This document shows, in pieces, positions 1 through 64,000 of a DNA stretch of 64,000 nt. Under the pieces are notes generated by a model that ran no database searches, had not been told where the DNA came from, and saw only the letters and a program-made list of their open reading frames with translations. Made by a program: the position numbers and the translations under genes. This DNA comes from Cyanobacterium sp. Dongsha4 (GTDB taxonomy: Bacteria > Cyanobacteriota > Cyanobacteriia > Cyanobacteriales > Cyanobacteriaceae): positions 1,935,326-1,999,325 of the forward strand of contig NZ_CP084098.1 of assembly GCF_036345015.1 (NCBI RefSeq), read 5' to 3'. Within the stretch, counting starts at the first letter, position 1. Every line of letters starts with the position of its first letter.

Positions 1-1017
1 CCCTCCTTGAGAGAGGAAATTTTGCAGGTTTGTGCGGGTAAATGTCTATCAATGGAAGAACTTAGCAAACTAGATAATGCGATCGCATCTGAATTTTCAC
101 AAGCAGTTACAAATATAATTCCAGATAATTTAAAAGTTGATCTAATCGGTTCTCATGGTCAAACAGTATATCACCAACCACCACAAAAAAATCAGTTAGG
201 CTACACCCTACAGTTAGGAAGGGGGGATTTAATCTCTTACTTAACAGGTATTAATACGGTAAGTAACTTTAGAGTGGCTGACATCGCCTTGGGAGGGCAA
301 GGGGCGCCCTTAGTCTCAAAAATAGATGTATGTTTATATCGTCATCCCCATCATCATCGTTGTTTACAAAATATTGGCGGTATTGGTAACGCTACTTATC
401 TTCCATCGAGTCATACACCCCAATGGCAAGAGAAAATTATGGGTTGGGATACAGGCCCCGGAAATGTTTTAATCGATTTAGCGGTGCAAGAATTAACCAA
501 TAATCAACAAAAATTTGATTTTAATGGTGAATGGAGTCGTCAAGGAAAGCCCTGTCAAGCCTTAGTCAAAAAATGGTTAAATCAAGACTTTTTCAAGCAA
601 AAACCACCAAAATCCACAGGCAGAGAGCTTTTTAGTCCTCATTACCTTCAACAATGTCTAAAAGATGCTCAGACTTATAATCTTTCTTCGGCGGATTGTC
701 TTGCTACTCTCACAGAATTAACCGTTGCTTCCATTGCCGATAGTTACCATCGTTTTTTGCCATCTCCCCCCCATGAAGTAGTTTTAGCAGGAGGAGGAAG
801 TCGCAATAGTTACTTAAAGGAGAGATTACAGGCACATTTGCCCCATTCCCGTCTTCTCAATAGTGATGATTTAGGTATTAGTAGTGAATTTAAAGAAGCG
901 ATCGCATTTGCAATTTTAGCCTATTGGCATATTAACAACTTTCCGGGTAATCTACCACAGGTGACAGGGGCAACAAAAGAGGTTATTTTAGGACAGTATT
1001 ACCTCAGTCAGAGATAA
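1..1017 (+). CDS. anmK: Anhydro-N-acetylmuramic acid kinase, 5' truncated
   Basis: The enzyme opens 1,6-anhydro-MurNAc and phosphorylates it to MurNAc-6-P, so recycled cell-wall sugar re-enters metabolism in the cytoplasm. The open frame runs from the first base of the window with no convincing start, so the N-terminal part (the phosphate-binding start of the ASKHA fold) lies upstream. Visible family signatures in order are SHGQTVYHQP, LGRGDLISYLTGI, FRVADIALGGQGAPLV, NIGGIGNATYLP, GWDTGPGNVLID and the late GGGSRN. The visible 338 codons are most of the roughly 370-390 residues usual for the family. The stop is TAA at 1015-1017. The downstream 141 bases hold a small hairpin (TCTCCCC with GGGG) and no gene. 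Confidence 0.93.
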   Translation, partial: PSLREEILQVCAGKCLSMEELSKLDNAIASEFSQAVTNIIPDNLKVDLIGSHGQTVYHQPPQKNQLGYTLQLGRGDLISYLTGINTVSNFRVADIALGGQGAPLVSKIDVCLYRHPHHHRCLQNIGGIGNATYLPSSHTPQWQEKIMGWDTGPGNVLIDLAVQELTNNQQKFDFNGEWSRQGKPCQALVKKWLNQDFFKQKPPKSTGRELFSPHYLQQCLKDAQTYNLSSADCLATLTELTVASIADSYHRFLPSPPHEVVLAGGGSRNSYLKERLQAHLPHSRLLNSDDLGISSEFKEAIAFAILAYWHINNFPGNLPQVTGATKEVILGQYYLSQR

Positions 1018-1158
1018 AATTATCAGTTAAGGTGAGAAATAGAGAAACCCCTCTGTATCTCCCCTTTTAAGAGGAGAGGGGAAACAAACAGTCAATTGTC
1101 AATGAAAATATTACACATATTTCTTATTACTTTCCTAACATCACTTTTTTATCAACCC

Positions 1159-2343
1159 CTAATTGGTTTGAGATAATCTTTTAACTTCTTGCCCTCCAAG
1201 TAACGATTCTGTTTGTGCCAAAAATTGGGGAATTTTATCTTGGTGAGGACTATTTTTCAAGCAATTAGTTAAATCGAAATCTCTTAATTTATCGGCTTTT
1301 TGCCCCGGAAACCAATGCCCACCATTACCCAGAAGGTTATAACGCATTTTGCCGTATTCGACTAAATCATAAGCGAGGGCTAAATTACGTAGCCATAAAA
1401 TCGTTGGAATATTGATATTACCCGGTGTCTCTTCATAATTCGGCAAACCTTTCTCCCATGTGTTTAGCCATTCTTCCCCTAAAACTCGTTTGGCTTCATT
1501 TTCTAAACGCTCAATAATTGGGGGTAAAAATTCCTCGGCTTTGGATAACAGAGGTAGGGTTTTCAAATGTTCATCAAAATCACTGGGTTTATCTGCACCC
1601 ACACTAAGAGTATGTACTTGTGGATGAGATAAGCAGAAAAGATTATTAAAAATGATAGGACTTAAAGGCTGACATAAATCTACTAATTTTTGCGATGGTT
1701 GATATAGCATTCCCCCTTTATTGGAAGGACTAATTATAAATACACCCATATCATGACGGGTTGCAAATGCGATCGCATCCCAGTTTTTTTGATAAATCCA
1801 GTACCAATGTAAGTTAACGTAGTCAAATTGATTAGTTTCAATCGTCTTGATAATTAAATCCGTAGCCCCATGAGTAGAAAAACCAATATACCTAACTTTT
1901 CCCTCTGCCTGTAGTTTCCTAGCAACATCTAAACATCCTCCGGGGCGAATAGTGTATTCCAACAACTCAGGGGTGTTAATACCGTGAATGCCTAATAAAT
2001 CAACGTAATCTAATTGTAAATAATTTAAAGACTTTTCAAAAGTGGCGAGAAATTTTTTACTATCTTCTTCTGGAGGAACTTTTGTTTGTACAATTAACTT
2101 CTCCCTTGGCAAAGTCGGTAAAATTTTACCCAACTGCATTTCTGACGAACCATAAAACCTCGCAGTTTCAATGTGATTAATACCCACTTCCAAACTTTTG
2201 CGAATGGTAGCTTCTAAATTTCTCTGATTATCTTGAGGAATTTCTGTAAAGGGTAAATCTTGCCATTTATATTGATAACGCATTCCACCACAAGAAAATA
2301 CGGGCATTTGTAAATCTGTTCTACCAAATCGACGATATTGCAT
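1159..2343 (-). CDS. Aldo/keto reductase family protein
   Basis: A 394-residue NAD(P)H-dependent oxidoreductase of the aldo/keto reductase superfamily, with a TIM-barrel of about 300 residues and a C-terminal extension of about 90 residues (290-394), as in the longer cyanobacterial forms. The N-terminus MQYRRFGRTDLQMP is typical. Of the usual Asp-Tyr-Lys-His tetrad I can place Tyr64 (ARFYGSSE), Lys88 (VQTKVP) and His120 (LLGIHG), but the Asp position is Glu59 in HIETA. KVRYIGFSTHG near 150 is also characteristic. No Cys cluster for an Fe-S centre is evident. It is probably monocistronic. The substrate cannot be told from sequence. Confidence 0.88.
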   Translation of the reverse strand: MQYRRFGRTDLQMPVFSCGGMRYQYKWQDLPFTEIPQDNQRNLEATIRKSLEVGINHIETARFYGSSEMQLGKILPTLPREKLIVQTKVPPEEDSKKFLATFEKSLNYLQLDYVDLLGIHGINTPELLEYTIRPGGCLDVARKLQAEGKVRYIGFSTHGATDLIIKTIETNQFDYVNLHWYWIYQKNWDAIAFATRHDMGVFIISPSNKGGMLYQPSQKLVDLCQPLSPIIFNNLFCLSHPQVHTLSVGADKPSDFDEHLKTLPLLSKAEEFLPPIIERLENEAKRVLGEEWLNTWEKGLPNYEETPGNINIPTILWLRNLALAYDLVEYGKMRYNLLGNGGHWFPGQKADKLRDFDLTNCLKNSPHQDKIPQFLAQTESLLGGQEVKRLSQTN

Positions 2344-2512
2344 ATTTAATCTTCAAATTTTTTTTACGCTATATTTACTTAAGTTTGGGATTGCAAAGTT
2401 AAAAGGGCAATAGGTAAAGGTAATAAATTAGTTTTCCCCCCACACCGTAAGGGTTAAATGTATTCAAACCCTACCACCTGAAACCTGAAACATCTATACC
2501 ACTAATTGTTAA

Positions 2513-4057
2513 TTACTTATAGCTTTCTGATAACTTACTTAAAATTTTTGGTTTTAGACGCTCAAATTCATCTTTTAATCTTTTTTTACTAACTCTTGCA
2601 TCTCCTGTACTGGTATAGTGTGTACTGTTTTTAATCCATTCTTGCATGATTTTACATTGATTGGAGGCAATAGTTGAAACCATACTATGTTGACATTTTT
2701 GGGGTTCTTCTAAAGCAAAAAAGAGAATTTTATAACTGCCTGTACCAGCTAAAGAGGCAACTACTTGTTTTGATGTCTCACTTTTCAAGTCTAAATAACA
2801 GGGTAGCCATCTCGCTCCATAAGTAGGATTATAAATGACAGTAATCCATAATATCATCGGATGGGGAGAGCTTAAAAAGAGAAATTGATTATAACGGATA
2901 CTAACTATACGGTTGAGAATGTCTTGCTTGTCTAACATAACCCATAAACTGGGATAGGTTTCCGTTTCGGTATTAACAATGCGAGGGAAAACGATTTTTT
3001 GTAGGGGCTTGTTTTTTGGCCAAGTTAAATCAGTAATGGTTTTTTTTGATGGGGATGATACTTGGGTGGCATCATTTTGAGAATGAGGATGTGCGATCGT
3101 AGTTTTTTCTTCTTGTTTTGGTATATCTGCAACAATCGTCGGTTGCCCTGAGTAGCTTGTTTTCTTTGCGCCAGAATTACGTTGATCTATTTCTACATTT
3201 TGAATAACTTTTAATATCTCTGCTACTGTTTGAGGGCGATTATCCCGTGATTTTGCCATACACTTCATAATGATGTTTTTTAAGTCTGAAGGTATGGGTA
3301 AATGGGCTTCAAAGGGTCGAGGTTCAAAATCATGATGAGCTTTATACCATGCTCCAAAAGAAGAAGTTTCAGGCAGAATCGGCATCTCTAGGGTTAGCAT
3401 TTCATACAGCATTACCCCTAAACTATAAATATCAGAGCGATTATCCAGTTTTTTCCCTTCCATTTGTTCAGGAGAACAATAAGCTAAAGTTCCCATAAAA
3501 GAATGGGTTTGAGTGGCATTTTCTTGCACTAATCTGGCAATACCGAAATCAAGAATTTTCACTAACTCACCGACGGTAGGATCAGGCATTACCAAAACAT
3601 TACTAGGTTTTATATCTCTATGGACAACCTGACATAAATCCCCGTGTAAGGTAATCCCACTATGGGCTGCTTCCATACCTACACAAATTTGACGGGTGAT
3701 GTGCAGAAATCTTTTGAGTTCTAGGGGTTGAAATTTGATTAAATCACTTAAACTTTGTCCTTCCAGAAATTCCATGACGTAGTAAGGGACTTCATTTTCG
3801 TCAATTCCGTAATCTCTGACTCGGATAATATGAATACTTTTTTCTCCCAATAAAGCGCTGATAGTCGCTTCCCTTTCAAAACGTTGTCTCATTTTTTCAT
3901 TCAGGAGAGTTTGAGAAAGAAATTTGACAGCAACGGTGACACCACCCAAGACTTTATCCTCGGCACGATATACTTGTCCCATTGCGCCAGACCCGACTAA
4001 CTCTATCAGTTGATAACGATCGCCTAATATACGGTCTTCTTTTTTCCCTAAACTCAT
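2513..4057 (-). CDS. Serine/threonine protein kinase with uncharacterised C-terminal domain
   Basis: A Hanks-type (PknB/Spk-like) kinase of 514 residues. The N-terminal 290 residues hold the catalytic domain: Gly-rich loop VGSGAMGQVY (21-30), Lys45 in VAVKF, HRDIKPSN (146-153), DFG (170-172), and the APE-like segment CSPEQME. A low-complexity Ser/Thr/Lys linker with many TIA/TIV triplets (about 300-350) follows, which may be autophosphorylated. The last 165 residues form an unrecognised globular domain; there is no transmembrane helix and no PASTA, WD40 or pentapeptide repeats. The protein is therefore likely cytosolic and the C-terminus may be a sensor or substrate module. The next gene downstream on this strand begins 170 bases away, so an operon is unlikely. 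Confidence 0.92.
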   Translation of the reverse strand: MSLGKKEDRILGDRYQLIELVGSGAMGQVYRAEDKVLGGVTVAVKFLSQTLLNEKMRQRFEREATISALLGEKSIHIIRVRDYGIDENEVPYYVMEFLEGQSLSDLIKFQPLELKRFLHITRQICVGMEAAHSGITLHGDLCQVVHRDIKPSNVLVMPDPTVGELVKILDFGIARLVQENATQTHSFMGTLAYCSPEQMEGKKLDNRSDIYSLGVMLYEMLTLEMPILPETSSFGAWYKAHHDFEPRPFEAHLPIPSDLKNIIMKCMAKSRDNRPQTVAEILKVIQNVEIDQRNSGAKKTSYSGQPTIVADIPKQEEKTTIAHPHSQNDATQVSSPSKKTITDLTWPKNKPLQKIVFPRIVNTETETYPSLWVMLDKQDILNRIVSIRYNQFLFLSSPHPMILWITVIYNPTYGARWLPCYLDLKSETSKQVVASLAGTGSYKILFFALEEPQKCQHSMVSTIASNQCKIMQEWIKNSTHYTSTGDARVSKKRLKDEFERLKPKILSKLSESYK

Positions 4058-4116
4058 GATTGAACTCTAGTCCTGAATCTTATCTATTTTTATTTTGACT
4101 TATATCATCACTTTTT

Positions 4117-4584
4117 TTATCCGTGTCTGTCTAATATTCCTTCAAAAGTGTAAAGGAGATTATTTCCAGTCATCATACCACTGGTTAAATGATATGTATT
4201 TTCGTCAAGACAAAAAAAGGTTTCAAAACCGTTTAAACGGCGAGTATTTCCTAATACCCAATATCTTTGAATTATAGAATCATTACTAATCCATCCTTCT
4301 CCCTCTATTTTTTCTAAGTCACTTCTTTTTAAAACATAGGCATATCGGCTTCGGTTTGATGGTATTAATCCTTTATACTCAAAGATAATTTCAGGACGAT
4401 TTTGAAAAGACCCATTTTGAGGTACATTTTGCGGGAATACTATTTTCATCTGCATTGAAAACCAGTTCGATTGTTCCCAATTAATAATAATTGCACCTTT
4501 AAATGGATTTGATTGTTGATTTTTGTCTAACCATGTACCTTTTATTATCCAACTGCCTGATTCTAAAAGAAAAGTGTGAGTCAT
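4117..4584 (-). CDS. Hypothetical protein
   Basis: 155 residues, not recognised. It begins MTHTFLLESGSWIIKGTW and is rich in aromatic residues and alternating beta-strand patterns (IIINWEQSNWFSMQMKIVF, YAYVLKRSDLEKIEG), suggesting a small all-beta, lipocalin-like or jelly-roll fold; this is an inference from pattern only. It has no signal peptide, membrane helix or cysteine motif. It lies 59 bases upstream of the kinase gene on the same strand and could be co-transcribed with it. Codon use matches its neighbours. An overlapping opposite-strand frame at 4095-4277 is judged a shadow. Confidence 0.7.
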   Translation of the reverse strand: MTHTFLLESGSWIIKGTWLDKNQQSNPFKGAIIINWEQSNWFSMQMKIVFPQNVPQNGSFQNRPEIIFEYKGLIPSNRSRYAYVLKRSDLEKIEGEGWISNDSIIQRYWVLGNTRRLNGFETFFCLDENTYHLTSGMMTGNNLLYTFEGILDRHG

Positions 4585-4891
4585 GAAATTGATTTTTTAA
4601 TTTCGGGAGATAGATAAGAAGATAGTTTGTGATTTTGAGCCACACATTCTCTATCCTACCTTGAATGGGACATCTTGAACAGACGGAATTATTGATTTAG
4701 ATGTTGGAAAAGAGGTTGCAGGTTTCAGGTGTCAGGGTGTTGGTGAAGTGGGGACTTGGGGTACTGGGGTATTAGGAAGAAATTAATTCTTAAATTAAAG
4801 TACATTATTAGGAATTACTGATTGTTAATTACTTTTGCCCTCCCCCCTCGAGAGGGGGGATAAAGGGGGGTTTGCCCTTCGCCCATAATCC
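4585..4891. other. Intergenic region with short repeats and a GC-rich inverted repeat
   Basis: Roughly 300 bases with no gene. It holds degenerate short G-rich repeats (GTGGGGACTTGGGGTACTGGGG, around 4748-4769) of the kind scattered between cyanobacterial genes. A near-palindrome sits at 4841-4860 (TCCCCCCTC facing GAGGGGGGA) with a second GGGGGG run just after. The inverted repeat lies 3' of the membrane-protein gene that ends at 4892, and could act as a terminator or be a relic of a small mobile repeat. Confidence 0.5.
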
Positions 4892-5455
4892 TTAATTAAG
4901 ATAACTATCTGTAATGTCACTAGAGTTGAAATGGTCAAAAAGATAAACTCCGCTCATGAAAGAGAGAAAAGCTAGGGTGAAAATGATTAATCTAACAACC
5001 CAACGGGGATATTTTAATTTTTGTAAATCCAGACGGAATAGTATATTGACTGCGGTAACAACTAATAAATCGGCAAAATATTCAAAGGAACAAAAAATAA
5101 AAACTAATAAAACTGACCAAAATAGAATAGCAATAAAGGCTTTTATATCTGAGTTAATACTTTCTTCAAAAACAAAGGTTATTAAGGCAACAGGTGTACT
5201 TAAAAAAAGAGAAATTGTAATAATAACAAATAAAGCAATTATTTTAATGACGAATAGTAAAGAATCCTGTTCAATTAAAAATGTTATAGAAATATTTTGT
5301 TGTTTTAAAAGCAGTAACCAAAACCCCGCAGTAGATGCGATCGCCCATCCCAAAACGATATAAGTACAGAGAAAAAGACAAAGAGAAATGAGTAAATTGG
5401 AGTTAAGCCAAGAATTATAATCATCTTTTTCTAAAGAGTTGTTTTTTCTCGGCAT
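4892..5455 (-). CDS. Four-helix integral membrane protein of unknown function
   Basis: 187 residues, not recognised as a named family. The hydropathy pattern gives four membrane segments, at about residues 20-50, 68-96, 103-138 and 152-174, joined by short loops. The N-terminus (MPRKNNSLEKDDYNSWLN) is charged and probably cytoplasmic. There is no obvious ligand-binding motif. The start ATG at 5455 is the only sensible one. A 135-residue opposite-strand frame (4956-5363) is very Lys/Thr/Ile-rich and is a mirror image of the hydrophobic codons rather than a gene. Confidence 0.72.
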   Translation of the reverse strand: MPRKNNSLEKDDYNSWLNSNLLISLCLFLCTYIVLGWAIASTAGFWLLLLKQQNISITFLIEQDSLLFVIKIIALFVIITISLFLSTPVALITFVFEESINSDIKAFIAILFWSVLLVFIFCSFEYFADLLVVTAVNILFRLDLQKLKYPRWVVRLIIFTLAFLSFMSGVYLFDHFNSSDITDSYLN

Positions 5456-5623
5456 AATAGGAAAATTAAACTTTTTTATTAATATTAGGTATTTATTAAG
5501 TTTTTAATCAAAAATCAACCAGTAACCACAACAATCAACTATTTTTAACAGAAGACGATATAAATATTAATCAGATGAAATAATTTCTATAGTGTAAGAA
5601 AATACAGTCAACCCGACTAAAGT

Positions 5624-6109
5624 TTAAGACATATATTGAATCATATAGTCAAAATAAGGGGCTGTTTCTTCTGCTTCTTCTTTGGATAATAAGGCTAAAG
5701 CGGCGTTTTTCAAACAACGAATAGATTCAACCATTCCGGGTAAAGGCACACCGAGGGAATTATACATTTCTTTTGCACCAATCAAGCCAATTTTCTCAAT
5801 AGGTTCTTTGTCTCCTGCCAAAACCCCGTAGGTTGCTAAACGTAAATACCAACCGAAATCTCTTATACACTGATTATATTGTTTTTGTCCTGCCGCATTA
5901 CCGCCTGGAGCACGAAAATCAGGACGTTTTTTAAATAATTCCTGACTGGCTTTTTCGACAATTTTTTTCTCGTTTTCCGATAAGGTTTCAGCTATTTTGA
6001 CTCTGAGTAAACCTGTATCTAAAAAGGATTTTATCCCTTGTAACTCACCGCTACTGGGATAACGCAGTTCATCATCTGCTTTGAGAATAACTTGACTAAC
6101 TATGCTCAT
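5624..6109 (-). CDS. apcD: Allophycocyanin alpha-B subunit
   Basis: A terminal-emitter subunit of the phycobilisome core, which passes excitation energy to the photosystems (ApcD chiefly toward photosystem I) at the thylakoid surface. The 161-residue length and sequence match Apc[21 protein letters not shown] at the N-terminus, and YNQCIRD with the phycocyanobilin-attaching Cys at residue 81. [16 protein letters not shown] and the C-terminal [10 protein letters not shown] also fit. It is distinguished from ApcA and ApcB by this start and by RAPGGNA. The gene stands alone, as apcD usually does, away from apcAB. The upstream 160 bases carry its promoter region; no clear box was identified. Confidence 0.95.
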
Positions 6110-6272
6110 TTTATATTAAGGATTTTTCTTGATTTATATGATTAGTTTAACCTAATTTGGACTCTCTCTCTGACTTAAGGAATGTTACATTTTGTTGAAA
6201 AAGATCATAAATCTTAATATAGTTAGGGGTTGGTAAAAAAGTAGTGTCAGAGGGATAGGTAAGAGGAAAGAG

Positions 6273-6686
6273 TTAGAAAAGTTGAAAGACTCCACGACAA
6301 AATTCTTTCAGTTTATTGGTGATTTCTTCTGTGGGAAGATATTTTCCTTCTAATTGCCAATTATCAATGGTGGAAAGTCGCCATACTTCTCCTGCATGGG
6401 TGAATCCTGCGGTTTCAATGCCGATGAAATGATGAGTTTCTTCTTCCGAGTCTCGATGAAACCTAATTTGAACTAATATACTTCTACTTTGTAAACTACG
6501 ACTCCATCCCGGAAAGTGAAAACCAATATCAATAGAGTCTGGATCTACTAAATTAATAGTATCAGGGTCATTTTGCCAAGGTTTTAAGTCAGCTTTGGCA
6601 TCGGGGAAATTTTGTTTAAATAGGTTAACGATGGATGCTATTTTGCTGGTGGTTTCTAATCCTTTAGCTTTTTCTGATGCGTTCAT
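6273..6686 (-). CDS. Conserved-type hypothetical protein
   Basis: 137 residues, soluble, not recognised. It has a charged helical N-terminus, then alternating strands with acidic and aromatic residues (DSIDIGFHFPGWSR, SILVQIRFHRD, FIGIETAGFTHAGEVWRLS) and an amphipathic C-terminal helix ending in a short hydrophobic tail. There is no signal peptide or membrane segment. A Shine-Dalgarno sequence (GAGGA) precedes the ATG at 6686. It sits between apcD and another unknown gene on the same strand, but the gaps (over 120 bases each side) do not suggest tight coupling. Confidence 0.7.
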   Translation of the reverse strand: MNASEKAKGLETTSKIASIVNLFKQNFPDAKADLKPWQNDPDTINLVDPDSIDIGFHFPGWSRSLQSRSILVQIRFHRDSEEETHHFIGIETAGFTHAGEVWRLSTIDNWQLEGKYLPTEEITNKLKEFCRGVFQLF

Positions 6687-6807
6687 GGATTTTCCTCCTC
6701 AGTATTAATAATGATGCTCGTTATGATAGTTTTTTGCTTAATAACTATGGGGATAACGATCGAGATTAAACACCATCTTAACCTTTGTTTAATAATTCTT
6801 TATCTTT

Positions 6808-7395
6808 TTAAATATTAATTGTGCTGGGGGTATTTTCGGCGGCGATGATACGATGAAATCCTGATTCTGGTTTTGCCCATTTATATATATATTCTTTGGG
6901 ATTTCCCCAACATAAACCTAGATATACTTCTTCTTTTCCTGCGTCTATTTCTGCCCATTGGGCTTCTTGATATAATTCTTCTAAAATACTTTCTGTAATA
7001 GGAGAAGTGCGATCGCCACTTAGATAATATTTTAAGCCCTCTGTTACTTTTTGCCAAAATTCGATCACCGAGGATTTTGCATCAATTAAAATCTCCTTAT
7101 CTCCCTCAATAGGAATTAATTGATTATGAATTTCGGGAAAACTAATAGTCTGATCTTTGAATGTAACTTTTCGCCATACAACTCCTGATACTTGGTGTTT
7201 TTGTTGATACTCATGAATCTGTTGCCTAAAATCTCGAAACACAAACACCCGACTCATTTTTTCCAAATCCACCGCTTTAGCAACCACAGGATTATCTAAC
7301 TTTTCTTCTGCATTAAAAATTAATCTTTTTCCACCCCATGTTGCTCTCAATTCTAATTCTAAAAAGTGGATTAATTCTTCTGTAGTGTATGTCAT
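6808..7395 (-). CDS. Hypothetical protein
   Basis: 195 residues, soluble, not recognised. It begins MTYTTEELIHFLELELRATW and has a mixed alpha/beta pattern: a helical first third, a strand-rich centre (VSGVVWRKVTFKDQTISF), then a helix containing EFWQKVTEGLKYYLSG, and a C-terminal strand ending FHRIIAAENTPS. There are no catalytic motifs, signal peptide or membrane helix. Length and codon use look like a genuine conserved cyanobacterial protein. It is on the same strand as the DUF4346 gene 119 bases upstream. Confidence 0.7.
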   Translation of the reverse strand: MTYTTEELIHFLELELRATWGGKRLIFNAEEKLDNPVVAKAVDLEKMSRVFVFRDFRQQIHEYQQKHQVSGVVWRKVTFKDQTISFPEIHNQLIPIEGDKEILIDAKSSVIEFWQKVTEGLKYYLSGDRTSPITESILEELYQEAQWAEIDAGKEEVYLGLCWGNPKEYIYKWAKPESGFHRIIAAENTPSTINI

Positions 7396-7514
7396 ATTAC
7401 CATGAACGCAGTGAACAATACTTCATTTTAACTTAGTTAGAGAAATCAGTCGTAATAGATTAGGCTGTATAGAGAGTTAGAGTAAGCCAGAAGCCTATCT
7501 AACCTGAATTTAAT

Positions 7515-7901
7515 TTAATCTTGAATATACTCTTTTCCCGTTTGCAATGCGTATTCTGCCCTCATAAATTCTCTGCCCAGATAGGCGGCATGGTCTAACA
7601 TACTGATAGGAGGATTAGTATTTTCTTCCAATAATTTAACGCAAATCTCTTTTGCTGTTCTTCCCGTAAAGGTTGTGGTGGGCTTTCTTACTTTTCCTCC
7701 CTTACAGGCTATCACTTCTCCTGTATCTGGATCAACTGCTAATCCTTGATCATTGATAGCATTTGTGTAGTGTTCAGCACAGATTAATCCAGCATCCTTG
7801 TTCAAATAAATGATAAAGTATCCTTGGGGATCTAAGTCAATATGTCTGTTAGAGAGCTGATTGTCTAATTCTGTCAAAGATGAAGATAAGGTTGTACTCA
7901 T
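7515..7901 (-). CDS. DUF4346 domain protein
   Basis: A 128-residue protein matching the DUF4346 pattern as I remember it: DPQGYFIIYLNKDAGLICAE (24-43) and the C-terminal LDHAAYLGREFMRAEYAL followed by GKEYIQD. The same domain is found C-terminal to dihydropteroate-synthase-like proteins in archaea, while cyanobacteria carry it alone. Its biochemical role is not established. A Gly/Lys-rich loop (ACKGGKVRKPTTTFTGRT) near residue 65-83 could bind phosphate, which is only a guess. It is the next gene downstream of a 269-residue gene, with an 81-base gap. Confidence 0.75.
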   Translation of the reverse strand: MSTTLSSSLTELDNQLSNRHIDLDPQGYFIIYLNKDAGLICAEHYTNAINDQGLAVDPDTGEVIACKGGKVRKPTTTFTGRTAKEICVKLLEENTNPPISMLDHAAYLGREFMRAEYALQTGKEYIQD

Positions 7902-7982
7902 ATTTCAGTGTGGCAATTTTTCATGGTTAAGCAAGAAAATGTTTCTTACTTAATTAATTATCTTGTGATAGATTTACTCTTT

Positions 7983-8792
7983 CTATTGTGCTATCTTTCC
8001 TCGCCATTGGGCAACAAACTGATCAATTATTTGCTCAAATGCTTTTTCTTGATAGGTAAAATTTACAAAGGAATATATGGAAGAATAGCCGTTATATAAA
8101 CCTAATAAAAATCCTGTTAAAATTCTTGTAGTCTCTTGTTTATGTGTAAACTGTTTGCTTCTTGATAAACTCATAGGGATATTATTCGGTAAGCACAAAA
8201 AGCTATAGAGAGCTTGATAAATTCCTAATTCGTGGTTATCAATTTTTGCTTGTAATATTTTTTCTGCTTCGGTTAAATAGATTTTTTCTCTGATTAAATA
8301 CTCCACTATTTTTATTGCTTCTAATTCTTCTAAAGTATATTTTTCTAAAAAAGAAACTATTTGCAATGCTATATTATCTATTTTTAGTTGCTTCTGTAAA
8401 ATTAAATTAATAGTTATAATTAAAATTTTCCAACTATCAAGATTAGTATTTGAGGTAAAATAGTCATTTTTTATCAACTCTAATTTTTCATCTAAGTTGC
8501 TATTATCTCCATAATAAAATAGGAATAAAGGAAAAAATGCGATCGCACCTTCACTCAGAGATAAACTATCAGGGTAAATATTATATTCATTACGTATTTT
8601 TTGATAAAACTCATCATGAATTTCCCTTTCCATAGACAAATAATTAAGCATAGAAAAGGTAATTTTAAGAGGAATAGACTCGACAGAAGATAAATCACAG
8701 TTTTTGCCCAAATTACTGCCCATATTTAAAGCATAAATAGCAATTAAAAAACTAGCTTCAATATCCGATTCTTGAAGGTATATTAAGGACAT
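7983..8792 (-). CDS. Degenerate ADP-ribosylglycohydrolase-like protein (tentative)
   Basis: A 269-residue, almost entirely helical, Leu/Ile-rich protein. Its C-terminal segment resembles the end of DraG-type ADP-ribosylglycohydrolases: an ALYSFLCLPNN helix, a short SLSRSKQF stretch, then TGFLLGLYNGYSSIY in the place of the usual 'TGAL.GAYNG..GIP'. The metal-binding Asp clusters of active enzymes (SDDT- and GGDTDT-like, both clear in the paralogue at 15799-16875) are absent, so catalysis is unlikely. It begins 26 bases after the hemerythrin stop and is probably co-transcribed with it. It could instead be an unrelated helical-repeat protein. Confidence 0.55.
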   Translation of the reverse strand: MSLIYLQESDIEASFLIAIYALNMGSNLGKNCDLSSVESIPLKITFSMLNYLSMEREIHDEFYQKIRNEYNIYPDSLSLSEGAIAFFPLFLFYYGDNSNLDEKLELIKNDYFTSNTNLDSWKILIITINLILQKQLKIDNIALQIVSFLEKYTLEELEAIKIVEYLIREKIYLTEAEKILQAKIDNHELGIYQALYSFLCLPNNIPMSLSRSKQFTHKQETTRILTGFLLGLYNGYSSIYSFVNFTYQEKAFEQIIDQFVAQWRGKIAQ

Positions 8793-8818
8793 TTAGTTAA
8801 ATTGATAAAGAAATTAGA

Positions 8819-9253
8819 TTAATTAATCAATGATTTTGATTTTAACTCTTCTTGTTCTCTAATATACTTAAATAACTTAAAATCTTCTCCCTTAATGTGG
8901 TGTGCCAACCATTGATTCAGAAAATGTAATAACTCAATATTTATATTGACATTTCCCGCTATAAATTTACTTCTTAACTCTTTCACTTTTTGGGTTAATT
9001 CTTGATGAATTTTTTTGTGTTCTTGGTAACGTGGATAGCGTTTAGACAACATAAACATTTCTTCATCAGTAAAATGCTGAATAGTATATTTAATTAATTT
9101 ATCTAAAGTCTGTTGTAAAACATCCTTACCATGACCTTTCTTCATGGCATCATGTAATTCATTTACTATCTCAAATAACTGTTTATGTTCTTCATCTACT
9201 TTTTTATTTCCTGTATAATATTCTGGATTCCATTGGGCAAATATTAAGCTCAT
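8819..9253 (-). CDS. Bacteriohemerythrin
   Basis: A 144-residue four-helix-bundle oxygen- or redox-sensing protein with a carboxylate-bridged di-iron site. All seven ligands of the family are visible: His23 (EEHKQLF), His60 and Glu64 (QHFTDEE), His79 and His83 (EHKKIH), His119 and Asp124 (HHIKGED). The N-terminal FAQWNPEYYTGNKKVDEEH is typical of single-domain bacterial hemerythrins. A strong Shine-Dalgarno site (AAGGAGGG) precedes the ATG. It leads a likely two-gene unit with the helical protein immediately downstream. Oxygen storage, delivery or sensing are all possible. Confidence 0.93.
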   Translation of the reverse strand: MSLIFAQWNPEYYTGNKKVDEEHKQLFEIVNELHDAMKKGHGKDVLQQTLDKLIKYTIQHFTDEEMFMLSKRYPRYQEHKKIHQELTQKVKELRSKFIAGNVNINIELLHFLNQWLAHHIKGEDFKLFKYIREQEELKSKSLIN

Positions 9254-9671
9254 TATTTCCCTCCTTGTTTTTTGTAGAACATGAGTCGTATATGATTGAC
9301 AAAATAAATCTTAACCACCAAATAAATTTATATTTTTGTCTTCTTTTATTATCTTCTACTATTCAAGAATAGCACCATAATCTTAATATTACTCAACAAT
9401 AATGAAATATTGAAGAATATGTTGAATAAGGTCATAATTTGAGTTTTCAAACAACACTTTTATTCTTTTCTAAAGTTAACTTTTATTTTTCCTAATCTAT
9501 TGTATTTTACTACTTCAGTGAATATACTTAATTTTTATTAATATTCTCAATCATCTGATGATAAACTTAGGTAATTTAGCTAAACTTTATCTCTAAATTT
9601 TCCTCAATAGGTTAAAATTGTTTATTAATTTTATAGTCTTTAATAGTGTTTTTAATTTATAAATTTTAATC
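9254..9671. other. AT-rich divergent intergenic region
   Basis: About 420 bases between the divergent hemerythrin and LpxB-like genes. It is extremely AT-rich, with no open frame of note, no tRNA-like cloverleaf and no clear repeat. It must carry the promoters of both flanking transcripts. I could not assign -35/-10 boxes with confidence in such AT-rich sequence. Confidence 0.6.
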
Positions 9672-10886
9672 ATGGTTTTCGATAAAAACTGCCCACATAA
9701 AAAAATTTTATTAATCAGTAATGGTCATGGAGAGGATTTAAACTCTAGTTTAATCGGAGAAAAACTAAAAATTCTTAATCCAAATTTTCAGGTAGATGCT
9801 TTTCCCATCGTTGGAGAAGGTAAGTCTTATCTTAACAAAAATATTCCTATTGTTGCTCCTTTACAACAAATGCCTTCAGGAGGGATTTTTTATCTCAACC
9901 CGATTAATTTTATAAAAGATTTAACTTCGGGTTTAATTACTTTAACTATTCAACAAATAGTAACTATTAATAGAATTAAAAATGATTATAATTTTTGCGT
10001 AGCAGTTGGAGATATTGTACCTCTTTTTTTTGCTTATTTAACAGGTAAAAAATTTGTTTCCTTTTTAGTTGCTAATTCTAGCTATTATGAAAACCGTTTA
10101 AAATTACCTTTCTTAACTACGTTGATACTAAATTCTAACCGTTGTTTACAGATATTTACTAAAGATGAATTTACCCGTGATGATTTGAAAAAGCAAGGAT
10201 TTAAAAATGTTATTTGTGAAGGCTACCCCATTATGGATACTTTACATTCTTCTGCAAAGAATTTATCAATCAATCCCCAATTGCCGATGATAGCTTTATT
10301 ACCCGGTAGTAGATTTCCAGAAGTCTTAAATAATTTAATTTTAGAATTAAAAGTGTGCGAAATCTTGGTGAAAAAATATGGAGGTAAATGGCAATTTTAT
10401 ACGGCTTTAGTTTCAACTATTAAAGAGAATGATTTAAAAGATTTAGCTTTACAAATAGACTGGAAATATTCTCAAGGAATTTTGAGGAAAGAAATAAACG
10501 GAAAAAAAATAAATATACATCTTTATTATGATGCTTTTGCTGATATTTTACTACAATGTAATCTAGTAATAGGAATGGCTGGAACTGCTGTAGAACAGGC
10601 TGTTGGCTTAGGGAAACCTGTAATACAAATTCCGGGAGAAGGTCCTCAATTTACTTATCGCTTTGCTGAGGCGCAAATGAGGTTACTTGGTTTGAATGTG
10701 ATTACCGTAGAAGATAGTAAAGACATTGAAAAAAAATGTGAACAAGGGGCAGATAAAATTAAAGAAATATTACAAAATTCCAATTTTTTAGAGAAATGTG
10801 TTAAAAATGGCAAAGAAAGAATAGGCGATCGAGGTGCATCTTTAAAAATGGCGTATCATATAGAAAAATTAGTGTCACTAAATTAA
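9672..10886 (+). CDS. Lipid-A-disaccharide synthase-related glycosyltransferase
   Basis: A 404-residue GT-B-fold protein of the cyanobacterial/plastid 'lipid-A-disaccharide synthase-related' family, a relative of LpxB. The N-terminus ILLISNGHGEDLNSSLIGEK is diagnostic, with GEGKSY and MPSGGIF following. The C-terminal half has ALLPGSRFPEVLNN, IGMAGTAVEQAVGLGKPV and IPGEGPQFTYRFAEAQ, where the nucleotide-sugar pocket should be. It differs clearly from canonical LpxB and the substrate is not known; a role in glycolipid or envelope synthesis is inferred. The ycf20-type gene follows 53 bases later and the large glycosyltransferase after that, consistent with a three-gene transcript. Confidence 0.85.
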   Translation: MVFDKNCPHKKILLISNGHGEDLNSSLIGEKLKILNPNFQVDAFPIVGEGKSYLNKNIPIVAPLQQMPSGGIFYLNPINFIKDLTSGLITLTIQQIVTINRIKNDYNFCVAVGDIVPLFFAYLTGKKFVSFLVANSSYYENRLKLPFLTTLILNSNRCLQIFTKDEFTRDDLKKQGFKNVICEGYPIMDTLHSSAKNLSINPQLPMIALLPGSRFPEVLNNLILELKVCEILVKKYGGKWQFYTALVSTIKENDLKDLALQIDWKYSQGILRKEINGKKINIHLYYDAFADILLQCNLVIGMAGTAVEQAVGLGKPVIQIPGEGPQFTYRFAEAQMRLLGLNVITVEDSKDIEKKCEQGADKIKEILQNSNFLEKCVKNGKERIGDRGASLKMAYHIEKLVSLN

Positions 10887-10939
10887 GATGTCATTTTTGT
10901 TTGTAAGGGAAAAGCAGAGAGAAACGAAGAAAAAATAGT

Positions 10940-11272
10940 ATGCAGGAAACGAGATTAAACCTACTTATTAATAATTTTACTAATCAAATAAAAAGTTTTT
11001 TAAATAACCCTTGGCGAAAACTATCATTTGTTATTATTGGTTTTTTATCAGGATATATTACTTCTGACCTTCTTTCCACAAGTTTAGCTCAAGCAGGAAA
11101 ATGGGATGTGCCAATGGCGTCTCTTTACTTACTTTTCACCGAGATTACCAGTATGATTGTTTATGGGGGTAATAAAAATAGAAATAAAATAATGTGGGCG
11201 GATTTACTAAACTCTTTTAAAATAGGTCTTGCCTTTGGTTTATATTTAAGTGCGATGACTCTTGCTTCTTAA
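10940..11272 (+). CDS. ycf20: Ycf20-like DUF565 membrane protein
   Basis: 110 residues matching the Ycf20/DUF565 family of cyanobacteria and plastids: QETRLNLLINNFTNQI at the start, then a positively charged NPWRKLS before the first membrane helix (about 28-47). LFTEITSMIVY forms a second hydrophobic stretch and a final helix FGLYLSAMTLAS ends the protein. In algae and plants Ycf20-type proteins have been linked to non-photochemical quenching; the cyanobacterial role is not settled. It sits between two glycosyltransferase genes with short gaps (53 and 24 bases), which implies co-transcription but not a shared function. Confidence 0.82.
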   Translation: MQETRLNLLINNFTNQIKSFLNNPWRKLSFVIIGFLSGYITSDLLSTSLAQAGKWDVPMASLYLLFTEITSMIVYGGNKNRNKIMWADLLNSFKIGLAFGLYLSAMTLAS

Positions 11273-11296
11273 CATATCTAAAAATTTTGAAATCCA

Positions 11297-14200
11297 GTGA
11301 AACGATTTATAATTATCGATCATTCTTTACAAGATTTACAAGGACATCATTATGAGTGTAGTTTTTCTATAGCAGAATCTTTACAAAAATTAGATTTTGA
11401 GGTGATTATTATTGCCAATCGTAATTTTCCTCCTTCTTTATATCCAAAAGGAATTAGGGTAATTTCCGAGTTTGAGGTAGATTGGTTTAACAATTCAACC
11501 CAAAAGCTAACAGGAGTTAAAAAATATATTGCATTTATTTATCAATTTTTTCTCAATTTTAGTCTTGGTAATTTATTTAATAGCTATAAAGAGAAAATTA
11601 AATATCGAATTTTTATATTAAAGACAACTAAACCCAAATTAAGTATTTTTTTAGAAAAAGTAGAAGGAAGTTTTTATCGTCTTAATCAATGGCTAAAAGA
11701 AGATTTAAAACTGCTGAAGAATATACCATTTAATTATACTTTCCTAGGAATATTACAAACTGGTGTCGGCGGAATAAAATTTATTTTTTCTATCATCACA
11801 AAAATTATTACTAATTCTCTATTTAGGCTTATTTTTTTAGATAGTAAAAGTTTTATTAGTTCGCTGCAAAAAACTATTGAAAAGTTAAAATTAACTTCTG
11901 AAGATCAGGTTTTTATTCATACCATTAGTATTGAACAAATAGAAGATTTACTGCATTTATTAAAATCTCAAAAAGTATTTTTTCATCCTCGCTATCATAT
12001 CATGTTAAGACGAGATATTGACGATGATTTAGTGAAAAATGCTCGAGGAATAGGAATAAAATCTTGTTTAGAATTATTTTATCAATCTAAATTATATCCA
12101 AATAAGATAGAATTTTATACAGATACAGAAGAGTTAGTTAACCGTTATAATAGTCTTTCTCCTGTTAAATTAAAATTAATTCCAGTGCCTTTTCGTCAAG
12201 AAATATTAAAAGAAAATATAGTAGAAAAGGATAATAATTCTCCCATACATTTAGTATTTTTGGGGGATGCCAGAAGGGAAAAAGGATATTTATATTTACC
12301 TGAAATTGTCGAAAATTTATGGCTAGATTATTTATCTAACAATAAACTTAAAATCACTATTCAATCTAACTTTAATAATCAGGATCAAGAAATTCTTACC
12401 AGTCGCTTAATATTAGAAAGCTATCCTGAAGACAAAGTTACAATTATTAAAAATCCTCTGAAAACTTCTGCTTATTATCAACTTTTAAATAGTGCTGATT
12501 TGTTGATTATTCCCTATGATAATTATAGTTATCGTTATCGAACTTCTGGCGTTTTAACAGAATCACTGGCGGCAGGAAAGCCAGTAATAGTACCTAAAGA
12601 TACATGGTTAAGTGAGCAAATTGATGAGAATAGAGGTGTAATTTATGATTCTCCCCATCACATTACTGATGCAATTATTAAAATTATTAATAATTTAACC
12701 ATTTATCAGGAAAATGCACAAAAATTCAGTGTTGGTTGGTGCAAGAAAAACTCTATAGATATTTTGATTAAAACAATATTATCCCCTTTATTATTAGAAG
12801 ATGAGAGAAATACTTTTACTATTTCAGAAATTGAGAGTAAGCCATTAATTCATCAGTCTTATTTTGTACTAATAGTTGATGGTGATAAATTACTAGATTT
12901 GGAGTTAAATCAACAGTTAATAATAGCTAATTTAGAATTTCTTTCCTCTTGTAATTGTCGGTTATCAGTAATAGTTTATTCTTTACGGAGTGAGTTAGAT
13001 AAAAGCAAATTTGAAAATCTTATTAATGAATATATATCTGATTATAATGTAGTCAACATTTCTTATATTTATAAAAATAGTGTTCCTTATTTTTTAGATA
13101 ATTTAGATAGGCAAAAATATTTAAGAAATCTTTATCATCAAGAAAATACTTTCACCAAATATTTAGTAGATATAAATAGTTTATATATAGATGATGATTT
13201 AGTTAACTATTATACATTTCAAAATATAGATGGGATAATTTTAGATTCTATTGCTAGTCAAATTCTGCTAAATAATATATTCAATGATCATAAAATAGCT
13301 GATCTTAATATTATCTGTCAAGTGGCGGAATTAATGGCTTATCAGTCAGCAATTGACAATCATAATAATGTTGATATACAGGAGTTAAATCAAGAATTAA
13401 AATTATTCAGTAAGGTTAAAGCTATTCTGGCAACAAAGGAGTATTATCGAGACAAAATCCTAAATATTCACTCTCAATTAGAAGGGTATGTTTTACCAAA
13501 TATTTATCCTTTAATTTCTCAAGAAAAATCTTTGCAAAAAACTAAGATAAATTCTTTTATCTGGGGTAACAATCGAGATAAATATGAAACTCTTTTAAGA
13601 CAATTGTTATGGGAAAAAAATAATACTCAAGTAGATGAAAACAAAGTAATTAATGATAGTCAATTAGGGAAAAGAATTGCTATATTATATCCTTGGCAAG
13701 ATATTTTGGAGAGGAAGGCCGGGGCAAGTCAAAGAGTCGGTTTGTTGATTGATTATTTGAGGGCGAAAGGTCATAATATTTGGTTATTTACTACGGGAAA
13801 AGAAAAAGACTTATTTTTAGATAATACCCGTTATACTTTTTTTGAACAGTCTTCTAATAACTTATCTTTAGTTAAAGAAATTTATAGTCATATTTATGAG
13901 CATTTTTATAGTTTCAATTCTCTTCATGATTCTCCAAATAATTCTCATTATTCCCCTGAAAATATTGATAGTATTATGAAAGATTGGCGTTTGTCCATGT
14001 ATTATCAATTTAGATACGATCGCGCTTTTGAAGAACAAGTAAAAAAAGTCTTAAATTGGGCTGATATTGTCATTTTAGAATACCCTTTCTGGAGTAGTAT
14101 AATAGCTCCATTATGTCAAGAGGCAAAAGTAAAATTAATTATTACTGCCCATGATATTATCTGTGAACAAATATCAAAAAATAATAGCTTATATAATATT

Positions 14201-14935
14201 CTTTTAACTGAAGAAATAGTTAACTTAAAGAAAGCCAACCAAGTAGTTACGGTATCAGAGAAAGATAAAGAATTTTTAGAACAATTTAAGATTAATAGTG
14301 TTGTGATTCCTAATCCAGTTCAGATACATAAAACAGAAGAAATTACTGATGATTTTCAAGTAGAAAAACATAAAAATAATTACCCTTTCCTAGAAGAAAA
14401 CTATTGTTTATTTGTTGGTAGTGGTCATTTTCCTAATTTAGAAGCAGTAAAAGAAATAAAATTGATCGCACATCAATATCTCCAAGAAAAATATTTTCCT
14501 GAGTGTAAATTTATCGTTATAGGTAGTTGCAGTCAACCTGAAAATAATAATAATTTTATTGCATTAGGAAAAGTTGATTTAGACTTATTAAATATTATTT
14601 ATCAACGGGCAAATTTAATTATTGCACCAATGCAACACGGTACAGGTTCATCATTAAAAATAATGGAAGCCATGAGTTTTTCTCAAGTTATTTTAGGAAC
14701 AAATATTGCTTTTAGAGGCTACCCTGTTAAAAACGACATTCATGCTTTAATTGAAGATAATTTAAGTTTATATCCTCAAATAATTGCTGAGTGTTTAAAA
14801 GTAGAAAATCAGCAAAATATGAAAAATATGGGCAAAAATGCTTTAGCTTTAGCTAGTCAATATGATTATCAATACCTCTATAAAGAATATGAAAACTTGT
14901 TTACTATTCTCCTTACTAATTCCGTATGCAGTTGA
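11297..14935 (+). CDS. Double-domain GT4-type glycosyltransferase (1212 aa)
   Basis: A very large cytoplasmic glycosyltransferase with a GTG start at 11297. The N-terminal half (about 1-500) opens with [20 protein letters not shown] and contains a GT-B Rossmann signature at [13 protein letters not shown] (near 320) and the donor-binding block [17 protein letters not shown] (near 425). A middle section (about 515-780) is of unclear fold. The C-terminal part (about 785-1205) is a second GT4-like unit: RAGASQ-type [38 protein letters not shown], and the conserved [19 protein letters not shown]. This looks like a gene fusion. The 3' end overlaps the convergent lpxC by 58 bases. A polysaccharide or lipid-linked glycan is the likely product. 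Confidence 0.87.
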
Positions 14936-15696
14936 TGACTGGCTTTGTAAGCTAAATAATGCCCTTTAGGGATATTTCCCAATAAACTTAAATCGCCAAT
15001 AAAGTCTAATAATTTGTGTCTAACGGCTTCATTTTCAAACCTAAGTGGTGGATTTAACCAACCATTGTAATCACACACAAGGGCATTTTCTAAACTACCT
15101 CCCTTGATTAAACCTTTTGATTTTAACATCTCAATTTGATCTGCGAACCCAAATGTTCTTGCAGGTGCGATCGCATCTTGGAAAGTTTCTCTTTGAGGAT
15201 ACCAACTATACCATAAATTTTGCAATACTGGATAGGGATAGTCAACCCCACAACTAAATTTCATCTCAGGGGAAGGAAAAGCCACACAAAACGCATCATC
15301 TTTTCTTACCCAAATTGCTTCATCAATTTCTCTCTCAGAAGAATAAAATACTTTATTATCATCTTTTAATTCGATATGTTTTACCCATTCTTGTGCTGAA
15401 CCATCTAACAAAGGAACTTCACTACCATCAATTTCAATTCTTGCCCCTTCTATACCGCATCCCCATAACGCCGCTAATAAATGTTCAACTGTGCGAATTT
15501 TGACATCTCCATTGGTTAACTCTGTAGATAACATAGTAGGAGAAACCGATTCTATCGAGGCTTTAATAACTGGTTGGTTTGGTAAATCTACCCTCACAAA
15601 AAAACGCCCTTCTTCTCTATCCACAGGGGATATTTTGACTGTGGTAACTTCTCCTGAATGAAGCCCAACGCCAGATAAAGTAAATGGTTTAAACAT
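14878..15696 (-). CDS. lpxC: UDP-3-O-acyl-N-acetylglucosamine deacetylase
   Basis: The committed step of lipid A synthesis: Zn-dependent deacetylation of UDP-3-O-acyl-GlcNAc. The 272 residues cover the two duplicated domains (family usually 270-305). Key residues by position are [10 protein letters not shown] (6-15), zinc ligand His72 in VEHLLAAL, zinc ligands His227 and Asp231 in [10 protein letters not shown], and the general acid-base His254 in KASHQLH. The C-terminus is short (ending [11 protein letters not shown]) and overlaps the convergent glycosyltransferase by 58 bases. The rest of the lpx pathway is not in this window. Confidence 0.96.
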
Positions 15697-15798
15697 AGTT
15701 AGTAGTAAATAGTTAATGATGAATAAATTTTAGTTTATAGTTGATTTCCCTCTAATACTCTCTCACTCTCATTTTCTCCCTTTCTCCCCACCTGTTAT

Positions 15799-16875
15799 TT
15801 AATAAGGAGGGAAAAGACGACGAAAACCATGACATAAAACAATCAAGAGAAAAATAATATTTCGAGGTAATACCCACCACCAACCATAAAAGATGGGCTG
15901 ACTGGGTTGATAGTTATTATGAATCGTATTTGACAATTTTTGAGCAATTTTGTGCAAAAGTTCGATGTTTCTGGGATAATCTCTTAAATTATTGATCCAA
16001 TCTTCTGGAATTCCTTTCAAACCTACTGTTGCCCCCATTAATGCCCCTAAAATTGCACCAGTGGTATCCGTATCTCCTCCACAGTCATAAATAGCTGATA
16101 ATGCTTGAGGAAAATTGCCAAAATGGCGATACCAAGTAAAGATAACCACAGGCACAGTATGATATACATAACCTGAAACACCTTTTTTTTGCCCGATTTT
16201 TTCAGCAAATTGTAATACTGATAAATCTTCTTTTAAACTTTCTGTAATTGTGTCAACTAATAGTATCCATTCTCTATTCTTATTCCCTATTTGTTTCAAA
16301 AAAGTTGACAATGTTTCTATCTGAGGAGGCTGAGTAAATCTATCCCGAATTATCCATGCTGTCAAGGATGCGATCGCATCTGCTCCTATTAAAGCACGAG
16401 GATCAGAATGGGTTATTCTAGTAGATAAACAAACATATTCTCTTAATTTATCTTGGTTGTGAGCAAAAAAAGCTCCTATAATTGCACTTTTCATCACTGC
16501 TCCATTACCCGCCGAATCAACACCACTACAACGGGGATTAAATCCTAACCAAAGTTTAATAATGGATTTGAGGGTAGCTAATCCAACCCCTGCTGGTAAA
16601 GATAGTAGCCACCATTTTAAACACCATGCTAATCGCCTAACGTATTTTTCTGGAGAATTAGGATGAGCAATTAGGCATTGAGCGACAAATATAGTATGCT
16701 CGGTATCATCACTAATCATGCCATAACGCCATAAAAGTCTCTGATGCCATTGATGCCTAAAGATTTTGTGATTACGTTGTCGAGAAATACCTTCTGCCGG
16801 TAAACCCACTGAATCACCTATTGCTGTACCAATTAATATACCTAATAAAGATGATATGTCGTTATTACTTACCAC
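15799..16875 (-). CDS. ADP-ribosylglycohydrolase (DraG-like)
   Basis: A 358-residue Mg-dependent hydrolase of the DraG/ARH fold, which removes ADP-ribose from proteins or small molecules. LLGILIGTAIGDSVGLPAEG (10-29) opens the fold. Metal ligands are in ISDDTEHT (Asp56, Asp57) and in GGDTDTTGAILGALMG (about 265-280). A C-terminal extension of about 45 residues ends in a hydrophobic helix, IIFLLIVLCHGFRRLFPPY, which could tether the enzyme to membrane and is unusual for the family. No dinitrogenase reductase or nitrogenase gene is near. A weaker, probably inactive relative is at 7983-8792. Confidence 0.9.
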   Translation of the reverse strand: MVSNNDISSLLGILIGTAIGDSVGLPAEGISRQRNHKIFRHQWHQRLLWRYGMISDDTEHTIFVAQCLIAHPNSPEKYVRRLAWCLKWWLLSLPAGVGLATLKSIIKLWLGFNPRCSGVDSAGNGAVMKSAIIGAFFAHNQDKLREYVCLSTRITHSDPRALIGADAIASLTAWIIRDRFTQPPQIETLSTFLKQIGNKNREWILLVDTITESLKEDLSVLQFAEKIGQKKGVSGYVYHTVPVVIFTWYRHFGNFPQALSAIYDCGGDTDTTGAILGALMGATVGLKGIPEDWINNLRDYPRNIELLHKIAQKLSNTIHNNYQPSQPIFYGWWWVLPRNIIFLLIVLCHGFRRLFPPY

Positions 16876-16900
16876 TTATTACTCCTCAACAACGTAAAGT

Positions 16901-17863
16901 TTAATTTTCTATCATACAAGGAGATAAAAACGATTTCATAAAGCATTTTTTGATTACTTGCTTTAAATCTAACACAGTATTTTTCAATTCTTCGGCTAAT
17001 TCTTCTGTGAAATCATCTAATCTATTTCTCTCTTGAAATGCTAATTGATTTAGATCTTTTTCCCATCTTTTAATACTTTCTGGACTAGGATTTTCTATTA
17101 TTTCATCTTTTTCTTTAGTCATTTTTTCCATAGTACCATCACTATTAATTGTCAACTCCCCCTGAATAATTTTAGTAATTAATTCTCCTGTGGACATTCC
17201 ACTTTCTAGGGCTTTATTTTCTATTTCTTGAATAACTTTTACTGGTAATCTTAAAGTACCTTTTGTTCTTTTATTTATGCCAAAAACAATAGCTTCAATA
17301 CGATTTGCTGTAATTTTATGAGGGGCATAAGTATCTAAAACTTCTTGCCATTTTGCTAATAATTCTTCTTCTTTTAGCTTAATTAACAAACGAGCTTGAG
17401 TTTCATTTTGTGGAATAATATTGAATCCTGATTTTATTAGTTTAATAGCAACACCTGCTGAAGCAATTACTTGATTTGCTCTCCAAACAGGATAATAAAC
17501 TCCTTGCTCACAGTAGTCTTTAAAGGATTTATACTTATTTTTATATAAACGATAATATTTTACTTGATAAAGTTGTACTCCTAATTTTATATAGCTAATA
17601 CGATTATATTTAATACTATTAGTAATTTGCTCTAATTGATTATATTTTCCTTCCTCACTGATGCAATAACATTCTTCTAAAATTGATCTAAAAGGCTCTT
17701 TTATTTCTTCCCAAAATAACTCATCTTGATTTTCTTCTGCACTATTATAAAGAAGAGCTATCCCAGAAGAATCTGCTACGCAGCACGCCTCTATATTATT
17801 ACGGTAATAACTTCTTAATTTTACACTATTATTCATTACATTATTGCCTCTCAATTTACTCAT
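16901..17863 (-). CDS. Plasmid-type DNA-binding protein, function unknown
   Basis: 320 residues. Residues about 105-210 resemble a module common in plasmid or integrative-element proteins: 'Y.SFKDYCE...Y..WRANQVIASA', then IIPQNETQARLLIKLKEEE, LAKWQEVLDTYAPHKITANR and IEAIV. In those proteins this is a helix-turn-helix, ParB/KorB-like arrangement. After it, TLRLPVKVIQEIENKALESG (about 217-236) looks like a ribbon-helix-helix segment, and the tail is an acidic coiled coil. The last ATG-proximal residues (MSKLRGNNVMNNS) offer two starts; the second Met at residue 10 is equally possible. No partner parA, rep or integrase gene is adjacent. Confidence 0.65.
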   Translation of the reverse strand: MSKLRGNNVMNNSVKLRSYYRNNIEACCVADSSGIALLYNSAEENQDELFWEEIKEPFRSILEECYCISEEGKYNQLEQITNSIKYNRISYIKLGVQLYQVKYYRLYKNKYKSFKDYCEQGVYYPVWRANQVIASAGVAIKLIKSGFNIIPQNETQARLLIKLKEEELLAKWQEVLDTYAPHKITANRIEAIVFGINKRTKGTLRLPVKVIQEIENKALESGMSTGELITKIIQGELTINSDGTMEKMTKEKDEIIENPSPESIKRWEKDLNQLAFQERNRLDDFTEELAEELKNTVLDLKQVIKKCFMKSFLSPCMIEN

Positions 17864-18388
17864 AATTCTTCTTTAGCTAAGTTTTTTTAGTACTTTATTA
17901 GTACCTTATTGCCAATGGGTCTATCATTATACATCGTTTGTCCAAGGGATAAATAATATTTTTTTTAGAAGAATAAATAATCATAAATATATTAAAATTT
18001 TGTGCGTTTTTTACTAATTAAAAAAAGGTATTAAATTCAAGAAAAATATTGATGAGTATATATGTCCATTGCACCACTCAATCTTCAAAGGAAGAATCAA
18101 TCACATAAGAACTAACAAGATTAAGACAAGGTTAACTTTTGCTTAGTATAAAGAAAATACACAAATAATTCTGCCTAAATTTTTCGTAACATTTTTTACA
18201 TTTTGAAATAGAATTAAGACATGATGGTAAAAAAAACAGAATATACTCTTAACAGGAGCTTCTCTCTTCCCTGTCTTAACCAGATAAATTAAATGCACTC
18301 CTAGCTTATTACTCACCCACTTAAGTCCCATTAATTCTTACTTAGCTGATATGATCAAAAGACGGGTAAATTAGTAAAAGAGTAGTTA
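17864..18388. other. Long AT-rich intergenic region
   Basis: About 525 bases between divergent genes with no supported gene. A pair of imperfect direct repeats (TTAGTACTTTATT, TTAGTACCTTATT) lies at 17888-17911 just upstream of the plasmid-like gene and could be an operator. A 62-residue opposite-strand frame at 18143-18331 has no ribosome-binding site and unusual composition and is not accepted. The remainder is AT-rich with no hairpin of note. Confidence 0.45.
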
Positions 18389-20551
18389 ATGAAGACCGAT
18401 AAAAGCAAAAAAAATCAAGTCATTATCCAAGTAGCAGTGATTTTGGCTGTGTGTGTGGCAGGTGCAACTTTTTTTACACCTAAATTACTGGAAATTTTAA
18501 ACAATGTTTTGATTTCTCCCTTTGAGAAAAAACCAGAATATCGATTGGATGCTCCTTCTGAAGTCTTGTCTCTTGTTAATTTACCTCCATCGGAAAGAAA
18601 AGCTAGTTTAGAGGCAATTGCGAATAAGGATACTCCCTCTTTAGATCGTAATCGTGCAAAATATTTATTAGCGGTGGATGCTTTGAGAAATGATTTTGAT
18701 GGAGCAAAAGCCTTACAATATTTAGAAAATCTCGATCGCACCTATCCCATTTTAGCTCCTTATGTTCTTTTGTTACAGGGTAGAGCCTACGAACTAAATA
18801 ATAGTACAGAAAAAGCACAGAAAATCTGGCAAGATGTGATTAATAAATACCCTGATGAGTTAGTCAGTGCAGAAGCACATTATAAACTAGGTAATTATGA
18901 CCCTGAATTTTTCCAAGAAGCTATTAATCGATTCCCTCAACATCCTCGCACCCATGATATTGCAATTAAACTACTAGAAGAAAATCCTCAACAAAAAGAA
19001 TTATTGCTACTCCTTGCCGAATATGACATTGTACCCGAAAATAAAGCAAGAGTCGATCGCCTCGTTAAAGAATATGGTCAAGAATTAGAGCCTAAACAGT
19101 GGGATATTGTTGGTAACTACTATTGGCAAACAGGCAATTATAACCTTGTGTCTTCTGCTTATGAAAAAGGCACATCTACCCCACAAAATTTATATAGAAT
19201 TGCCCGTAGTTATCAAGTATCCGACAAAGAAAAAGAAGCCAAAACCGCTTATTTTAAGTTAGTGGAAACCTATCCAGATGCCCCAGAAACAGGGTTGGCA
19301 TGGCGTCGATTAGCGGCGATGTCTGATGGAGAAGAAGCCCTTTCTTTCCTCAATAAAGTAGATGACAAATATCCTGATGAAGTTGTCATAGCATTAAGAG
19401 AAAAAGCAACCCTCTTAACCCAATTAGGTAGGTATCAAGAAGCCACCAACGTTAGAGATACAATTTTACAAAAATATCCCCAAAGTGAGGAGGCGGCAGA
19501 CTATCGTTGGCAAATAGCGAAAGATTTTGCCGATAGCGGTGATTATGTTTCCGCATGGCAGTGGGCGCAACAAATTAGTGTTAATAACCCCGATAGTGGG
19601 GTTGCACCAAAAGCAGGATTTTGGATTGGGAAATGGGCAGAAAAACTGGGGCAAAATCAAGAAGCAACTAAAGCCTATGAATATGTTTTACAAAATCATC
19701 CCCATTCTTATTATGCTTGGCGTTCTGCAGTTCGCCTAGGGAAAGATGTGGGAGATTTTAATAATTTACGTAGTTTGCCTTTACAAGTAGAAACTCCACA
19801 ACAGCGCCCCATTCCTCCTGCTGGATCAAATCAGTTTAAAGAGTTATTCTTATTAGGAGAAGATCAAGATGCGATCGATCTTTTTACTGCAGAAATAGGT
19901 AATAAAGAAGAAATAACAGTATCTGAACAATTTGTCCAAGGATTATTAAAACAAAATCAAGAAAAATACTTAGAAAGTATCAATTTAATTTGGAATTTAA
20001 AAAACAGAGATAATCCAGAAGACTACGGAGAATGGCAAATATTACGCAGAAGCCCTGAATATTGGTATGCTTTATTCCCGTTTCCCTATGAAGATTTAAT
20101 TGTAAAATGGTCAAAAGAAAGAAACTTAAATCCTTTTTTAGTTGCCTCTTTAATGCGTCAAGAATCCCGTTTTGAAAAAGAGATAAAATCCCCCGTTGGT
20201 GCTACAGGGTTGATGCAAATTATGCCAGAAACAGGAGCTTGGATTGCCCCTCAAATTAACCTTAAAGAATATTCTCTCACCAATCCAGAAGATAACATTA
20301 AAATGGGTACATGGTACTTAAATTATACTCATGATACTTACAATAATAATTCCATGTTGGCGATCGCAAGTTATAATGCGGGGCCAGGCAATGTAAGTAA
20401 TTGGATTAGTCGTTACAGTCTTGCAGATATAGATGAATTTGTGGAGAATATACCCTTTCCAGAAACTAAAAATTATGTAGAAACAGTATTTGGAAATTAT
20501 TGGAATTATGTAGAATTATACGATCCTAAAATTGAGGAAAAATTAAATTAG
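18389..20551 (+). CDS. Soluble lytic murein transglycosylase
   Basis: A periplasmic or envelope-anchored enzyme that cleaves the MurNAc-GlcNAc bond of peptidoglycan to give 1,6-anhydro ends. 720 residues: a Lys-rich N-terminus and one hydrophobic segment (about 11-30) acting as signal anchor, a superhelix of TPR-like repeats (about 75-550), and a C-terminal SLT domain (about 565-700). The SLT domain shows catalytic Glu592 in LMRQESRFE, then SPVGATGLMQIMPETGAW and ASYNAGPGNVSNWI. Length and architecture match Slt70-like proteins of cyanobacteria. It connects biochemically with the anhydro-MurNAc kinase at the left end of the window. Confidence 0.94.
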   Translation: MKTDKSKKNQVIIQVAVILAVCVAGATFFTPKLLEILNNVLISPFEKKPEYRLDAPSEVLSLVNLPPSERKASLEAIANKDTPSLDRNRAKYLLAVDALRNDFDGAKALQYLENLDRTYPILAPYVLLLQGRAYELNNSTEKAQKIWQDVINKYPDELVSAEAHYKLGNYDPEFFQEAINRFPQHPRTHDIAIKLLEENPQQKELLLLLAEYDIVPENKARVDRLVKEYGQELEPKQWDIVGNYYWQTGNYNLVSSAYEKGTSTPQNLYRIARSYQVSDKEKEAKTAYFKLVETYPDAPETGLAWRRLAAMSDGEEALSFLNKVDDKYPDEVVIALREKATLLTQLGRYQEATNVRDTILQKYPQSEEAADYRWQIAKDFADSGDYVSAWQWAQQISVNNPDSGVAPKAGFWIGKWAEKLGQNQEATKAYEYVLQNHPHSYYAWRSAVRLGKDVGDFNNLRSLPLQVETPQQRPIPPAGSNQFKELFLLGEDQDAIDLFTAEIGNKEEITVSEQFVQGLLKQNQEKYLESINLIWNLKNRDNPEDYGEWQILRRSPEYWYALFPFPYEDLIVKWSKERNLNPFLVASLMRQESRFEKEIKSPVGATGLMQIMPETGAWIAPQINLKEYSLTNPEDNIKMGTWYLNYTHDTYNNNSMLAIASYNAGPGNVSNWISRYSLADIDEFVENIPFPETKNYVETVFGNYWNYVELYDPKIEEKLN

Positions 20552-20635
20552 TGATGGGGTGAATAGTTGATAACTCTTAACTCCTAACCCTAAACTAATC
20601 TTCTTTCTCTCTAATAATCTAAAATAACTACTATT

Positions 20636-21187
20636 ATGGTATGGAAAATTAAGCACTTAATATTATTATTTATTTCCTTTTTTATTATCAGTTGTCAAGC
20701 AGAAGAAACGGATAATTTAGAATTAACAAAAGGACAATTTATTAATACACAAATCGTTAACCTAGACGATAATTTTAAACCCATCACAGGCGAAATTATC
20801 TATGTTCCTGCCTATTCTTATATTTATTATTCTAATCGTCAAAGAAGTCATAGTTTAGCTATTACGTTGAGTTTTCATAATACTGATTTAGAGTTTCCTA
20901 TTATTATTAAATCTGTTAAATATTATGATAGTAAAGGGCAATTATTAGAAGATTATGTATCCAATCCAATACAACTAAATGCCTTAAGTTCAACCAATTT
21001 TTATATAGAAGATAATGATACTAGAGGGGGAGTAGGGGGTAATTTTCTCATTGAATGGGTTGCACAAAAAAAAGTTTCTTCTCCTATTGCGGAATCTGTT
21101 ATGGTTAGTACAGCTAGTACTCAGGGGATTTCTTTTGTCAGTACAGGAAGAATAATTAAAGAGTTAAAATTTGAGGATGTAAAATAA
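20636..21187 (+). CDS. DUF3124 lipoprotein
   Basis: 183 residues with a lipoprotein signal: hydrophobic LILLFISFFIIS followed by the lipobox Cys20. The mature part matches DUF3124: GEIIYVPAYSYIYYSNRQRS, LAITLSFHNTD, KYYDSKGQLLEDYV, SSTNFYIEDNDTRGGVGGNF and FLIEWVA. It is predicted to be lipid-anchored on the periplasmic side of a membrane. Function is not known. It lies between the transglycosylase (84-base gap) and the processing protease (17-base gap), so a common envelope-related transcript is plausible. Confidence 0.85.
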   Translation: MVWKIKHLILLFISFFIISCQAEETDNLELTKGQFINTQIVNLDDNFKPITGEIIYVPAYSYIYYSNRQRSHSLAITLSFHNTDLEFPIIIKSVKYYDSKGQLLEDYVSNPIQLNALSSTNFYIEDNDTRGGVGGNFLIEWVAQKKVSSPIAESVMVSTASTQGISFVSTGRIIKELKFEDVK

Positions 21188-21204
21188 ATAAACCAATATT
21201 ATTT

Positions 21205-22467
21205 ATGCCTAGAGAAAGTATGAAAAAAATCCCTTATCTTTTATTCGCTATTATTCTATTCCTTTCAACTTTATTCTTAAATCCAGCTAATGCTAACGCT
21301 TACACGGAAGAGGAAAAACTATTGCTTCAGTCTTGGCGTCTAGTCAATGAGGCTTATGTGGATGATTCTTTTAATAATCAAAATTGGTGGTTTATTCGAC
21401 AAAAATTTTTAAAAAAGCCTTTACATAGTAAGGATGAAGCCTATGAAGCTATCAGTGAAATGTTGGCTACTTTAGATGATCCTTATACAAGGTTTTTGCC
21501 TCCCAGACAATATCGAAATCTACAAATTACCACTTCAGGAGAATTATCTGGTATTGGCTTACAAATAAGTATTAATCCCGAAGATAAACATTTAGAGGTA
21601 GTTTCTCCGTTACCGAATTCCCCTGCTGAAGCGGCAGGTATTCAACCAAGAGACCAAATTTTGACCATTGATGGTATTGATACTGAAACTTTAACTTTAG
21701 ATGAGGCGGCTAATAAAATTAGAGGGAAAATTGGTACTTTAGTGACCCTAGAGGTAAAAAGTAAAAAAGAGGGTATTATTAAAGAATATCAGTTAAAGCG
21801 CGATCGCCTCTCTCTTAGTTCAGTAACAGCCCGTTTAGATACAAGTAACTCCGACTATCCCATTGGTTATTTACGTTTGAACCAGTTTAGTGGCAATGCG
21901 AGTAAAGATTTAGCCCACGAATTAGCAAAATTAGATCAAGAAGGGGCAAAAGCCTATATTTTAGACCTAAGAAATAACCCCGGTGGATTATTACAGGCAG
22001 GAATTGAAATCGCCCGTCTTTGGCTTCCACCTAGTACCATTGTATATACAGTGAATCGTCAGGGAATTTTTGGTAGTTACGACGCAACAGGTAATCAATT
22101 AACGGATGCACCTTTAGTAGTTTTAGTCAATCAAGGTTCAGCTAGTGCTAGTGAAATTTTAGCAGGGGCTTTGCAAGATAATCAACGGGCAACTTTAATC
22201 GGGGAAACAACTTTTGGTAAAGGCTTAATTCAGTCTTTATTTGAATTGCCTGATGGTGCAGGAATTGCTATTACTGTGGCTAAGTATGAAACTCCTAATC
22301 ATAAGGATATTAACAAAAAGGGTATTACTCCTAATGTAGAAATTACTCAAGATCCTATCAGTTATTTTGAAATTGGCACAGAAAAAGACCTTCAATATCA
22401 AGCTGCGATCGCATTTTTGACGGAAAATGATAGTTTACCCACCATGATTAGTCAGAATGACAATTAG
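21205..22467 (+). CDS. Carboxyl-terminal processing protease (CtpA/B/C family)
   Basis: A periplasmic or lumenal serine protease of family S41A, the group that includes the enzyme maturing the D1 protein of photosystem II. Signal peptide KIPYLLFAIILFLSTLFL up to ANANA; a PDZ domain at about 105-190 (SGIGLQISIN, GIQPRDQILTIDG); protease core about 200-390. Catalytic dyad: Ser314 in GSASASEI and Lys339 in TTFGKGLIQ, 25 residues apart as in known CtpA. The start at 21205 gives MPRESMKK; the Met at 21220 would give a cleaner signal peptide and is a good alternative. Which paralogue (A, B or C) cannot be fixed from sequence alone. Confidence 0.92.
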   Translation: MPRESMKKIPYLLFAIILFLSTLFLNPANANAYTEEEKLLLQSWRLVNEAYVDDSFNNQNWWFIRQKFLKKPLHSKDEAYEAISEMLATLDDPYTRFLPPRQYRNLQITTSGELSGIGLQISINPEDKHLEVVSPLPNSPAEAAGIQPRDQILTIDGIDTETLTLDEAANKIRGKIGTLVTLEVKSKKEGIIKEYQLKRDRLSLSSVTARLDTSNSDYPIGYLRLNQFSGNASKDLAHELAKLDQEGAKAYILDLRNNPGGLLQAGIEIARLWLPPSTIVYTVNRQGIFGSYDATGNQLTDAPLVVLVNQGSASASEILAGALQDNQRATLIGETTFGKGLIQSLFELPDGAGIAITVAKYETPNHKDINKKGITPNVEITQDPISYFEIGTEKDLQYQAAIAFLTENDSLPTMISQNDN

Positions 22468-22604
22468 GAATTAGTAATTAAGACAAGGCAATAGGGAATA
22501 GTTAAGAATTAAAAACTCCTAGCTTTCATCCTCATTACTCTTTACTCCCCTAAACCTGCAACCTGTAACCTGCCCTCATTCAATATTTTTAAGCCAAACT
22601 GAGA

Positions 22605-22838
22605 TTAATTATTTACAGAGTTTAAACTTTGCCACAAACTATCTAACTTATCATGTGCTACAGAGGAAGAAATCTTACCATTAGTATGCAGTGCAGATAA
22701 ATAACTAACCTGTTGAGAAAAACTTTGTAAATCTCGATGGAGAGAAGGAGAATTAAATTTTTCTGGGGATGAATAATAATAATCTTTTAAATCTTGAGGG
22801 GATAAATTAATGTAGTTTCCGTGGTTATTCTTTCTCAT
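22605..22838 (-). CDS. Small DUF7219-type protein
   Basis: 77 residues, soluble and helical. The C-terminal half (LHRDLQSFSQQVSYLSALHT, then GKISSSVAHDKLDSLWQSL) matches a small conserved cyanobacterial family I know as DUF7219, where the pattern is 'L..F...V.YI..L...GKI...A...I..LW..L'. There is no known role. It is convergent with the CtpA-type gene, and the ATG is preceded by a GAGGA-type ribosome-binding site. The family name is from memory; the small size makes the gene call itself less certain than its neighbours. Confidence 0.65.
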   Translation of the reverse strand: MRKNNHGNYINLSPQDLKDYYYSSPEKFNSPSLHRDLQSFSQQVSYLSALHTNGKISSSVAHDKLDSLWQSLNSVNN

Positions 22839-22986
22839 AGAATCAATCCTCCTCTTAAATACACTTTATGGTTTATACTTAATTTCATGTTAACCTTTTC
22901 TTAACCTAATAATGAGGTATATTACGAAAAGTTGACATAGTAAATATTAGAGGGGTTTTATTCTCCCCAAGGAAAATGAGGATGGG

Positions 22987-23187
22987 ATGCTAAAAGCGGG
23001 TATAGCAGTAAAGATTATCAATCCTGAATATGTAAGGGGTTTTGTTGGCTATTTATTAATGCAGGAATCTTCATCTCGTTGGTTAGTAAAGGTAATTATT
23101 AAGGAAACTCATTTACCCAAAACCTCTGAAATGTTAGTATTATCTTTAGAAGAATCAGATTTTGAAATATTACATCACAGTCTTTAA
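22987..23187 (+). CDS. Small NdhS-like (SH3-fold) protein of unknown function
   Basis: 66 residues. The layout parallels the NdhS gene just downstream: both open with 'G..V.(I/V).NP' (GIAVKIINPEY here, [11 protein letters not shown] there) and end in a 'LSLEESDFEIL' / 'NLSELEIF' element, the strand order of a small SH3-like barrel. It starts 15 bases upstream of ndhS and shares its strand, so the two are almost certainly one transcript. A GAGGATGGG sequence precedes the ATG. Homology to NdhS is my inference; it could be an independent accessory protein of the NDH-1 complex. Confidence 0.6.
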   Translation: MLKAGIAVKIINPEYVRGFVGYLLMQESSSRWLVKVIIKETHLPKTSEMLVLSLEESDFEILHHSL

Positions 23188-23202
23188 ACAAATAATTTAA
23201 TC

Positions 23203-23391
23203 ATGATTATATTACCCGGCACTACTGTTACTGTTACCAATCCCGATGATATTTATTATCGTTATCAAGGATTAGTCCAAAGAGTTACTGATGGTAAAGC
23301 GGCGGTTTTATTTGAGGGCGGCAATTGGGATAAGTTAATTACTTTTAATCTATCTGAATTGGAGATTTTTGATCCTAAAGCCAAAAAGTAA
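23203..23391 (+). CDS. ndhS: NAD(P)H-quinone oxidoreductase subunit S
   Basis: 62 residues matching NdhS, the ferredoxin-docking subunit of the cyanobacterial photosynthetic NDH-1 complex, which works in cyclic electron flow and respiration at the thylakoid membrane. Recognisable stretches are [40 protein letters not shown] and the end, [11 protein letters not shown]. The fold is SH3-like and positively charged residues in it contact ferredoxin in studied homologues. It is the second gene of a two-gene unit with the 66-residue protein. Confidence 0.88.
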
Positions 23392-23507
23392 TTTTGTTAC
23401 AATATTTAGGAATTCGGGTGTTGAGGTATTAGGGGATTAGGGTATTGGGGAAGCGTGTTGATTAAACACTTTTGCCTCTTGCCTCTTACCCCTTGGATAT
23501 TCGGGAG

Positions 23508-25175
23508 TTAAAAAGGTGTTTTTGTTGTTAGATGTATAATGGTTTGAGTATGGGGATGAGTAAAGATAATTTCTCTAGCATGAAGATATAATCGATCCTC
23601 ATTTTGTTCTAATTTACCATAGATGCGATCGCCTCTTATAACCAGACCTAATCCTTGTAAACAATGTACTCTTAACTGATGAGTCCTACCAGTGATAGGT
23701 ATTAACTCTAAGCGGGTTTGTGCTTCCTTTCTCTTTATGACCCGAAAATGAGTAACACTAGGTTTTCCATATTGATAATTAACTTCCTGACGAGGCCGCG
23801 ATCGAGGATTTCCCCACAACGGTAAATCAATTATTCCCCTATCTTCTTTTACTATGCCCTCTACAACCGCTTCATAGATTTTTTTCACCTCTCTAGCAGA
23901 AAATAGTTGTGACATTTTAAGATGGGTATCTTCATCCTTCGCCAAAATTAATATGCCTGAAGTATCTTGATCTAATCGATGAACTGTTTTAAGATAATTA
24001 TAGGATTTAGCCGTGAAAATCTGTCTAAAACGAGTTTCCACACAGTCAAATTTATCAATACCTCTACCAGAAACTGATAACAACCCACTAGGCTTATTTA
24101 CCACTAATAAATAATCATCCTCATAAATAATTGGTAAAGTTGCCGAAGATGTACGAACCTCAAAACTGGGTAATCCAGACAAGAGAAACCCCATCAAAGG
24201 CTGACATCTTGACTCACAGGCAGGATAAAAACGACCATTGACCTTTTCACCGTTAGGAGAAGTATCACCCCACCAAATTTCAGCCATTGCAATAGGTATT
24301 AAATTGTTGGTAGCCGCATAATGAAGTAATTTTGGGGCGCAACAATCCCCTGTACCCGTAGGAATAAAATCTTTTCCAAGCAAACTTCCCACACTTAAAC
24401 TTTCCCCCGCAAAGTTGGTCATAGAATAAGCCGTTTGCATTTGTGCTTGTAATTGTCGGGATAATTCTTTTCTTTGCCTTTTTAAGTTTCTAATTTCTTG
24501 ATCTGCGAAACTAATTTCAGCTTTTAAAGGCTGTAAAATTTCCTGCCATTTATGTTTTAAATTTCTTCTTTGCCAATCATCTTTTCGACTTTCTTGCTCC
24601 AAATCTTTTAATTTTTCTTCAATATGACTATTATTAATAGTTATATTTTTTAGCTCATTTCTTAATTCATGTCTGAGTTGTTTTCTTGCTTGATGAATCT
24701 CTTTTAAGGATTGCCATTCTTGCTGAAATTTTTGTTCTAAATTATTATATTCTTCTCTGACGGAAATATTTTTAAGAGCAATAATTTGACACTTTATTTG
24801 ATCTAGTTTTTGTAAAGTCAACTTCTCCGCCATTGTGATGACTGAATTCGCAGGTATTTGATTAACCCATCCCTGAATTTCTTTTTTGCCCCCCCAAAAT
24901 CCTGAAAAAGCCTTAATAACTTTCAAATCACCTAAATTATCTTTAACGACTAACACTCCTAGCATTTTTCCTTTAGGCATTTTTATCTCATTTTTATCTA
25001 ATTCAGCACATAATTTCAATGCTATTTTTTCAGATAAAATTGTGCGGGGTAACTTTAATTTTTGCTGAGTTTTAGGGCAAAATCCTTCATAATAATAAGT
25101 AACTATTTCTTCTTGAAAAATATCTTCTTTTTTGACAAAATCATCTACAGAATGCAGTATTGTCTGTAAATTCAT
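23508..25175 (-). CDS. RluA-family pseudouridine synthase with long N-terminal extension
   Basis: 555 residues. The C-terminal third (about 330-550) is the RluA catalytic domain: IIYEDDYLLVVNKPSGLLSV, then TVHRLDQDTSGILILAKDED with catalytic Asp402, and ITGRTHQLRVHC. It isomerises uridine to pseudouridine in rRNA or tRNA. The N-terminal 330 residues include a long Lys/Glu/Gln-rich coiled coil (about 140-270), then a linker with GTGDCCAPKLLHYAA and YPACESRCQP, whose paired cysteines could bind metal. This extended architecture is found in many cyanobacterial members and is far longer than plain RluA (about 220-320). The target RNA is unknown. Confidence 0.9.
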   Translation of the reverse strand: MNLQTILHSVDDFVKKEDIFQEEIVTYYYEGFCPKTQQKLKLPRTILSEKIALKLCAELDKNEIKMPKGKMLGVLVVKDNLGDLKVIKAFSGFWGGKKEIQGWVNQIPANSVITMAEKLTLQKLDQIKCQIIALKNISVREEYNNLEQKFQQEWQSLKEIHQARKQLRHELRNELKNITINNSHIEEKLKDLEQESRKDDWQRRNLKHKWQEILQPLKAEISFADQEIRNLKRQRKELSRQLQAQMQTAYSMTNFAGESLSVGSLLGKDFIPTGTGDCCAPKLLHYAATNNLIPIAMAEIWWGDTSPNGEKVNGRFYPACESRCQPLMGFLLSGLPSFEVRTSSATLPIIYEDDYLLVVNKPSGLLSVSGRGIDKFDCVETRFRQIFTAKSYNYLKTVHRLDQDTSGILILAKDEDTHLKMSQLFSAREVKKIYEAVVEGIVKEDRGIIDLPLWGNPRSRPRQEVNYQYGKPSVTHFRVIKRKEAQTRLELIPITGRTHQLRVHCLQGLGLVIRGDRIYGKLEQNEDRLYLHAREIIFTHPHTQTIIHLTTKTPF

Positions 25176-25391
25176 ATTTTATTAGTTAGGCTGGTTTGAA
25201 TGACTTTTAAACTTGCACTTTTTCCATAATTTAGTAGTAGTTATTTTTAATATTTATTTATTTAGACTTATTTAATTTAATGCCTAAAGTTGCAACTACA
25301 AACTATGAGAATAAGCAGGAATAGTTATATTATCCCTTGAAGTTGATTAATTTTTTATAGGATAATCACATTTTTTCTACAAGTTAGTAGT

Positions 25392-25430
25392 AAGCCTTTT
25401 AAGGCTTATTTAGCGTAGTGGCTAAAGCCA
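25392..25430. repeat. Pair of small hairpins, dispersed intergenic repeat
   Basis: Two adjacent palindromes, AAGCCTTTTAAGGCTT at 25392-25407 and TGGCTAAAGCCA at 25419-25430, embedded in TAGTAGTAAG...CATAACTACAAAC. Part of this unit (GCCTAAAGTTGCAACTACAAAC) recurs at about 25283-25304 in the same gap. This form is common between cyanobacterial genes and looks like a REP- or MITE-type relic. It lies 3' of the anti-sigma gene and may also serve as its terminator. Confidence 0.5.
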
Positions 25431-25453
25431 TAACTACAAACAAATCTATGATG

Positions 25454-25810
25454 TCATTCAGATAATGCCATTGAGCCTTGCCAACTGTTAATCATGAATG
25501 CCTCTATTTCCTCATCATGGTCAGAAGCCATTTGAGGGGAAGAATTTGGTTTAAAGATATATGCAGATACCAAGAGTATTACTGTTAATATGGCTGTGGG
25601 GAAGATGAACCTACGCCATCGTTTAGTCTTTTGAGATTGTTGTTTTTCTGTGAGAATTGACATCATGATTAAGTCTTCACAGGGCTTTAACTCCTCTGGT
25701 GGAGGAGGGCAGTGGGTTTGTAAAAAACTAACTAATTGCTCATCTTGGGATGATAAATAGATGTCTTCTACATCGCAAATTCCATCGGAATTACCACTTT
25801 CGTGTTTCAT
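25454..25810 (-). CDS. Anti-sigma factor-like single-pass membrane protein
   Basis: 118 residues, starting 4 bases inside the end of the upstream sigma-factor gene (ATGA-type overlap), the usual mark of translational coupling between an ECF sigma factor and its inhibitor. The N-terminal about 65 residues are acidic and cytoplasmic (LVSFLQTHCPPPPEELKPCE), followed by a basic stretch and one membrane helix (FIFPTAILTVILLVSAYIF, about 69-87), then a short exterior tail. It lacks the classical HxxxCxxC zinc motif, so it is not a ZAS-type anti-sigma factor. Function rests on context and topology. Confidence 0.72.
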   Translation of the reverse strand: MKHESGNSDGICDVEDIYLSSQDEQLVSFLQTHCPPPPEELKPCEDLIMMSILTEKQQSQKTKRWRRFIFPTAILTVILLVSAYIFKPNSSPQMASDHDEEIEAFMINSWQGSMALSE

Positions 25811-26400
25811 AAGCTAATACCTTCAAGTTCTAAAAATTGACGCAAATTTTTTCTGGCTTTGAATAAACGAGATTTAACCGTACCAAGGGGAATAGATAAT
25901 ATTTCCGCTATTTCCTGTTGTGGTAAATCTTCTAAATCATGAAGAACTATGACTGCTCGGTGATCTAAACTGAGATGTTGTAATCCTCTAGCTACCAATT
26001 CTTGATAGTGAAGTTTCAACAACTCTTGATGATTATTACTAGATTTTGCCAGACTATATTCCAAAGATTGTTTTGTCTGGTTAATATTTGCCTGATGACG
26101 TTGCAATTCTCGCTTTTTGCTAGAACCTTGATCATAGGCAACATTCCAACAAATACGATAAAGCCAAGTGGAAAAATATTGAGGATTACGTAATTGGGGT
26201 AAAGATTTCCAAACTTTTAAAAATACCTCCTGTTGTAAATCATCTAATACTTCGCTACCACACAACTTATATAAAGTTGCTCTGACTTTATGATGATAAC
26301 GTTGATATAGTAAACGAAATGAAGTTTTATTTCCTTGTTGACAATTCCTGACTAAATCAGAATCTGCAACTTCAGAGTAATCATCAGCTAACACGCTCAT
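25807..26400 (-). CDS. sigG: ECF-type RNA polymerase sigma factor, SigG-like
   Basis: 197 residues with region 2 (about 12-85: LVRNCQQGNKTSFRLLYQRY, DDLQQEVFLKVWKSLPQLRN, FSTWLYRICWNVAYD) and region 4 (about 130-190: LSLDHRAVIVLHDLEDLPQQ, EIAEILSIPLGTVKSRLFKA). No region 1.1 or 3, so it is a group 3/4 extracytoplasmic-function sigma. The pairing with a small membrane protein matches the sigG arrangement of unicellular cyanobacteria, where SigG answers envelope or other stress; the symbol is therefore given with moderate confidence. It is divergent from ftsY with a 138-base gap, where an autoregulated promoter would be expected. Confidence 0.88.
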   Translation of the reverse strand: MSVLADDYSEVADSDLVRNCQQGNKTSFRLLYQRYHHKVRATLYKLCGSEVLDDLQQEVFLKVWKSLPQLRNPQYFSTWLYRICWNVAYDQGSSKKRELQRHQANINQTKQSLEYSLAKSSNNHQELLKLHYQELVARGLQHLSLDHRAVIVLHDLEDLPQQEIAEILSIPLGTVKSRLFKARKNLRQFLELEGISL

Positions 26401-26538
26401 CTCAATTTTTGTGATTTATTGTTGCTATGATTTTAGACTTTTGACTTTGAGTAAAGGTTCACATTCTCTTGGTATAAACCTGAAACCGATTCCTTTCTAG
26501 GGTTACAATATATTAATGAATATTTATGCACAATCACT

Positions 26539-27918
26539 ATGTTTAATTGGTTTCGCCGTAAAAAAGAGAATAAAGAAAATATTGAACAAAAACCTCCTGT
26601 TGTTGAAGATAAACAATCTAATGCTCCTTGCTCAACCTCCGAAACTCAGTCTCAACCTTCTTTAGAGTGGGCAAAAGCCGCTTATGCTAATATTCAGAAA
26701 CAAAAGCAGGAAATTCCTGACAATTCAGAAGATGATAGAGTTGCTTCTGTCGAAAATAGTCTTTCTGCTGAGGGGGAAAATGTTGATTCGTCTTCAACGG
26801 TGGAGGAAAAAACTGAGGAAGTCAAGGAAAATGCCCCTGCTTGGATGCAAAAAAGCGATCGCCTCTCTGCTTTAAAAGAAACGGCTATAGAAACGGAAAA
26901 AGAAGAAGAAACCCCATTAGACGAAGATTTTGTTTGGTCTGCACAGGTGCTTGAGTCTCAGGGAAGGACACCTGATGATGTGTCGGAGGAAGAATTTACA
27001 TGGCTGAGAAAATTACGTCAAGGATTGGGCAAAACCCGTCGTAACTTTGTTAATCAGTTAAAGTCGGTTATCGGACAAGGACCTCTTAATCAAAACGCTA
27101 TTGAGCAAATTGAGGCGATGTTATATAGTGCTGATGTGGGTTATGAAGCAACGGAATATATTGTTAATACTTTACAGAATAAGTTAAAAGAAGAATCTCT
27201 GGCTTCTGAAGATGCGATCGCATCCTTAAAGGAAATACTACAACAAGTTTTAGATGAACCGTTACAAAAATTAACAAAAACTGAATTTGAACCAGAGGCA
27301 GGAAAACTCAATATTTGGTTATTAACAGGAGTGAATGGTGTAGGTAAAACCACCACTATCGGGAAATTAGCACACCTAGCGAAAACATCAGGTTATCATT
27401 GCGTCATAGCCGCCGCCGATACTTTTAGAGCCGCCGCAGTAGAACAAGTTAAAGTGTGGGGAGAAAGGACGAATACCCCTGTAATTGCCAATGAAGGTAA
27501 AAATACAGACCCTGCGGCCGTCGTATTTGATGGTATCAATGCTGCGATCGCACGTAATGCAGAAATACTATTAGTTGATACAGCAGGAAGATTACAAAAT
27601 AAGAAAAACTTAATGGAAGAACTAGCCAAAATTCGCCGTATCATAGATAAAAAAGCCGTAGATGCCAATATCGAATCACTATTGGTACTAGATGCTACCC
27701 TAGGACAAAATGGCTTAAAACAAGCCCAAGTATTCTCAGAAGCCGCTCAACTAACAGGAGTAGTTTTAACCAAACTCGACGGCACAGCTAAAGGAGGAGT
27801 AGCTTTAGGAGTATGTCGAGATTTAGGCTTACCAATTCGTTTTATTGGTGCAGGAGAGGGCATTGAGGATTTGCGCCCCTTTTCTAGTTATGAATTTGTC
27901 GAAGCCCTTTTAAGTTAA
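26539..27918 (+). CDS. ftsY: Signal recognition particle receptor FtsY
   Basis: 459 residues: an acidic, low-complexity N-terminal A domain (about 1-150) and the NG GTPase domain (about 160-459). GTPase motifs seen are G1 TGVNGVGKTTTIGKLAHLA, the insert AAADTFRAAAVEQVKVW, DTAGRLQNKKNLMEEL, TKLDGTAKGG and GAGEGIEDLRPF. FtsY docks the SRP-ribosome complex at the membrane for co-translational insertion, in cyanobacteria including thylakoid proteins. It starts with MFNWFRRKKEN, a basic amphipathic segment that could bind lipid. It stands alone on its strand. Confidence 0.97.
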   Translation: MFNWFRRKKENKENIEQKPPVVEDKQSNAPCSTSETQSQPSLEWAKAAYANIQKQKQEIPDNSEDDRVASVENSLSAEGENVDSSSTVEEKTEEVKENAPAWMQKSDRLSALKETAIETEKEEETPLDEDFVWSAQVLESQGRTPDDVSEEEFTWLRKLRQGLGKTRRNFVNQLKSVIGQGPLNQNAIEQIEAMLYSADVGYEATEYIVNTLQNKLKEESLASEDAIASLKEILQQVLDEPLQKLTKTEFEPEAGKLNIWLLTGVNGVGKTTTIGKLAHLAKTSGYHCVIAAADTFRAAAVEQVKVWGERTNTPVIANEGKNTDPAAVVFDGINAAIARNAEILLVDTAGRLQNKKNLMEELAKIRRIIDKKAVDANIESLLVLDATLGQNGLKQAQVFSEAAQLTGVVLTKLDGTAKGGVALGVCRDLGLPIRFIGAGEGIEDLRPFSSYEFVEALLS

Positions 27919-27943
27919 TCATAAGAGGAAATAGGGTGTTCTG

Positions 27944-27985
27944 GGTTCGGAGTTCGGAGTTAGGAGTTAGGAGTTAGGAGTCAGG
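27944..27985. repeat. Short heptamer-type tandem repeats downstream of ftsY
   Basis: Six consecutive degenerate copies of a GGAGTT(A/C) heptamer (GTTCGGA, GTTAGGA). Further G/C-biased tandem runs follow in the same gap: TTTGCCC repeats at about 28068-28105. Such STRR sequences are widespread in cyanobacterial intergenic DNA and have no settled function. Copy number varies by slippage. Confidence 0.8.
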
Positions 27986-28110
27986 TTATTGGAAGAAAGT
28001 AATAAGTAATGAGTAATGAATGTTCGGAGTTTTTAATGATTCACTATTCACCCCAACACTATTTACCTTTGCCCTTTGCCCTTTGCCCTTTGCCCCTTGC
28101 CCTTTATAAC

Positions 28111-28548
28111 TTATTGATGTTGGGATTTAAGTTTTTCTTTTTCCCACGACAAAGTTTGTTCTAACTCCTGTAATTCCTCTCGTCTCGTTTCCACTTCTAA
28201 GCGAATACGGGTTAAATCTTGGCTCTGAGAAGTCAACTCTTGACGCCATTTTTCCAGTCTTGCTTCTTCTTCAGGTATATTGATATTACTGCGAAAATTC
28301 CCTTCAATTAAATACTCTTTGAGTAAATTTAAAATCCAATCTTTAGCTGATTGACAACGCAAAATTTGTCCTTGATTATTTAATTCCACTAATAATAATA
28401 ATCCCTCTTTAAAATTATCATCATTATCTAAAGGGATATAGTGATTGTTGCAAAAAGTCCATTGTAATTTAGACTCTTCCACAGCAAGAAGATTTAATAA
28501 AAGTTTTCCTGTGTCAGTATCTTTGATAACTTCGGCTAAATGCAACAT
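28111..28548 (-). CDS. Coiled-coil hypothetical protein
   Basis: 145 residues, not recognised. The N-terminal about 95 residues are globular (MLHLAEVIKDTDTGKLLLNL, LLLLVELNNQGQILRCQSAK, DWILNLLKEYL) and the C-terminal about 50 residues are a continuous charged coiled coil (EEEARLEKWRQELTSQSQDL and onward). There is no signal peptide or membrane segment. It lies 134 bases upstream-convergent of nothing obvious and on the same strand as valS downstream of that gene's stop, separated by 134 bases. A structural or adaptor role would fit, but nothing in the sequence proves it. Confidence 0.72.
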   Translation of the reverse strand: MLHLAEVIKDTDTGKLLLNLLAVEESKLQWTFCNNHYIPLDNDDNFKEGLLLLVELNNQGQILRCQSAKDWILNLLKEYLIEGNFRSNINIPEEEARLEKWRQELTSQSQDLTRIRLEVETRREELQELEQTLSWEKEKLKSQHQ

Positions 28549-28593
28549 TTTTGGTAATAAACTTAGGTTTAGGTTTTAGGGTTTGGGGTGTGA

Positions 28594-28625
28594 GTAGTAG
28601 GGAGTAGGGAGTGGGGAGTAGGGAG
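28594..28625. repeat. GTAGGGA tandem repeats
   Basis: Four to five degenerate copies of a (A)GTAGGGA heptamer between valS and the coiled-coil gene. This is the same class of short tandem repeat as at 27944-27985, with a different unit. Confidence 0.75.
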
Positions 28626-28682
28626 AAATGAGTAATGAGTTTATTAATTCTTAATTTTTAATTCTTCATTCTTGATTGTTAA

Positions 28683-31600
28683 TTATTTTAGTAATTCTAG
28701 GCGTTTTTGTAAGATTTCTCCCTGAATTTTGCTTTCTGCTAAGGCATTTCGAGCGTTTTCAATAATGTCATTGGGTGCTTTGTTAACAAAATTAGGATTA
28801 TTTAAACGCCCTTCTAAAGATTTAACTTCCCCTTCAATTTTAGAGAGCTTTTTCTCTAATTTTGCGGTTAGTTTTTCAATGTCGATTATACCCTCTAAAG
28901 GAATTAAGATTTGAATTGTACCCACTACAGAGGCGATCGCCTTTGAGACTTCATCGGTTAAACTATCAGTAATGGTAAGATTCTCTACCTTTGCCAATTC
29001 CATAATATAGTTTTGGGTTTGTTGTAGAATTTCTCTTTCTTCAGGGTTTTCTGATTGCAGAATAGCGTTAACTTTTACCCCCGGTTTAATTTCTGCTTCC
29101 GCACGAAGGTTACGAATAGCACGTATTGTCTCGAAAAGAAGGCTAAAGCTAGTTTCTAATTTCTCATCGATAAGAGTGGTAAAGGTAGGGGTGATAACTG
29201 GGGGTGTATCTTCCGTTTCTATTTTAATCAGGGAGTCGGTTTTTTGAATATTACCGAATATCTCCTCTTTAAAGTTGGCTAACCATTGCAAAGTTTCCTG
29301 TCTTTTCTCCACAAAGATGAAATTTTGATAGACAAACCATCCTGTATAACCTAAACCAATCAGGCGTAAGAAGGGAGAAAGTAAGGGAAAATCATGGATA
29401 GCGGTGGTAATGGAGGAAATCAATTGAATAACTACTAATACCAAAAATGCGATCGCAACTACGGTAAAAGGTTGTTGATATTTTCTCAAGAAACCGCTAA
29501 TTTGATCGGGTAATTGGTCTAATAAACTTACCACTTGATGACCTAATTTAACTATAGTGCCTTCCTCTGTATTTTCAAAACTCACTAAAGCCTGTTGAGG
29601 TTGAGTCATTTTTTGAATAGTAGTTAATTCCATCAATTCATCTACCACAGGTAAAGATTGCAAAGCTAAACTATCATCACTATTTTGAGTTAAAGTGTGC
29701 CAAATTTCCTCAGTGATATGAGGCATAAAAGGATGTAACAGTTTGAGGATACCTTCCAAAACATAAGCAAGGGTTTGTTGTGCTACCTTACGGGAAGCAG
29801 AATCTTTGTCTTGCCATAAACGGGTTTTCACTAACTCGATATACCAGTCGCAAAAGTCACCCCAGATAAACTCATATAATCCCTTTGCTGCTTCTCCTAA
29901 TCCGTAATTATCAAGATATGTTTCCGTTTCCTTGACAATTTGATTAAAACGTGACAATATCCAGCGATCGCATCCTTCTAATTGAGTTAAGTTAGGATAG
30001 CCTAATTGGGCGGGGGTTTTACCATCTAAATTCATCAACACAAACCGCGCGGCATTCCATAACTTATTGGCAAAATTACGAGAGGCTTCTACCGAATCAG
30101 ACTCATCGGTTTGACGGTTATATTGTAAACTAATATCCTGCCCTGCACCAGCTACTTCACGAATTAAGGTATATCTTAAGGCATCTGTACCGTATTTATT
30201 GCATAAAAGTAAAGGATCAATACCATTATTGGCAGATTTTGACATTTTTTTGCCATTTTCATCCCTTACCAAACCATGAATATAAACATCCTTAAAGGGC
30301 ATTTTACCAGTAAAGTGACCTGACATCATGGTCATACGAGCAACCCAGAAAAAGATAATATCAAATCCCGTCACCATCGTGGTATTGGGGAAATAAGTAT
30401 TAAAATCATCGGTATTGTTAGGCCATCCCATAGTAGAAAAAGGCCACAACCCAGAAGAAAACCAAGTATCTAATACATCTGGATCTTGAGTTAGAATAAT
30501 ATCCTCACCATATTTTTCAACGGCTTTGTCCCTCGCACTGTTTTCATTATGTGCTACAATAAAAGGAGTCTCATCGGTAATTTCCCCGTTAGTTAAACTG
30601 GTGACATACCAAGCAGGAATCTGATGCCCCCACCACAGTTGTCGAGAGATACACCAGTCTTGCAATTTAACTAACCAATCACGATAGACTTTTTCCCATC
30701 TTTCAGGCACAAAATGAGGGGATTGATTATCGTCTAATTCTGTTAAGGCTTTCTTGGCTAAGGGTTCAATTTTAACAAACCATTGAGTTGACAGTAAAGG
30801 CTCAACAGGCACTTTACCTCGATCGCTGTATGGTACACTATGACGATAATCTTCAACTTTGACTAAAAATCCTTCTTCTTCCAGTCGTTTAACCACATTC
30901 TTACGAGCGACAAAACGATCTTGTCCTGCAAATTCTCCTCCTTCTTCGTTAATCGACCCATCTTTATTTAAAATATTAATAAAAGGTAGATCATGACGTT
31001 TACCTATTTGAAAATCATTGGGATCATGAGCTGGTGTTACTTTAACACATCCTGTCCCAAAAGTGCGATCGACAAAATCATCAGCGACAATGGGAATCTC
31101 TCGATTAGTAATAGGCAAAGTAACGGTTTTACCGATTAAATCTTGATAACGCTCATCATTGGGATTAACTGCTACGGCGGTATCTCCCAACATAGTCTCA
31201 GGGCGAGTGGTAGCAACCTCTACATACCCTTCTCCTTCCGTCAAAGGATAACGAAAATGCCATAAATGCCCATCAACTTCTTTATTTTCTACCTCTAAAT
31301 CAGACACCGCCGACTGAGATTCTGGACACCAATTCACCATATATTGACCACGATAAATTAATCCTTCTTCATACAGTTGCACAAAGGCAGTTTTTACCGC
31401 ATCACATAAATTCTCATCAAGGGTGAATCTTTCCCTACTCCAGTCAGCAGATAAACCTAATCGTTGTAATTGATTAACAATAGTGCCACCTGATTGATGT
31501 CTCCATTCCCATGCTTTCTCTAAAAATTTCTCTCTTCCTAAATCGTAACGGGTTTTACCTTCGGCTTTGAGTTGCTTTTCAATGATTGTTTGTACGGCAA

Positions 31601-31871
31601 TACTAGCATGATCTGTACCGGGTAAACAAAGGGTATTTCTTCCTTTCATACGGTTATAACGCACAAGGGTATCAATCAAGGAAGTATTAAAAGCATGACC
31701 CATGTGTAGAGTTCCCGTCACATTAGGAGGAGGAATAACAATAGCATAGGTTTCTCCGTCTTTATCGGGATTAGCTTTAAAGGTTTCTTTTTCCCGCCAA
31801 AATTTTTGCCACTTTGCTTCTGTTATCTGAGGATCATATTGAGGAGGTAAAATAGTTTCGGGTGTAGTCAT
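28683..31871 (-). CDS. valS: Valyl-tRNA synthetase with CAAD membrane insertion
   Basis: A class I aminoacyl-tRNA synthetase of 1062 residues, which charges tRNA-Val. The HIGH box is HMGH in [15 protein letters not shown] (near 49-63) and the KMSKS box is in [11 protein letters not shown]; the editing domain (CP1) and C-terminal tRNA-binding coiled coil (about 990-1062) are present. Unlike the usual about 880-950 residues, an insertion at about 765-885 carries two membrane helices ([20 protein letters not shown] and [19 protein letters not shown]). This is the CAAD domain (cyanobacterial aminoacyl-tRNA synthetase appended domain), known to anchor some synthetases to thylakoids without abolishing charging. 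The anticodon-binding domain flanks it. Confidence 0.97.
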
Positions 31872-32021
31872 AATAATAGAATTTTTTTAGTTAAATATAA
31901 ATATTTATCTATTGTGGTCTTATTTATTTTCCCATAGATTAACTCTCAAATATTATTTGTTATGTTGCTAGATAGGTTAGAATAGGTTTTAATCGTAAAT
32001 TTTGATCTGGAGATAAAGACC

Positions 32022-32288
32022 ATGTCAAGACTAAAAAGTTGGGAATCTCCCCGTCGTCAGGGAAGAAACGACAAGGGAAAGGGTGGTTCTGCACGAAAGC
32101 GACAGTTAAAGAAAAGATTACAAATGTTGCGTAATCAATTAAAAAGTAAAGGGGAAGGGAAAGTTATCTCTTCCTTTTTTTGTTTTCAACGGAATTTTAT
32201 TTTAATGTTGTCCTGTAGGCGACATATTGCGAATGGCGGTAATTTTCCACTGGTCATTTTGACGAGTAACAACAAATGTACTCCATAA
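32022..32288 (+). CDS. Small basic protein, C-terminus probably extended
   Basis: The first about 47 residues (MSRLKSWESPRRQGRNDKGK, then GGSARKRQLKKRLQMLRNQL) are strongly basic, Arg/Lys-rich and have good codon use. A GGAG ribosome-binding site sits 9 bases upstream of ATG. This part resembles small conserved cyanobacterial basic proteins that may bind RNA or ribosomes. The last 40 codons have a different, hydrophobic-Cys composition and run over a terminator-like hairpin and the 3' end of the convergent gene. I suspect an older stop codon near 32160 has been lost. Divergent from valS by 150 bases. Confidence 0.5.
   Translation: MSRLKSWESPRRQGRNDKGKGGSARKRQLKKRLQMLRNQLKSKGEGKVISSFFCFQRNFILMLSCRRHIANGGNFPLVILTSNNKCTP
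32153..32181 (+). terminator. Terminator-like hairpin
   Basis: GGAAG at 32153-32157 pairs with CTTCC at 32170-32174, with a 12-base loop, and is followed by seven T residues. It is inside the extended frame of the small basic protein, which is the main reason to think the true protein ends earlier. The stem is only five base pairs, so the call is tentative. Confidence 0.45.
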
Positions 32289-32546
32289 ATTTCTAACTCT
32301 ATTGTCATTTAATTCTATTTGATAGCGTGTATCTACGATCGCTATATTTGGGTCTAAAAATCGAATTTGCTCTACTGTGATAGTTCTTTTTCCCTGATTA
32401 GTATTAGAACTGCGTAACATCCCATTGATGGAACTTTCTATTCCTCTTCGCCATTCTCCCGAAGAAACTAATTGATCAATTTCAGTGGTTAAAATTTTTT
32501 CTAGTTGGGTAACGTCTTTATTTTCTCTGGCTTGGTTATATTGTTC
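32202..32546 (-). pseudogene. C-terminal part of an intron-disrupted NTF2/SnoaL-like exported protein gene
   Basis: The larger fragment of a gene split by the group II intron at 32547-34960. Read on the minus strand from base 32546 it is open for 114 residues: EQYNQARENKDVTQLEKILT, then SSGEWRRGIESSI, QIRFLDPNIAIVDTRYQIEL, WSTFVVTRQNDQWKITAIRN. This is the pattern of small NTF2-like (SgcJ/EcaC or DUF4440) proteins: an early helix, 'G...G...I', and strands ending in 'W.I.A.RN'. The frame joins exactly with the N-terminal fragment at 34961-35107, giving an ancestral protein of about 163 residues. Without its start and signal peptide this half is not expected to be made. Confidence 0.85.
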
Positions 32547-34960
32547 GTGCGATTCGTTCTAGTCAAAGTTAAGGCAAAATAGCCAAGACGTAAACTAGGC
32601 AAGGTTCACATATAATGTACCTTGACAACTTATTTACCATGAAGGTGTAAATCCTTCCCTCTCGATGTTGGAGTGACGGCATAACCGACAGTGAATTAGT
32701 GTTTGGTAAACTAAACGCTGAAGCTCGGTTAAATGGGAGTAATGAATAACCTTAATTCAAACTCTGTCTAGCGAAGTTATCCATGAGTAGGAAACAAACC
32801 TATGCCTGAATCATCGTAATTCCAATCCAGTGAAAATAAGGTTGATACACTGGGGACAAAAAAGTCAAAGGTCTAAGATACTAGCAGCCTGAAAATGCTG
32901 AACTAGGAACATCTATATAGACTCGGTGAAAAGTAGGATTCTAAAGATAACAAAGAATGGTAAATAGGAACGAAGTAACCCCACACTGACTCTTGTAAGA
33001 TGAAACTCACAAGTAGTAACCAGCGTAAGTCAATATGGGAAAGGATTGAGTAAGAAGCCAAAGCTCCTTTGTAATGAAAGAGATATGCTGACGTACTCAC
33101 TTTGATAAACAATGTAAACAATCGATTAGTAATTAATAAGTCATGGACTCGTTGAAGTATGAATGGAACAACTGGAACGAAATAGACTGGAAAACAGTCG
33201 AAATTGCAGTGTTCAAGTTACAAAAGAGGATTTACAAAGCAAGTCAACGTGGTGATATAAAGTCAGTACACAGACTACAACGTTTACTCACTAACTCTTA
33301 CTTTGGTAGGTTATGGGCAACCAGAAGGGTAACACAAGACAATCAAGGAAAGAAAACCGCAGGGGTTGATGGAGTCAAATCCTTAACGCCCAATCAAAGG
33401 TTTAAACTTACAAATAACCTTAAATTAAACGGTAAAAGCAAACCGACAAGGAGAGTTTGGATACCCAAATCCAACGGGGAGCAAAGACCACTTGGAATAC
33501 CCACAATGGAAGAAAGAGCAAAACAAGCTCTATTAAAACTAGCCTTAGAACCACAATGGGAAAGTAGATTCGAGGGAAACAGTTATGGCTTCCGTCCAGC
33601 AATGTCATGTCATGACGCTATAAAAGCAATATACAACAGTATAAGTCAAAAACCTAAATATGTTCTGGATGCTGATATAGCAAAATGCTTTGACAAAATT
33701 GACCATAATAGATTGCTTACAAAACTTGAAACATACCCAACATTAAGGAAACAAATAAAAGCATGGCTAAAGAGCGGAGTAGTTGATAAAAACTGGTCAG
33801 CTACTGAGAAAGGAACACCTCAAGGTGGAGTAGTCTCACCACTATTAGCCAACATTGCACTACATGGAATGGAACTAGAAATAAAGAAATTCATGGAAAG
33901 TGTGGATAGTCTCAAAGTTTTTGGAAGAAGGGTAAGTAAACAAGAAAAGAGAAATAGTATAAGTCTAATTAGATATGCAGATGATTTTGTAATATTACAT
34001 CACAACTTAGACATAATTCTCGAATGTAAAAAAGTAATTGAAGGATGGTTAAAGGAAATAGGGTTAGAGCTAAAACCTAGTAAGACTAGAATTTCTCACA
34101 CCTTATATGAATATAATGGACACAAAGGGTTTGACTTTCTCGGTTTTAACATCCAACAGTATAAAGTTGGAAAGAATCAAGGGGGAAAAACAGGAAGTAA
34201 AAACAACAAAAAACTCGGATTCACTACCCTGATAAGACCAACCAAAGAAAAAATCAAAGCCCATATACAAAAGGTAAAAGAAATCGTTAATAAGCACAAA
34301 AGTAGTCCACAAATAGCATTAATCAAAGAACTAAATCCAATAATAAGAGGGTGGTCAAACTACTATAGTGCGGTAAACAGTTCTGAAATATTTTCATACT
34401 GTGACCACGTTCTATACCTACAATTAAAAAGATGGGCAGAAAGAAGACACTCAACTAAATCGAAAAAATGGGTTGTCAACAAATATTGGCACACCAAAGA
34501 AAATAGAAATTGGGTCTTTGCTACGATTAAAGAGGAAGGTATGGGAATGGAGTTAGCATTACACGCTGACACAAAAATTAAATACCATACAAAGGTAGAA
34601 AAAGGCAGAAGTATATTTGACGGAGACTTAATCTACTGGAGTACACGCATAGGAAACTATCCTGAAATGCCTACAAGCAAAGCAAAATTGCTAAAAATAC
34701 AAAAAGGCAAATGTAACTACTGTGGACTGAACTTTAAAGATGGAGATATGTTAGAGATTGACCATATTATTCCAAAATCAAAAGGTGGTAAGGATATATA
34801 TAAAAATCTACAACTCCTCCATAAACATTGCCATGATGATAAGACATCCATAGATGGGAGTCTGAATTGTACCCATGACAAGGGGTTTATCAGAGAGGAG
34901 CGGAATGAGGTGAAAGTCTCACGTTCCGTTCTGAAGACGAGTGTAGGTGGCGACACCTAT
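32547..34960 (+). mobile_element. Group II intron (2414 bp) with reverse transcriptase ORF
   Basis: A retroelement inserted antisense into the NTF2-like gene. The 5' end reads GTGCGATTCG, the standard group II start. Domain V is at about 34898-34932, a hairpin of GAGCGGAA with TTCCGTTC carrying the GAGGTGAAAGTCTCACG core. The domain VI hairpin follows (GTGTAGGTG facing CACCTAT) and the 3' end is AT at 34959-34960. These ends were fixed by requiring the interrupted host reading frame to rejoin. The 5' 600 bases are non-coding ribozyme. A candidate EBS1, GGACAA at 32854-32859, can pair with the last six 5'-exon bases TTGTTC (one G-U pair). Confidence 0.92.
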
Positions 34961-34966
34961 GCTTAG
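33143..34966 (+). CDS. ltrA: Group II intron-encoded protein: reverse transcriptase/maturase/HNH endonuclease
   Basis: 607 residues in the order RT, maturase (domain X), HNH endonuclease. The RT active site YADD is at 278-281 (IRYADDFVILHH) and the fingers motif is TRRVWIPKSNGEQRPLGIPT. Domain X contains NPIIRGWSNYYSAVNSSEIF. The HNH module is at about 520-575: KCNYCGLNFKDGDMLEIDHI, IPKSKGGKDIYKN and LLHKHCHDD. All catalytic residues seem intact, so the intron may be mobile. The reading frame runs through domains V and VI and its stop codon TAG (34964-34966) is supplied by the host exon 3' of the intron, so the last residues after the HNH domain are ribozyme sequence read as protein. Confidence 0.95.
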   Translation: MDSLKYEWNNWNEIDWKTVEIAVFKLQKRIYKASQRGDIKSVHRLQRLLTNSYFGRLWATRRVTQDNQGKKTAGVDGVKSLTPNQRFKLTNNLKLNGKSKPTRRVWIPKSNGEQRPLGIPTMEERAKQALLKLALEPQWESRFEGNSYGFRPAMSCHDAIKAIYNSISQKPKYVLDADIAKCFDKIDHNRLLTKLETYPTLRKQIKAWLKSGVVDKNWSATEKGTPQGGVVSPLLANIALHGMELEIKKFMESVDSLKVFGRRVSKQEKRNSISLIRYADDFVILHHNLDIILECKKVIEGWLKEIGLELKPSKTRISHTLYEYNGHKGFDFLGFNIQQYKVGKNQGGKTGSKNNKKLGFTTLIRPTKEKIKAHIQKVKEIVNKHKSSPQIALIKELNPIIRGWSNYYSAVNSSEIFSYCDHVLYLQLKRWAERRHSTKSKKWVVNKYWHTKENRNWVFATIKEEGMGMELALHADTKIKYHTKVEKGRSIFDGDLIYWSTRIGNYPEMPTSKAKLLKIQKGKCNYCGLNFKDGDMLEIDHIIPKSKGGKDIYKNLQLLHKHCHDDKTSIDGSLNCTHDKGFIREERNEVKVSRSVLKTSVGGDTYA

Positions 34967-35107
34967 TTTAACTATTAGTTGATTAATTTCTTGCTCTTGA
35001 GGAGTTAATGTTTTTGTATTTTGAGCAGTTACGAATGAGGTGGATGATAGAAAAGTTGAAATTAAGAAAAAAATATTGATGATAAGAGTATGATTTTGGC
35101 TTTTCAT
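34961..35107 (-). pseudogene. N-terminal part of the intron-disrupted NTF2/SnoaL-like gene
   Basis: Forty-nine codons from ATG at 35107: signal peptide NIFFLISTFLSSTSFVTA, then mature QNTKTLTPQEQEINQLIVKL ending in Ser49. The next host codon is at 32546 beyond the intron, and joining Ser49 to Glu (EQYNQAR) restores a continuous helix and frame. Because the intron is transcribed from the opposite strand it cannot splice out of this gene's mRNA, so translation reads into antisense intron sequence and stops after about 13 more residues. The ancestral product was a small secreted protein of unknown role. Confidence 0.85.
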
Positions 35108-35261
35108 GATTTTTTAGATAGTAATATCAATGATAGATATGGCTTTATTTTCCTTGTTGAAAGTCGAATAATAATCATTCAAGATAACACACTGGAATAG
35201 TTAGATAATTTCCGTTAGGCTAAGACTACTATGAGCTTTTTTGCAACTATCTTTTTTCTGT

Positions 35262-35573
35262 ATGACTAAAGCCGAGAATTTGTTTAAAAATATTCCTTTT
35301 TTGCTTGAAGGAGAGGAGTTTTTAGAACTTCTAAAATGTCGTAATATTGCGATCGAAAGAATTGTTAGTAGTGATAAGCCCGATAATAAAATTTATAAGC
35401 AACTTCAAGATGAATGGGTTATTTTAATTAGAGGAGAGGCAACATTAAAAATAAATGATGATATTGTTAATCTCAAAGCTGGAGATTATGTTTTTATTCA
35501 GGCTCAAACTCCCCATCAGGTACTTGTTACTTCTAATAATTGCTTGTGGTTAGCTATACATATTTATCCTTAG
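35262..35573 (+). CDS. Small cupin-domain protein
   Basis: 103 residues from the ATG at 35262; a TTG seven codons upstream is less likely. It is a single-domain cupin beta-barrel: EEFLELLKCRNIAIERIVSS, DEWVILIRGEATLKINDD, LKAGDYVFIQAQTPHQVLVT. The first cupin motif is degenerate and only the His in TPHQV remains of the usual metal set, so metal binding is uncertain. No substrate can be proposed. It is convergent with the hydrolase gene 24 bases away and follows about 150 AT-rich bases after the disrupted gene. Confidence 0.8.
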   Translation: MTKAENLFKNIPFLLEGEEFLELLKCRNIAIERIVSSDKPDNKIYKQLQDEWVILIRGEATLKINDDIVNLKAGDYVFIQAQTPHQVLVTSNNCLWLAIHIYP

Positions 35574-35597
35574 TTTTTATTTTATATTTTGTATTTT

Positions 35598-36473
35598 TTA
35601 TTGCGTTTTTTCTAGTTGTAATGATTGTAAAAATTGATTAATGGTTTGATTAAATTCATCAGGTTCAACAATAAAAGCCCAATGATTCCCTTTAACTTTA
35701 GCCATTTGTAAATTGGTCAAAAATTGTTTATAGGGACTAATTTGCCATGATGTTCGATTTAATCCTTTTTCTGGAAGAACTAATAAACTGGGTAAGTCTA
35801 ATTTAGTTGTCAATCCTTTTTCTCTCATGACATCTTCAAAAATTTCGTTACGAGCGGATTGAGAGAATTTACTACTCCAATAACCATCTTTTTTTTGTTC
35901 AATACCATAGTTAAATATTTTCTGTTGCCAAGGTGTCCAACCTTGATATTGTTTGAGAGTTTTTGCTGTATTTTCTATGGATAAATAATCGGGAAATAAT
36001 TGCATTAATTTAAGAAATGGCAGAACTTTATAAAGAAGAGGAAAAGTAAATCTGAAAAAAGAAGGCATAGAGTTAATAAAGAAAGGATCTATAAGGGTTA
36101 AACTTTGACATAATTGAGGATTTTGTGTTACCCAAATACAAGCTATTTTTGCACTCCAAGAGTGAGCAATTATATGGGCTTGTTGCCAGTTAAAATGTTG
36201 ATAAATTTTTGATAAATCCTCTAAATAATCATCTTTAAAATATCCTGTTTTTGGTTTACTGCTGTCTCCATGACCTCTTAAATCTGGGGCTATAATATGA
36301 TAATTATCGTTATTTGTGGATAAATATTCTCCTAATTTTTGCCAAACTAAGCAATTATCAGCCATGCCATGTAATAGCAATATGTTTTGTGATTTACCCT
36401 CTAATAATCCTTGATTTTTCCACTCTAAATAAGCTAAATTTAGATTCCCTAATGCTATTTTTTCTCTATTCAT
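35598..36473 (-). CDS. Alpha/beta hydrolase
   Basis: 291 residues of the alpha/beta hydrolase fold with oxyanion LLLHGMADNCLVW (33-45), IIAPDLRGHGDSSKP (60-74) and the nucleophile elbow AHSWS with Ser105. Both small residues of the usual GxSxG are replaced (Ala103 and Ser107), which is tolerated in some family members. The late acid is in LLVLPEKGL-like sequence and the catalytic His in KGNHWAFI (about 260-267). It is a soluble esterase/lipase-like or haloperoxidase-like enzyme of unknown substrate. The next gene on this strand begins 11 bases upstream, so the two are co-transcribed. Confidence 0.88.
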   Translation of the reverse strand: MNREKIALGNLNLAYLEWKNQGLLEGKSQNILLLHGMADNCLVWQKLGEYLSTNNDNYHIIAPDLRGHGDSSKPKTGYFKDDYLEDLSKIYQHFNWQQAHIIAHSWSAKIACIWVTQNPQLCQSLTLIDPFFINSMPSFFRFTFPLLYKVLPFLKLMQLFPDYLSIENTAKTLKQYQGWTPWQQKIFNYGIEQKKDGYWSSKFSQSARNEIFEDVMREKGLTTKLDLPSLLVLPEKGLNRTSWQISPYKQFLTNLQMAKVKGNHWAFIVEPDEFNQTINQFLQSLQLEKTQ

Positions 36474-36484
36474 TCTCGGTTTTT

Positions 36485-36922
36485 TTAGTTTGCAACAGAT
36501 TTTTCTTGTAATTTCACTGAGGGAGAAGCACTACCATAATTGACTCTACACCCCATATTAAATAAACTTGTACCACACTCCAGAGGCACTATTTGATTAT
36601 CTAATTTTGCACTACAACTGATATATTTATCATCATTACTATCTTGCATCATACAGTCGATCGCTTCTGCTTGAGCATGATTTGCCCATCCTTTTAAACT
36701 CTGTAAAGCAATAATATGTTTCCAAAAGAAAATAACCCATAAAGACGATATAAGCGCGATCGCAGCTATAATTACTTTTAATTGCCAACTAAAAATAAAA
36801 GATTTGATGTGATTAAATAAATTGTTCGACTCTTTTGATTCAACAGTTTCAGAAGATGTAACCACATTTTTAACGGAGGAAGATTCTTGATTTGTTGGTT
36901 GCTTATTGGCATTATCACTCAT
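36485..36922 (-). CDS. Single-pass membrane protein of unknown function
   Basis: 145 residues: a Ser/Thr/Asn/Glu-rich N-terminal 45 residues, one membrane helix (LKVIIAAIALISSLWVIFFW, about 48-67), and a C-terminal domain of about 75 residues with four or five cysteines (EAIDCMMQDSNDDKYISCSA, PLECGTSLFNMGCRVNYG), which would be exported and disulfide-bonded if the helix is a type II anchor. Not recognised. Its stop is 11 bases from the hydrolase start, implying one transcript, and a regulatory or partner role is possible but not shown. Confidence 0.7.
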   Translation of the reverse strand: MSDNANKQPTNQESSSVKNVVTSSETVESKESNNLFNHIKSFIFSWQLKVIIAAIALISSLWVIFFWKHIIALQSLKGWANHAQAEAIDCMMQDSNDDKYISCSAKLDNQIVPLECGTSLFNMGCRVNYGSASPSVKLQEKSVAN

Positions 36923-37127
36923 AATTTTTACCTCAGAAATTTCTTTTTCTAGTTCTGATCATAATCAAATTTCAACAAGATGAAATCAAATAACAATTGA
37001 CATGATTCGACTCTTTCTGAAAATTACTTTTTATTTCTTAAAAAAAATTCATATAAGTAACAATCTGTTATAATTCTTAACTAATAATTTCATAAAAATT
37101 AATAATAACTAAAGGAGTAATAATTTC

Positions 37128-37511
37128 ATGGCTGGTTTATTCGGCTTATTTGGTAGGAAAAATAGTAATCCTCAACCCGCTCAACCCAAAGATGCGTATT
37201 TCTTAGATCCTGATTCTGCAAAGACTTTCGGAGATATTGATTATATGCGCAAATCTAAAACTGTCAGAAGAACTTTCCCCAAAACTGCTAGTAATCCTAG
37301 CGGTGGAGAATTAGTACAAGAAGTATCTTCCACAAAAATGGCAAAGAAAAACCCCAATCAATTCGGTGGTTTTAATAGCTCTTCCAACGTCAATTCTACT
37401 CCTTCCACTAGCAATAATACAGAATCATCCCCTAGTTTTTCTGATCAACGCCGTAATACTGATACCAGTATGGATATGTTCCGTAATATGGCAAAGAAAA
37501 TTAAGAAATAA
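37128..37511 (+). CDS. Small cyanobacterial protein of unknown function
   Basis: 127 residues. The N-terminal 55 residues look conserved and structured (MAGLFGLFGRKNSNPQ, DAYFLDPDSAKTFGDIDYMR, KSKTVRRTFPKT); the rest is a Ser/Asn/Thr-rich disordered tail ending in MDMFRNMAKKIKK. There is no membrane segment or signal peptide. A strong Shine-Dalgarno sequence AAAGGAG at 37111-37117 sits ten bases from ATG, suggesting high translation. The 200 bases upstream are AT-rich and contain its promoter. I recognise this as a recurring cyanobacterial type but do not know a function. Confidence 0.78.
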   Translation: MAGLFGLFGRKNSNPQPAQPKDAYFLDPDSAKTFGDIDYMRKSKTVRRTFPKTASNPSGGELVQEVSSTKMAKKNPNQFGGFNSSSNVNSTPSTSNNTESSPSFSDQRRNTDTSMDMFRNMAKKIKK

Positions 37512-37513
37512 TT

Positions 37514-37544
37514 AGGGGTTCGGGGTTCGGAGTTCGGAGTTCGG
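37514..37544. repeat. GTTCGGG/A heptamer repeats
   Basis: Four copies of a GTTCGG(G/A) heptamer directly after the small protein gene, followed at 37625-37676 by TTGCCC(C/T)-type repeats. Both kinds recur at 27944-28105 and 41211-41257. Confidence 0.78.
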
Positions 37545-37693
37545 CTTTTACACTCCTTTGGGTTGTGAACAGGATTTTTAATTTTTAATTATCAACTATT
37601 CACCCCAACACTATTACTATTCATCTTTGCCTCTTGCCCCTTGCCCTTTACCCTTTTTACTTTGCCCTTTGCCTTTTAATTTTACTCGCCCAC

Positions 37694-38614
37694 TTACTTA
37701 GCTTGTAGTAAATCCACCAATTTAGAAATCTGCTCTGGATTAAATACCTTGTGAATGGTTTCGGCGGCAATTACGGGATCAACAGTAACTAAAACCTGTG
37801 GTAATTTAGAATGGGCTAATTGTTCTAAGCCCTGAGATGGTGTTATTTCTGAGCCTTTTCCTACTTCTAAGCAGTCTCCAGCTAATTTCACTTCTTTGAT
37901 GATGACTGGTGCTAACAAACGATAGGAATGTTTTGGGTTGCCAATGGCGAGTCTGGCACACTTGAGAAGATTTTGCCACCCGTTTTCTGCTGGTGCTATT
38001 TTCACCAATTTATCACACATTCCCTGCAATTGTTGTCGATTATTGGGAGTAGCATCTTGTTTGAAAATCACTAGCATTTGCTGTAAGATTTGCCTAACCT
38101 GCATCGTAATTTCGTCGCTAGGAATTGCCGTTAAAGACGGAGTGGAAGAGCGAACAGAGGCAGAGGTAATCTTTTGAACATCGGGGCTTTCTCCTGCCAC
38201 TAACTGCTCAATGTAGTTAAGTAGTTCAACAAAATGTGGTTCGGCTTCTTTCATTATCTCTTCTCCTTCATCCTCGGATAAGCCAAAAGGTCCTTGGAGA
38301 CGTTCTAATAAGTCTTGTAGAATATCGTAGGCTTTGAGAAAGAGACTTTCTAGGGTTGAGTCTGGTTCAATGGTTTCATCTCTAAGGATTTTAAAGGCAT
38401 CTTCGAGACGGTGGGATGTTTTTTGGATACTGGTAAAGTTGAGCATTGCCGCACCACCTTTGATGGAGTGGGCTGCCCTAAATAGTTCGTTAATTCTTTC
38501 TTCGTCATTGATGGCGGATTCTAGGTCTAAAATCCCTTTTTCAATGGTTTCTAAATGTTCTTTTGCTTCCTCAATGAAGTAGCCGACAATCTTCTCATTA
38601 TTCGCACTATCCAT
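37694..38614 (-). CDS. Histidine phosphotransfer (Hpt) domain protein
   Basis: 306 residues. The N-terminal Hpt domain (about 1-120) has the phospho-acceptor His49 in FRAAHSIKGGAAML and the helices YFIEEAKEHLETIEKGILDL and LEDAFKIL typical of CheA P1. Residues 120-306 form a second, uncharacterised domain, with a Ser-rich linker near 150-165 and then helices such as MQVRQILQQMLVIFKQD. No kinase ATPase domain is fused, so it should relay phosphate from a separate hybrid kinase; the large kinase at 45331-49773 is a possible but unproven partner. The gene is divergent from the cysteine desulfurase with a 90-base gap. Confidence 0.87.
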   Translation of the reverse strand: MDSANNEKIVGYFIEEAKEHLETIEKGILDLESAINDEERINELFRAAHSIKGGAAMLNFTSIQKTSHRLEDAFKILRDETIEPDSTLESLFLKAYDILQDLLERLQGPFGLSEDEGEEIMKEAEPHFVELLNYIEQLVAGESPDVQKITSASVRSSTPSLTAIPSDEITMQVRQILQQMLVIFKQDATPNNRQQLQGMCDKLVKIAPAENGWQNLLKCARLAIGNPKHSYRLLAPVIIKEVKLAGDCLEVGKGSEITPSQGLEQLAHSKLPQVLVTVDPVIAAETIHKVFNPEQISKLVDLLQAK

Positions 38615-38704
38615 AATTTTTTACTCCCACATAGTGAAAACCGTCTTTAACTGTTTGTTTATAATAATAACTGATACTTTTATCTTCAGGTTACTAAATC
38701 TCTT

Positions 38705-39856
38705 ATGCGCGATCGCCCCATTTATTTAGATGGACACGCTACCACACAAGTTGATGAACGAGTGATTAAGGCTATGATGCCCTATTTTACTGAATATTTC
38801 GGTAATCCTTCTAGTAATGCCCATGTTTATGGTTGGGAGGCTCAGGCGGGAGTGAAAAAAGCGAGAGATGCGATCGCATCTGCCATTAATGCTGAACCCA
38901 GAGAGATCATTTTTACCAGTGGTGCAACAGAAGCCAATAATCTAGCCATTAAGGGAGTTGCTGAAGCCTATTTTCAGAAAGGCAGACATATTATTACAGT
39001 AGAAACAGAACATAGAGCAGTCATTGAACCCTGTGAGTATTTGCAAAGTCTCGGTTTTGAGATTACTTTTTTGCCAGTAGAAAAAAACGGTTTATTAAAC
39101 TTAGAATTACTAACAAAAACTATCAGAGAAGATACTATCTTAGTGTCAATTATGACGGCTAATAATGAAATAGGAGTAATTCAGGATATAGAAAAAATAG
39201 GGGCTATTTGTCGTGAAAACGAAGTTGTTTTTCATACTGATTCTGCCCAAGCTATTGGCAAAATTCCCCTTGATGTGCAGAAAATGAATATTGATTTGAT
39301 GTCTTTAACCGCCCATAAAATTCATGGTATAAAAGGAATTGGGGCATTATATATCAGAGCAAAAAATCCTAGGGTAAGCATCGCCTCTCAAATTCAAGGG
39401 GGAAGACAAGAAAGAGGTTATCGATCTGGTACACTATGTACACCGCAAATAGTGGGTTTTGCCGAAGCGATAAATATAGCTTTGAAAGAGATGGAGCAAG
39501 AAAATAAAAGACAGAAAGAGTTAAGAGACTATCTATGGCAAGAATTAAAACATTTAGATGGTATTTACTTAAATGGAGACTTAAATCAACGATTAGCAGG
39601 AAATTTAAACATTAGTGTTGAGGGAGTAAATGGATCTGCATTATTATTAGCATTACAGTCTCAAATTGCCGTGTCATCTGGTTCTGCTTGTTCTTCCACA
39701 TCCACTAAACCTTCCCATGTTTTAAAGGCTTTGGGACATTCCGATGAGTTGGCAAGGGCTTCGTTACGATTTGGCATTGGACGTTTTAACACTCTCGAAG
39801 AAATTAAAGAAACCGCCAGTTTCACTCTACAAACTATTAAAACTCTAAGAAGATGA
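38705..39856 (+). CDS. Cysteine desulfurase (NifS/IscS type)
   Basis: A 383-residue class V PLP enzyme that takes sulfur from cysteine for Fe-S cluster and thio-cofactor assembly. YLDGHATTQVDERV opens the protein; FTSGATEANNLAIKG and the aspartate in HTDSAQAIGK hold the cofactor; the PLP lysine is Lys205 in LTAHKIHGIKG; and the persulfide-forming Cys329 is in SSGSACSST, a long-loop class I arrangement. The start is an ATG inside a HIP1 site (GCGATCGC). Three or more desulfurases occur in cyanobacteria, so the symbol is left open. No scaffold gene is adjacent. Confidence 0.94.
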   Translation: MRDRPIYLDGHATTQVDERVIKAMMPYFTEYFGNPSSNAHVYGWEAQAGVKKARDAIASAINAEPREIIFTSGATEANNLAIKGVAEAYFQKGRHIITVETEHRAVIEPCEYLQSLGFEITFLPVEKNGLLNLELLTKTIREDTILVSIMTANNEIGVIQDIEKIGAICRENEVVFHTDSAQAIGKIPLDVQKMNIDLMSLTAHKIHGIKGIGALYIRAKNPRVSIASQIQGGRQERGYRSGTLCTPQIVGFAEAINIALKEMEQENKRQKELRDYLWQELKHLDGIYLNGDLNQRLAGNLNISVEGVNGSALLLALQSQIAVSSGSACSSTSTKPSHVLKALGHSDELARASLRFGIGRFNTLEEIKETASFTLQTIKTLRR

Positions 39857-39943
39857 ATTATAACTAATCTGAGTTCAATATAAAATTATCGGTGTTGAAA
39901 AGGTATCAGGTATCAAGTGAAAGAATTGATTTTGTAAAACATT

Positions 39944-41134
39944 ATGGAAAAGGAAATTATTATTGTTGGTGGGGGTATTGGGGGATTAACTTTGGCTCGT
40001 GCTTTACAGTTAAAGGGAATTGGTTTTCAATTATATGAACAGGCAAAATCTTTTGAGGCTCTAGGCTATGGTTTGCAAATTAGTCCCAATGTGGTTCGAG
40101 TTTTTCAACAATTAGGATTAGATAAGGAGTTAGAAACCATTTCTCATCGTTGTTATGGCTTTCAGTTAAAGTCTTTTGATTCTGACAGAGAAATTGCATC
40201 TTGGCAATTAAATCAAAAAATTCCTTACTATCAATGTCGCCGAGCAGATTTGCACCAGTTATTATATGATTCTATTGAGGATAAAAGTAGAATTCATTTT
40301 TGCCAACGGTTAACAGACTACCACCAAGAGGCAGAGAGTTTATATTTTAGTCTTGAAAATGATCCTCAAAAGTATTCTGCTAAGGCTTTAATCGGAGCGG
40401 ATGGAGTGCGATCGCATCTTAGAAAGTCCTTGTTTCCCAATTATGAGGCGAAATACTCAGGTTATTTTGCGTTTAGGGCAATTTTGCCATTTTCTGAAAA
40501 ATATCGACCTTTATGGGGCACAGCTACCGTTTGGATGGGGAAAAATCATCATGTTGTTGCTTATCCTAATGAGAATAAACAGAGAGGAAAGTGTTGGTTA
40601 AATTTAGTGTTAGTGGTAAGAGAAAAAAATTGGCAGGAGGAGGGATGGGCGATTACTGCTGATAAACAAGAAATTTGGCAACGTTTTGGCAATAAATCAC
40701 CCTTACTTGACGAAATTTTGCAAGATTTACTCAAAACAGAGGAAACCTGTTATAAATGGGGCTTATTCACTCATCAACCTTTATCCTATTGGTCAAAAGG
40801 AAAAGTAACTCTGTTAGGGGATGCCGCTCATCCTATGTTACCATTTCAAGCCCAAGGAGCAGGAATGGCTATCGAGGATGCTTATGTTTTAGCAAATTGT
40901 TTGTCTCTGGAAACAAAGATAGAAACCGCCCTACTCAAATATCAACAACTACGCCGAGAAAGAGCGACTAAAGTTCAACAAACATCCCGAAAAAATGCTG
41001 ACATATTTCACGCTACAGGCATAAGTGCGATCGCTCGTGATATGGCATTAGGCTTGGCAGTGACGGTTAATTCTAATTTAATCAATCTTAAAACTGCGTG
41101 GATATATGATTATGATGTCACTAACCCAGACTAG
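39944..41134 (+). CDS. FAD-dependent monooxygenase
   Basis: A 396-residue class A flavoprotein hydroxylase. The Rossmann start IIIVGGGIGGLTLARALQLK binds FAD; IGADGVRSHLRKSLFP is the DG motif; and GDAAHPMLPFQAQGAGMAIE is the second FAD motif. This is the arrangement of salicylate hydroxylase, kynurenine monooxygenase and zeaxanthin epoxidase-like enzymes. The cyanobacterial substrate is unknown. It follows the desulfurase by 87 bases on the same strand, with a short repeat at 39870-39895 in between, so co-transcription is uncertain. Confidence 0.88.
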   Translation: MEKEIIIVGGGIGGLTLARALQLKGIGFQLYEQAKSFEALGYGLQISPNVVRVFQQLGLDKELETISHRCYGFQLKSFDSDREIASWQLNQKIPYYQCRRADLHQLLYDSIEDKSRIHFCQRLTDYHQEAESLYFSLENDPQKYSAKALIGADGVRSHLRKSLFPNYEAKYSGYFAFRAILPFSEKYRPLWGTATVWMGKNHHVVAYPNENKQRGKCWLNLVLVVREKNWQEEGWAITADKQEIWQRFGNKSPLLDEILQDLLKTEETCYKWGLFTHQPLSYWSKGKVTLLGDAAHPMLPFQAQGAGMAIEDAYVLANCLSLETKIETALLKYQQLRRERATKVQQTSRKNADIFHATGISAIARDMALGLAVTVNSNLINLKTAWIYDYDVTNPD

Positions 41135-41210
41135 ATAACCTGAGTTCAGAATAAATTTTCATCTATGAGTGATGGAGAAAAGGGCAAGGGGCAAAGGTAA
41201 ATAATTAATA

Positions 41211-41257
41211 ACTTCTAACTCCGAACTCCGAACTCCGAACTCTGAACTCCTAACTCG
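41211..41257. repeat. CCGAACT tandem repeats
   Basis: About six degenerate copies of the heptamer (C)TCCGAACT. This is the reverse complement of the AGTTCGG units found at 27944 and 37514, so one repeat family occurs in both orientations in this window. Confidence 0.78.
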
Positions 41258-41348
41258 TTTCTCCCTAATTCCCCAATAATTCTCATAAGGTAAGGACATT
41301 TTTCGGTAGAATAGACCAAGAATAAAATCATTAGGAGTATATAAAAAA

Positions 41349-41465
41349 GTGTTAACCCTTAAAATTGTTGTAAATATTGTTGTAGCGTCTTTTATCCTTC
41401 TATTTATCTTTGGTTTCTTATCTGGAGACCCTGCTCGTAACCCCGGACGTAAAGACTTAGAATAA
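41349..41465 (+). CDS. psbI: Photosystem II reaction centre protein I
   Basis: A 38-residue single-pass thylakoid protein next to the D1/CP43 side of photosystem II, read from a GTG start: [20 protein letters not shown] then [18 protein letters not shown]. The C-terminal [12 protein letters not shown] is the PsbI hallmark and the N-terminal MLTLKI fits the family, with one membrane helix at about 6-23. An AGGAG ribosome-binding site is at 41333-41337, eleven bases before GTG. A possible -10 box, TAGAAT, lies at 41308-41313. The length matches the usual 38 residues. Confidence 0.95.
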
Positions 41466-41491
41466 TATCATACTTTAATATTAATAACAAC

Positions 41492-41528
41492 GGTGGGGCT
41501 TTTTGTGCTTATAAACCCCGCCTTTTTT
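41492..41528 (+). terminator. Rho-independent terminator of psbI
   Basis: GGTGGGG pairs with CCCCGCC (seven pairs, one G-U) around an AT-rich loop, followed by six Ts. It begins 27 bases after the psbI stop codon, so psbI is a single-gene transcript. Confidence 0.8.
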
Positions 41529-41698
41529 ATGGAGAAAAGGTCAAAGGGCAATAGTAAAAAATAATTCGTTACTCTTTATAGCTTACAAAAATAGGGAAAA
41601 ATTTATCGGCGATAGCAACTTTTAGTGATAAAATAATTTGTCAACTGTGCTATGCAGACCACGGCAAATAAAAACTTAATTGATCAGGAAGAATATTG

Positions 41699-42616
41699 AT
41701 GCCCAAAATAGGCGTAATTTACAACGATATTAAACCCATTGCTTGTCAAGTCGCCACGGAATTAAAGGAAAAATTGACAGCCGAAGGTTATCAAGTTCAC
41801 CTCGCCACTGGTTATGCTGGTATTTTGGGATATTCCAGACCCGATCGCCCCGTTTGTTATAGTGCCATTGAAAAAATTGCACCTTTTGGCTTTGACCAAG
41901 ATATGAAATTTGCCATTGTTTTGGGAGGAGATGGTACAGTTTTATCCGCTTCTCGACAGGTTTCTCCTCACAATATTCCCATTTTAGCCGTCAATACAGG
42001 GCATTTGGGCTTTTTAACGGAAATCTACCTTAACCAACTACCAAAAATATTAGATGCCGTTTTAAGAGACGAGTATGAAGTGGAAGAACGTTCCATGATG
42101 AGGGTTCAAGTAATTCGAGATGGTCATTTACTCTGGGAAGCCCTTTGCTTAAATGAGGCTGTGATACACAGAGAACCATTAACAAGTATGTGTCATTTTG
42201 AAATTGCCATTGGCAGACACGCCCCCGTTGACATCGCCGCCGATGGTGTTATTATCTCAACTCCCACCGGTTCAACAGCTTATTCTTTGAGTGCAGGAGG
42301 TCCAGTGGTTACTCCAGATGTACCCGTATTTCAATTAGCCCCCATTTGTCCTCATTCTCTTGCTTCTCGTGCGTTGGTTTTCTCTAATCAAGAACCTGTA
42401 ACTATTTACCCTGCTACTCCTAATCAAATGGTGATGGTGGTTGATGGTAATGCAGGTTGTTATATTTTACCAGATGACCAAGTGGTAATAGTGCGATCGC
42501 CCTATCCTGCCAAATTTATCCGCTTACAATCTCCCGAATTTTTCCGTATTCTCCGAGAAAAACTAGGTTGGGGATTACCTCACATTGCCAAGCCAACCTC
42601 TGTAGAAATTCCCTAA
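41699..42616 (+). CDS. nadK: NAD kinase
   Basis: Phosphorylates NAD to NADP in the cytoplasm. 305 residues from the ATG at 41699, which has an AGGAAG ribosome-binding site; a TTG directly before it is ignored. Family motifs are [14 protein letters not shown] (the GGDG ATP site), [19 protein letters not shown] (NE motif) and [20 protein letters not shown]. Cyanobacteria usually have two NAD kinases; this length and the N-terminus [20 protein letters not shown] fit one of them, but I do not assign which. The gene stands alone. Confidence 0.95.
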
Positions 42617-42745
42617 TAATTATGATGCTACCTCACCTGATTTCGATATAAAATTATCTGGTGGTGATATATGAATAGGAAAAAATATCTATAATTGACA
42701 TAAACTGCGGTTGAATTTATTGAAAATACATCTTATTGATACATT

Positions 42746-43489
42746 TTATTGAACATTTAAACCATTTCTTTTGAATATTTCTGAAACTTTAGCAATCAAT
42801 TCGGGGGAAGGTGGTTGGGTATTTTTTAGTTGATAGTCATATCCTAACTGTTCCCACTTATATTCACCCATTTTATGAAAAGGTAAAACCTCAACTTTTT
42901 CAACATTTTTTAATCCTGCCACAAACTCAGCTAACCCTTGGACATTATGATCAGGATCTGTTAGATTAGGCACTAAAACAAAACGAATCCATGTTGGTTT
43001 ATCAATTTCCGCTAAATAATTAGCAAAATCAAGGGTAGGTTGCAGAGAAACACTTGTTACTCGTCGATAAATTTCAGGATCATAAGATTTAATATCCAAC
43101 AACACTAAATCAGCCGATTCTAATACTTCCTTAGCTTGATTTAATTGCACATATCCTGAAGTGTCCAAAGCAGTATGAATTCCTTTTTTATGGCACTCCT
43201 GAAAAATTGCCTTGACAAATTCTGGCTGCATTAAAGGCTCTCCTCCTGTCACCGTGACACCTCCCCCTGAATAATTGAAATAAGAATGATATTTCTCAAT
43301 TTCTTCGATTAACTCCCCTACTGTTATTTTTTTTCCATTTTCTATATGACGACAATCAGGATTGTGACAATATAAGCATCTTAGAGGACATCCTTGGGTA
43401 AAAACCACGAAGCGAATACCTGGCCCATCTACTGTGCCACAACTTTCTGTGGAATGAATTAAACCAGTAATCAAATTATTATCATTCAT
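42746..43489 (-). CDS. pflA: Pyruvate formate-lyase activating enzyme (radical SAM)
   Basis: A 247-residue glycyl-radical-enzyme activase. The radical SAM cluster is Cys34, Cys38 and Cys41 in GCPLRCLYCHNPD; the GGE-type motif is VTVTGGEPLMQPEF; DTSGYVQ and LLDIKSYDPEIYRR match PflA over other activases. It transfers an H atom from a glycine in pyruvate formate-lyase and acts in anaerobic fermentation. It is oxygen-sensitive. The partner pflB is not in this window, so the gene is either separated from its target or serves a different glycyl radical enzyme. Confidence 0.92.
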   Translation of the reverse strand: MNDNNLITGLIHSTESCGTVDGPGIRFVVFTQGCPLRCLYCHNPDCRHIENGKKITVGELIEEIEKYHSYFNYSGGGVTVTGGEPLMQPEFVKAIFQECHKKGIHTALDTSGYVQLNQAKEVLESADLVLLDIKSYDPEIYRRVTSVSLQPTLDFANYLAEIDKPTWIRFVLVPNLTDPDHNVQGLAEFVAGLKNVEKVEVLPFHKMGEYKWEQLGYDYQLKNTQPPSPELIAKVSEIFKRNGLNVQ

Positions 43490-43687
43490 ACAATAAGTTG
43501 GTTAAATTTCTGATGTTTGATGAGGTTCTTTTTTTGCCCTCTAATATCATTCTATGTCAACTTACTCTGAGTAGTTAATTTTATCTGAAACCTGCCAATC
43601 AGCAGATATTTTTATATCGAACTGAGGTAAGATATGGTAAAACAATCTATGTTTTGAATTAGCACTAATATGGTAAATTTGAAGACT

Positions 43688-45190
43688 TTATTCTATAGTT
43701 GAACTAGCCAAATTACGCATTTTATTTAATTCATCAGGAGACATTTTTTCTAAATGTTTTAACACTAAATTCATTCTTCCTTGAGATCGCAATTTATCTT
43801 CATGACGAGCTAAAAAATCCCAATATAAATAATTAAAAGGACAAGCATTTCCTGTAGTTTTTTCTTTTGGATTATAACAACAATTAGAGCAGTAATCACT
43901 CATTTTATTGATGTAGTTAGCCGAAGATGCGTAGGGTTTTGATGCTAATAAGCCACCATCAGCAAACTGCCCCATTCCTAAAACATTGGTTTGCATTACC
44001 CAGTCATAAGCATCTATGTAAACACCGTGAAACCATTTTTCTATTTCTTGGGGAGAAATACCTTTAATTAAAGCATAATTACTAATTATCATTAATCGCT
44101 GAATATGATGGGCATAACCTGTATTTTCTGTTTGTTTTAATACCTGTTTTAAGCAGTTCATTTTTGCTTGTTTACTATCCCAGAAAAAAGACGGTAAGGG
44201 TTGTTGATGGTTAAACCAGTTTGCTTGAAAATAATCTTCTTTTACATAATGGTAAATTCCATACATATATTCTCGCCAACCTAATATTTGACGAATAAAG
44301 CCTTCTACAGAATTTAAAGGGAATGATTTGTCATAATAAGCCTTTTCCACAGTTTTAATAACTTCTAAGGGTTGTAATAAACCCACATTAAGATAAGGTG
44401 AAATAAGACTGTGCCACATAAATTTTTCATTAGTTATCATGGCATCTTGATACGTTCCAAATTTTTCTAAACGATAATTAACGAAATTATCTAATACTTT
44501 TAAAGCATCTTTTCTTGTCACTGCCCAGTTAAATTTATCACTATTACCATAGGTTTTTATGTCTAAGTTTTTAACTTTTTCTATTACTTGTTGTGTGATA
44601 TTATCTGGCTGAAATATCAGAGGTTGAGGAGGAGATAAGTTATTTTTAGGGGGTTTTCTATTTTCTTTATCTAAGTTCCATTTTCCGCCCACTGGTTGAT
44701 TATTTTCTGTTAATAATATTTGCCATCTTTTTCTACTTTCTCTGTAAAAATCTTCAAGAATTAACCTTTTTCTTTTATCTGCCCATTGTTTAAATTCTTC
44801 TGGTTGCCATAGAAAATTTGGGTTAGCATATAGTTTTATATCGCAGTCTAATTTGAGATTTTTAATTGATTGTAAAAAGATGCGATCGCACGGAGTTATT
44901 GTTCTGATTTCTGTAAGACTATATTTTTGAATTGTATGAGATAAACCTTCATTAAAATTTTCAACTATTTGATAATTTACTTGCCAATTATTTACCATTA
45001 ATTCTTCAGCATAATGACGCATTGCTGACCAAATAAAGATTAGTTTTTGTTGATGATAAATTCTTTTTTTAACATGATTTAATGATTCAATTAAAATAAC
45101 TATTACATCTTTTTTGTTAGCTTCTAATTCTGATAAAATAGGATGATTTTCAAGGAGTTGATCACCTAAAATCCAAACACCAATAGTCAT
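43688..45190 (-). CDS. Photolyase-related protein of the Fe-S bacterial cryptochrome/(6-4) photolyase class
   Basis: A 500-residue FAD-dependent photolyase-like protein. The N-terminal Rossmann antenna domain starts GVWILGDQLLENHPILSELE, as in the deoxyribodipyrimidine photolyase-related family, not the classical phrA. The C-terminal helical FAD domain has RQILGWREYMYGIYHY, NHQQPLPSFFWDSKQ, and NVLGMGQFADGGLLASKPYA. Near the end, four cysteines in SDYCSNCCYNPKEKTTGNAC and the following residues match the 4Fe-4S site that defines this class. It repairs (6-4) photoproducts or acts as a light sensor; which cannot be decided here. Confidence 0.9.
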   Translation of the reverse strand: MTIGVWILGDQLLENHPILSELEANKKDVIVILIESLNHVKKRIYHQQKLIFIWSAMRHYAEELMVNNWQVNYQIVENFNEGLSHTIQKYSLTEIRTITPCDRIFLQSIKNLKLDCDIKLYANPNFLWQPEEFKQWADKRKRLILEDFYRESRKRWQILLTENNQPVGGKWNLDKENRKPPKNNLSPPQPLIFQPDNITQQVIEKVKNLDIKTYGNSDKFNWAVTRKDALKVLDNFVNYRLEKFGTYQDAMITNEKFMWHSLISPYLNVGLLQPLEVIKTVEKAYYDKSFPLNSVEGFIRQILGWREYMYGIYHYVKEDYFQANWFNHQQPLPSFFWDSKQAKMNCLKQVLKQTENTGYAHHIQRLMIISNYALIKGISPQEIEKWFHGVYIDAYDWVMQTNVLGMGQFADGGLLASKPYASSANYINKMSDYCSNCCYNPKEKTTGNACPFNYLYWDFLARHEDKLRSQGRMNLVLKHLEKMSPDELNKMRNLASSTIE

Positions 45191-45330
45191 AATTTGTATG
45201 AGAAAATTTGTACAATTTTATTTTAATAGCAAAAGATTATTTCCTGCGTTCGTCTTATATACTACTGTGCGATCGAATCTATTTTTAAGGTAAGTTAATA
45301 ATATAATGACATGAATTAGAGATTTGATTT

Positions 45331-48300
45331 ATGTTTCCCTTGTCGCAAAACCACCCCATTAACCATAATTTCCTTCGGGTTGCCTTAGATACTTCTTTAC
45401 TCGACGTGATTAAACTATTAAGTAATAGTCACAAAGATAGAGAAAATCAAGGATTGAGTTGCGTTGTTGTCATTAATCAAGGAAGATTAGTTGGCTTAAT
45501 TACAGAAAGAGATATAGTTAAAATATCTGCACAGCAGTTGTCTTTGGAAAAATTAGTTGTTGCAGAAGTAATGACAAGGGATTTAATCACCTTTTCTGTG
45601 GATAAGTTGGGCAACATAACAGATTTGATTGATATTTTTCGTAAATATTATATTCGTCACTTACCCATTGTTAATGATAATCAGGAAATTTTGGGCATCG
45701 TTACCCCCGAAAGCATCCGCAGTGGTTTACAACCCCTTGATTTACTCAAACACCGTTATGTTAGCGATGTCATGCGTCGTAATATTATTTGCGGTTATTC
45801 TCAGCAAAAATTAATTGATTTAGTTAACGTTATGGCGCGTAATGCTATCAGTTGTGTTGTCATTGGCAAAGAAACGGAAAGAAATACCATAAAACCCTTG
45901 GGCATTATTACCGAAAGAGATATTGTGCGTTATCAGGCTTTAAGAATTAATCTCACTCAGATTAGTGCGGAGGAAGTTATGACACAACCTCTGACGATGA
46001 TAAAAAAAGAAAAATCTTTATGGGATGCCCATTTAATGATGTCAGAGTATGGTTTTCGTCGTTTGGTGGTGGTGGATGATGAGGGAGATTTACAGGGCAT
46101 TATTACTCAAAGTAGCATTTTAGAGGGAATAGATCCCAGAGAATTGCAAGGAGTTATTAAAGTTTTAGAAAAGCAAGTTGAAGTTTTACAAACAGAAAAA
46201 ACTCAGTTATTGAAAGAATTACTAACCCAACAAAAGCAAAATTTGCAATCAGCCGAGAGAAGGGGAAAATTAATTTCTGATATTGCCCTCAGAATTCGCT
46301 CATCTTTAAACCTGAAAACTATTTTACAAACTGCCGTCGATGAGGTTTTGTCTCTCCTTGATACGGAGAGGGTTATTATTTATCACCTAGAAGAAAATAA
46401 CAATCATATCGCAGTAGAAGCATTAAAAAATAATTCCTTCTCTTTAGCAAACTATTCCCTTGATGATGAATGTTTAAGACAAGAATTTTTACTATCAGGC
46501 AATCTATGGAAAACAAAAGTTATTAATGATATTAGTGAAGAAGCGATCGAATCTTGCTATCATCTACTAACAAGTAGATTTGGGGTTAAAGCCTGTCTAA
46601 TTACCCCTTTAATAGTTAATAGTAGCCTTTGGGGATTATTAATTGTCCATAATTGTCATCAACCTCGGCCATGGCAAGAAGGAGAAATCGAATTTTTAGA
46701 ACAATTGTCAGTACAATTAGGTATAGGAATTCAACAAGCCACTCTCTTACAACAACTGCAAGAAGCCAGACAAAATTTAGAAGTTAAAGTCACAAAACGC
46801 ACAGCAGAATTACAAAAAATTAATGATAAATATGAACAAGAGTTAATTAAATCTAAACAAACTCAAGTCAACTTACAAAAAACAGAAAAAACCCTTGCAG
46901 GAATTTTAAACGTGGCTAACGATGCCATTATTTCCATTAATCCTCAACAAGAAATAATCATGTTTAATCAAGGGGCATCGAAATTATTTCAATATACCCC
47001 TGATGAGGTAATGGGAAAACCCCTAGATATACTAATCCCAACACGGTTTATCACCATCCACCGTCACCATGTAGATGAATTTCACTCTAACTCAAAAATT
47101 CCCACCTGTCGAGAAATGGCGGAAAGAAAACAACGATTAGTTTTTGCCCGTCGTCGGGATGGTAGTGAATTTCCGGCGGAGGCTTCTATTTCCAAATTGA
47201 TTACCGAAGAAGAAGATGTTATCCTGACGGTAATTTTAAGGGATGTTAGTGAAAAAAGGGCTATGGAAGCTCAAATTAGGGAATTAGCTTATTTCTTGGA
47301 AGTTAGCTTAAATGAAATCTATGTTTTCTCCGCAGATGATTTAAAATTCCAGTATGCCAATTCTACCGCTTTACAAAATATTGGCTATGATAAGAAGACT
47401 TTACAAACAATGACTCCATTGGAGATTAAACCAGAGTATGAGAAGGAAAATTTTATCGAATTACTGAAACCTTTATTAACGGGAGAAAAAGAAAATATAC
47501 AATTTCAAACAATTCATCGTCGTAAAGATAACAGCAATTATCCTGTAGAAGTTAATATGCAGTTAGTCAAACAGGAAGACAAATCGGTTTTTTTGGCTGT
47601 TGCTAATGATGTCACGAAAAAACAGGAAGTAGAAAACGCCTTAAGGGAAAGTGAGAAACGCTTTCAAATGATGGCAGATAATGCACCTGTATTAATTTGG
47701 TTGGCGGGGAAAGATGGAAATTGCACTTATGTTAATAAAACTTGGTTAGAATTTACGGGTAAAACCTTAGCTGAAGAAATTGATAATGGTTGGTTAAATA
47801 ATGTGCATCCTGAAGATAAAGAAAGATGTTGGGGGGCTTATCACTCTTCTTTTGAAGGGCATTTTCCTTTCCAAGTAGAGTATCGTTTGCGTCGTTATGA
47901 TGGTGAATATTGTTGGTTTTTAGATGTGGGTGTGCCTCGGTATGACCATGATAGTAACTTTTTGGGCTACATCGGTTCTTGTACTAATATCAGCGATCGC
48001 ATCCGTATAGAAAAAGAGTTACAAAAGCAGTTGCAAAAAAGTATTCTATTGACAAGATTAACCGATAGAATCAGACGTAGCCTAAACTCAGAAGAAATAT
48101 TTTTGACGGCGGCAGAGGAGATATGTAAGGCGTTTGGAGTTGACCAAACTTTGATTTTTACTTGTAAATCAGGAATCAGAGAAAAGTTACCAAAAACCAT
48201 GACGTGTGTTTCTGAGTATATTTTAGGAAAATCCCCTTCTTGTCTAAATTTGGAAATTCCTGTGATTGATAATCCTTATATGGAATTAGTTTTAGAGAGA

Positions 48301-49773
48301 GAAAAAGCCATTGCCATTGACAATACGGAGAATCATCCTCTATTTGCCAATCCTAGAGAAAGAGAAATCATTAATAATATGAACATAAAATCTCTTCTTG
48401 CTTGTGGTACTTTTTATCAAGGTAAAGTTAATGGTAGCATAGGATTACATCACTGCGATCGCTCTCATGTTTGGAGTAAAGAAGAAATCGAACTTTTAGA
48501 AGCGGTTGCCGCCCAATTAGGGATAGCCATTGCCCAAGGAGAATTATTACAAAGGGAAAAACAAAGACTGCAACAACTGGCGTTAAAAAATAAGCAATTG
48601 CAAAAGGCGAAACAGGAAGCCGAATTAGCGAATCAGGCAAAAAGTGAATTTTTAGCGATTATGAGTCACGAAATTCGCACCCCCATGAATGGAGTTATCG
48701 GCATGACAAATTTATTAGCAGATACACCCCTTAATTCTGAGCAAGAAGATTTCCTTAAAACTATCCGTCATAGTGGTGAAAGTCTCTTGGTAATTATCAA
48801 TGATATTTTAGATTTTTCCAAGATTGAATCAGGAAAATTAGAGTTAGAAAAAAAACCGTTTAATTTAGAAGAATATATCCAAAGTACCATCGATTTATTT
48901 AGTTTTCAAGCCCAAGAAAAAAATATTAAATTTAATTATAAATATTCTAGTTATGTTCCTAGGAACTTTCTCGGAGATGTTATTAGGGTCAAGCAAATAC
49001 TTATAAATTTGATTGGAAATGCTCTTAAATTTACTGATGAAGGTTTTATAACTATTTATATAGAAGGGCAAAAAAGAGAAAATAATAATTATAAAATACA
49101 ATTTGCAATTCAAGATACAGGCATAGGCATACCCCTAGAAAAACTCGATCGTTTATTTAAGGCTTTTTCCCAAGTAGATGCTTCTACATCTCGAAAATAT
49201 GGAGGTACAGGATTAGGATTAGCTATTAGTAAACGTTTAGCCGAAATAATGGGCGGTACTATGTGGGTTGAATCTGAAGAAGGGCAGGGTTCTACTTTTT
49301 ACTTTACCATAGTTCTTCCTTTAGTAGAAATGGAAAAAAATCTTCCTCTTAATCAGATTAATTCTTTTGAGACAATTATCAATCCTCCTCAATGTCAAAT
49401 TCTTTTAGCTGAAGATAATAAAGTTAACCAAAAGGTTGCCTCTTTAACTCTGAAAAAACTAGGTTATCAAGGAGAGATTGTTAATAATGGTTTAGAAGTA
49501 ATTGAAGCAGTGCAAAAAACTGATTACGATCTGATTTTTATGGATATACAAATGCCTGAAATGGATGGTTTACAAGTCACTCGTTGGATTCGTTCTCATC
49601 TTACTCAACAGCCGTATATTGTAGCAATGACAGCTAACGCTATGGAACGCGATCGCACTATTTGCTTAGAAGCAGGAATGAATGACTACATAGCAAAACC
49701 TTTACAGATAGACGCTTTAAAACAAATATTAAACAAATTTCAACAGACAAGCGGCAATTATCATTATTACTAG
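45331..49773 (+). CDS. Hybrid sensor histidine kinase with CBS, GAF and PAS domains
   Basis: A 1480-residue soluble kinase. In order: two CBS pairs (about 10-275, each with VxGIIT/ERDIV-type strands), a coiled coil, GAF (about 315-475), a second coiled coil, three PAS/PAC units (about 525-645, 650-770, 775-900), a second GAF (about 905-1065), HisKA with phospho-His1113 in [15 protein letters not shown], HATPase (about 1215-1335, DTGIGIP and [10 protein letters not shown]), and a receiver (about 1350-1475) with phospho-Asp1405 in [12 protein letters not shown]. No membrane helix is present. CBS pairs often bind adenine nucleotides, so energy state may be one input. No cognate regulator gene is adjacent. 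Confidence 0.95.
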
Positions 49774-49860
49774 ACTTCTTACTACTCTTTTCTGGCTTCT
49801 TCGTGATGGAAAATTTTAGATTTATCGAACCCTTATACTCCAAACTCGATCGCACCTACA

Positions 49861-49900
49861 ATTCAAATTCCCCCCTTATTAAGGGGGGCTAGGGGGGATC
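49861..49900. repeat. C/G-rich inverted repeat, left copy
   Basis: ATTCAAATTCCCCCC, TTATTAA, GGGGGG, CTAGGGGGGATC in order. Its reverse complement, with three or four differences, is at 51414-51452, so the pair brackets the decayed DUF559/IS701 segment. Similar blocks occur near 4841 and 55941. The internal CCCCCC/GGGGGG arms around TTATTAA form a small hairpin. Confidence 0.7.
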
Positions 49901-49912
49901 TTGTTTTAAGGG

Positions 49913-50295
49913 CTAGGGGGGATCTAAAGTATCTAACTGAAAACCGATCGCACCACAAACTCCCTCAAAACTCCTCAAAACATCATCATTGCTAAACCGA
50001 AGTACCCTCAAACCATAATTCTGCAAAATAGCCGTACGGATGCGATCTCGCTCTATCCCTTCTGGTTGAAAATGAGAATCTCCATCAACTTCGATCACTA
50101 ATCTTTTTTGACTACAATAAAAATCCACAATGAAATTATCAATGGGGCGTTGTCTCATGAACTTATAGGAAACTTATAGGATAAGTGTCGAAGATATTCA
50201 GACCATAATTTTCGTTCCGCAGGAGTCATATTTTTTCGTAACTCCCTCGCTCTTTCCTTGAGCTTATAGTTATAGGGGAGGAAAAAGTCACTCAT
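49913..50295 (-). pseudogene. DUF559 (restriction-endonuclease-like) gene frameshifted by an 11-bp tandem duplication
   Basis: From ATG at 50295 the minus strand reads MSDFFLPYNYKLKERARELR, KNMTPAERKLWSEYLRHLSY, KF, then goes out of frame. The frame continues in another phase from 50158: MRQRPIDNFIVDFYC, LVIEVDGDSHF, LRVLRFSNDDVL. The break is the exact duplication AACTTATAGGA at 50160-50170 and 50171-50181; deleting one copy gives a continuous 123-residue DUF559 protein, PD-(D/E)XK-like with the Asp in IVDFYC and Glu in VIEVDG. The 3' 81 codons could be translated on their own from ATG at 50158 but would lack the first helices. Confidence 0.88.
50160..50181. repeat. Perfect 11-bp direct duplication
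   Basis: Two back-to-back copies of AACTTATAGGA, without mismatch, inside the DUF559 frame. Eleven is not a multiple of three, so it shifts the frame. The lack of divergence suggests a recent event, either slippage or a sequencing/assembly fault. Confidence 0.92.
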
Positions 50296-50354
50296 TTTCG
50301 GTTTTTGTTTTTCATTATATCTGAACTCTCCCCCCTTGTCTCGTCCTCACCTAA

Positions 50355-51378
50355 CGGTACTTAGACAAAAATTAAGCCCAAATAAACCCTAAACTTGCTT
50401 TATATAAGCTAAATACTTCCACCTTATCTTTTAACCATTGAAAAAAGCGAAAAGACACTGCTGTCCGAAACGCCTCTAAACCTTCTGCAAAAGTATTTAA
50501 AGGTTTATTCCCCCATTGTCTCCTTAACCCCCCTGTCAAACGATGCCATTGAATAAAAGTATAAGCACAAAATACAATATCAAATGTCTCATTACACTTC
50601 TTTTATTTCTCACTTAGTATTCTGATAAACCTAACCATCCCTTTATTTCACGGTAAAATACTTCTATCCAATTTCTTTGTGTATAAGTTTCTACTATCCA
50701 ATTCCCATTGACTTTTTCCCCTGCTTTATTCGTCATTAAATAATCAATATCTGTGGAATTTTCAAAACTGTCTGCATTCATGACGATAGCTACAGTTTTT
50801 ATTCCCGATAAAGCTGATAATTTAATCTTTATCGTTGCTACCCAGAGAGTTTTTTCTTGATTTTTTCCTATTCTTATTTCTTCAAAACTTTCTTGTATGA
50901 GTAGTGACGATGACATTGCCATTATCAGTTTTGCCAATTTGACCAATATATTGTCTTCCAACACAATCAGTAAAATTACCACTCTTACGATGACCTGAAT
51001 CATCGATAATTAAAGAGAAATATCTACTTATTTTAGTTTGACGACAAGAAGCTATTATTTCTAATCTTTGATCATTGACCTCATCATAATTCCATGTGGA
51101 CTCTGTTAGAAAATGATGTAATTTATGATAAGTAATATCAAGATTATTATTGGCAATTTGAGTGATATTTTTTCTTTGAGAATCTCCTAATAAACCCCCC
51201 AAATAATTTCTAAACTCTCGTTTTTGTGCCTTTGTTTTTAAGACAGGATCTATTTTTTGACACCAGCGATTAAAACATGGGGGCATTGATGAAGAGGTGA
51301 TTTCTTTCATTTTGACCTAAAAAAACTATCATATAATCATTATAAGTCAATTCTTAACATCTTTTTGTTTAAGTACCG
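50355..51378 (-). mobile_element. Internally deleted IS701-family insertion sequence
   Basis: A 1024-bp element bounded by imperfect inverted repeats: left CGGTACTTAGACAAAAA (50355-50371), right end reading CGGTACTTAAACAAAAA on the other strand (51362-51378). It is flanked by the 4-base direct repeat CTAA at 50351-50354 and 51379-51382, which fits the YTAR target duplication known for IS701. Complete IS701 elements are about 1.3-1.5 kb; here the middle of the transposase is missing. It is not expected to move unaided. Confidence 0.85.
50372..51310 (-). pseudogene. IS701-family DDE transposase remnant
   Basis: Three frames hold parts of one protein. The first (51310 to 50882) gives MPPCFNRWCQKIDPVLKTKA, then IIDDSGHRKSG and VGRQYIGQIGKTDNGNVIVT. 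The second (to 50614) gives KTLWVATIKIKLSALSGIKT, IVMNADSFENSTDIDYLMTN and RNWIEVFYREIKGWLGLSEY, followed by TAA where a Gln is expected. After that stop the frame reads VRNKRSVMRH, and then a frameshift leads to FIQWHRLTGGLRRQWGNKPL, FFQWLKDKVEVFSLYKASLG and a stop at 50372. Roughly 100 central residues, including the second catalytic Asp region, are deleted. Confidence 0.87.
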
Positions 51379-51413
51379 CTAACGTTAAAAACCAGCCCTT
51401 ATGAGCTTAACTT

Positions 51414-51452
51414 GATCCCCCTTAACCCCCCTTATTAAGGGGGGAATTTGAA
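51414..51452. repeat. C/G-rich inverted repeat, right copy
   Basis: GATCCCCCTTAACCCCCC, TTATTAAGGGGGGAATTTGAA. Inverted partner of 49861-49900. It lies about 110 bases upstream of the first pilin gene's start and could influence that promoter region, which is otherwise AT-rich. Confidence 0.68.
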
Positions 51453-51563
51453 AAATAAAAAAATTTTTTGAGCAGGTGATAGGTTTTTGATCGAATCTGG
51501 GTAATGTATAACTAAGAGAAAAAACAAACTATTTAAAATATCCCTCACAGGAGACATAAGATT

Positions 51564-52064
51564 ATGAAACCCGAAGTAACTTTAAAATATTTATCCTACC
51601 TCCGCAACAAAAAACAAAATGATGAAGGTTTTACCTTAATTGAATTATTAGTCGTAGTCATTATCATCGGTGTATTGGCGGCTGTTGCACTTCCTAACCT
51701 CTTAAGCCAGGTTGGTAAAGCTAGAGAAACAGAAATCAAAAACTTCGTTGGTACTACCATTCGTTCTCAACAAGCATATCACTTTGAACGTCAAACCTTC
51801 GCTACTAACTTAGATTTATTAGGGGTTAAATTTGATTCTCAGTATATTACAGCCGCTACTATTGCCGGTAACACTGGAACAGCTACTTCAACTCCTGTCA
51901 ATAGTGATTCTGCTAATGATGGTACTCGTGCCTACAGTGGTCTAATTTCTTACGCCTCTGGTAACTATTCTCAAATTGTTTGTCAGAGTGATGCCGTTGC
52001 TAACTCCCTTGCCGCTCCCACTGGTACAAGTGCTTGTCCTGCTTCCAGTGCCGTTGTACAGTAA
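51564..52064 (+). CDS. Type IV pilin-like protein
   Basis: 166 residues with a class III prepilin signal: a basic 22-residue leader ending EG, then FTLIELLVVVIIIGVLAAVA. Cleavage by PilD would follow Gly22, leaving Glu27 at mature position 5. The head is Ser/Thr/Ala-rich (ATIAGNTGTATSTPVNSDSA, NDGTRAYSGLISYASGNYS) and ends in a two-Cys loop, Cys at IVCQSD and at SACPAS, typical of pilin D-loops. A strong AGGAG site at 51549-51553 precedes ATG. It is likely a pilin subunit or minor pilin of type IV pili. It is the first gene of a long same-strand series. Confidence 0.93.
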   Translation: MKPEVTLKYLSYLRNKKQNDEGFTLIELLVVVIIIGVLAAVALPNLLSQVGKARETEIKNFVGTTIRSQQAYHFERQTFATNLDLLGVKFDSQYITAATIAGNTGTATSTPVNSDSANDGTRAYSGLISYASGNYSQIVCQSDAVANSLAAPTGTSACPASSAVVQ

Positions 52065-52112
52065 AGCTAAAGAAACGTACATTAAACTTCAGTTGACTAA
52101 ACTTAGTCGCAT

Positions 52113-52141
52113 AGCCAGGTGGCATTAAAAACCATCTGGCT
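52113..52141 (+). terminator. Strong intercistronic hairpin after the first pilin
   Basis: AGCCAGGTGG (52113-52122) pairs fully with CCATCTGGCT (52132-52141; one G-U), loop CATTAAAAA. It is followed by TTCGG, not a long T-run, so it is a weak terminator or an mRNA-stabilising structure. Such a hairpin could make the first pilin far more abundant than the downstream genes. Confidence 0.7.
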
Positions 52142-52239
52142 TTCGGTGTAAAATTGGGGAAGAAAATATTATTACAGACACTAAAATTAGTCGCCTTAGT
52201 GGATAGTTTCAAAATAAAGACATTAATGCGAGGTTGGTT

Positions 52240-52782
52240 ATGAGTCAAAAACAAAAAAACAGAAAAAGAAACCTCAAGAAAAGATTGTTTTTTTCCCATC
52301 AAGTAAACACTAGGGGGTTTACATTGATAGAATTATTGGTGGTTATTATTATTGTGGGAGTATTAGGGGCGGTGGCGTTGCCCAATTTCTTAAGACAGGT
52401 AGGTAAGTCAAGAGAAGTGGAGATGCAAAATCTTATCGGGGCTATTAATCGAGCACAACAGGCTTATCATTTTGAAAAACAAAACTTTGCCGAAGGAACA
52501 GATGATAATGATTCATTAACTAAATTAGGCTTAACTTTTGATAGCAACTATATTGATAGTTATAATATTATTGCTAATACCAATTCCGCCACTACTACAC
52601 CAACGAACACTAATTACGATAAAGATGGTACCAGAGCCTATTCGGGGGGAATGTTTTACAATGCAGGAGTATATAAAGGAGCTACTTGTCGTTCAGAAGA
52701 TGTTGCTTCTTCCATTCCTGCTCCTTCTGTCACTTTTGTTCCCCCTTCTGTAGATTGCGGGGTAAATGTTTCTCTGCAATAA
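52240..52782 (+). CDS. Second type IV pilin-like protein
   Basis: 180 residues from ATG at 52240; a TTG two codons upstream also opens the frame. It has a long, very basic leader (MSQKQKNRKRNLKKRLFFSH), Gly26, then FTLIELLVVIIIVGVLGAVA with Glu31 at mature position 5. The head repeats the plan of the first pilin: NRAQQAYHFEKQNFAE, DKDGTRAYSGGMFYNAGVYK, Cys in ATCRSEDVASS and Cys in PPSVDCGVN. The two genes are clearly paralogues, 175 bases apart. The Thr-rich stretch NTNSATTTPTNTNY offers possible O-glycosylation sites. Confidence 0.93.
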   Translation: MSQKQKNRKRNLKKRLFFSHQVNTRGFTLIELLVVIIIVGVLGAVALPNFLRQVGKSREVEMQNLIGAINRAQQAYHFEKQNFAEGTDDNDSLTKLGLTFDSNYIDSYNIIANTNSATTTPTNTNYDKDGTRAYSGGMFYNAGVYKGATCRSEDVASSIPAPSVTFVPPSVDCGVNVSLQ

Positions 52783-52858
52783 ATAATATATTATTGAAGA
52801 TGGAGAAATATAAAATTAATGAATAAAAATTTGACTCTATAAAAATCAAAAATCAAGA

Positions 52859-53665
52859 ATGTTCGCAAATTTCCTGAATACGAAAAATCTGGTTTCATTG
52901 GGTTTTATTTTATTTAGTGTCGTTTCTATTGGTTTTTTACAAAAACCATTATTGGATAAGAATCAAACGAGAACAAAAGCTGATTTGATCACAGAGGCAA
53001 CTATTAATGAATCGAAAATTACTCTGCTTAATAGATTTCCCTCCTTTGGTTTTAATAACTTAATTGCCGATTGGACTTATTTAGACTTTATCCAATATTA
53101 TGGCGATGCAGAGGCGAGAAAAATTCTTGGATATGATTTACTGCCCGACTATTATCGTTTAATTGTTCATAGAGATCCCCGTTTCATACAAGCCTATTTC
53201 CTCCTAGATCCAGCTACGACTCTATTTGCTGGAAGACCAGATGTAAGTGTAGAGCTAATGAATTATGGTCTTAAGTATATTACTCCTCAACAACCCAGGG
53301 CTTATCAGGTTTTAGCATTTAAAGGAACAGATGAATTACTTTTTTTGGGAAAAACGGAAGAAGCGGAACAATCTTTTTTGACAGCATCGCAATGGGCAAA
53401 ACGGGAAAACAGCGATACTAGCCGACAACTTAGTCAAGTTTATCGTCAAACCGCTCAATTTTTAGCAGACAATCCTGATAGTAAAAAAGCAAGAGCTAGT
53501 TCATGGTTGATGATTTTAAGTAATGCAAGAGATGATCAAGTCAGACAAATTGCATTAACTTATTTAGAAAAATTGGGAGCGGAAGTAAGCTATGAAAATA
53601 ATAGAATTTCAGTTAGTGTACCAGATGACATTGACGAAAAAAAACCTATAATTGATAAAAAATAG
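52859..53665 (+). CDS. Membrane-anchored helical-repeat (TPR-like) protein downstream of pilins
   Basis: 268 residues. One N-terminal hydrophobic helix (LVSLGFILFSVVSIGFL, about 11-27) acts as signal anchor. The rest is helical, with aromatic motifs (NNLIADWTYLDFIQYYGDAE, PDYYRLIVHRDPRFIQAYFL) and TPR-like pairs (AYQVLAFKGTDELLFLGKTE, EEAEQSFLTASQWAKREN). Unknown family to me, but proteins of this plan follow minor-pilin genes in other unicellular cyanobacteria, as I recall. It starts 76 bases after the second pilin and is followed after 19 bases by the first GT41 gene. It may help pilin export, assembly or presentation to the glycosyltransferases. Confidence 0.75.
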   Translation: MFANFLNTKNLVSLGFILFSVVSIGFLQKPLLDKNQTRTKADLITEATINESKITLLNRFPSFGFNNLIADWTYLDFIQYYGDAEARKILGYDLLPDYYRLIVHRDPRFIQAYFLLDPATTLFAGRPDVSVELMNYGLKYITPQQPRAYQVLAFKGTDELLFLGKTEEAEQSFLTASQWAKRENSDTSRQLSQVYRQTAQFLADNPDSKKARASSWLMILSNARDDQVRQIALTYLEKLGAEVSYENNRISVSVPDDIDEKKPIIDKK

Positions 53666-53684
53666 GTTAAAAAAATGATTTTTT

Positions 53685-55880
53685 ATGGATAACGATAACA
53701 TTGCGGAACAAAAAAAATTAAGTGATTATTTAAACAAATTAGACTATCAAAGTTTAATTAAACATATAGAAGAAAAAATCGAAATAGATCCACAAAATTA
53801 TTATTATTACAATTATCTGGGATTAGCCTATTTTTTGAGTGGACAATCACTAGAAGCCCAATCGGCTTGGTTTTTTGTTTTTAATGGTGAAGAAAATGAT
53901 ATATATTTACAACAATTAGCCAAACTTTTAGAGCAAGAAGCACAAAGATATTTTAATTTCAACTCTTATCATGTTAGCTATTCTTTAAGACAAATTATCC
54001 GAGAAATATTACCTAACAACATAGACAATTTATTTTTTATAGTAGAAAATTTAATACCCCTAAATATATTTAATAATAATTATGAGCAGGAAATAAACAT
54101 AATTGCTATTTTACAGCAAATTAATGATAATCAATTTTATTTTGATAAAATATACACTGTTTTAGATAAGATATTAGATTTTAACTATCAAACAAATATA
54201 GATTTAGTTGAACAACTTTTCAGAGTATATCCCAATAAACAAGAATTATTAAATTTTATTAATAAAAAGACCTTATATTTAGGTAATATCAAAAAATGGT
54301 TTAACTTTGCTGGAGATCTTTTATCCCTTTCTCTAAAATATATAATTGATCATCCACAAAAAATAAGCACTTTGAAAGATATATGCGGTTATTACATTTC
54401 TGGCAGTAACTATCAAAAAGCACAACATTACGCAGAAATATTCCAACAAGAAGCTATCAGTAAATCAGAAAAAGCCTTTGCATCTTACCAAATGGTTCGT
54501 TTAATGATGGACAAATGTGATTGGTATAACAGTAATAACTTAAGAGAAGAATACAGACAAAATTTATTAAGTCTGGAAGGTGAAAATATAGAGGATATTG
54601 AAAGTTATTTAATTGACTTTTTTATCACTATATCAGAATGTTTATTATACTTTGATGATGAACCTGCTTATAATCGACAAATATTCAACCACTGTGCCTC
54701 ACTATTTGAAGAATTTGTGAGAAAATATTATGCTTTTGTTAACTTTAGTCCATATAAATTAGTCAGAAATAACAACAAAAAATTGAAAATTGGTTATATT
54801 GCCCATACTTTCCGAAATCATTGTGTCGGTATCTTAAGTCGTTGGCTTTTCTATTATCACAATAAAAATGAATTTGATATATATGTATATTTAATTGGCT
54901 CTGAAGAAGATGAAATTACAGCAAAATGGTTTAAATCAAATAGTAAAAAATATGTAAATCTTCCTAATCATGTTGTTAAAGTTGTCGAAGAAATAAGAAA
55001 AGATAATATTGATATTTTAGTAGAACTAGATTGTTTTACATCTAGAACAACCCAAGGAATTATGGCTCTAAAACCTGCCCCTATACAGGTAAGTTGGTTG
55101 GGTTTAGATTCAACAGGATTACCTAGCATCGACTATTTTCTCACAGACACTTATGTTTTACCCAATAATGCTCAAGAATACTATCGAGAAAAATTATGGC
55201 GTTTACCCCATAGCTATTTGGCAGTAGATGGATTTGAAGTGGGTATTTCTTCAGTGAATCGAAAAGATTTAGATATTCCAGAAGATGCTATCGTTTATTT
55301 AAGCCTACAAACTCCCTTTAAAAGACATCCAGATAATATTCGATTGCAAATGAAAATTTTAGCGGCATTACCGAATAGTTATTTTTTAATCTCTGCGGGA
55401 TCCTATCTGGACAGTATTATAGAAAATGTGAGAAATTTGTTTACTGTCATCGCACTAGAGGAAGGAGTAAACCCAGAAAAAATAAAACTTCTACCTTTTT
55501 TACCCCTTCAAGAATATAGAGGATTTTTAACAGTGGGAGATGTGGTTTTAGATACCTATCCCTTTAATGGTGCAACTACTACTTTAGACGCATTATGGCT
55601 AGAAATTCCATTGGTAACTAAAGTCGGACAACAATTTCATGCTCGTCAGGGCTATACTTTTTTGAAAAACTTAGGTATTGATGAGGGTATTGCTTGGAAT
55701 GATGAAGATTATATTCAATGGGGTATAAAATTTGGTAAGGATGAGAATTTAAGAAAAAATGTAACCTGGAAATTAAAACAATCAAAAAGAACATCTCCTT
55801 TATGGAATACAGAAAAATTAACCAGAAATATAGAAAATAGTTATCAAAAAATGTGGCAACTATATATTAAAGAAAGTTAA
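53685..55880 (+). CDS. TPR-GT41 glycosyltransferase (SPINDLY/O-GlcNAc transferase-like), copy 1
   Basis: 731 residues. The N-terminal about 360 form TPR-like helices (YNYLGLAYFLSGQSLEAQSA). The C-terminal about 360 are a GT41 catalytic region: KIGYIAHTFRNHCVGILSRW, ALKPAPIQVSWLGLDSTG, YLSLQTPFKRHPDNIRLQMK (the Lys in FKR sits where OGT uses Lys to bind UDP) and DVVLDTYPFNGATTTLDALW with TKVGQQFHARQGYTFLKNLG. GT41 enzymes add a single sugar to Ser/Thr of cytoplasmic proteins, and bacterial relatives glycosylate flagellin and other surface proteins. Upstream neighbour 19 bases away; likely in the pilin transcript. Confidence 0.9.
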   Translation: MDNDNIAEQKKLSDYLNKLDYQSLIKHIEEKIEIDPQNYYYYNYLGLAYFLSGQSLEAQSAWFFVFNGEENDIYLQQLAKLLEQEAQRYFNFNSYHVSYSLRQIIREILPNNIDNLFFIVENLIPLNIFNNNYEQEINIIAILQQINDNQFYFDKIYTVLDKILDFNYQTNIDLVEQLFRVYPNKQELLNFINKKTLYLGNIKKWFNFAGDLLSLSLKYIIDHPQKISTLKDICGYYISGSNYQKAQHYAEIFQQEAISKSEKAFASYQMVRLMMDKCDWYNSNNLREEYRQNLLSLEGENIEDIESYLIDFFITISECLLYFDDEPAYNRQIFNHCASLFEEFVRKYYAFVNFSPYKLVRNNNKKLKIGYIAHTFRNHCVGILSRWLFYYHNKNEFDIYVYLIGSEEDEITAKWFKSNSKKYVNLPNHVVKVVEEIRKDNIDILVELDCFTSRTTQGIMALKPAPIQVSWLGLDSTGLPSIDYFLTDTYVLPNNAQEYYREKLWRLPHSYLAVDGFEVGISSVNRKDLDIPEDAIVYLSLQTPFKRHPDNIRLQMKILAALPNSYFLISAGSYLDSIIENVRNLFTVIALEEGVNPEKIKLLPFLPLQEYRGFLTVGDVVLDTYPFNGATTTLDALWLEIPLVTKVGQQFHARQGYTFLKNLGIDEGIAWNDEDYIQWGIKFGKDENLRKNVTWKLKQSKRTSPLWNTEKLTRNIENSYQKMWQLYIKES

Positions 55881-55937
55881 TTACTCAGATGGTCAAATTT
55901 TCCCTAATTATAGCAATTTTCAGCATTATGAGGTACA

Positions 55938-55976
55938 AACAGATCCCCCTAAATCCTCCTTAACAAGGGGGACTTG
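55938..55976. repeat. Dispersed C/G-rich repeat with small hairpin
   Basis: CAGATCCCCCTAAATCCTCC then TTAACAAGGGGGACTTGCAA: a diverged relative of the units at 49861 and 51414, with CCCCCT and AGGGGG arms. It lies between two GT41 genes and could cause partial transcription stop between them. Confidence 0.55.
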
Positions 55977-56041
55977 CAAATAAAAAAATATATCTCATAA
56001 ACATAGGAAATGCTATAGATTTACTTATTAACACATATTTT

Positions 56042-59000
56042 ATGACAATGAATATCCTAGTAACGATTCCCCACTATTATAAATCTCAACCTGACTCCCA
56101 ATACGGTTCACAAAGAAACCCTCAATCAAGAATCCATGCTTTATCAGAAGTAATACTACATTTACAACAATTATTTGGACTTGAACAATCAATAATATTG
56201 ATAGATGAAAAAAAGGCTATCTCCGCTAATAATTTATTGAGAAGCAAAATAGAGATTGTTATATGTACCACGGGTAATAATCATTTACTAGATCAATTAG
56301 ATATTCCTAGCTCTCTTTTTTCTCACCATAGAACTAACTGTGATCCTCTCCTCTTAGGATTTGAATGTCATCAAGTTCTTGCGGATAATTTAGGAAAATA
56401 CGACTATTATTGCTATTTAGAAGATGATCTGGTGATTGTAGATCCTCTTTTTTTTAATAAACTAAATTGGTTTAATAGTCATTATGATGAAAGCAAATTA
56501 TTAGTCCCTTATCGTTATGAATTAGGACTTAATCAAAATATTGGTAAATGTTATATCGATGGTGATTTAAGCCCAAGTATATCAGATTCTTTTCAAAGGG
56601 TTAATGATGAACCAGAATTAAAACAAGATTTTCTTGATCTTTCCATCGTATTTGAAAGAGTTTTGAATCCTCATTCAGGTTGTTTTTTTCTTAATCAAAA
56701 GCAAATGAATCTCTGGATACATCAAGACTATTTTTTAGATCGTTGTACGGATTTCATTGGTCCTTTGGAAAGTAGTGCAACTTTGGGAATTATGAAAACA
56801 TTTAAGGTATATAAACCCGCCATTGAATGTATTAATTTTCTGGAGTTATATCATGGGGATCAGGGCTTTATTCATCAATTGGGTTCAACCTTTGAAATTG
56901 ATTTAGAGAACCAATGGGAACAAAAAATCAAGAGGTATTTAAAAAAAGGACATTATCAAGAATTAATTAAATTTTTAGAAAGTAATGAGCAGATTGAAAA
57001 CTCATTATATTATTGTTATTTAGGTTTAGCTTATTTTCTAAATACCAGAAAAGACGAGGCATTTTCAGCATGGTTTTTTGTATTTCAAGATAGCGATTTT
57101 CCAACAAAAAATCTCGTTAATATTTTAGAAGTAGAAGCCCAAAGAAATTTACAAAACACTAACTATCAATTAAGTTATGAAATTAGAGAAGTTATAGAGG
57201 AAATAGATCCTTACAATGTTAATAATTTACTTTTGATGATGGATCTAGCCATTGAACTCAAGATAGAGTTAATTAATCAAGAATATTTGGCAAAAATAAT
57301 CGTAGCTATCAGAAATTCTCAGCTAGATGACATAGACTTTAATCTTATACACAGATTTTTGGAAAATATTTTAGATTTTCCCTTTAATCTCAATATCGAA
57401 TTAGTTGACACGATTTTAGAATCAGCAGAGGCATCATTCAGAGAAAATTTAATTAAATTAGCTATACAAAAAGCCTATCAATTAGCACATTTTACAAGAT
57501 ATCCTTTATATGCGGCAGATTTAGGATCTACTTGTCTCAAATATTGCCCAAAAAATCTTTTTGTTTTGCAAAATACTTTTTTCTATTTAATGTTAGCCTA
57601 TCAGTTTGAACGAGCTAAAACAATGGCAGAACAATTTCAATTAAATGCCATAACCTTAGAAGAAAAAGCCTATAGTTCTTATTTATTAATTCATTGGATG
57701 TTAAAAAGTGGTGCTTGGTTAGAGAGGGAATCTTTGGTGAAGAATTATCAAACATCTCTATCTAATTTAGCAAAGAAAAATGAGGGAAACATAGCTACTT
57801 ATATTCACTGTGCTTTAGTTTATATGACACAATACTTATTGTATTTTGAAGATAATCCTCAATATAATCGACATATTATTAACGGAATTTCAAGGATTTA
57901 TCAAAGTCATTTTAATCATCTCCAATTAGAACTGTGCAAAGATAAAAATTATCGAAAAAATAGTCTTGTTAAGAAAAAAATCAAAATAGGTTATATTGCT
58001 TTTACTTTCAGAAATCATTGTGTAGCTTATCTTTGTCGCCATTGTATTAGCTTTATTGATCGTAGTAAATTCGATATATATATATATATGCTAGGAACGA
58101 TACAGGATGAGATAACAGAACAATATTTTAAAAAAGATGTAACCAAATTTATTGCTTTTCCAAAAGATTATCAACGCACAGCACAAGAGATAGAAAAGGA
58201 CCATCTTGATATATTGGTTGATTTAGATTGTTTTACAAATGATATTACCCATGCTGTAATGGCTTTAAAACCAGCCCCTATACAAGTCAGTTGGCTTGGC
58301 TTAGATTCTACGGGAATACCAACAATTGATTATTTTATGGTTGATCCTTATGTTGTTACTCAAAATGCTAAAAACTATTATCGAGAAAAGTTATGGTTTT
58401 TTCCACAAACTTATTTAGCGGTTAATGGTTTTGAAATAGGAATTAGTAATTTAAGAAGACAGGATTTAGATATCCCTGAAGATAGTATAGTTTATATGAG
58501 TTTGCAAAATGGAGAAAAAAGACTTCCTGAGAACATAAAATTGCAAATGAAAATTTTACAGAAAGTTCCCTCCAGTTATTTTCTGGTTTCTGGGGGTTTT
58601 AATGAAATTATGCAAAATAACATTATATTCTTATTTGAAATGATTGCAGAAGAAGAAGGAGTGGATTCAAAAAGAATTAAAGTTTTACCTTTTATGCCCG
58701 TCAATACCTATCGAGGTAATATTATATTGGGGGATGTGGTGTTAGATACTTATCCTTTTAATGGTGCAACAACAACTCTCGATGCTTTATGGTTAAATAT
58801 TCCCCTTGTTACTAGGGTAGGTGAACAATTTCATGCTCGTCAAGGTTATACTTTCCTTACAAATTTGGGTATTGGGGAGGGTATTGCTTGGAATGACGAG
58901 GAATATATTGAATGGGGAGTAAAGTTTGGCACGGATGAGGAGTTAAGAAAGAAAGTATATTGGAAGTTAAGGGAGTCGAAAAAGACTTCTCCTCTGTGGA

Positions 59001-59089
59001 ATGGAAAGCAGTTTGCTAGGGAAATGGAGAAAGCCTATCAGCAAATGTGGGAAATCAATGTCAGTAAACAGACTAAGATGGAATCATAA
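56042..59089 (+). CDS. Fusion of a GT-A-like glycosyltransferase with TPR-GT41, copy 2
   Basis: 1015 residues. The first about 290 are a separate glycosyltransferase-like domain: ILVTIPHYYKSQPDSQYGSQ, IICTTGNN-like VICTTGNNHLL, and an acidic DXD-type motif in YYCYLEDDLVIVDPLFFNK with LYHGDQGFIHQLGS near its end. Residues about 300-650 are TPR-like, starting YYCYLGLAYFLNTRKDEAFS, and about 650-1010 are GT41, closely like copy 1 (KPAPIQVSWLGLDSTGIP, DTYPFNGATTTLDALWLNIP, VGEQFHARQGYTFLTNLG). So the protein could add two different sugars. It starts at ATG 56042, or at the second Met three codons on. Confidence 0.88.
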   Translation: MTMNILVTIPHYYKSQPDSQYGSQRNPQSRIHALSEVILHLQQLFGLEQSIILIDEKKAISANNLLRSKIEIVICTTGNNHLLDQLDIPSSLFSHHRTNCDPLLLGFECHQVLADNLGKYDYYCYLEDDLVIVDPLFFNKLNWFNSHYDESKLLVPYRYELGLNQNIGKCYIDGDLSPSISDSFQRVNDEPELKQDFLDLSIVFERVLNPHSGCFFLNQKQMNLWIHQDYFLDRCTDFIGPLESSATLGIMKTFKVYKPAIECINFLELYHGDQGFIHQLGSTFEIDLENQWEQKIKRYLKKGHYQELIKFLESNEQIENSLYYCYLGLAYFLNTRKDEAFSAWFFVFQDSDFPTKNLVNILEVEAQRNLQNTNYQLSYEIREVIEEIDPYNVNNLLLMMDLAIELKIELINQEYLAKIIVAIRNSQLDDIDFNLIHRFLENILDFPFNLNIELVDTILESAEASFRENLIKLAIQKAYQLAHFTRYPLYAADLGSTCLKYCPKNLFVLQNTFFYLMLAYQFERAKTMAEQFQLNAITLEEKAYSSYLLIHWMLKSGAWLERESLVKNYQTSLSNLAKKNEGNIATYIHCALVYMTQYLLYFEDNPQYNRHIINGISRIYQSHFNHLQLELCKDKNYRKNSLVKKKIKIGYIAFTFRNHCVAYLCRHCISFIDRSKFDIYIYMLGTIQDEITEQYFKKDVTKFIAFPKDYQRTAQEIEKDHLDILVDLDCFTNDITHAVMALKPAPIQVSWLGLDSTGIPTIDYFMVDPYVVTQNAKNYYREKLWFFPQTYLAVNGFEIGISNLRRQDLDIPEDSIVYMSLQNGEKRLPENIKLQMKILQKVPSSYFLVSGGFNEIMQNNIIFLFEMIAEEEGVDSKRIKVLPFMPVNTYRGNIILGDVVLDTYPFNGATTTLDALWLNIPLVTRVGEQFHARQGYTFLTNLGIGEGIAWNDEEYIEWGVKFGTDEELRKKVYWKLRESKKTSPLWNGKQFAREMEKAYQQMWEINVSKQTKMES

Positions 59090-59142
59090 TATGTTAAGGA
59101 TTGAGGCATCGTATCAAATATTAAGGAAAATTTATAAATATA

Positions 59143-61203
59143 ATGGATAATATTGACTATTCTGACATCGTCAAATTTTATCAAGAAGGGAAAACAGCCC
59201 AGCTAATTACTGCTTGTGAAAAATTTATTAGTAATAATCCCTGTGAAATAAATAATTATTGGTATTTAGGGGTTCTTTACTTATTAAATAATCAGATAAA
59301 GATGGCACAATCTGTGTGGATGTCAATATTATTGGAGAGTGAAAATATAGATGAAGAAACTCAACAATTAATCAAAATTATTCAGAATATAGCTATTAAT
59401 TTTGTCAAACTAAATTACTGGAAAGAAGCTAAATTATTTTATGAACAGTTAATTAATTTAGATGAAGAAAATTTGGTTTATTATAAGTATTTACTTGATC
59501 TAAATTTGCAAATAGGTAATGAAGAAGAAGCAGAAATTATTTTTAAATACTTAATTAATGTAGAAATTCAAGATCCTAACATTTATTTAGAATATGCTCG
59601 ATTTTTAGCGAAGCAATATCGTCACGAAGAATTATTTTTAACCTTACAGCAAGGAATTAAAGAATTTCCTTATGAGCAAAATTTATACTTAGCAATGGTT
59701 CAATTTCTTAGAAATAATGGACGGGCAAAAGATGCGATCGCACTTGCGGAAAAAGGTTTGGCATTGAATCCTCATAATATAATTTATCAGTTAGAAAATG
59801 CGAAAATATTACCTATAATTTATGAGAGTGAAAGAGAAATAGAATTTTATCGACAAAGATTTATTAATAATTTAGAAAATATATCTCAACATTTGTGTCT
59901 AAGAAATGAAATAGAGAGAAAAAATGCTTTAATGGCTATTAGTTTAAGTACAAACTTTTATCTCCAATATCAAGGAAAAAATGATCTAAACATTCAACAA
60001 AAATACGGGCAATTAGTAGAACAAGTAGTCAGGGCACATTTTCCACAATTTGTTAATACTGTCAAATATTCTCAGAAGCGAGAAGAAAAAATAAGATTAG
60101 GGATTATTTCTTGCCATTTTCGAGATCATAATGGGGCGAATTGGGCTTTAGGTTGGGTTAAGTTATTGGATAAAAATAAGTTTACTATTAACTGTTATTA
60201 TTTGGAAGATTTAAGAGATTATATAACGGAAGAATTCATAATATATAGTGATAAATTTTATTTCTGTTCGTCAGATTTAATAACAAATATAGAAGCCATT
60301 ATTCAGGATAAATTAGATGTTTTAATCTATACAGATATAGGGATGAAACCGGTTACCACTATATTAGCGAGTTTACGACTTTCTCTTGTCCAATGTGTAA
60401 CTTTAGGTCATCCAATTACTTCAGGTTTATCTACTATAGATTATTATATATCGAGAGAATTAATGGAAACAAAAAATAGTCAAGATCATTATACAGAAAA
60501 GCTCATTTTATTACCCAAAATTGGTCTTTATTTAGAGGAATTAAGTTTATCAAAAACAGCAAAAACAAGAGAAGAATTTGGTTTTGAACATAAATCTGTT
60601 CTTTATTTATCAACTCAATCTCTGTTCAAATACTTACCCCAATTTGATTATATTTATCCTAAGATTGCACTCAAAGTTACTACTGCAAAATTTATTTTTA
60701 TTGAGTTTCCCATTAGTAAATATGTAAATTTTTTATTTAGAAAAAGACTGAGAAAAGTCTTCGCTCAATATAATCTAAATTATCAGGATTATTGTGTGAT
60801 TTTACCCCGCCTCAATGAGGAAGAATTTATGAGTTTACATATAATCGGAGATATTTTTCTGGACACTTTGACTTGGTCAGCAGATAATACTTGTAGATTA
60901 GCTGTGAGTTGTGATTTACCCATTGTAACTTGTCCGGGTGAATTTATGAGGGGCAGACATTCCTACGGAATTTTAAAAATGATTAATGTGGAAGATACTA
61001 TTACTTATTCGGAAAAAGACTATATCGATATGGCAATAAAGTTAGGGAATAATCAGCAATGGAGACAGAAAATAATTGATAAAATGAAACTTAATAAACA
61101 TAAACTATTCTATGATTTAGATTCTGTTCAAGGTTTAGAAAAATTTTTAATGGAAGTTGTCAATAATGACATAAATGTTAAAAATTATAAATTAAGATTT
61201 TAA
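59143..61203 (+). CDS. TPR-GT41-like glycosyltransferase, divergent copy 3
   Basis: 686 residues. The N-terminal about 290 hold TPR repeats (NYWYLGVLYLLNNQIKMAQS, NEEEAEIIFKYLINVEIQDP, AKDAIALAEKGLALNPHNII). The C-terminal GT41-like region differs from copies 1 and 2 and resembles the more usual bacterial SPINDLY form: RLGIISCHFRDHNGANWALG, LVQCVTLGHPITSGLSTIDY, YLSTQSLFKYLPQFDYIYPK, GDIFLDTLTWSADNTCRLAV and CPGEFMRGRHSYGILKM. It probably came from another lineage instead of the tandem duplication that made the first two. The donor sugar is unknown. Confidence 0.87.
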   Translation: MDNIDYSDIVKFYQEGKTAQLITACEKFISNNPCEINNYWYLGVLYLLNNQIKMAQSVWMSILLESENIDEETQQLIKIIQNIAINFVKLNYWKEAKLFYEQLINLDEENLVYYKYLLDLNLQIGNEEEAEIIFKYLINVEIQDPNIYLEYARFLAKQYRHEELFLTLQQGIKEFPYEQNLYLAMVQFLRNNGRAKDAIALAEKGLALNPHNIIYQLENAKILPIIYESEREIEFYRQRFINNLENISQHLCLRNEIERKNALMAISLSTNFYLQYQGKNDLNIQQKYGQLVEQVVRAHFPQFVNTVKYSQKREEKIRLGIISCHFRDHNGANWALGWVKLLDKNKFTINCYYLEDLRDYITEEFIIYSDKFYFCSSDLITNIEAIIQDKLDVLIYTDIGMKPVTTILASLRLSLVQCVTLGHPITSGLSTIDYYISRELMETKNSQDHYTEKLILLPKIGLYLEELSLSKTAKTREEFGFEHKSVLYLSTQSLFKYLPQFDYIYPKIALKVTTAKFIFIEFPISKYVNFLFRKRLRKVFAQYNLNYQDYCVILPRLNEEEFMSLHIIGDIFLDTLTWSADNTCRLAVSCDLPIVTCPGEFMRGRHSYGILKMINVEDTITYSEKDYIDMAIKLGNNQQWRQKIIDKMKLNKHKLFYDLDSVQGLEKFLMEVVNNDINVKNYKLRF

Positions 61204-61247
61204 AAATAAAATTAATGATAAAATAAAATAAAACTGTTTTATAAATT

Positions 61248-61724
61248 ATGAAATGGCAAGAAGTTTGTGATAATAAATATTTACAAGATTTACCATTCAA
61301 AATAGAGTTAAATAAATGGGGACAAATTGTTATGAGTCCTGTTAAAATTAGACATTCTTTTTATCAGGGGAGAATCTTACTTTTATTGGAGTCTTTTTTG
61401 AAAACGGGTGAAGTCATGCCAGAATGTGCCATAAATACATCCGATGGAGTTAAAGTTGCTGATGTGGTATGGTATTCAAATAAAAGATTTCAACAAATTG
61501 AAGATGAAGTATCTGCCTCCATTGCCCCAGAAATTTGTATAGAGGTAAAATCAAGTGGGAATACAGAAGGAGAAATGCTATTCAAAAAACAGTTATATTT
61601 CTCGGCAGAGGCGATGGAAGTTTGGCTATGTGATGAAAATGGGAGTATCACCTTTTACGATAAACAAGGTAAATTAGAAAAATCTTTTTTAGTACCCGAT
61701 TTTCCTGATCAAATTAAACGATAA
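61248..61724 (+). CDS. Uma2-family (DUF820) nuclease-like protein
   Basis: 158 residues of the Uma2 family, which has a PD-(D/E)XK fold and is hugely expanded in cyanobacteria. Active-site residues visible are Asp72 in KVADVVWYS, and Glu99 and Lys101 in ICIEVKSS. The N-terminal MSPVKIRHSFYQGRI and ending PDFPDQIKR are typical. No DNA-cutting role has been shown for most members. It sits between two glycosyltransferase genes on the same strand without obvious functional link; Uma2 genes commonly insert anywhere. Confidence 0.88.
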   Translation: MKWQEVCDNKYLQDLPFKIELNKWGQIVMSPVKIRHSFYQGRILLLLESFLKTGEVMPECAINTSDGVKVADVVWYSNKRFQQIEDEVSASIAPEICIEVKSSGNTEGEMLFKKQLYFSAEAMEVWLCDENGSITFYDKQGKLEKSFLVPDFPDQIKR

Positions 61725-61755
61725 TACAAGTTTATAAGTACTTATCACATAAATA

Positions 61756-62961
61756 ATGGAAAAATTGGCGATCGCACTTATTAAATCACAACTGCACCAT
61801 AAATGTTTAATAGAAACTCAGGAAGCGATTCACTATACTTTACAAGATATGGGTTTTGATAGCATTTTAACTGATGATTTGGGAAGATGCGATCGACAAT
61901 ATATTATTTTAGGTGTTAATAATTTACTTTATCCGAATCAGGTTGAATTACCCCCTAACTCAATTATTTATAATCTCGAACAAATTTATCCTGAATCTCC
62001 ATGGATACAATCTGGCTATCTGGATTATCTATATCAATATCCTATCTGGGATTATAGTTTATCGAATATCGCTCAGTTACAAAAATGGGGTATTAACAAT
62101 ATTCAACACCTACCCATCGGTTATCATCCCTGCTTGACTTGCATTCCTAACAATGAGAATCAAGATATTGATGTATTGTTTTATGGCTCAATTAATGAAC
62201 ATCGTCAAGAAATTATAGACAGTTTAAAAGAGGAAGGAATAAAAGTTGAGGCACTTTTTGGGGTTTATGGAGAGGAAAGAAACCGCTATATTGCCAGAAG
62301 TAAAATTGTTTTAAATATGCACTTTTACGAAGCTCAAGTTTTTGAAATTGTGAGGGTTTCTCATTTGTTAGCAAATCGAGTTTTTGTTATCTCAGAAAAG
62401 GGTAATAATTTTCAGGAAGAAAGTTATTTTCAAGAAGGTTTAGTATTTTGTAATTATGAAGATTTAGTTTCCACTTGTATCGAGTATTTAAAAAGGGAGC
62501 GAGATAGAAAGATAATTGCAGAAAGAGGTTATAATTTATTCACAAGTCTTCCTTTACAAGAATATTTAAAACCCCTAATTAATTCTCTTTCTCAAAATAT
62601 TTATAATTGCCATAAATTTATCAAAGATTTTTATCGAAAAAATCAAGCTAAAACCGCTTTTAATCAAGGTCATTATCAAGATGCGATCGCACTTTATGAA
62701 CAAAGTTTACAAGTTGATAGAGATTGTTTAGAGAGTCATGTTTATTTAGCATTAGCTTTTTTATATGATAATAATGATTTAGCGTCTGAATTAACCTTAT
62801 ATTCTTTTATTTCTGAAGGGGAAGAAAAAGGAGAAGATGTAATCTTATTAACCGAAAATGTATGTAAATTATTAAGTAAGGAACTCGAACAACAACTATT
62901 ATTAAATAATCTGGAATTAGCGAGTAAGATTAAAGTATATATTGAAAGTTTATCACAATAA
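61756..62961 (+). CDS. Glycosyltransferase-like protein with C-terminal TPR segment
   Basis: 401 residues. The first about 290 form a GT-B-like domain of the CgeB/GT1-like kind: YIILGVNNLLYPNQVELPPN, YNLEQIYPESPWI, a central strand DIDVLFYGSINEHRQEIIDS, IARSKIVLNMHFYEAQVFEI, VRVSHLLANRVFVISEKG. Residues about 300-400 are helical repeats (YQDAIALYEQSLQVDRDCLE, HVYLALAFLYDNNDLASELT) like those in the GT41 neighbours. So a fourth TPR-glycosyltransferase is present here. It follows the Uma2 gene by 31 bases and is followed after 3 bases by the nucleotidyltransferase. Substrate unknown. Confidence 0.8.
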   Translation: MEKLAIALIKSQLHHKCLIETQEAIHYTLQDMGFDSILTDDLGRCDRQYIILGVNNLLYPNQVELPPNSIIYNLEQIYPESPWIQSGYLDYLYQYPIWDYSLSNIAQLQKWGINNIQHLPIGYHPCLTCIPNNENQDIDVLFYGSINEHRQEIIDSLKEEGIKVEALFGVYGEERNRYIARSKIVLNMHFYEAQVFEIVRVSHLLANRVFVISEKGNNFQEESYFQEGLVFCNYEDLVSTCIEYLKRERDRKIIAERGYNLFTSLPLQEYLKPLINSLSQNIYNCHKFIKDFYRKNQAKTAFNQGHYQDAIALYEQSLQVDRDCLESHVYLALAFLYDNNDLASELTLYSFISEGEEKGEDVILLTENVCKLLSKELEQQLLLNNLELASKIKVYIESLSQ

Positions 62962-62964
62962 ATT

Positions 62965-63318
62965 ATGACAGTAGCTATTAGCGAAATAATCGAAAATGGG
63001 ATAATTTTTGATCTAAAAAATTGGAATAAAAAAATAATGAATAGTAATAAATTACTTGAAAATGTTAATCAATTATTTAAAATATTAGAGAATCGCAAAA
63101 TTAACTACTTATTAGTTGGAGGAGTAGCTTTATTAAGCTATATTGAAGGAAGAAATACTCAAGATATTGACTTAATCTTATCTGTTGATGAATTGAATCA
63201 GCTACCAGAAATGATTGTTAATGAACAAAAGAAAGATTTCATAAGAGGGAGTTTTGGCTTTTTACAAATTGATATTTTACTAACTCAAAATAATTTATTT
63301 AACCTCAGTTTTGGATAA
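62965..63318 (+). CDS. Nucleotidyltransferase-like (MNT/DUF6036-type) protein, probably truncated
   Basis: 117 residues. It carries the polymerase-beta-type signature NYLLVGGVALLSYIEGRNTQ followed by DIDLIL, with Asp residues for metal binding, then FGFLQIDILLTQ holding the third acidic position. The protein ends abruptly at NLFNLSFG, whereas relatives run to about 170-190 residues. The stop lies 55 bases before an IS982 transposase gene, so an insertion has probably removed the C-terminus. The Met at residue 25 (63037) is an alternative start. Such proteins can be antitoxins with HEPN partners; none is seen here. Confidence 0.68.
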   Translation: MTVAISEIIENGIIFDLKNWNKKIMNSNKLLENVNQLFKILENRKINYLLVGGVALLSYIEGRNTQDIDLILSVDELNQLPEMIVNEQKKDFIRGSFGFLQIDILLTQNNLFNLSFG

Positions 63319-63373
63319 GAAAACAGGCAGATAGTAAGCTGAATATAACAAACCATCAACTAACTACTGCCCT

Positions 63374-64000
63374 ATGTTTAATTTAGATTATTTATTTTGT
63401 CATGTCGATGATTTCTGCCAACAATTTGAGCCTCAATGGCAACAAAAACTTATCTCTCATGGTGCTGTCCAACGTGTTCGTACTAAAAGTCTGTGTTTAA
63501 GTGAAATTATGACTATTCTCATTGCTTTTCACCAAAATCATTACCGTAATTTCAAACATTTTTATCTTAATCACGTTCAACAATATTGGACTTCTGCTTT
63601 TCCCAAACTTCCCAGTTATCAACGTTTTGTCCAATGGATTCCATCAACTATTATTCCCTTGTGTGTTTACCTCAAGCACTGTTTTGGGAACTGTACCGGA
63701 ATTAGTTTTATTGATTCTACCAAGATCCAAGTTTGTCATAACCGCCGTATTCGCCAACATAAAGTATTTAAAAATTTAGCTCAAAGAGGCAAAACCTCTG
63801 TGGATTGGTTTTTTGGTTTTAAACTCCATCTGGTAGTCAATGAACTGGGGGAAATTGTGAATATGAGCTTAACCCCAGGTAATGTCGATGACCGTAAACC
63901 TGTAGTCGATCTTTTAAAAGAGCTTTGGGGAAAAGTTTTTGGTGATAGAGGTTATGTCTCACAAAAATTAGCCACAAAGTTACTGAAAGATTTTGGTATT
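63374..64000 (+). CDS. IS982-family transposase, 3' end outside window
   Basis: 209 codons open to the window edge: MFNLDYLFCHVDDFCQQFEP, SLCLSEIMTILIAFHQNHYR, NFKHFYLNHVQQYW, GISFIDSTKIQVCHNRRI, KTSVDWFFGFKLHLVVNELG, EIVNMSLTPGNVDDRKPVVD, and KVFGDRGYVSQKLATKLL. The catalytic aspartates are FIDST and GNVDDRK/FGDRGY, with the later Glu beyond the edge. The IS982 family is about 1 kb with one transposase. The N-terminal part is intact and in frame, so the element may be active. Its left end should lie between 63319 and 63373 but the terminal repeat was not identified. Confidence 0.9.
   Translation, partial: MFNLDYLFCHVDDFCQQFEPQWQQKLISHGAVQRVRTKSLCLSEIMTILIAFHQNHYRNFKHFYLNHVQQYWTSAFPKLPSYQRFVQWIPSTIIPLCVYLKHCFGNCTGISFIDSTKIQVCHNRRIRQHKVFKNLAQRGKTSVDWFFGFKLHLVVNELGEIVNMSLTPGNVDDRKPVVDLLKELWGKVFGDRGYVSQKLATKLLKDFGI

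Follow-up and report, generated by a model that had tools for sequence, protein, structure and literature searches.

The window, the whole 64,000-nucleotide stretch of Cyanobacterium sp. Dongsha4 DNA analysed here, contains a complete plus-strand group II intron that interrupts a gene on the minus strand. This arrangement raises the questions of where the element ends, what gene it broke and how it came to lie antisense at this site. Very probably, the element is a full-length, apparently intact cyanobacterial intron of the T.el4h kind, native to tnpB, which entered an accessory DUF4440 gene at a poorly paired site by ectopic antisense retrotransposition. The features concerned are listed in Table 1.

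Table 1. Features of the intron locus (window coordinates)
Feature	Position	Strand	Basis and remarks
Host gene 3′ fragment	32202..32546	-	Residues 46–159 + stop; no start before an internal ATG, only a 72-aa ORF left; DUF4440 match at 41–147 of the joined protein
Target positions −14 to −1, TGGTTATATTGTTC	32533..32546	+	8/14 with EBS2/EBS1
Group II intron, complete	32547..34972	+	2426 bp; flanks of exact second copy diverge at both ends; RF00029 to 34972; homologue gapless at junction
EBS2, ATTCCAA	32819..32825	+	Covariation over 13 introns; 7/7 with tnpB home site
EBS1, GAAAATG	32891..32897	+	Covariation over 13 introns; 7/7 with tnpB home site, one G-U
Intron-encoded protein	33143..34966	+	607 aa; RVT_N, RVT_1 with YADD, GIIM maturase domain, HNH endonuclease
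Domains V and VI	34896..34972	+	RF00029; fold z −5.5; includes candidate branch-point A at −8
Host gene 5′ fragment	34973..35107	-	Residues 1–45, signal-peptide-like N-terminus; frame continues for 17 intron codons (VKLSIGVATYTRLQNGT), then stop

Extent of the intron and its encoded protein

The 5′ end of the intron is GTGCGATTCG, at 32547; the GTGCG start follows the GUGYG pattern, as it does in the cousin introns. The 3′ terminus is CTTAGTTTAAC (...TTTAAC) at 34972, an AY ending accompanied by domains V and VI. A second genomic copy is identical at 2426 of 2426 positions, and its flanks part from those of the window copy exactly before GTGCG and after TTTAAC. The RF00029 match covers the full model (1–77; 55.8 bits, E = 3e-8). 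When 34880–34972 is folded, eight bases 3′ of the domain VI stem, AGUUUAAC, stay unpaired, so that a candidate branch A falls at −8; the stability of the folded end greatly exceeds that of its shuffled versions. Where a 3′ end was projected for cousin introns, it coincides with this one, and AAC or AAT is the final triplet in nearly all of them; their common ending is CTTAGTTTAAY, or CTTAGTTTAAC/T or a close variant.

Because the second copy, RF00029, the cousin endings, the domain VI fold and the gapless alignment of an intact homologue all agree, the true 3′ end of the intron is 34972, 12 bases past 34960. The initial annotation, which had proposed removing 32547–34960 to recover the exact ancestral frame of a 163-residue protein, was right about the strand and the GTGCG at the 5′ end; its 3′ end has to be moved and its protein shortened by four codons to 159 residues, the residues VKLS being intron sequence. 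The error is invisible in the reading frame, since a difference of 12 bases keeps the frame. With both sides free to shift by as much as 12 bases, 209 of 625 joins keep the frame, and all of these are open; an in-frame join therefore has no power to place the intron end. An end at 34960, with an ancestral protein containing VKLS, does give a join that is in frame and open, but any displacement of the 3′ end by three bases or a multiple thereof does equally well; moreover, the second copy runs 12 bases further in identity with the window copy, the intact homologue lacks the four residues, and the domain VI stem would be cut and branch A lost. The probability of this reading is close to nil. As a lesson of method, an in-frame join cannot position an intron end, because all multiple-of-three errors pass.

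The intron-encoded protein (IEP) combines reverse transcriptase, maturase (X) and endonuclease domains; its matches to RVT_1, GIIM, HNH and TIGR04416 (the NCBI model of group II intron reverse transcriptase/maturases) are all above cut-off. The closest relative of solved structure is 6me0 (E = 1.3e-102, residues 9–573), which the structure search names only as a maturase reverse transcriptase and which we take to be T.el4h. Through this resemblance to the 6me0 maturase only, the intron may be likened to group IIB and its protein to class CL2; CL2 introns are nearly restricted to cyanobacteria (PMC4424553). The intron is probably active in splicing and mobility, the identical second copy being indirect evidence, at the sequence level, for self-splicing and retromobility. 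The IEP frame is open through domains V and VI (34897–34966) and stops at the TAG of CTTAG. Among relatives (loci L109–L180), 41 IEP frames class as running past the start of domain V, most of them stopping at the same place, and 21 end before it. This tail may be translated for a purpose or may be a by-product of RNA conservation.

The interrupted gene

Excision of 32547–34972 yields a 159-residue protein with the junction ...EINQLI|EQYNQAR.... The sole intact homologue found is in G003, a genome of the same family and a different genus; it also has 159 residues, is 71% identical over residues 1–157 and reads LIEQYN through the junction with no gap. An intact, collinear protein of the kind expected in relatives thus exists, at a length of 159 and not 163 residues. 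At the DNA level, the G003 gene aligns to 32199–32546 and 34972–35107, the one-base overlap being a shared C; since the alignment abuts at the junction, the insertion left no duplication and no deletion. The ancestral junction is defined by this one intact homologue. A scan of the joined host protein against the genome contigs gave no match.

The joined protein matches PF14534 (DUF4440) at E = 7.6e-11, with 42.9 bits against a cut-off of 25.2 (37.2 for the homologue), and TIGR02246 at 8.7e-10, also above cut-off. The AlphaFold model of the C-terminal fragment (single sequence, mean pLDDT 78) has three helices and four strands, and its best match is the NTF2-like structure 3b7c. The host protein is therefore predicted to be NTF2-like; the Pfam match carries this assignment and the structural match to 3b7c is modest. 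Its likeness to DUF4440/SgcJ–EcaC proteins, which have the NTF2-like fold, comprises both family matches and the 3b7c-like model; it differs from them in the signal-peptide-like N-terminus, and enzyme function is not implied. The intron lies between residues 45 and 46, at the start of the domain. That the fragments come from one ancestral gene with an NTF2-like product, as initially proposed, is confirmed by the intact G003 homologue and by a DUF4440 domain that spans the junction. Two genes that were always separate, with an intron between them, would fit the presence of the two fragments as distinct ORFs in the window; a single protein in G003 and one domain crossing the junction make this history exceedingly improbable.

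On the minus strand, the 5′ fragment stops after its 17 intron codons; the 3′ fragment has an in-frame TAG 18 bases upstream and no canonical start until the internal ATG. Both protein fragments are probably non-functional. An antisense group II intron contributes no ribozyme to the host transcript, so splicing would give no rescue, as had been claimed from the opposite strands of intron and gene; antisense targetron insertions, which are unspliceable, unconditional disruptions (PMC3706431, PMC3898094), support this analogy. These targetrons share with the window intron the bottom-strand position in a gene, but they are engineered, with the EBS redesigned to the target, whereas the window intron is natural and its target unmatched. 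The locus is a clean natural counterpart of deliberate targetron practice.

Among 15 family genomes, 2 have the host gene, and the second genome of this genus lacks it; 120 genomes drawn from the order gave one further marginal match only. In the congeneric genome, the neighbours on the two sides of the locus are dispersed over three positions, none of which has the block 32198–35196. A simple counting estimate against G003 gives a dN/dS of about 0.16 at a dS of about 1.1, values which indicate that the host gene was under purifying selection. Both fragments are free of stops and frameshifts, and the intron copies show zero differences. Patchy occurrence, undecayed fragments and identical intron copies together support an accessory gene that was broken recently; dispensability and recency, offered initially as alternatives, both hold. 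Zero differences between the copies could, however, reflect either recency or gene conversion, which are indistinguishable here, and this weakens the dating.

Relative to the congeneric genome (G014), the region 31950–35197 is a synteny breakpoint, with valS, a small basic ORF at 32022 and a cupin-like/hydrolase block at three different places. Between the small ORF and the intron, at plus-strand positions 32148–32179, lies a terminator-like hairpin with a T run that may restrict plus-strand read-through into the intron.

Guide sequences and the native home of the intron

The exon-binding sites were located by aligning 13 family introns, each with its own target, and scoring every domain I position for pairing to the flank 5′ of the same intron. 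Covariation singled out two positions, EBS2 and EBS1. A plain-complementarity search for EBS1/IBS1 had returned many chance 6-mers and was replaced by this procedure.

The home site predicted from the EBS before look-up was TTGGAATCATTTTC. An empty tnpB in the same genus (G014) reads TTGGAATCATTTTT|TGAATTTAATGAATGA, coding WLWNHF|LNLMNET, and pairs at 14 of 14 positions, one of them G-U; the tnpB site of G008 pairs at 13, and the 5′ flank of the second copy at 12, a level reached by 0.03% of sites. The pairing found at the window site is reached by 10.4% of sites in the window, so that EBS1/EBS2–IBS1/IBS2 pairing is present at the tnpB home and lacking where the intron now lies. Because the EBS-predicted site pairs fully there, the native home is most likely the sense strand of an IS200/IS605-type tnpB, at ...CRWLWNHF|LNLMNET.

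The pairing statistics treat two 7-base elements in a fixed register, and a one-base bulge would lift IBS2 from 4/7 to about 6/7. Retrohoming into a truly matched site, its pairing misread through such a bulge or a wrong EBS register, would accord with a consensus TTGG that is one base off (−15 to −12), with the TTC that IBS1 keeps at −3 to −1 and with an intact HNH domain, which makes double-stranded targets possible. It is nevertheless unlikely, as the register that leaves the window site at 8/14 gives 14/14 and 13/14 at tnpB and 12/14 at the other chromosomal flank. Ectopic retrotransposition is the preferred reading: an intron copy resident in sense orientation in IS200/IS605-type tnpB genes would have been the source, and from such a copy the intron would have moved into the antisense strand of the accessory gene for a putative secreted NTF2-like (DUF4440) protein, using the target despite its poor EBS/IBS pairing. 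The native home, the donor-like identical copy, the target mismatch and the uninterrupted homologue are all readable from sequence.

The element type and disruption by antisense group II introns are already known, with close precedents in Thermosynechococcus. T.el4h and related introns of Thermosynechococcus elongatus (PMC2882425) are likewise cyanobacterial and present in multiple copies, and the window IEP is closest to 6me0. One T. elongatus family homes into an IS200-family element, and some copies stand at poorly matched IBS sites, which Mohr et al. read as infrequent retrotransposition, expecting only well-matched copies to splice efficiently (PMC2882425). By this standard (PMC2882425), the window copy, with its 8/14 pairing, would splice poorly even in the sense direction; antisense orientation, although it blocks splicing, is thus only a part of the explanation of the knockout. 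The T. elongatus introns differ in that the guides of the window intron point to another site (tnpB WNHF|L) and in that most of their poorly matched copies are intergenic, whereas the window copy is antisense inside a protein gene.

Other copies, cousin introns and orientation

The identical second copy lies at G000:C1:3844253-3846678 (L095 3254-5679), in the opposite orientation and 1.9 Mb from the window copy. Its flanks are hybrid. On the 5′ side stands an uncharacterised, antisense-oriented gene, which is broken between T and EEDSNTNV of a 390-aa G014 protein; on the 3′ side is a sense tnpB of the IS200/IS605 type that begins ...LNLMNETYKQ. Both are without starts. The missing N-terminus of the 5′ host gene was looked for in the genome and not found. 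An assignment of this gene as a WYL regulator was unsupported by Pfam and was dropped. The flanks would fit an event in which two intron copies recombined and the DNA between them was lost, as proposed for TeI4f/TeI4g, the exon-shuffled T. elongatus pair that L095 resembles. Misassembly through the repeat is possible at the second copy; the window locus is free of this doubt because a single ancestral gene accounts for both its flanks. The plasmids searched hold only partial relatives of the intron (60–90%), and no plasmid donor was found among them.

A 68% identical cousin of 2758 bp (L096 2922-5679; G000:C1, ~3.494 Mb) is also antisense in a gene, and its removal restores a DUF1214 protein (PF06742, 1.8e-38) at KD|KEANW. 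For cousin L003, a 5′ end at 909 was replaced by 895, as only the upstream GTGCG restores KD|KEANW. Three insertions in this genome are thus antisense to a gene (the window copy, L096 and, with respect to its 5′ flank, the second copy). In other genomes, all eight accepted intragenic cousins with a spanning ORF are in sense, in genes for CutA1, Thy1, PMT_2, DCD, three OrfB_IS605/TnpB proteins and one RRXRR (IscB-like) protein. Cousins L074, L080 and L089 split the conserved genes cutA, thyX and dcd in sense, where splicing should be needed. Sense insertion in genes of TnpB or IscB-like (RRXRR) proteins, which are transposon RNA-guided nucleases, has occurred repeatedly (L083, L086, L090, L091 and the tnpB home site).

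This antisense/sense contrast between genomes is suggestive but comes from a small sample, and it is accounted for by survivorship, in that sense copies able to splice are retained and ectopic copies in dispensable genes are young. It might also be taken to mean that the window insertion is kept for a role, either as a source of antisense intron RNA that silences the gene or as an invertible pair with the second copy. A gene already split needs no silencing, however; the match of the window flanks to one ancestral gene shows that the window copy has not taken part in an inversion; and the antisense set amounts to three events in one genome. A retained role is accordingly very improbable. Slightly less remote, yet still improbable, is a departure of the intron family here from sense retrohoming to antisense ectopic spread, with three insertions in three unrelated genes. 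Were this a change in target choice, and not chance or survivorship, the family would be in transition from a spliced guest to a plain retrotransposon. In other respects, the window insertion is a commonplace mutation of an accessory gene and an ordinary kind of mobile-element event.

RF00029 also matches at G000:C1:2145506-2145594 (-) and 1428615-1428691 (-), where no nearby reverse transcriptase ORF was seen; one of these two sites lies beside an apcC-like ORF and the other directly follows secA.
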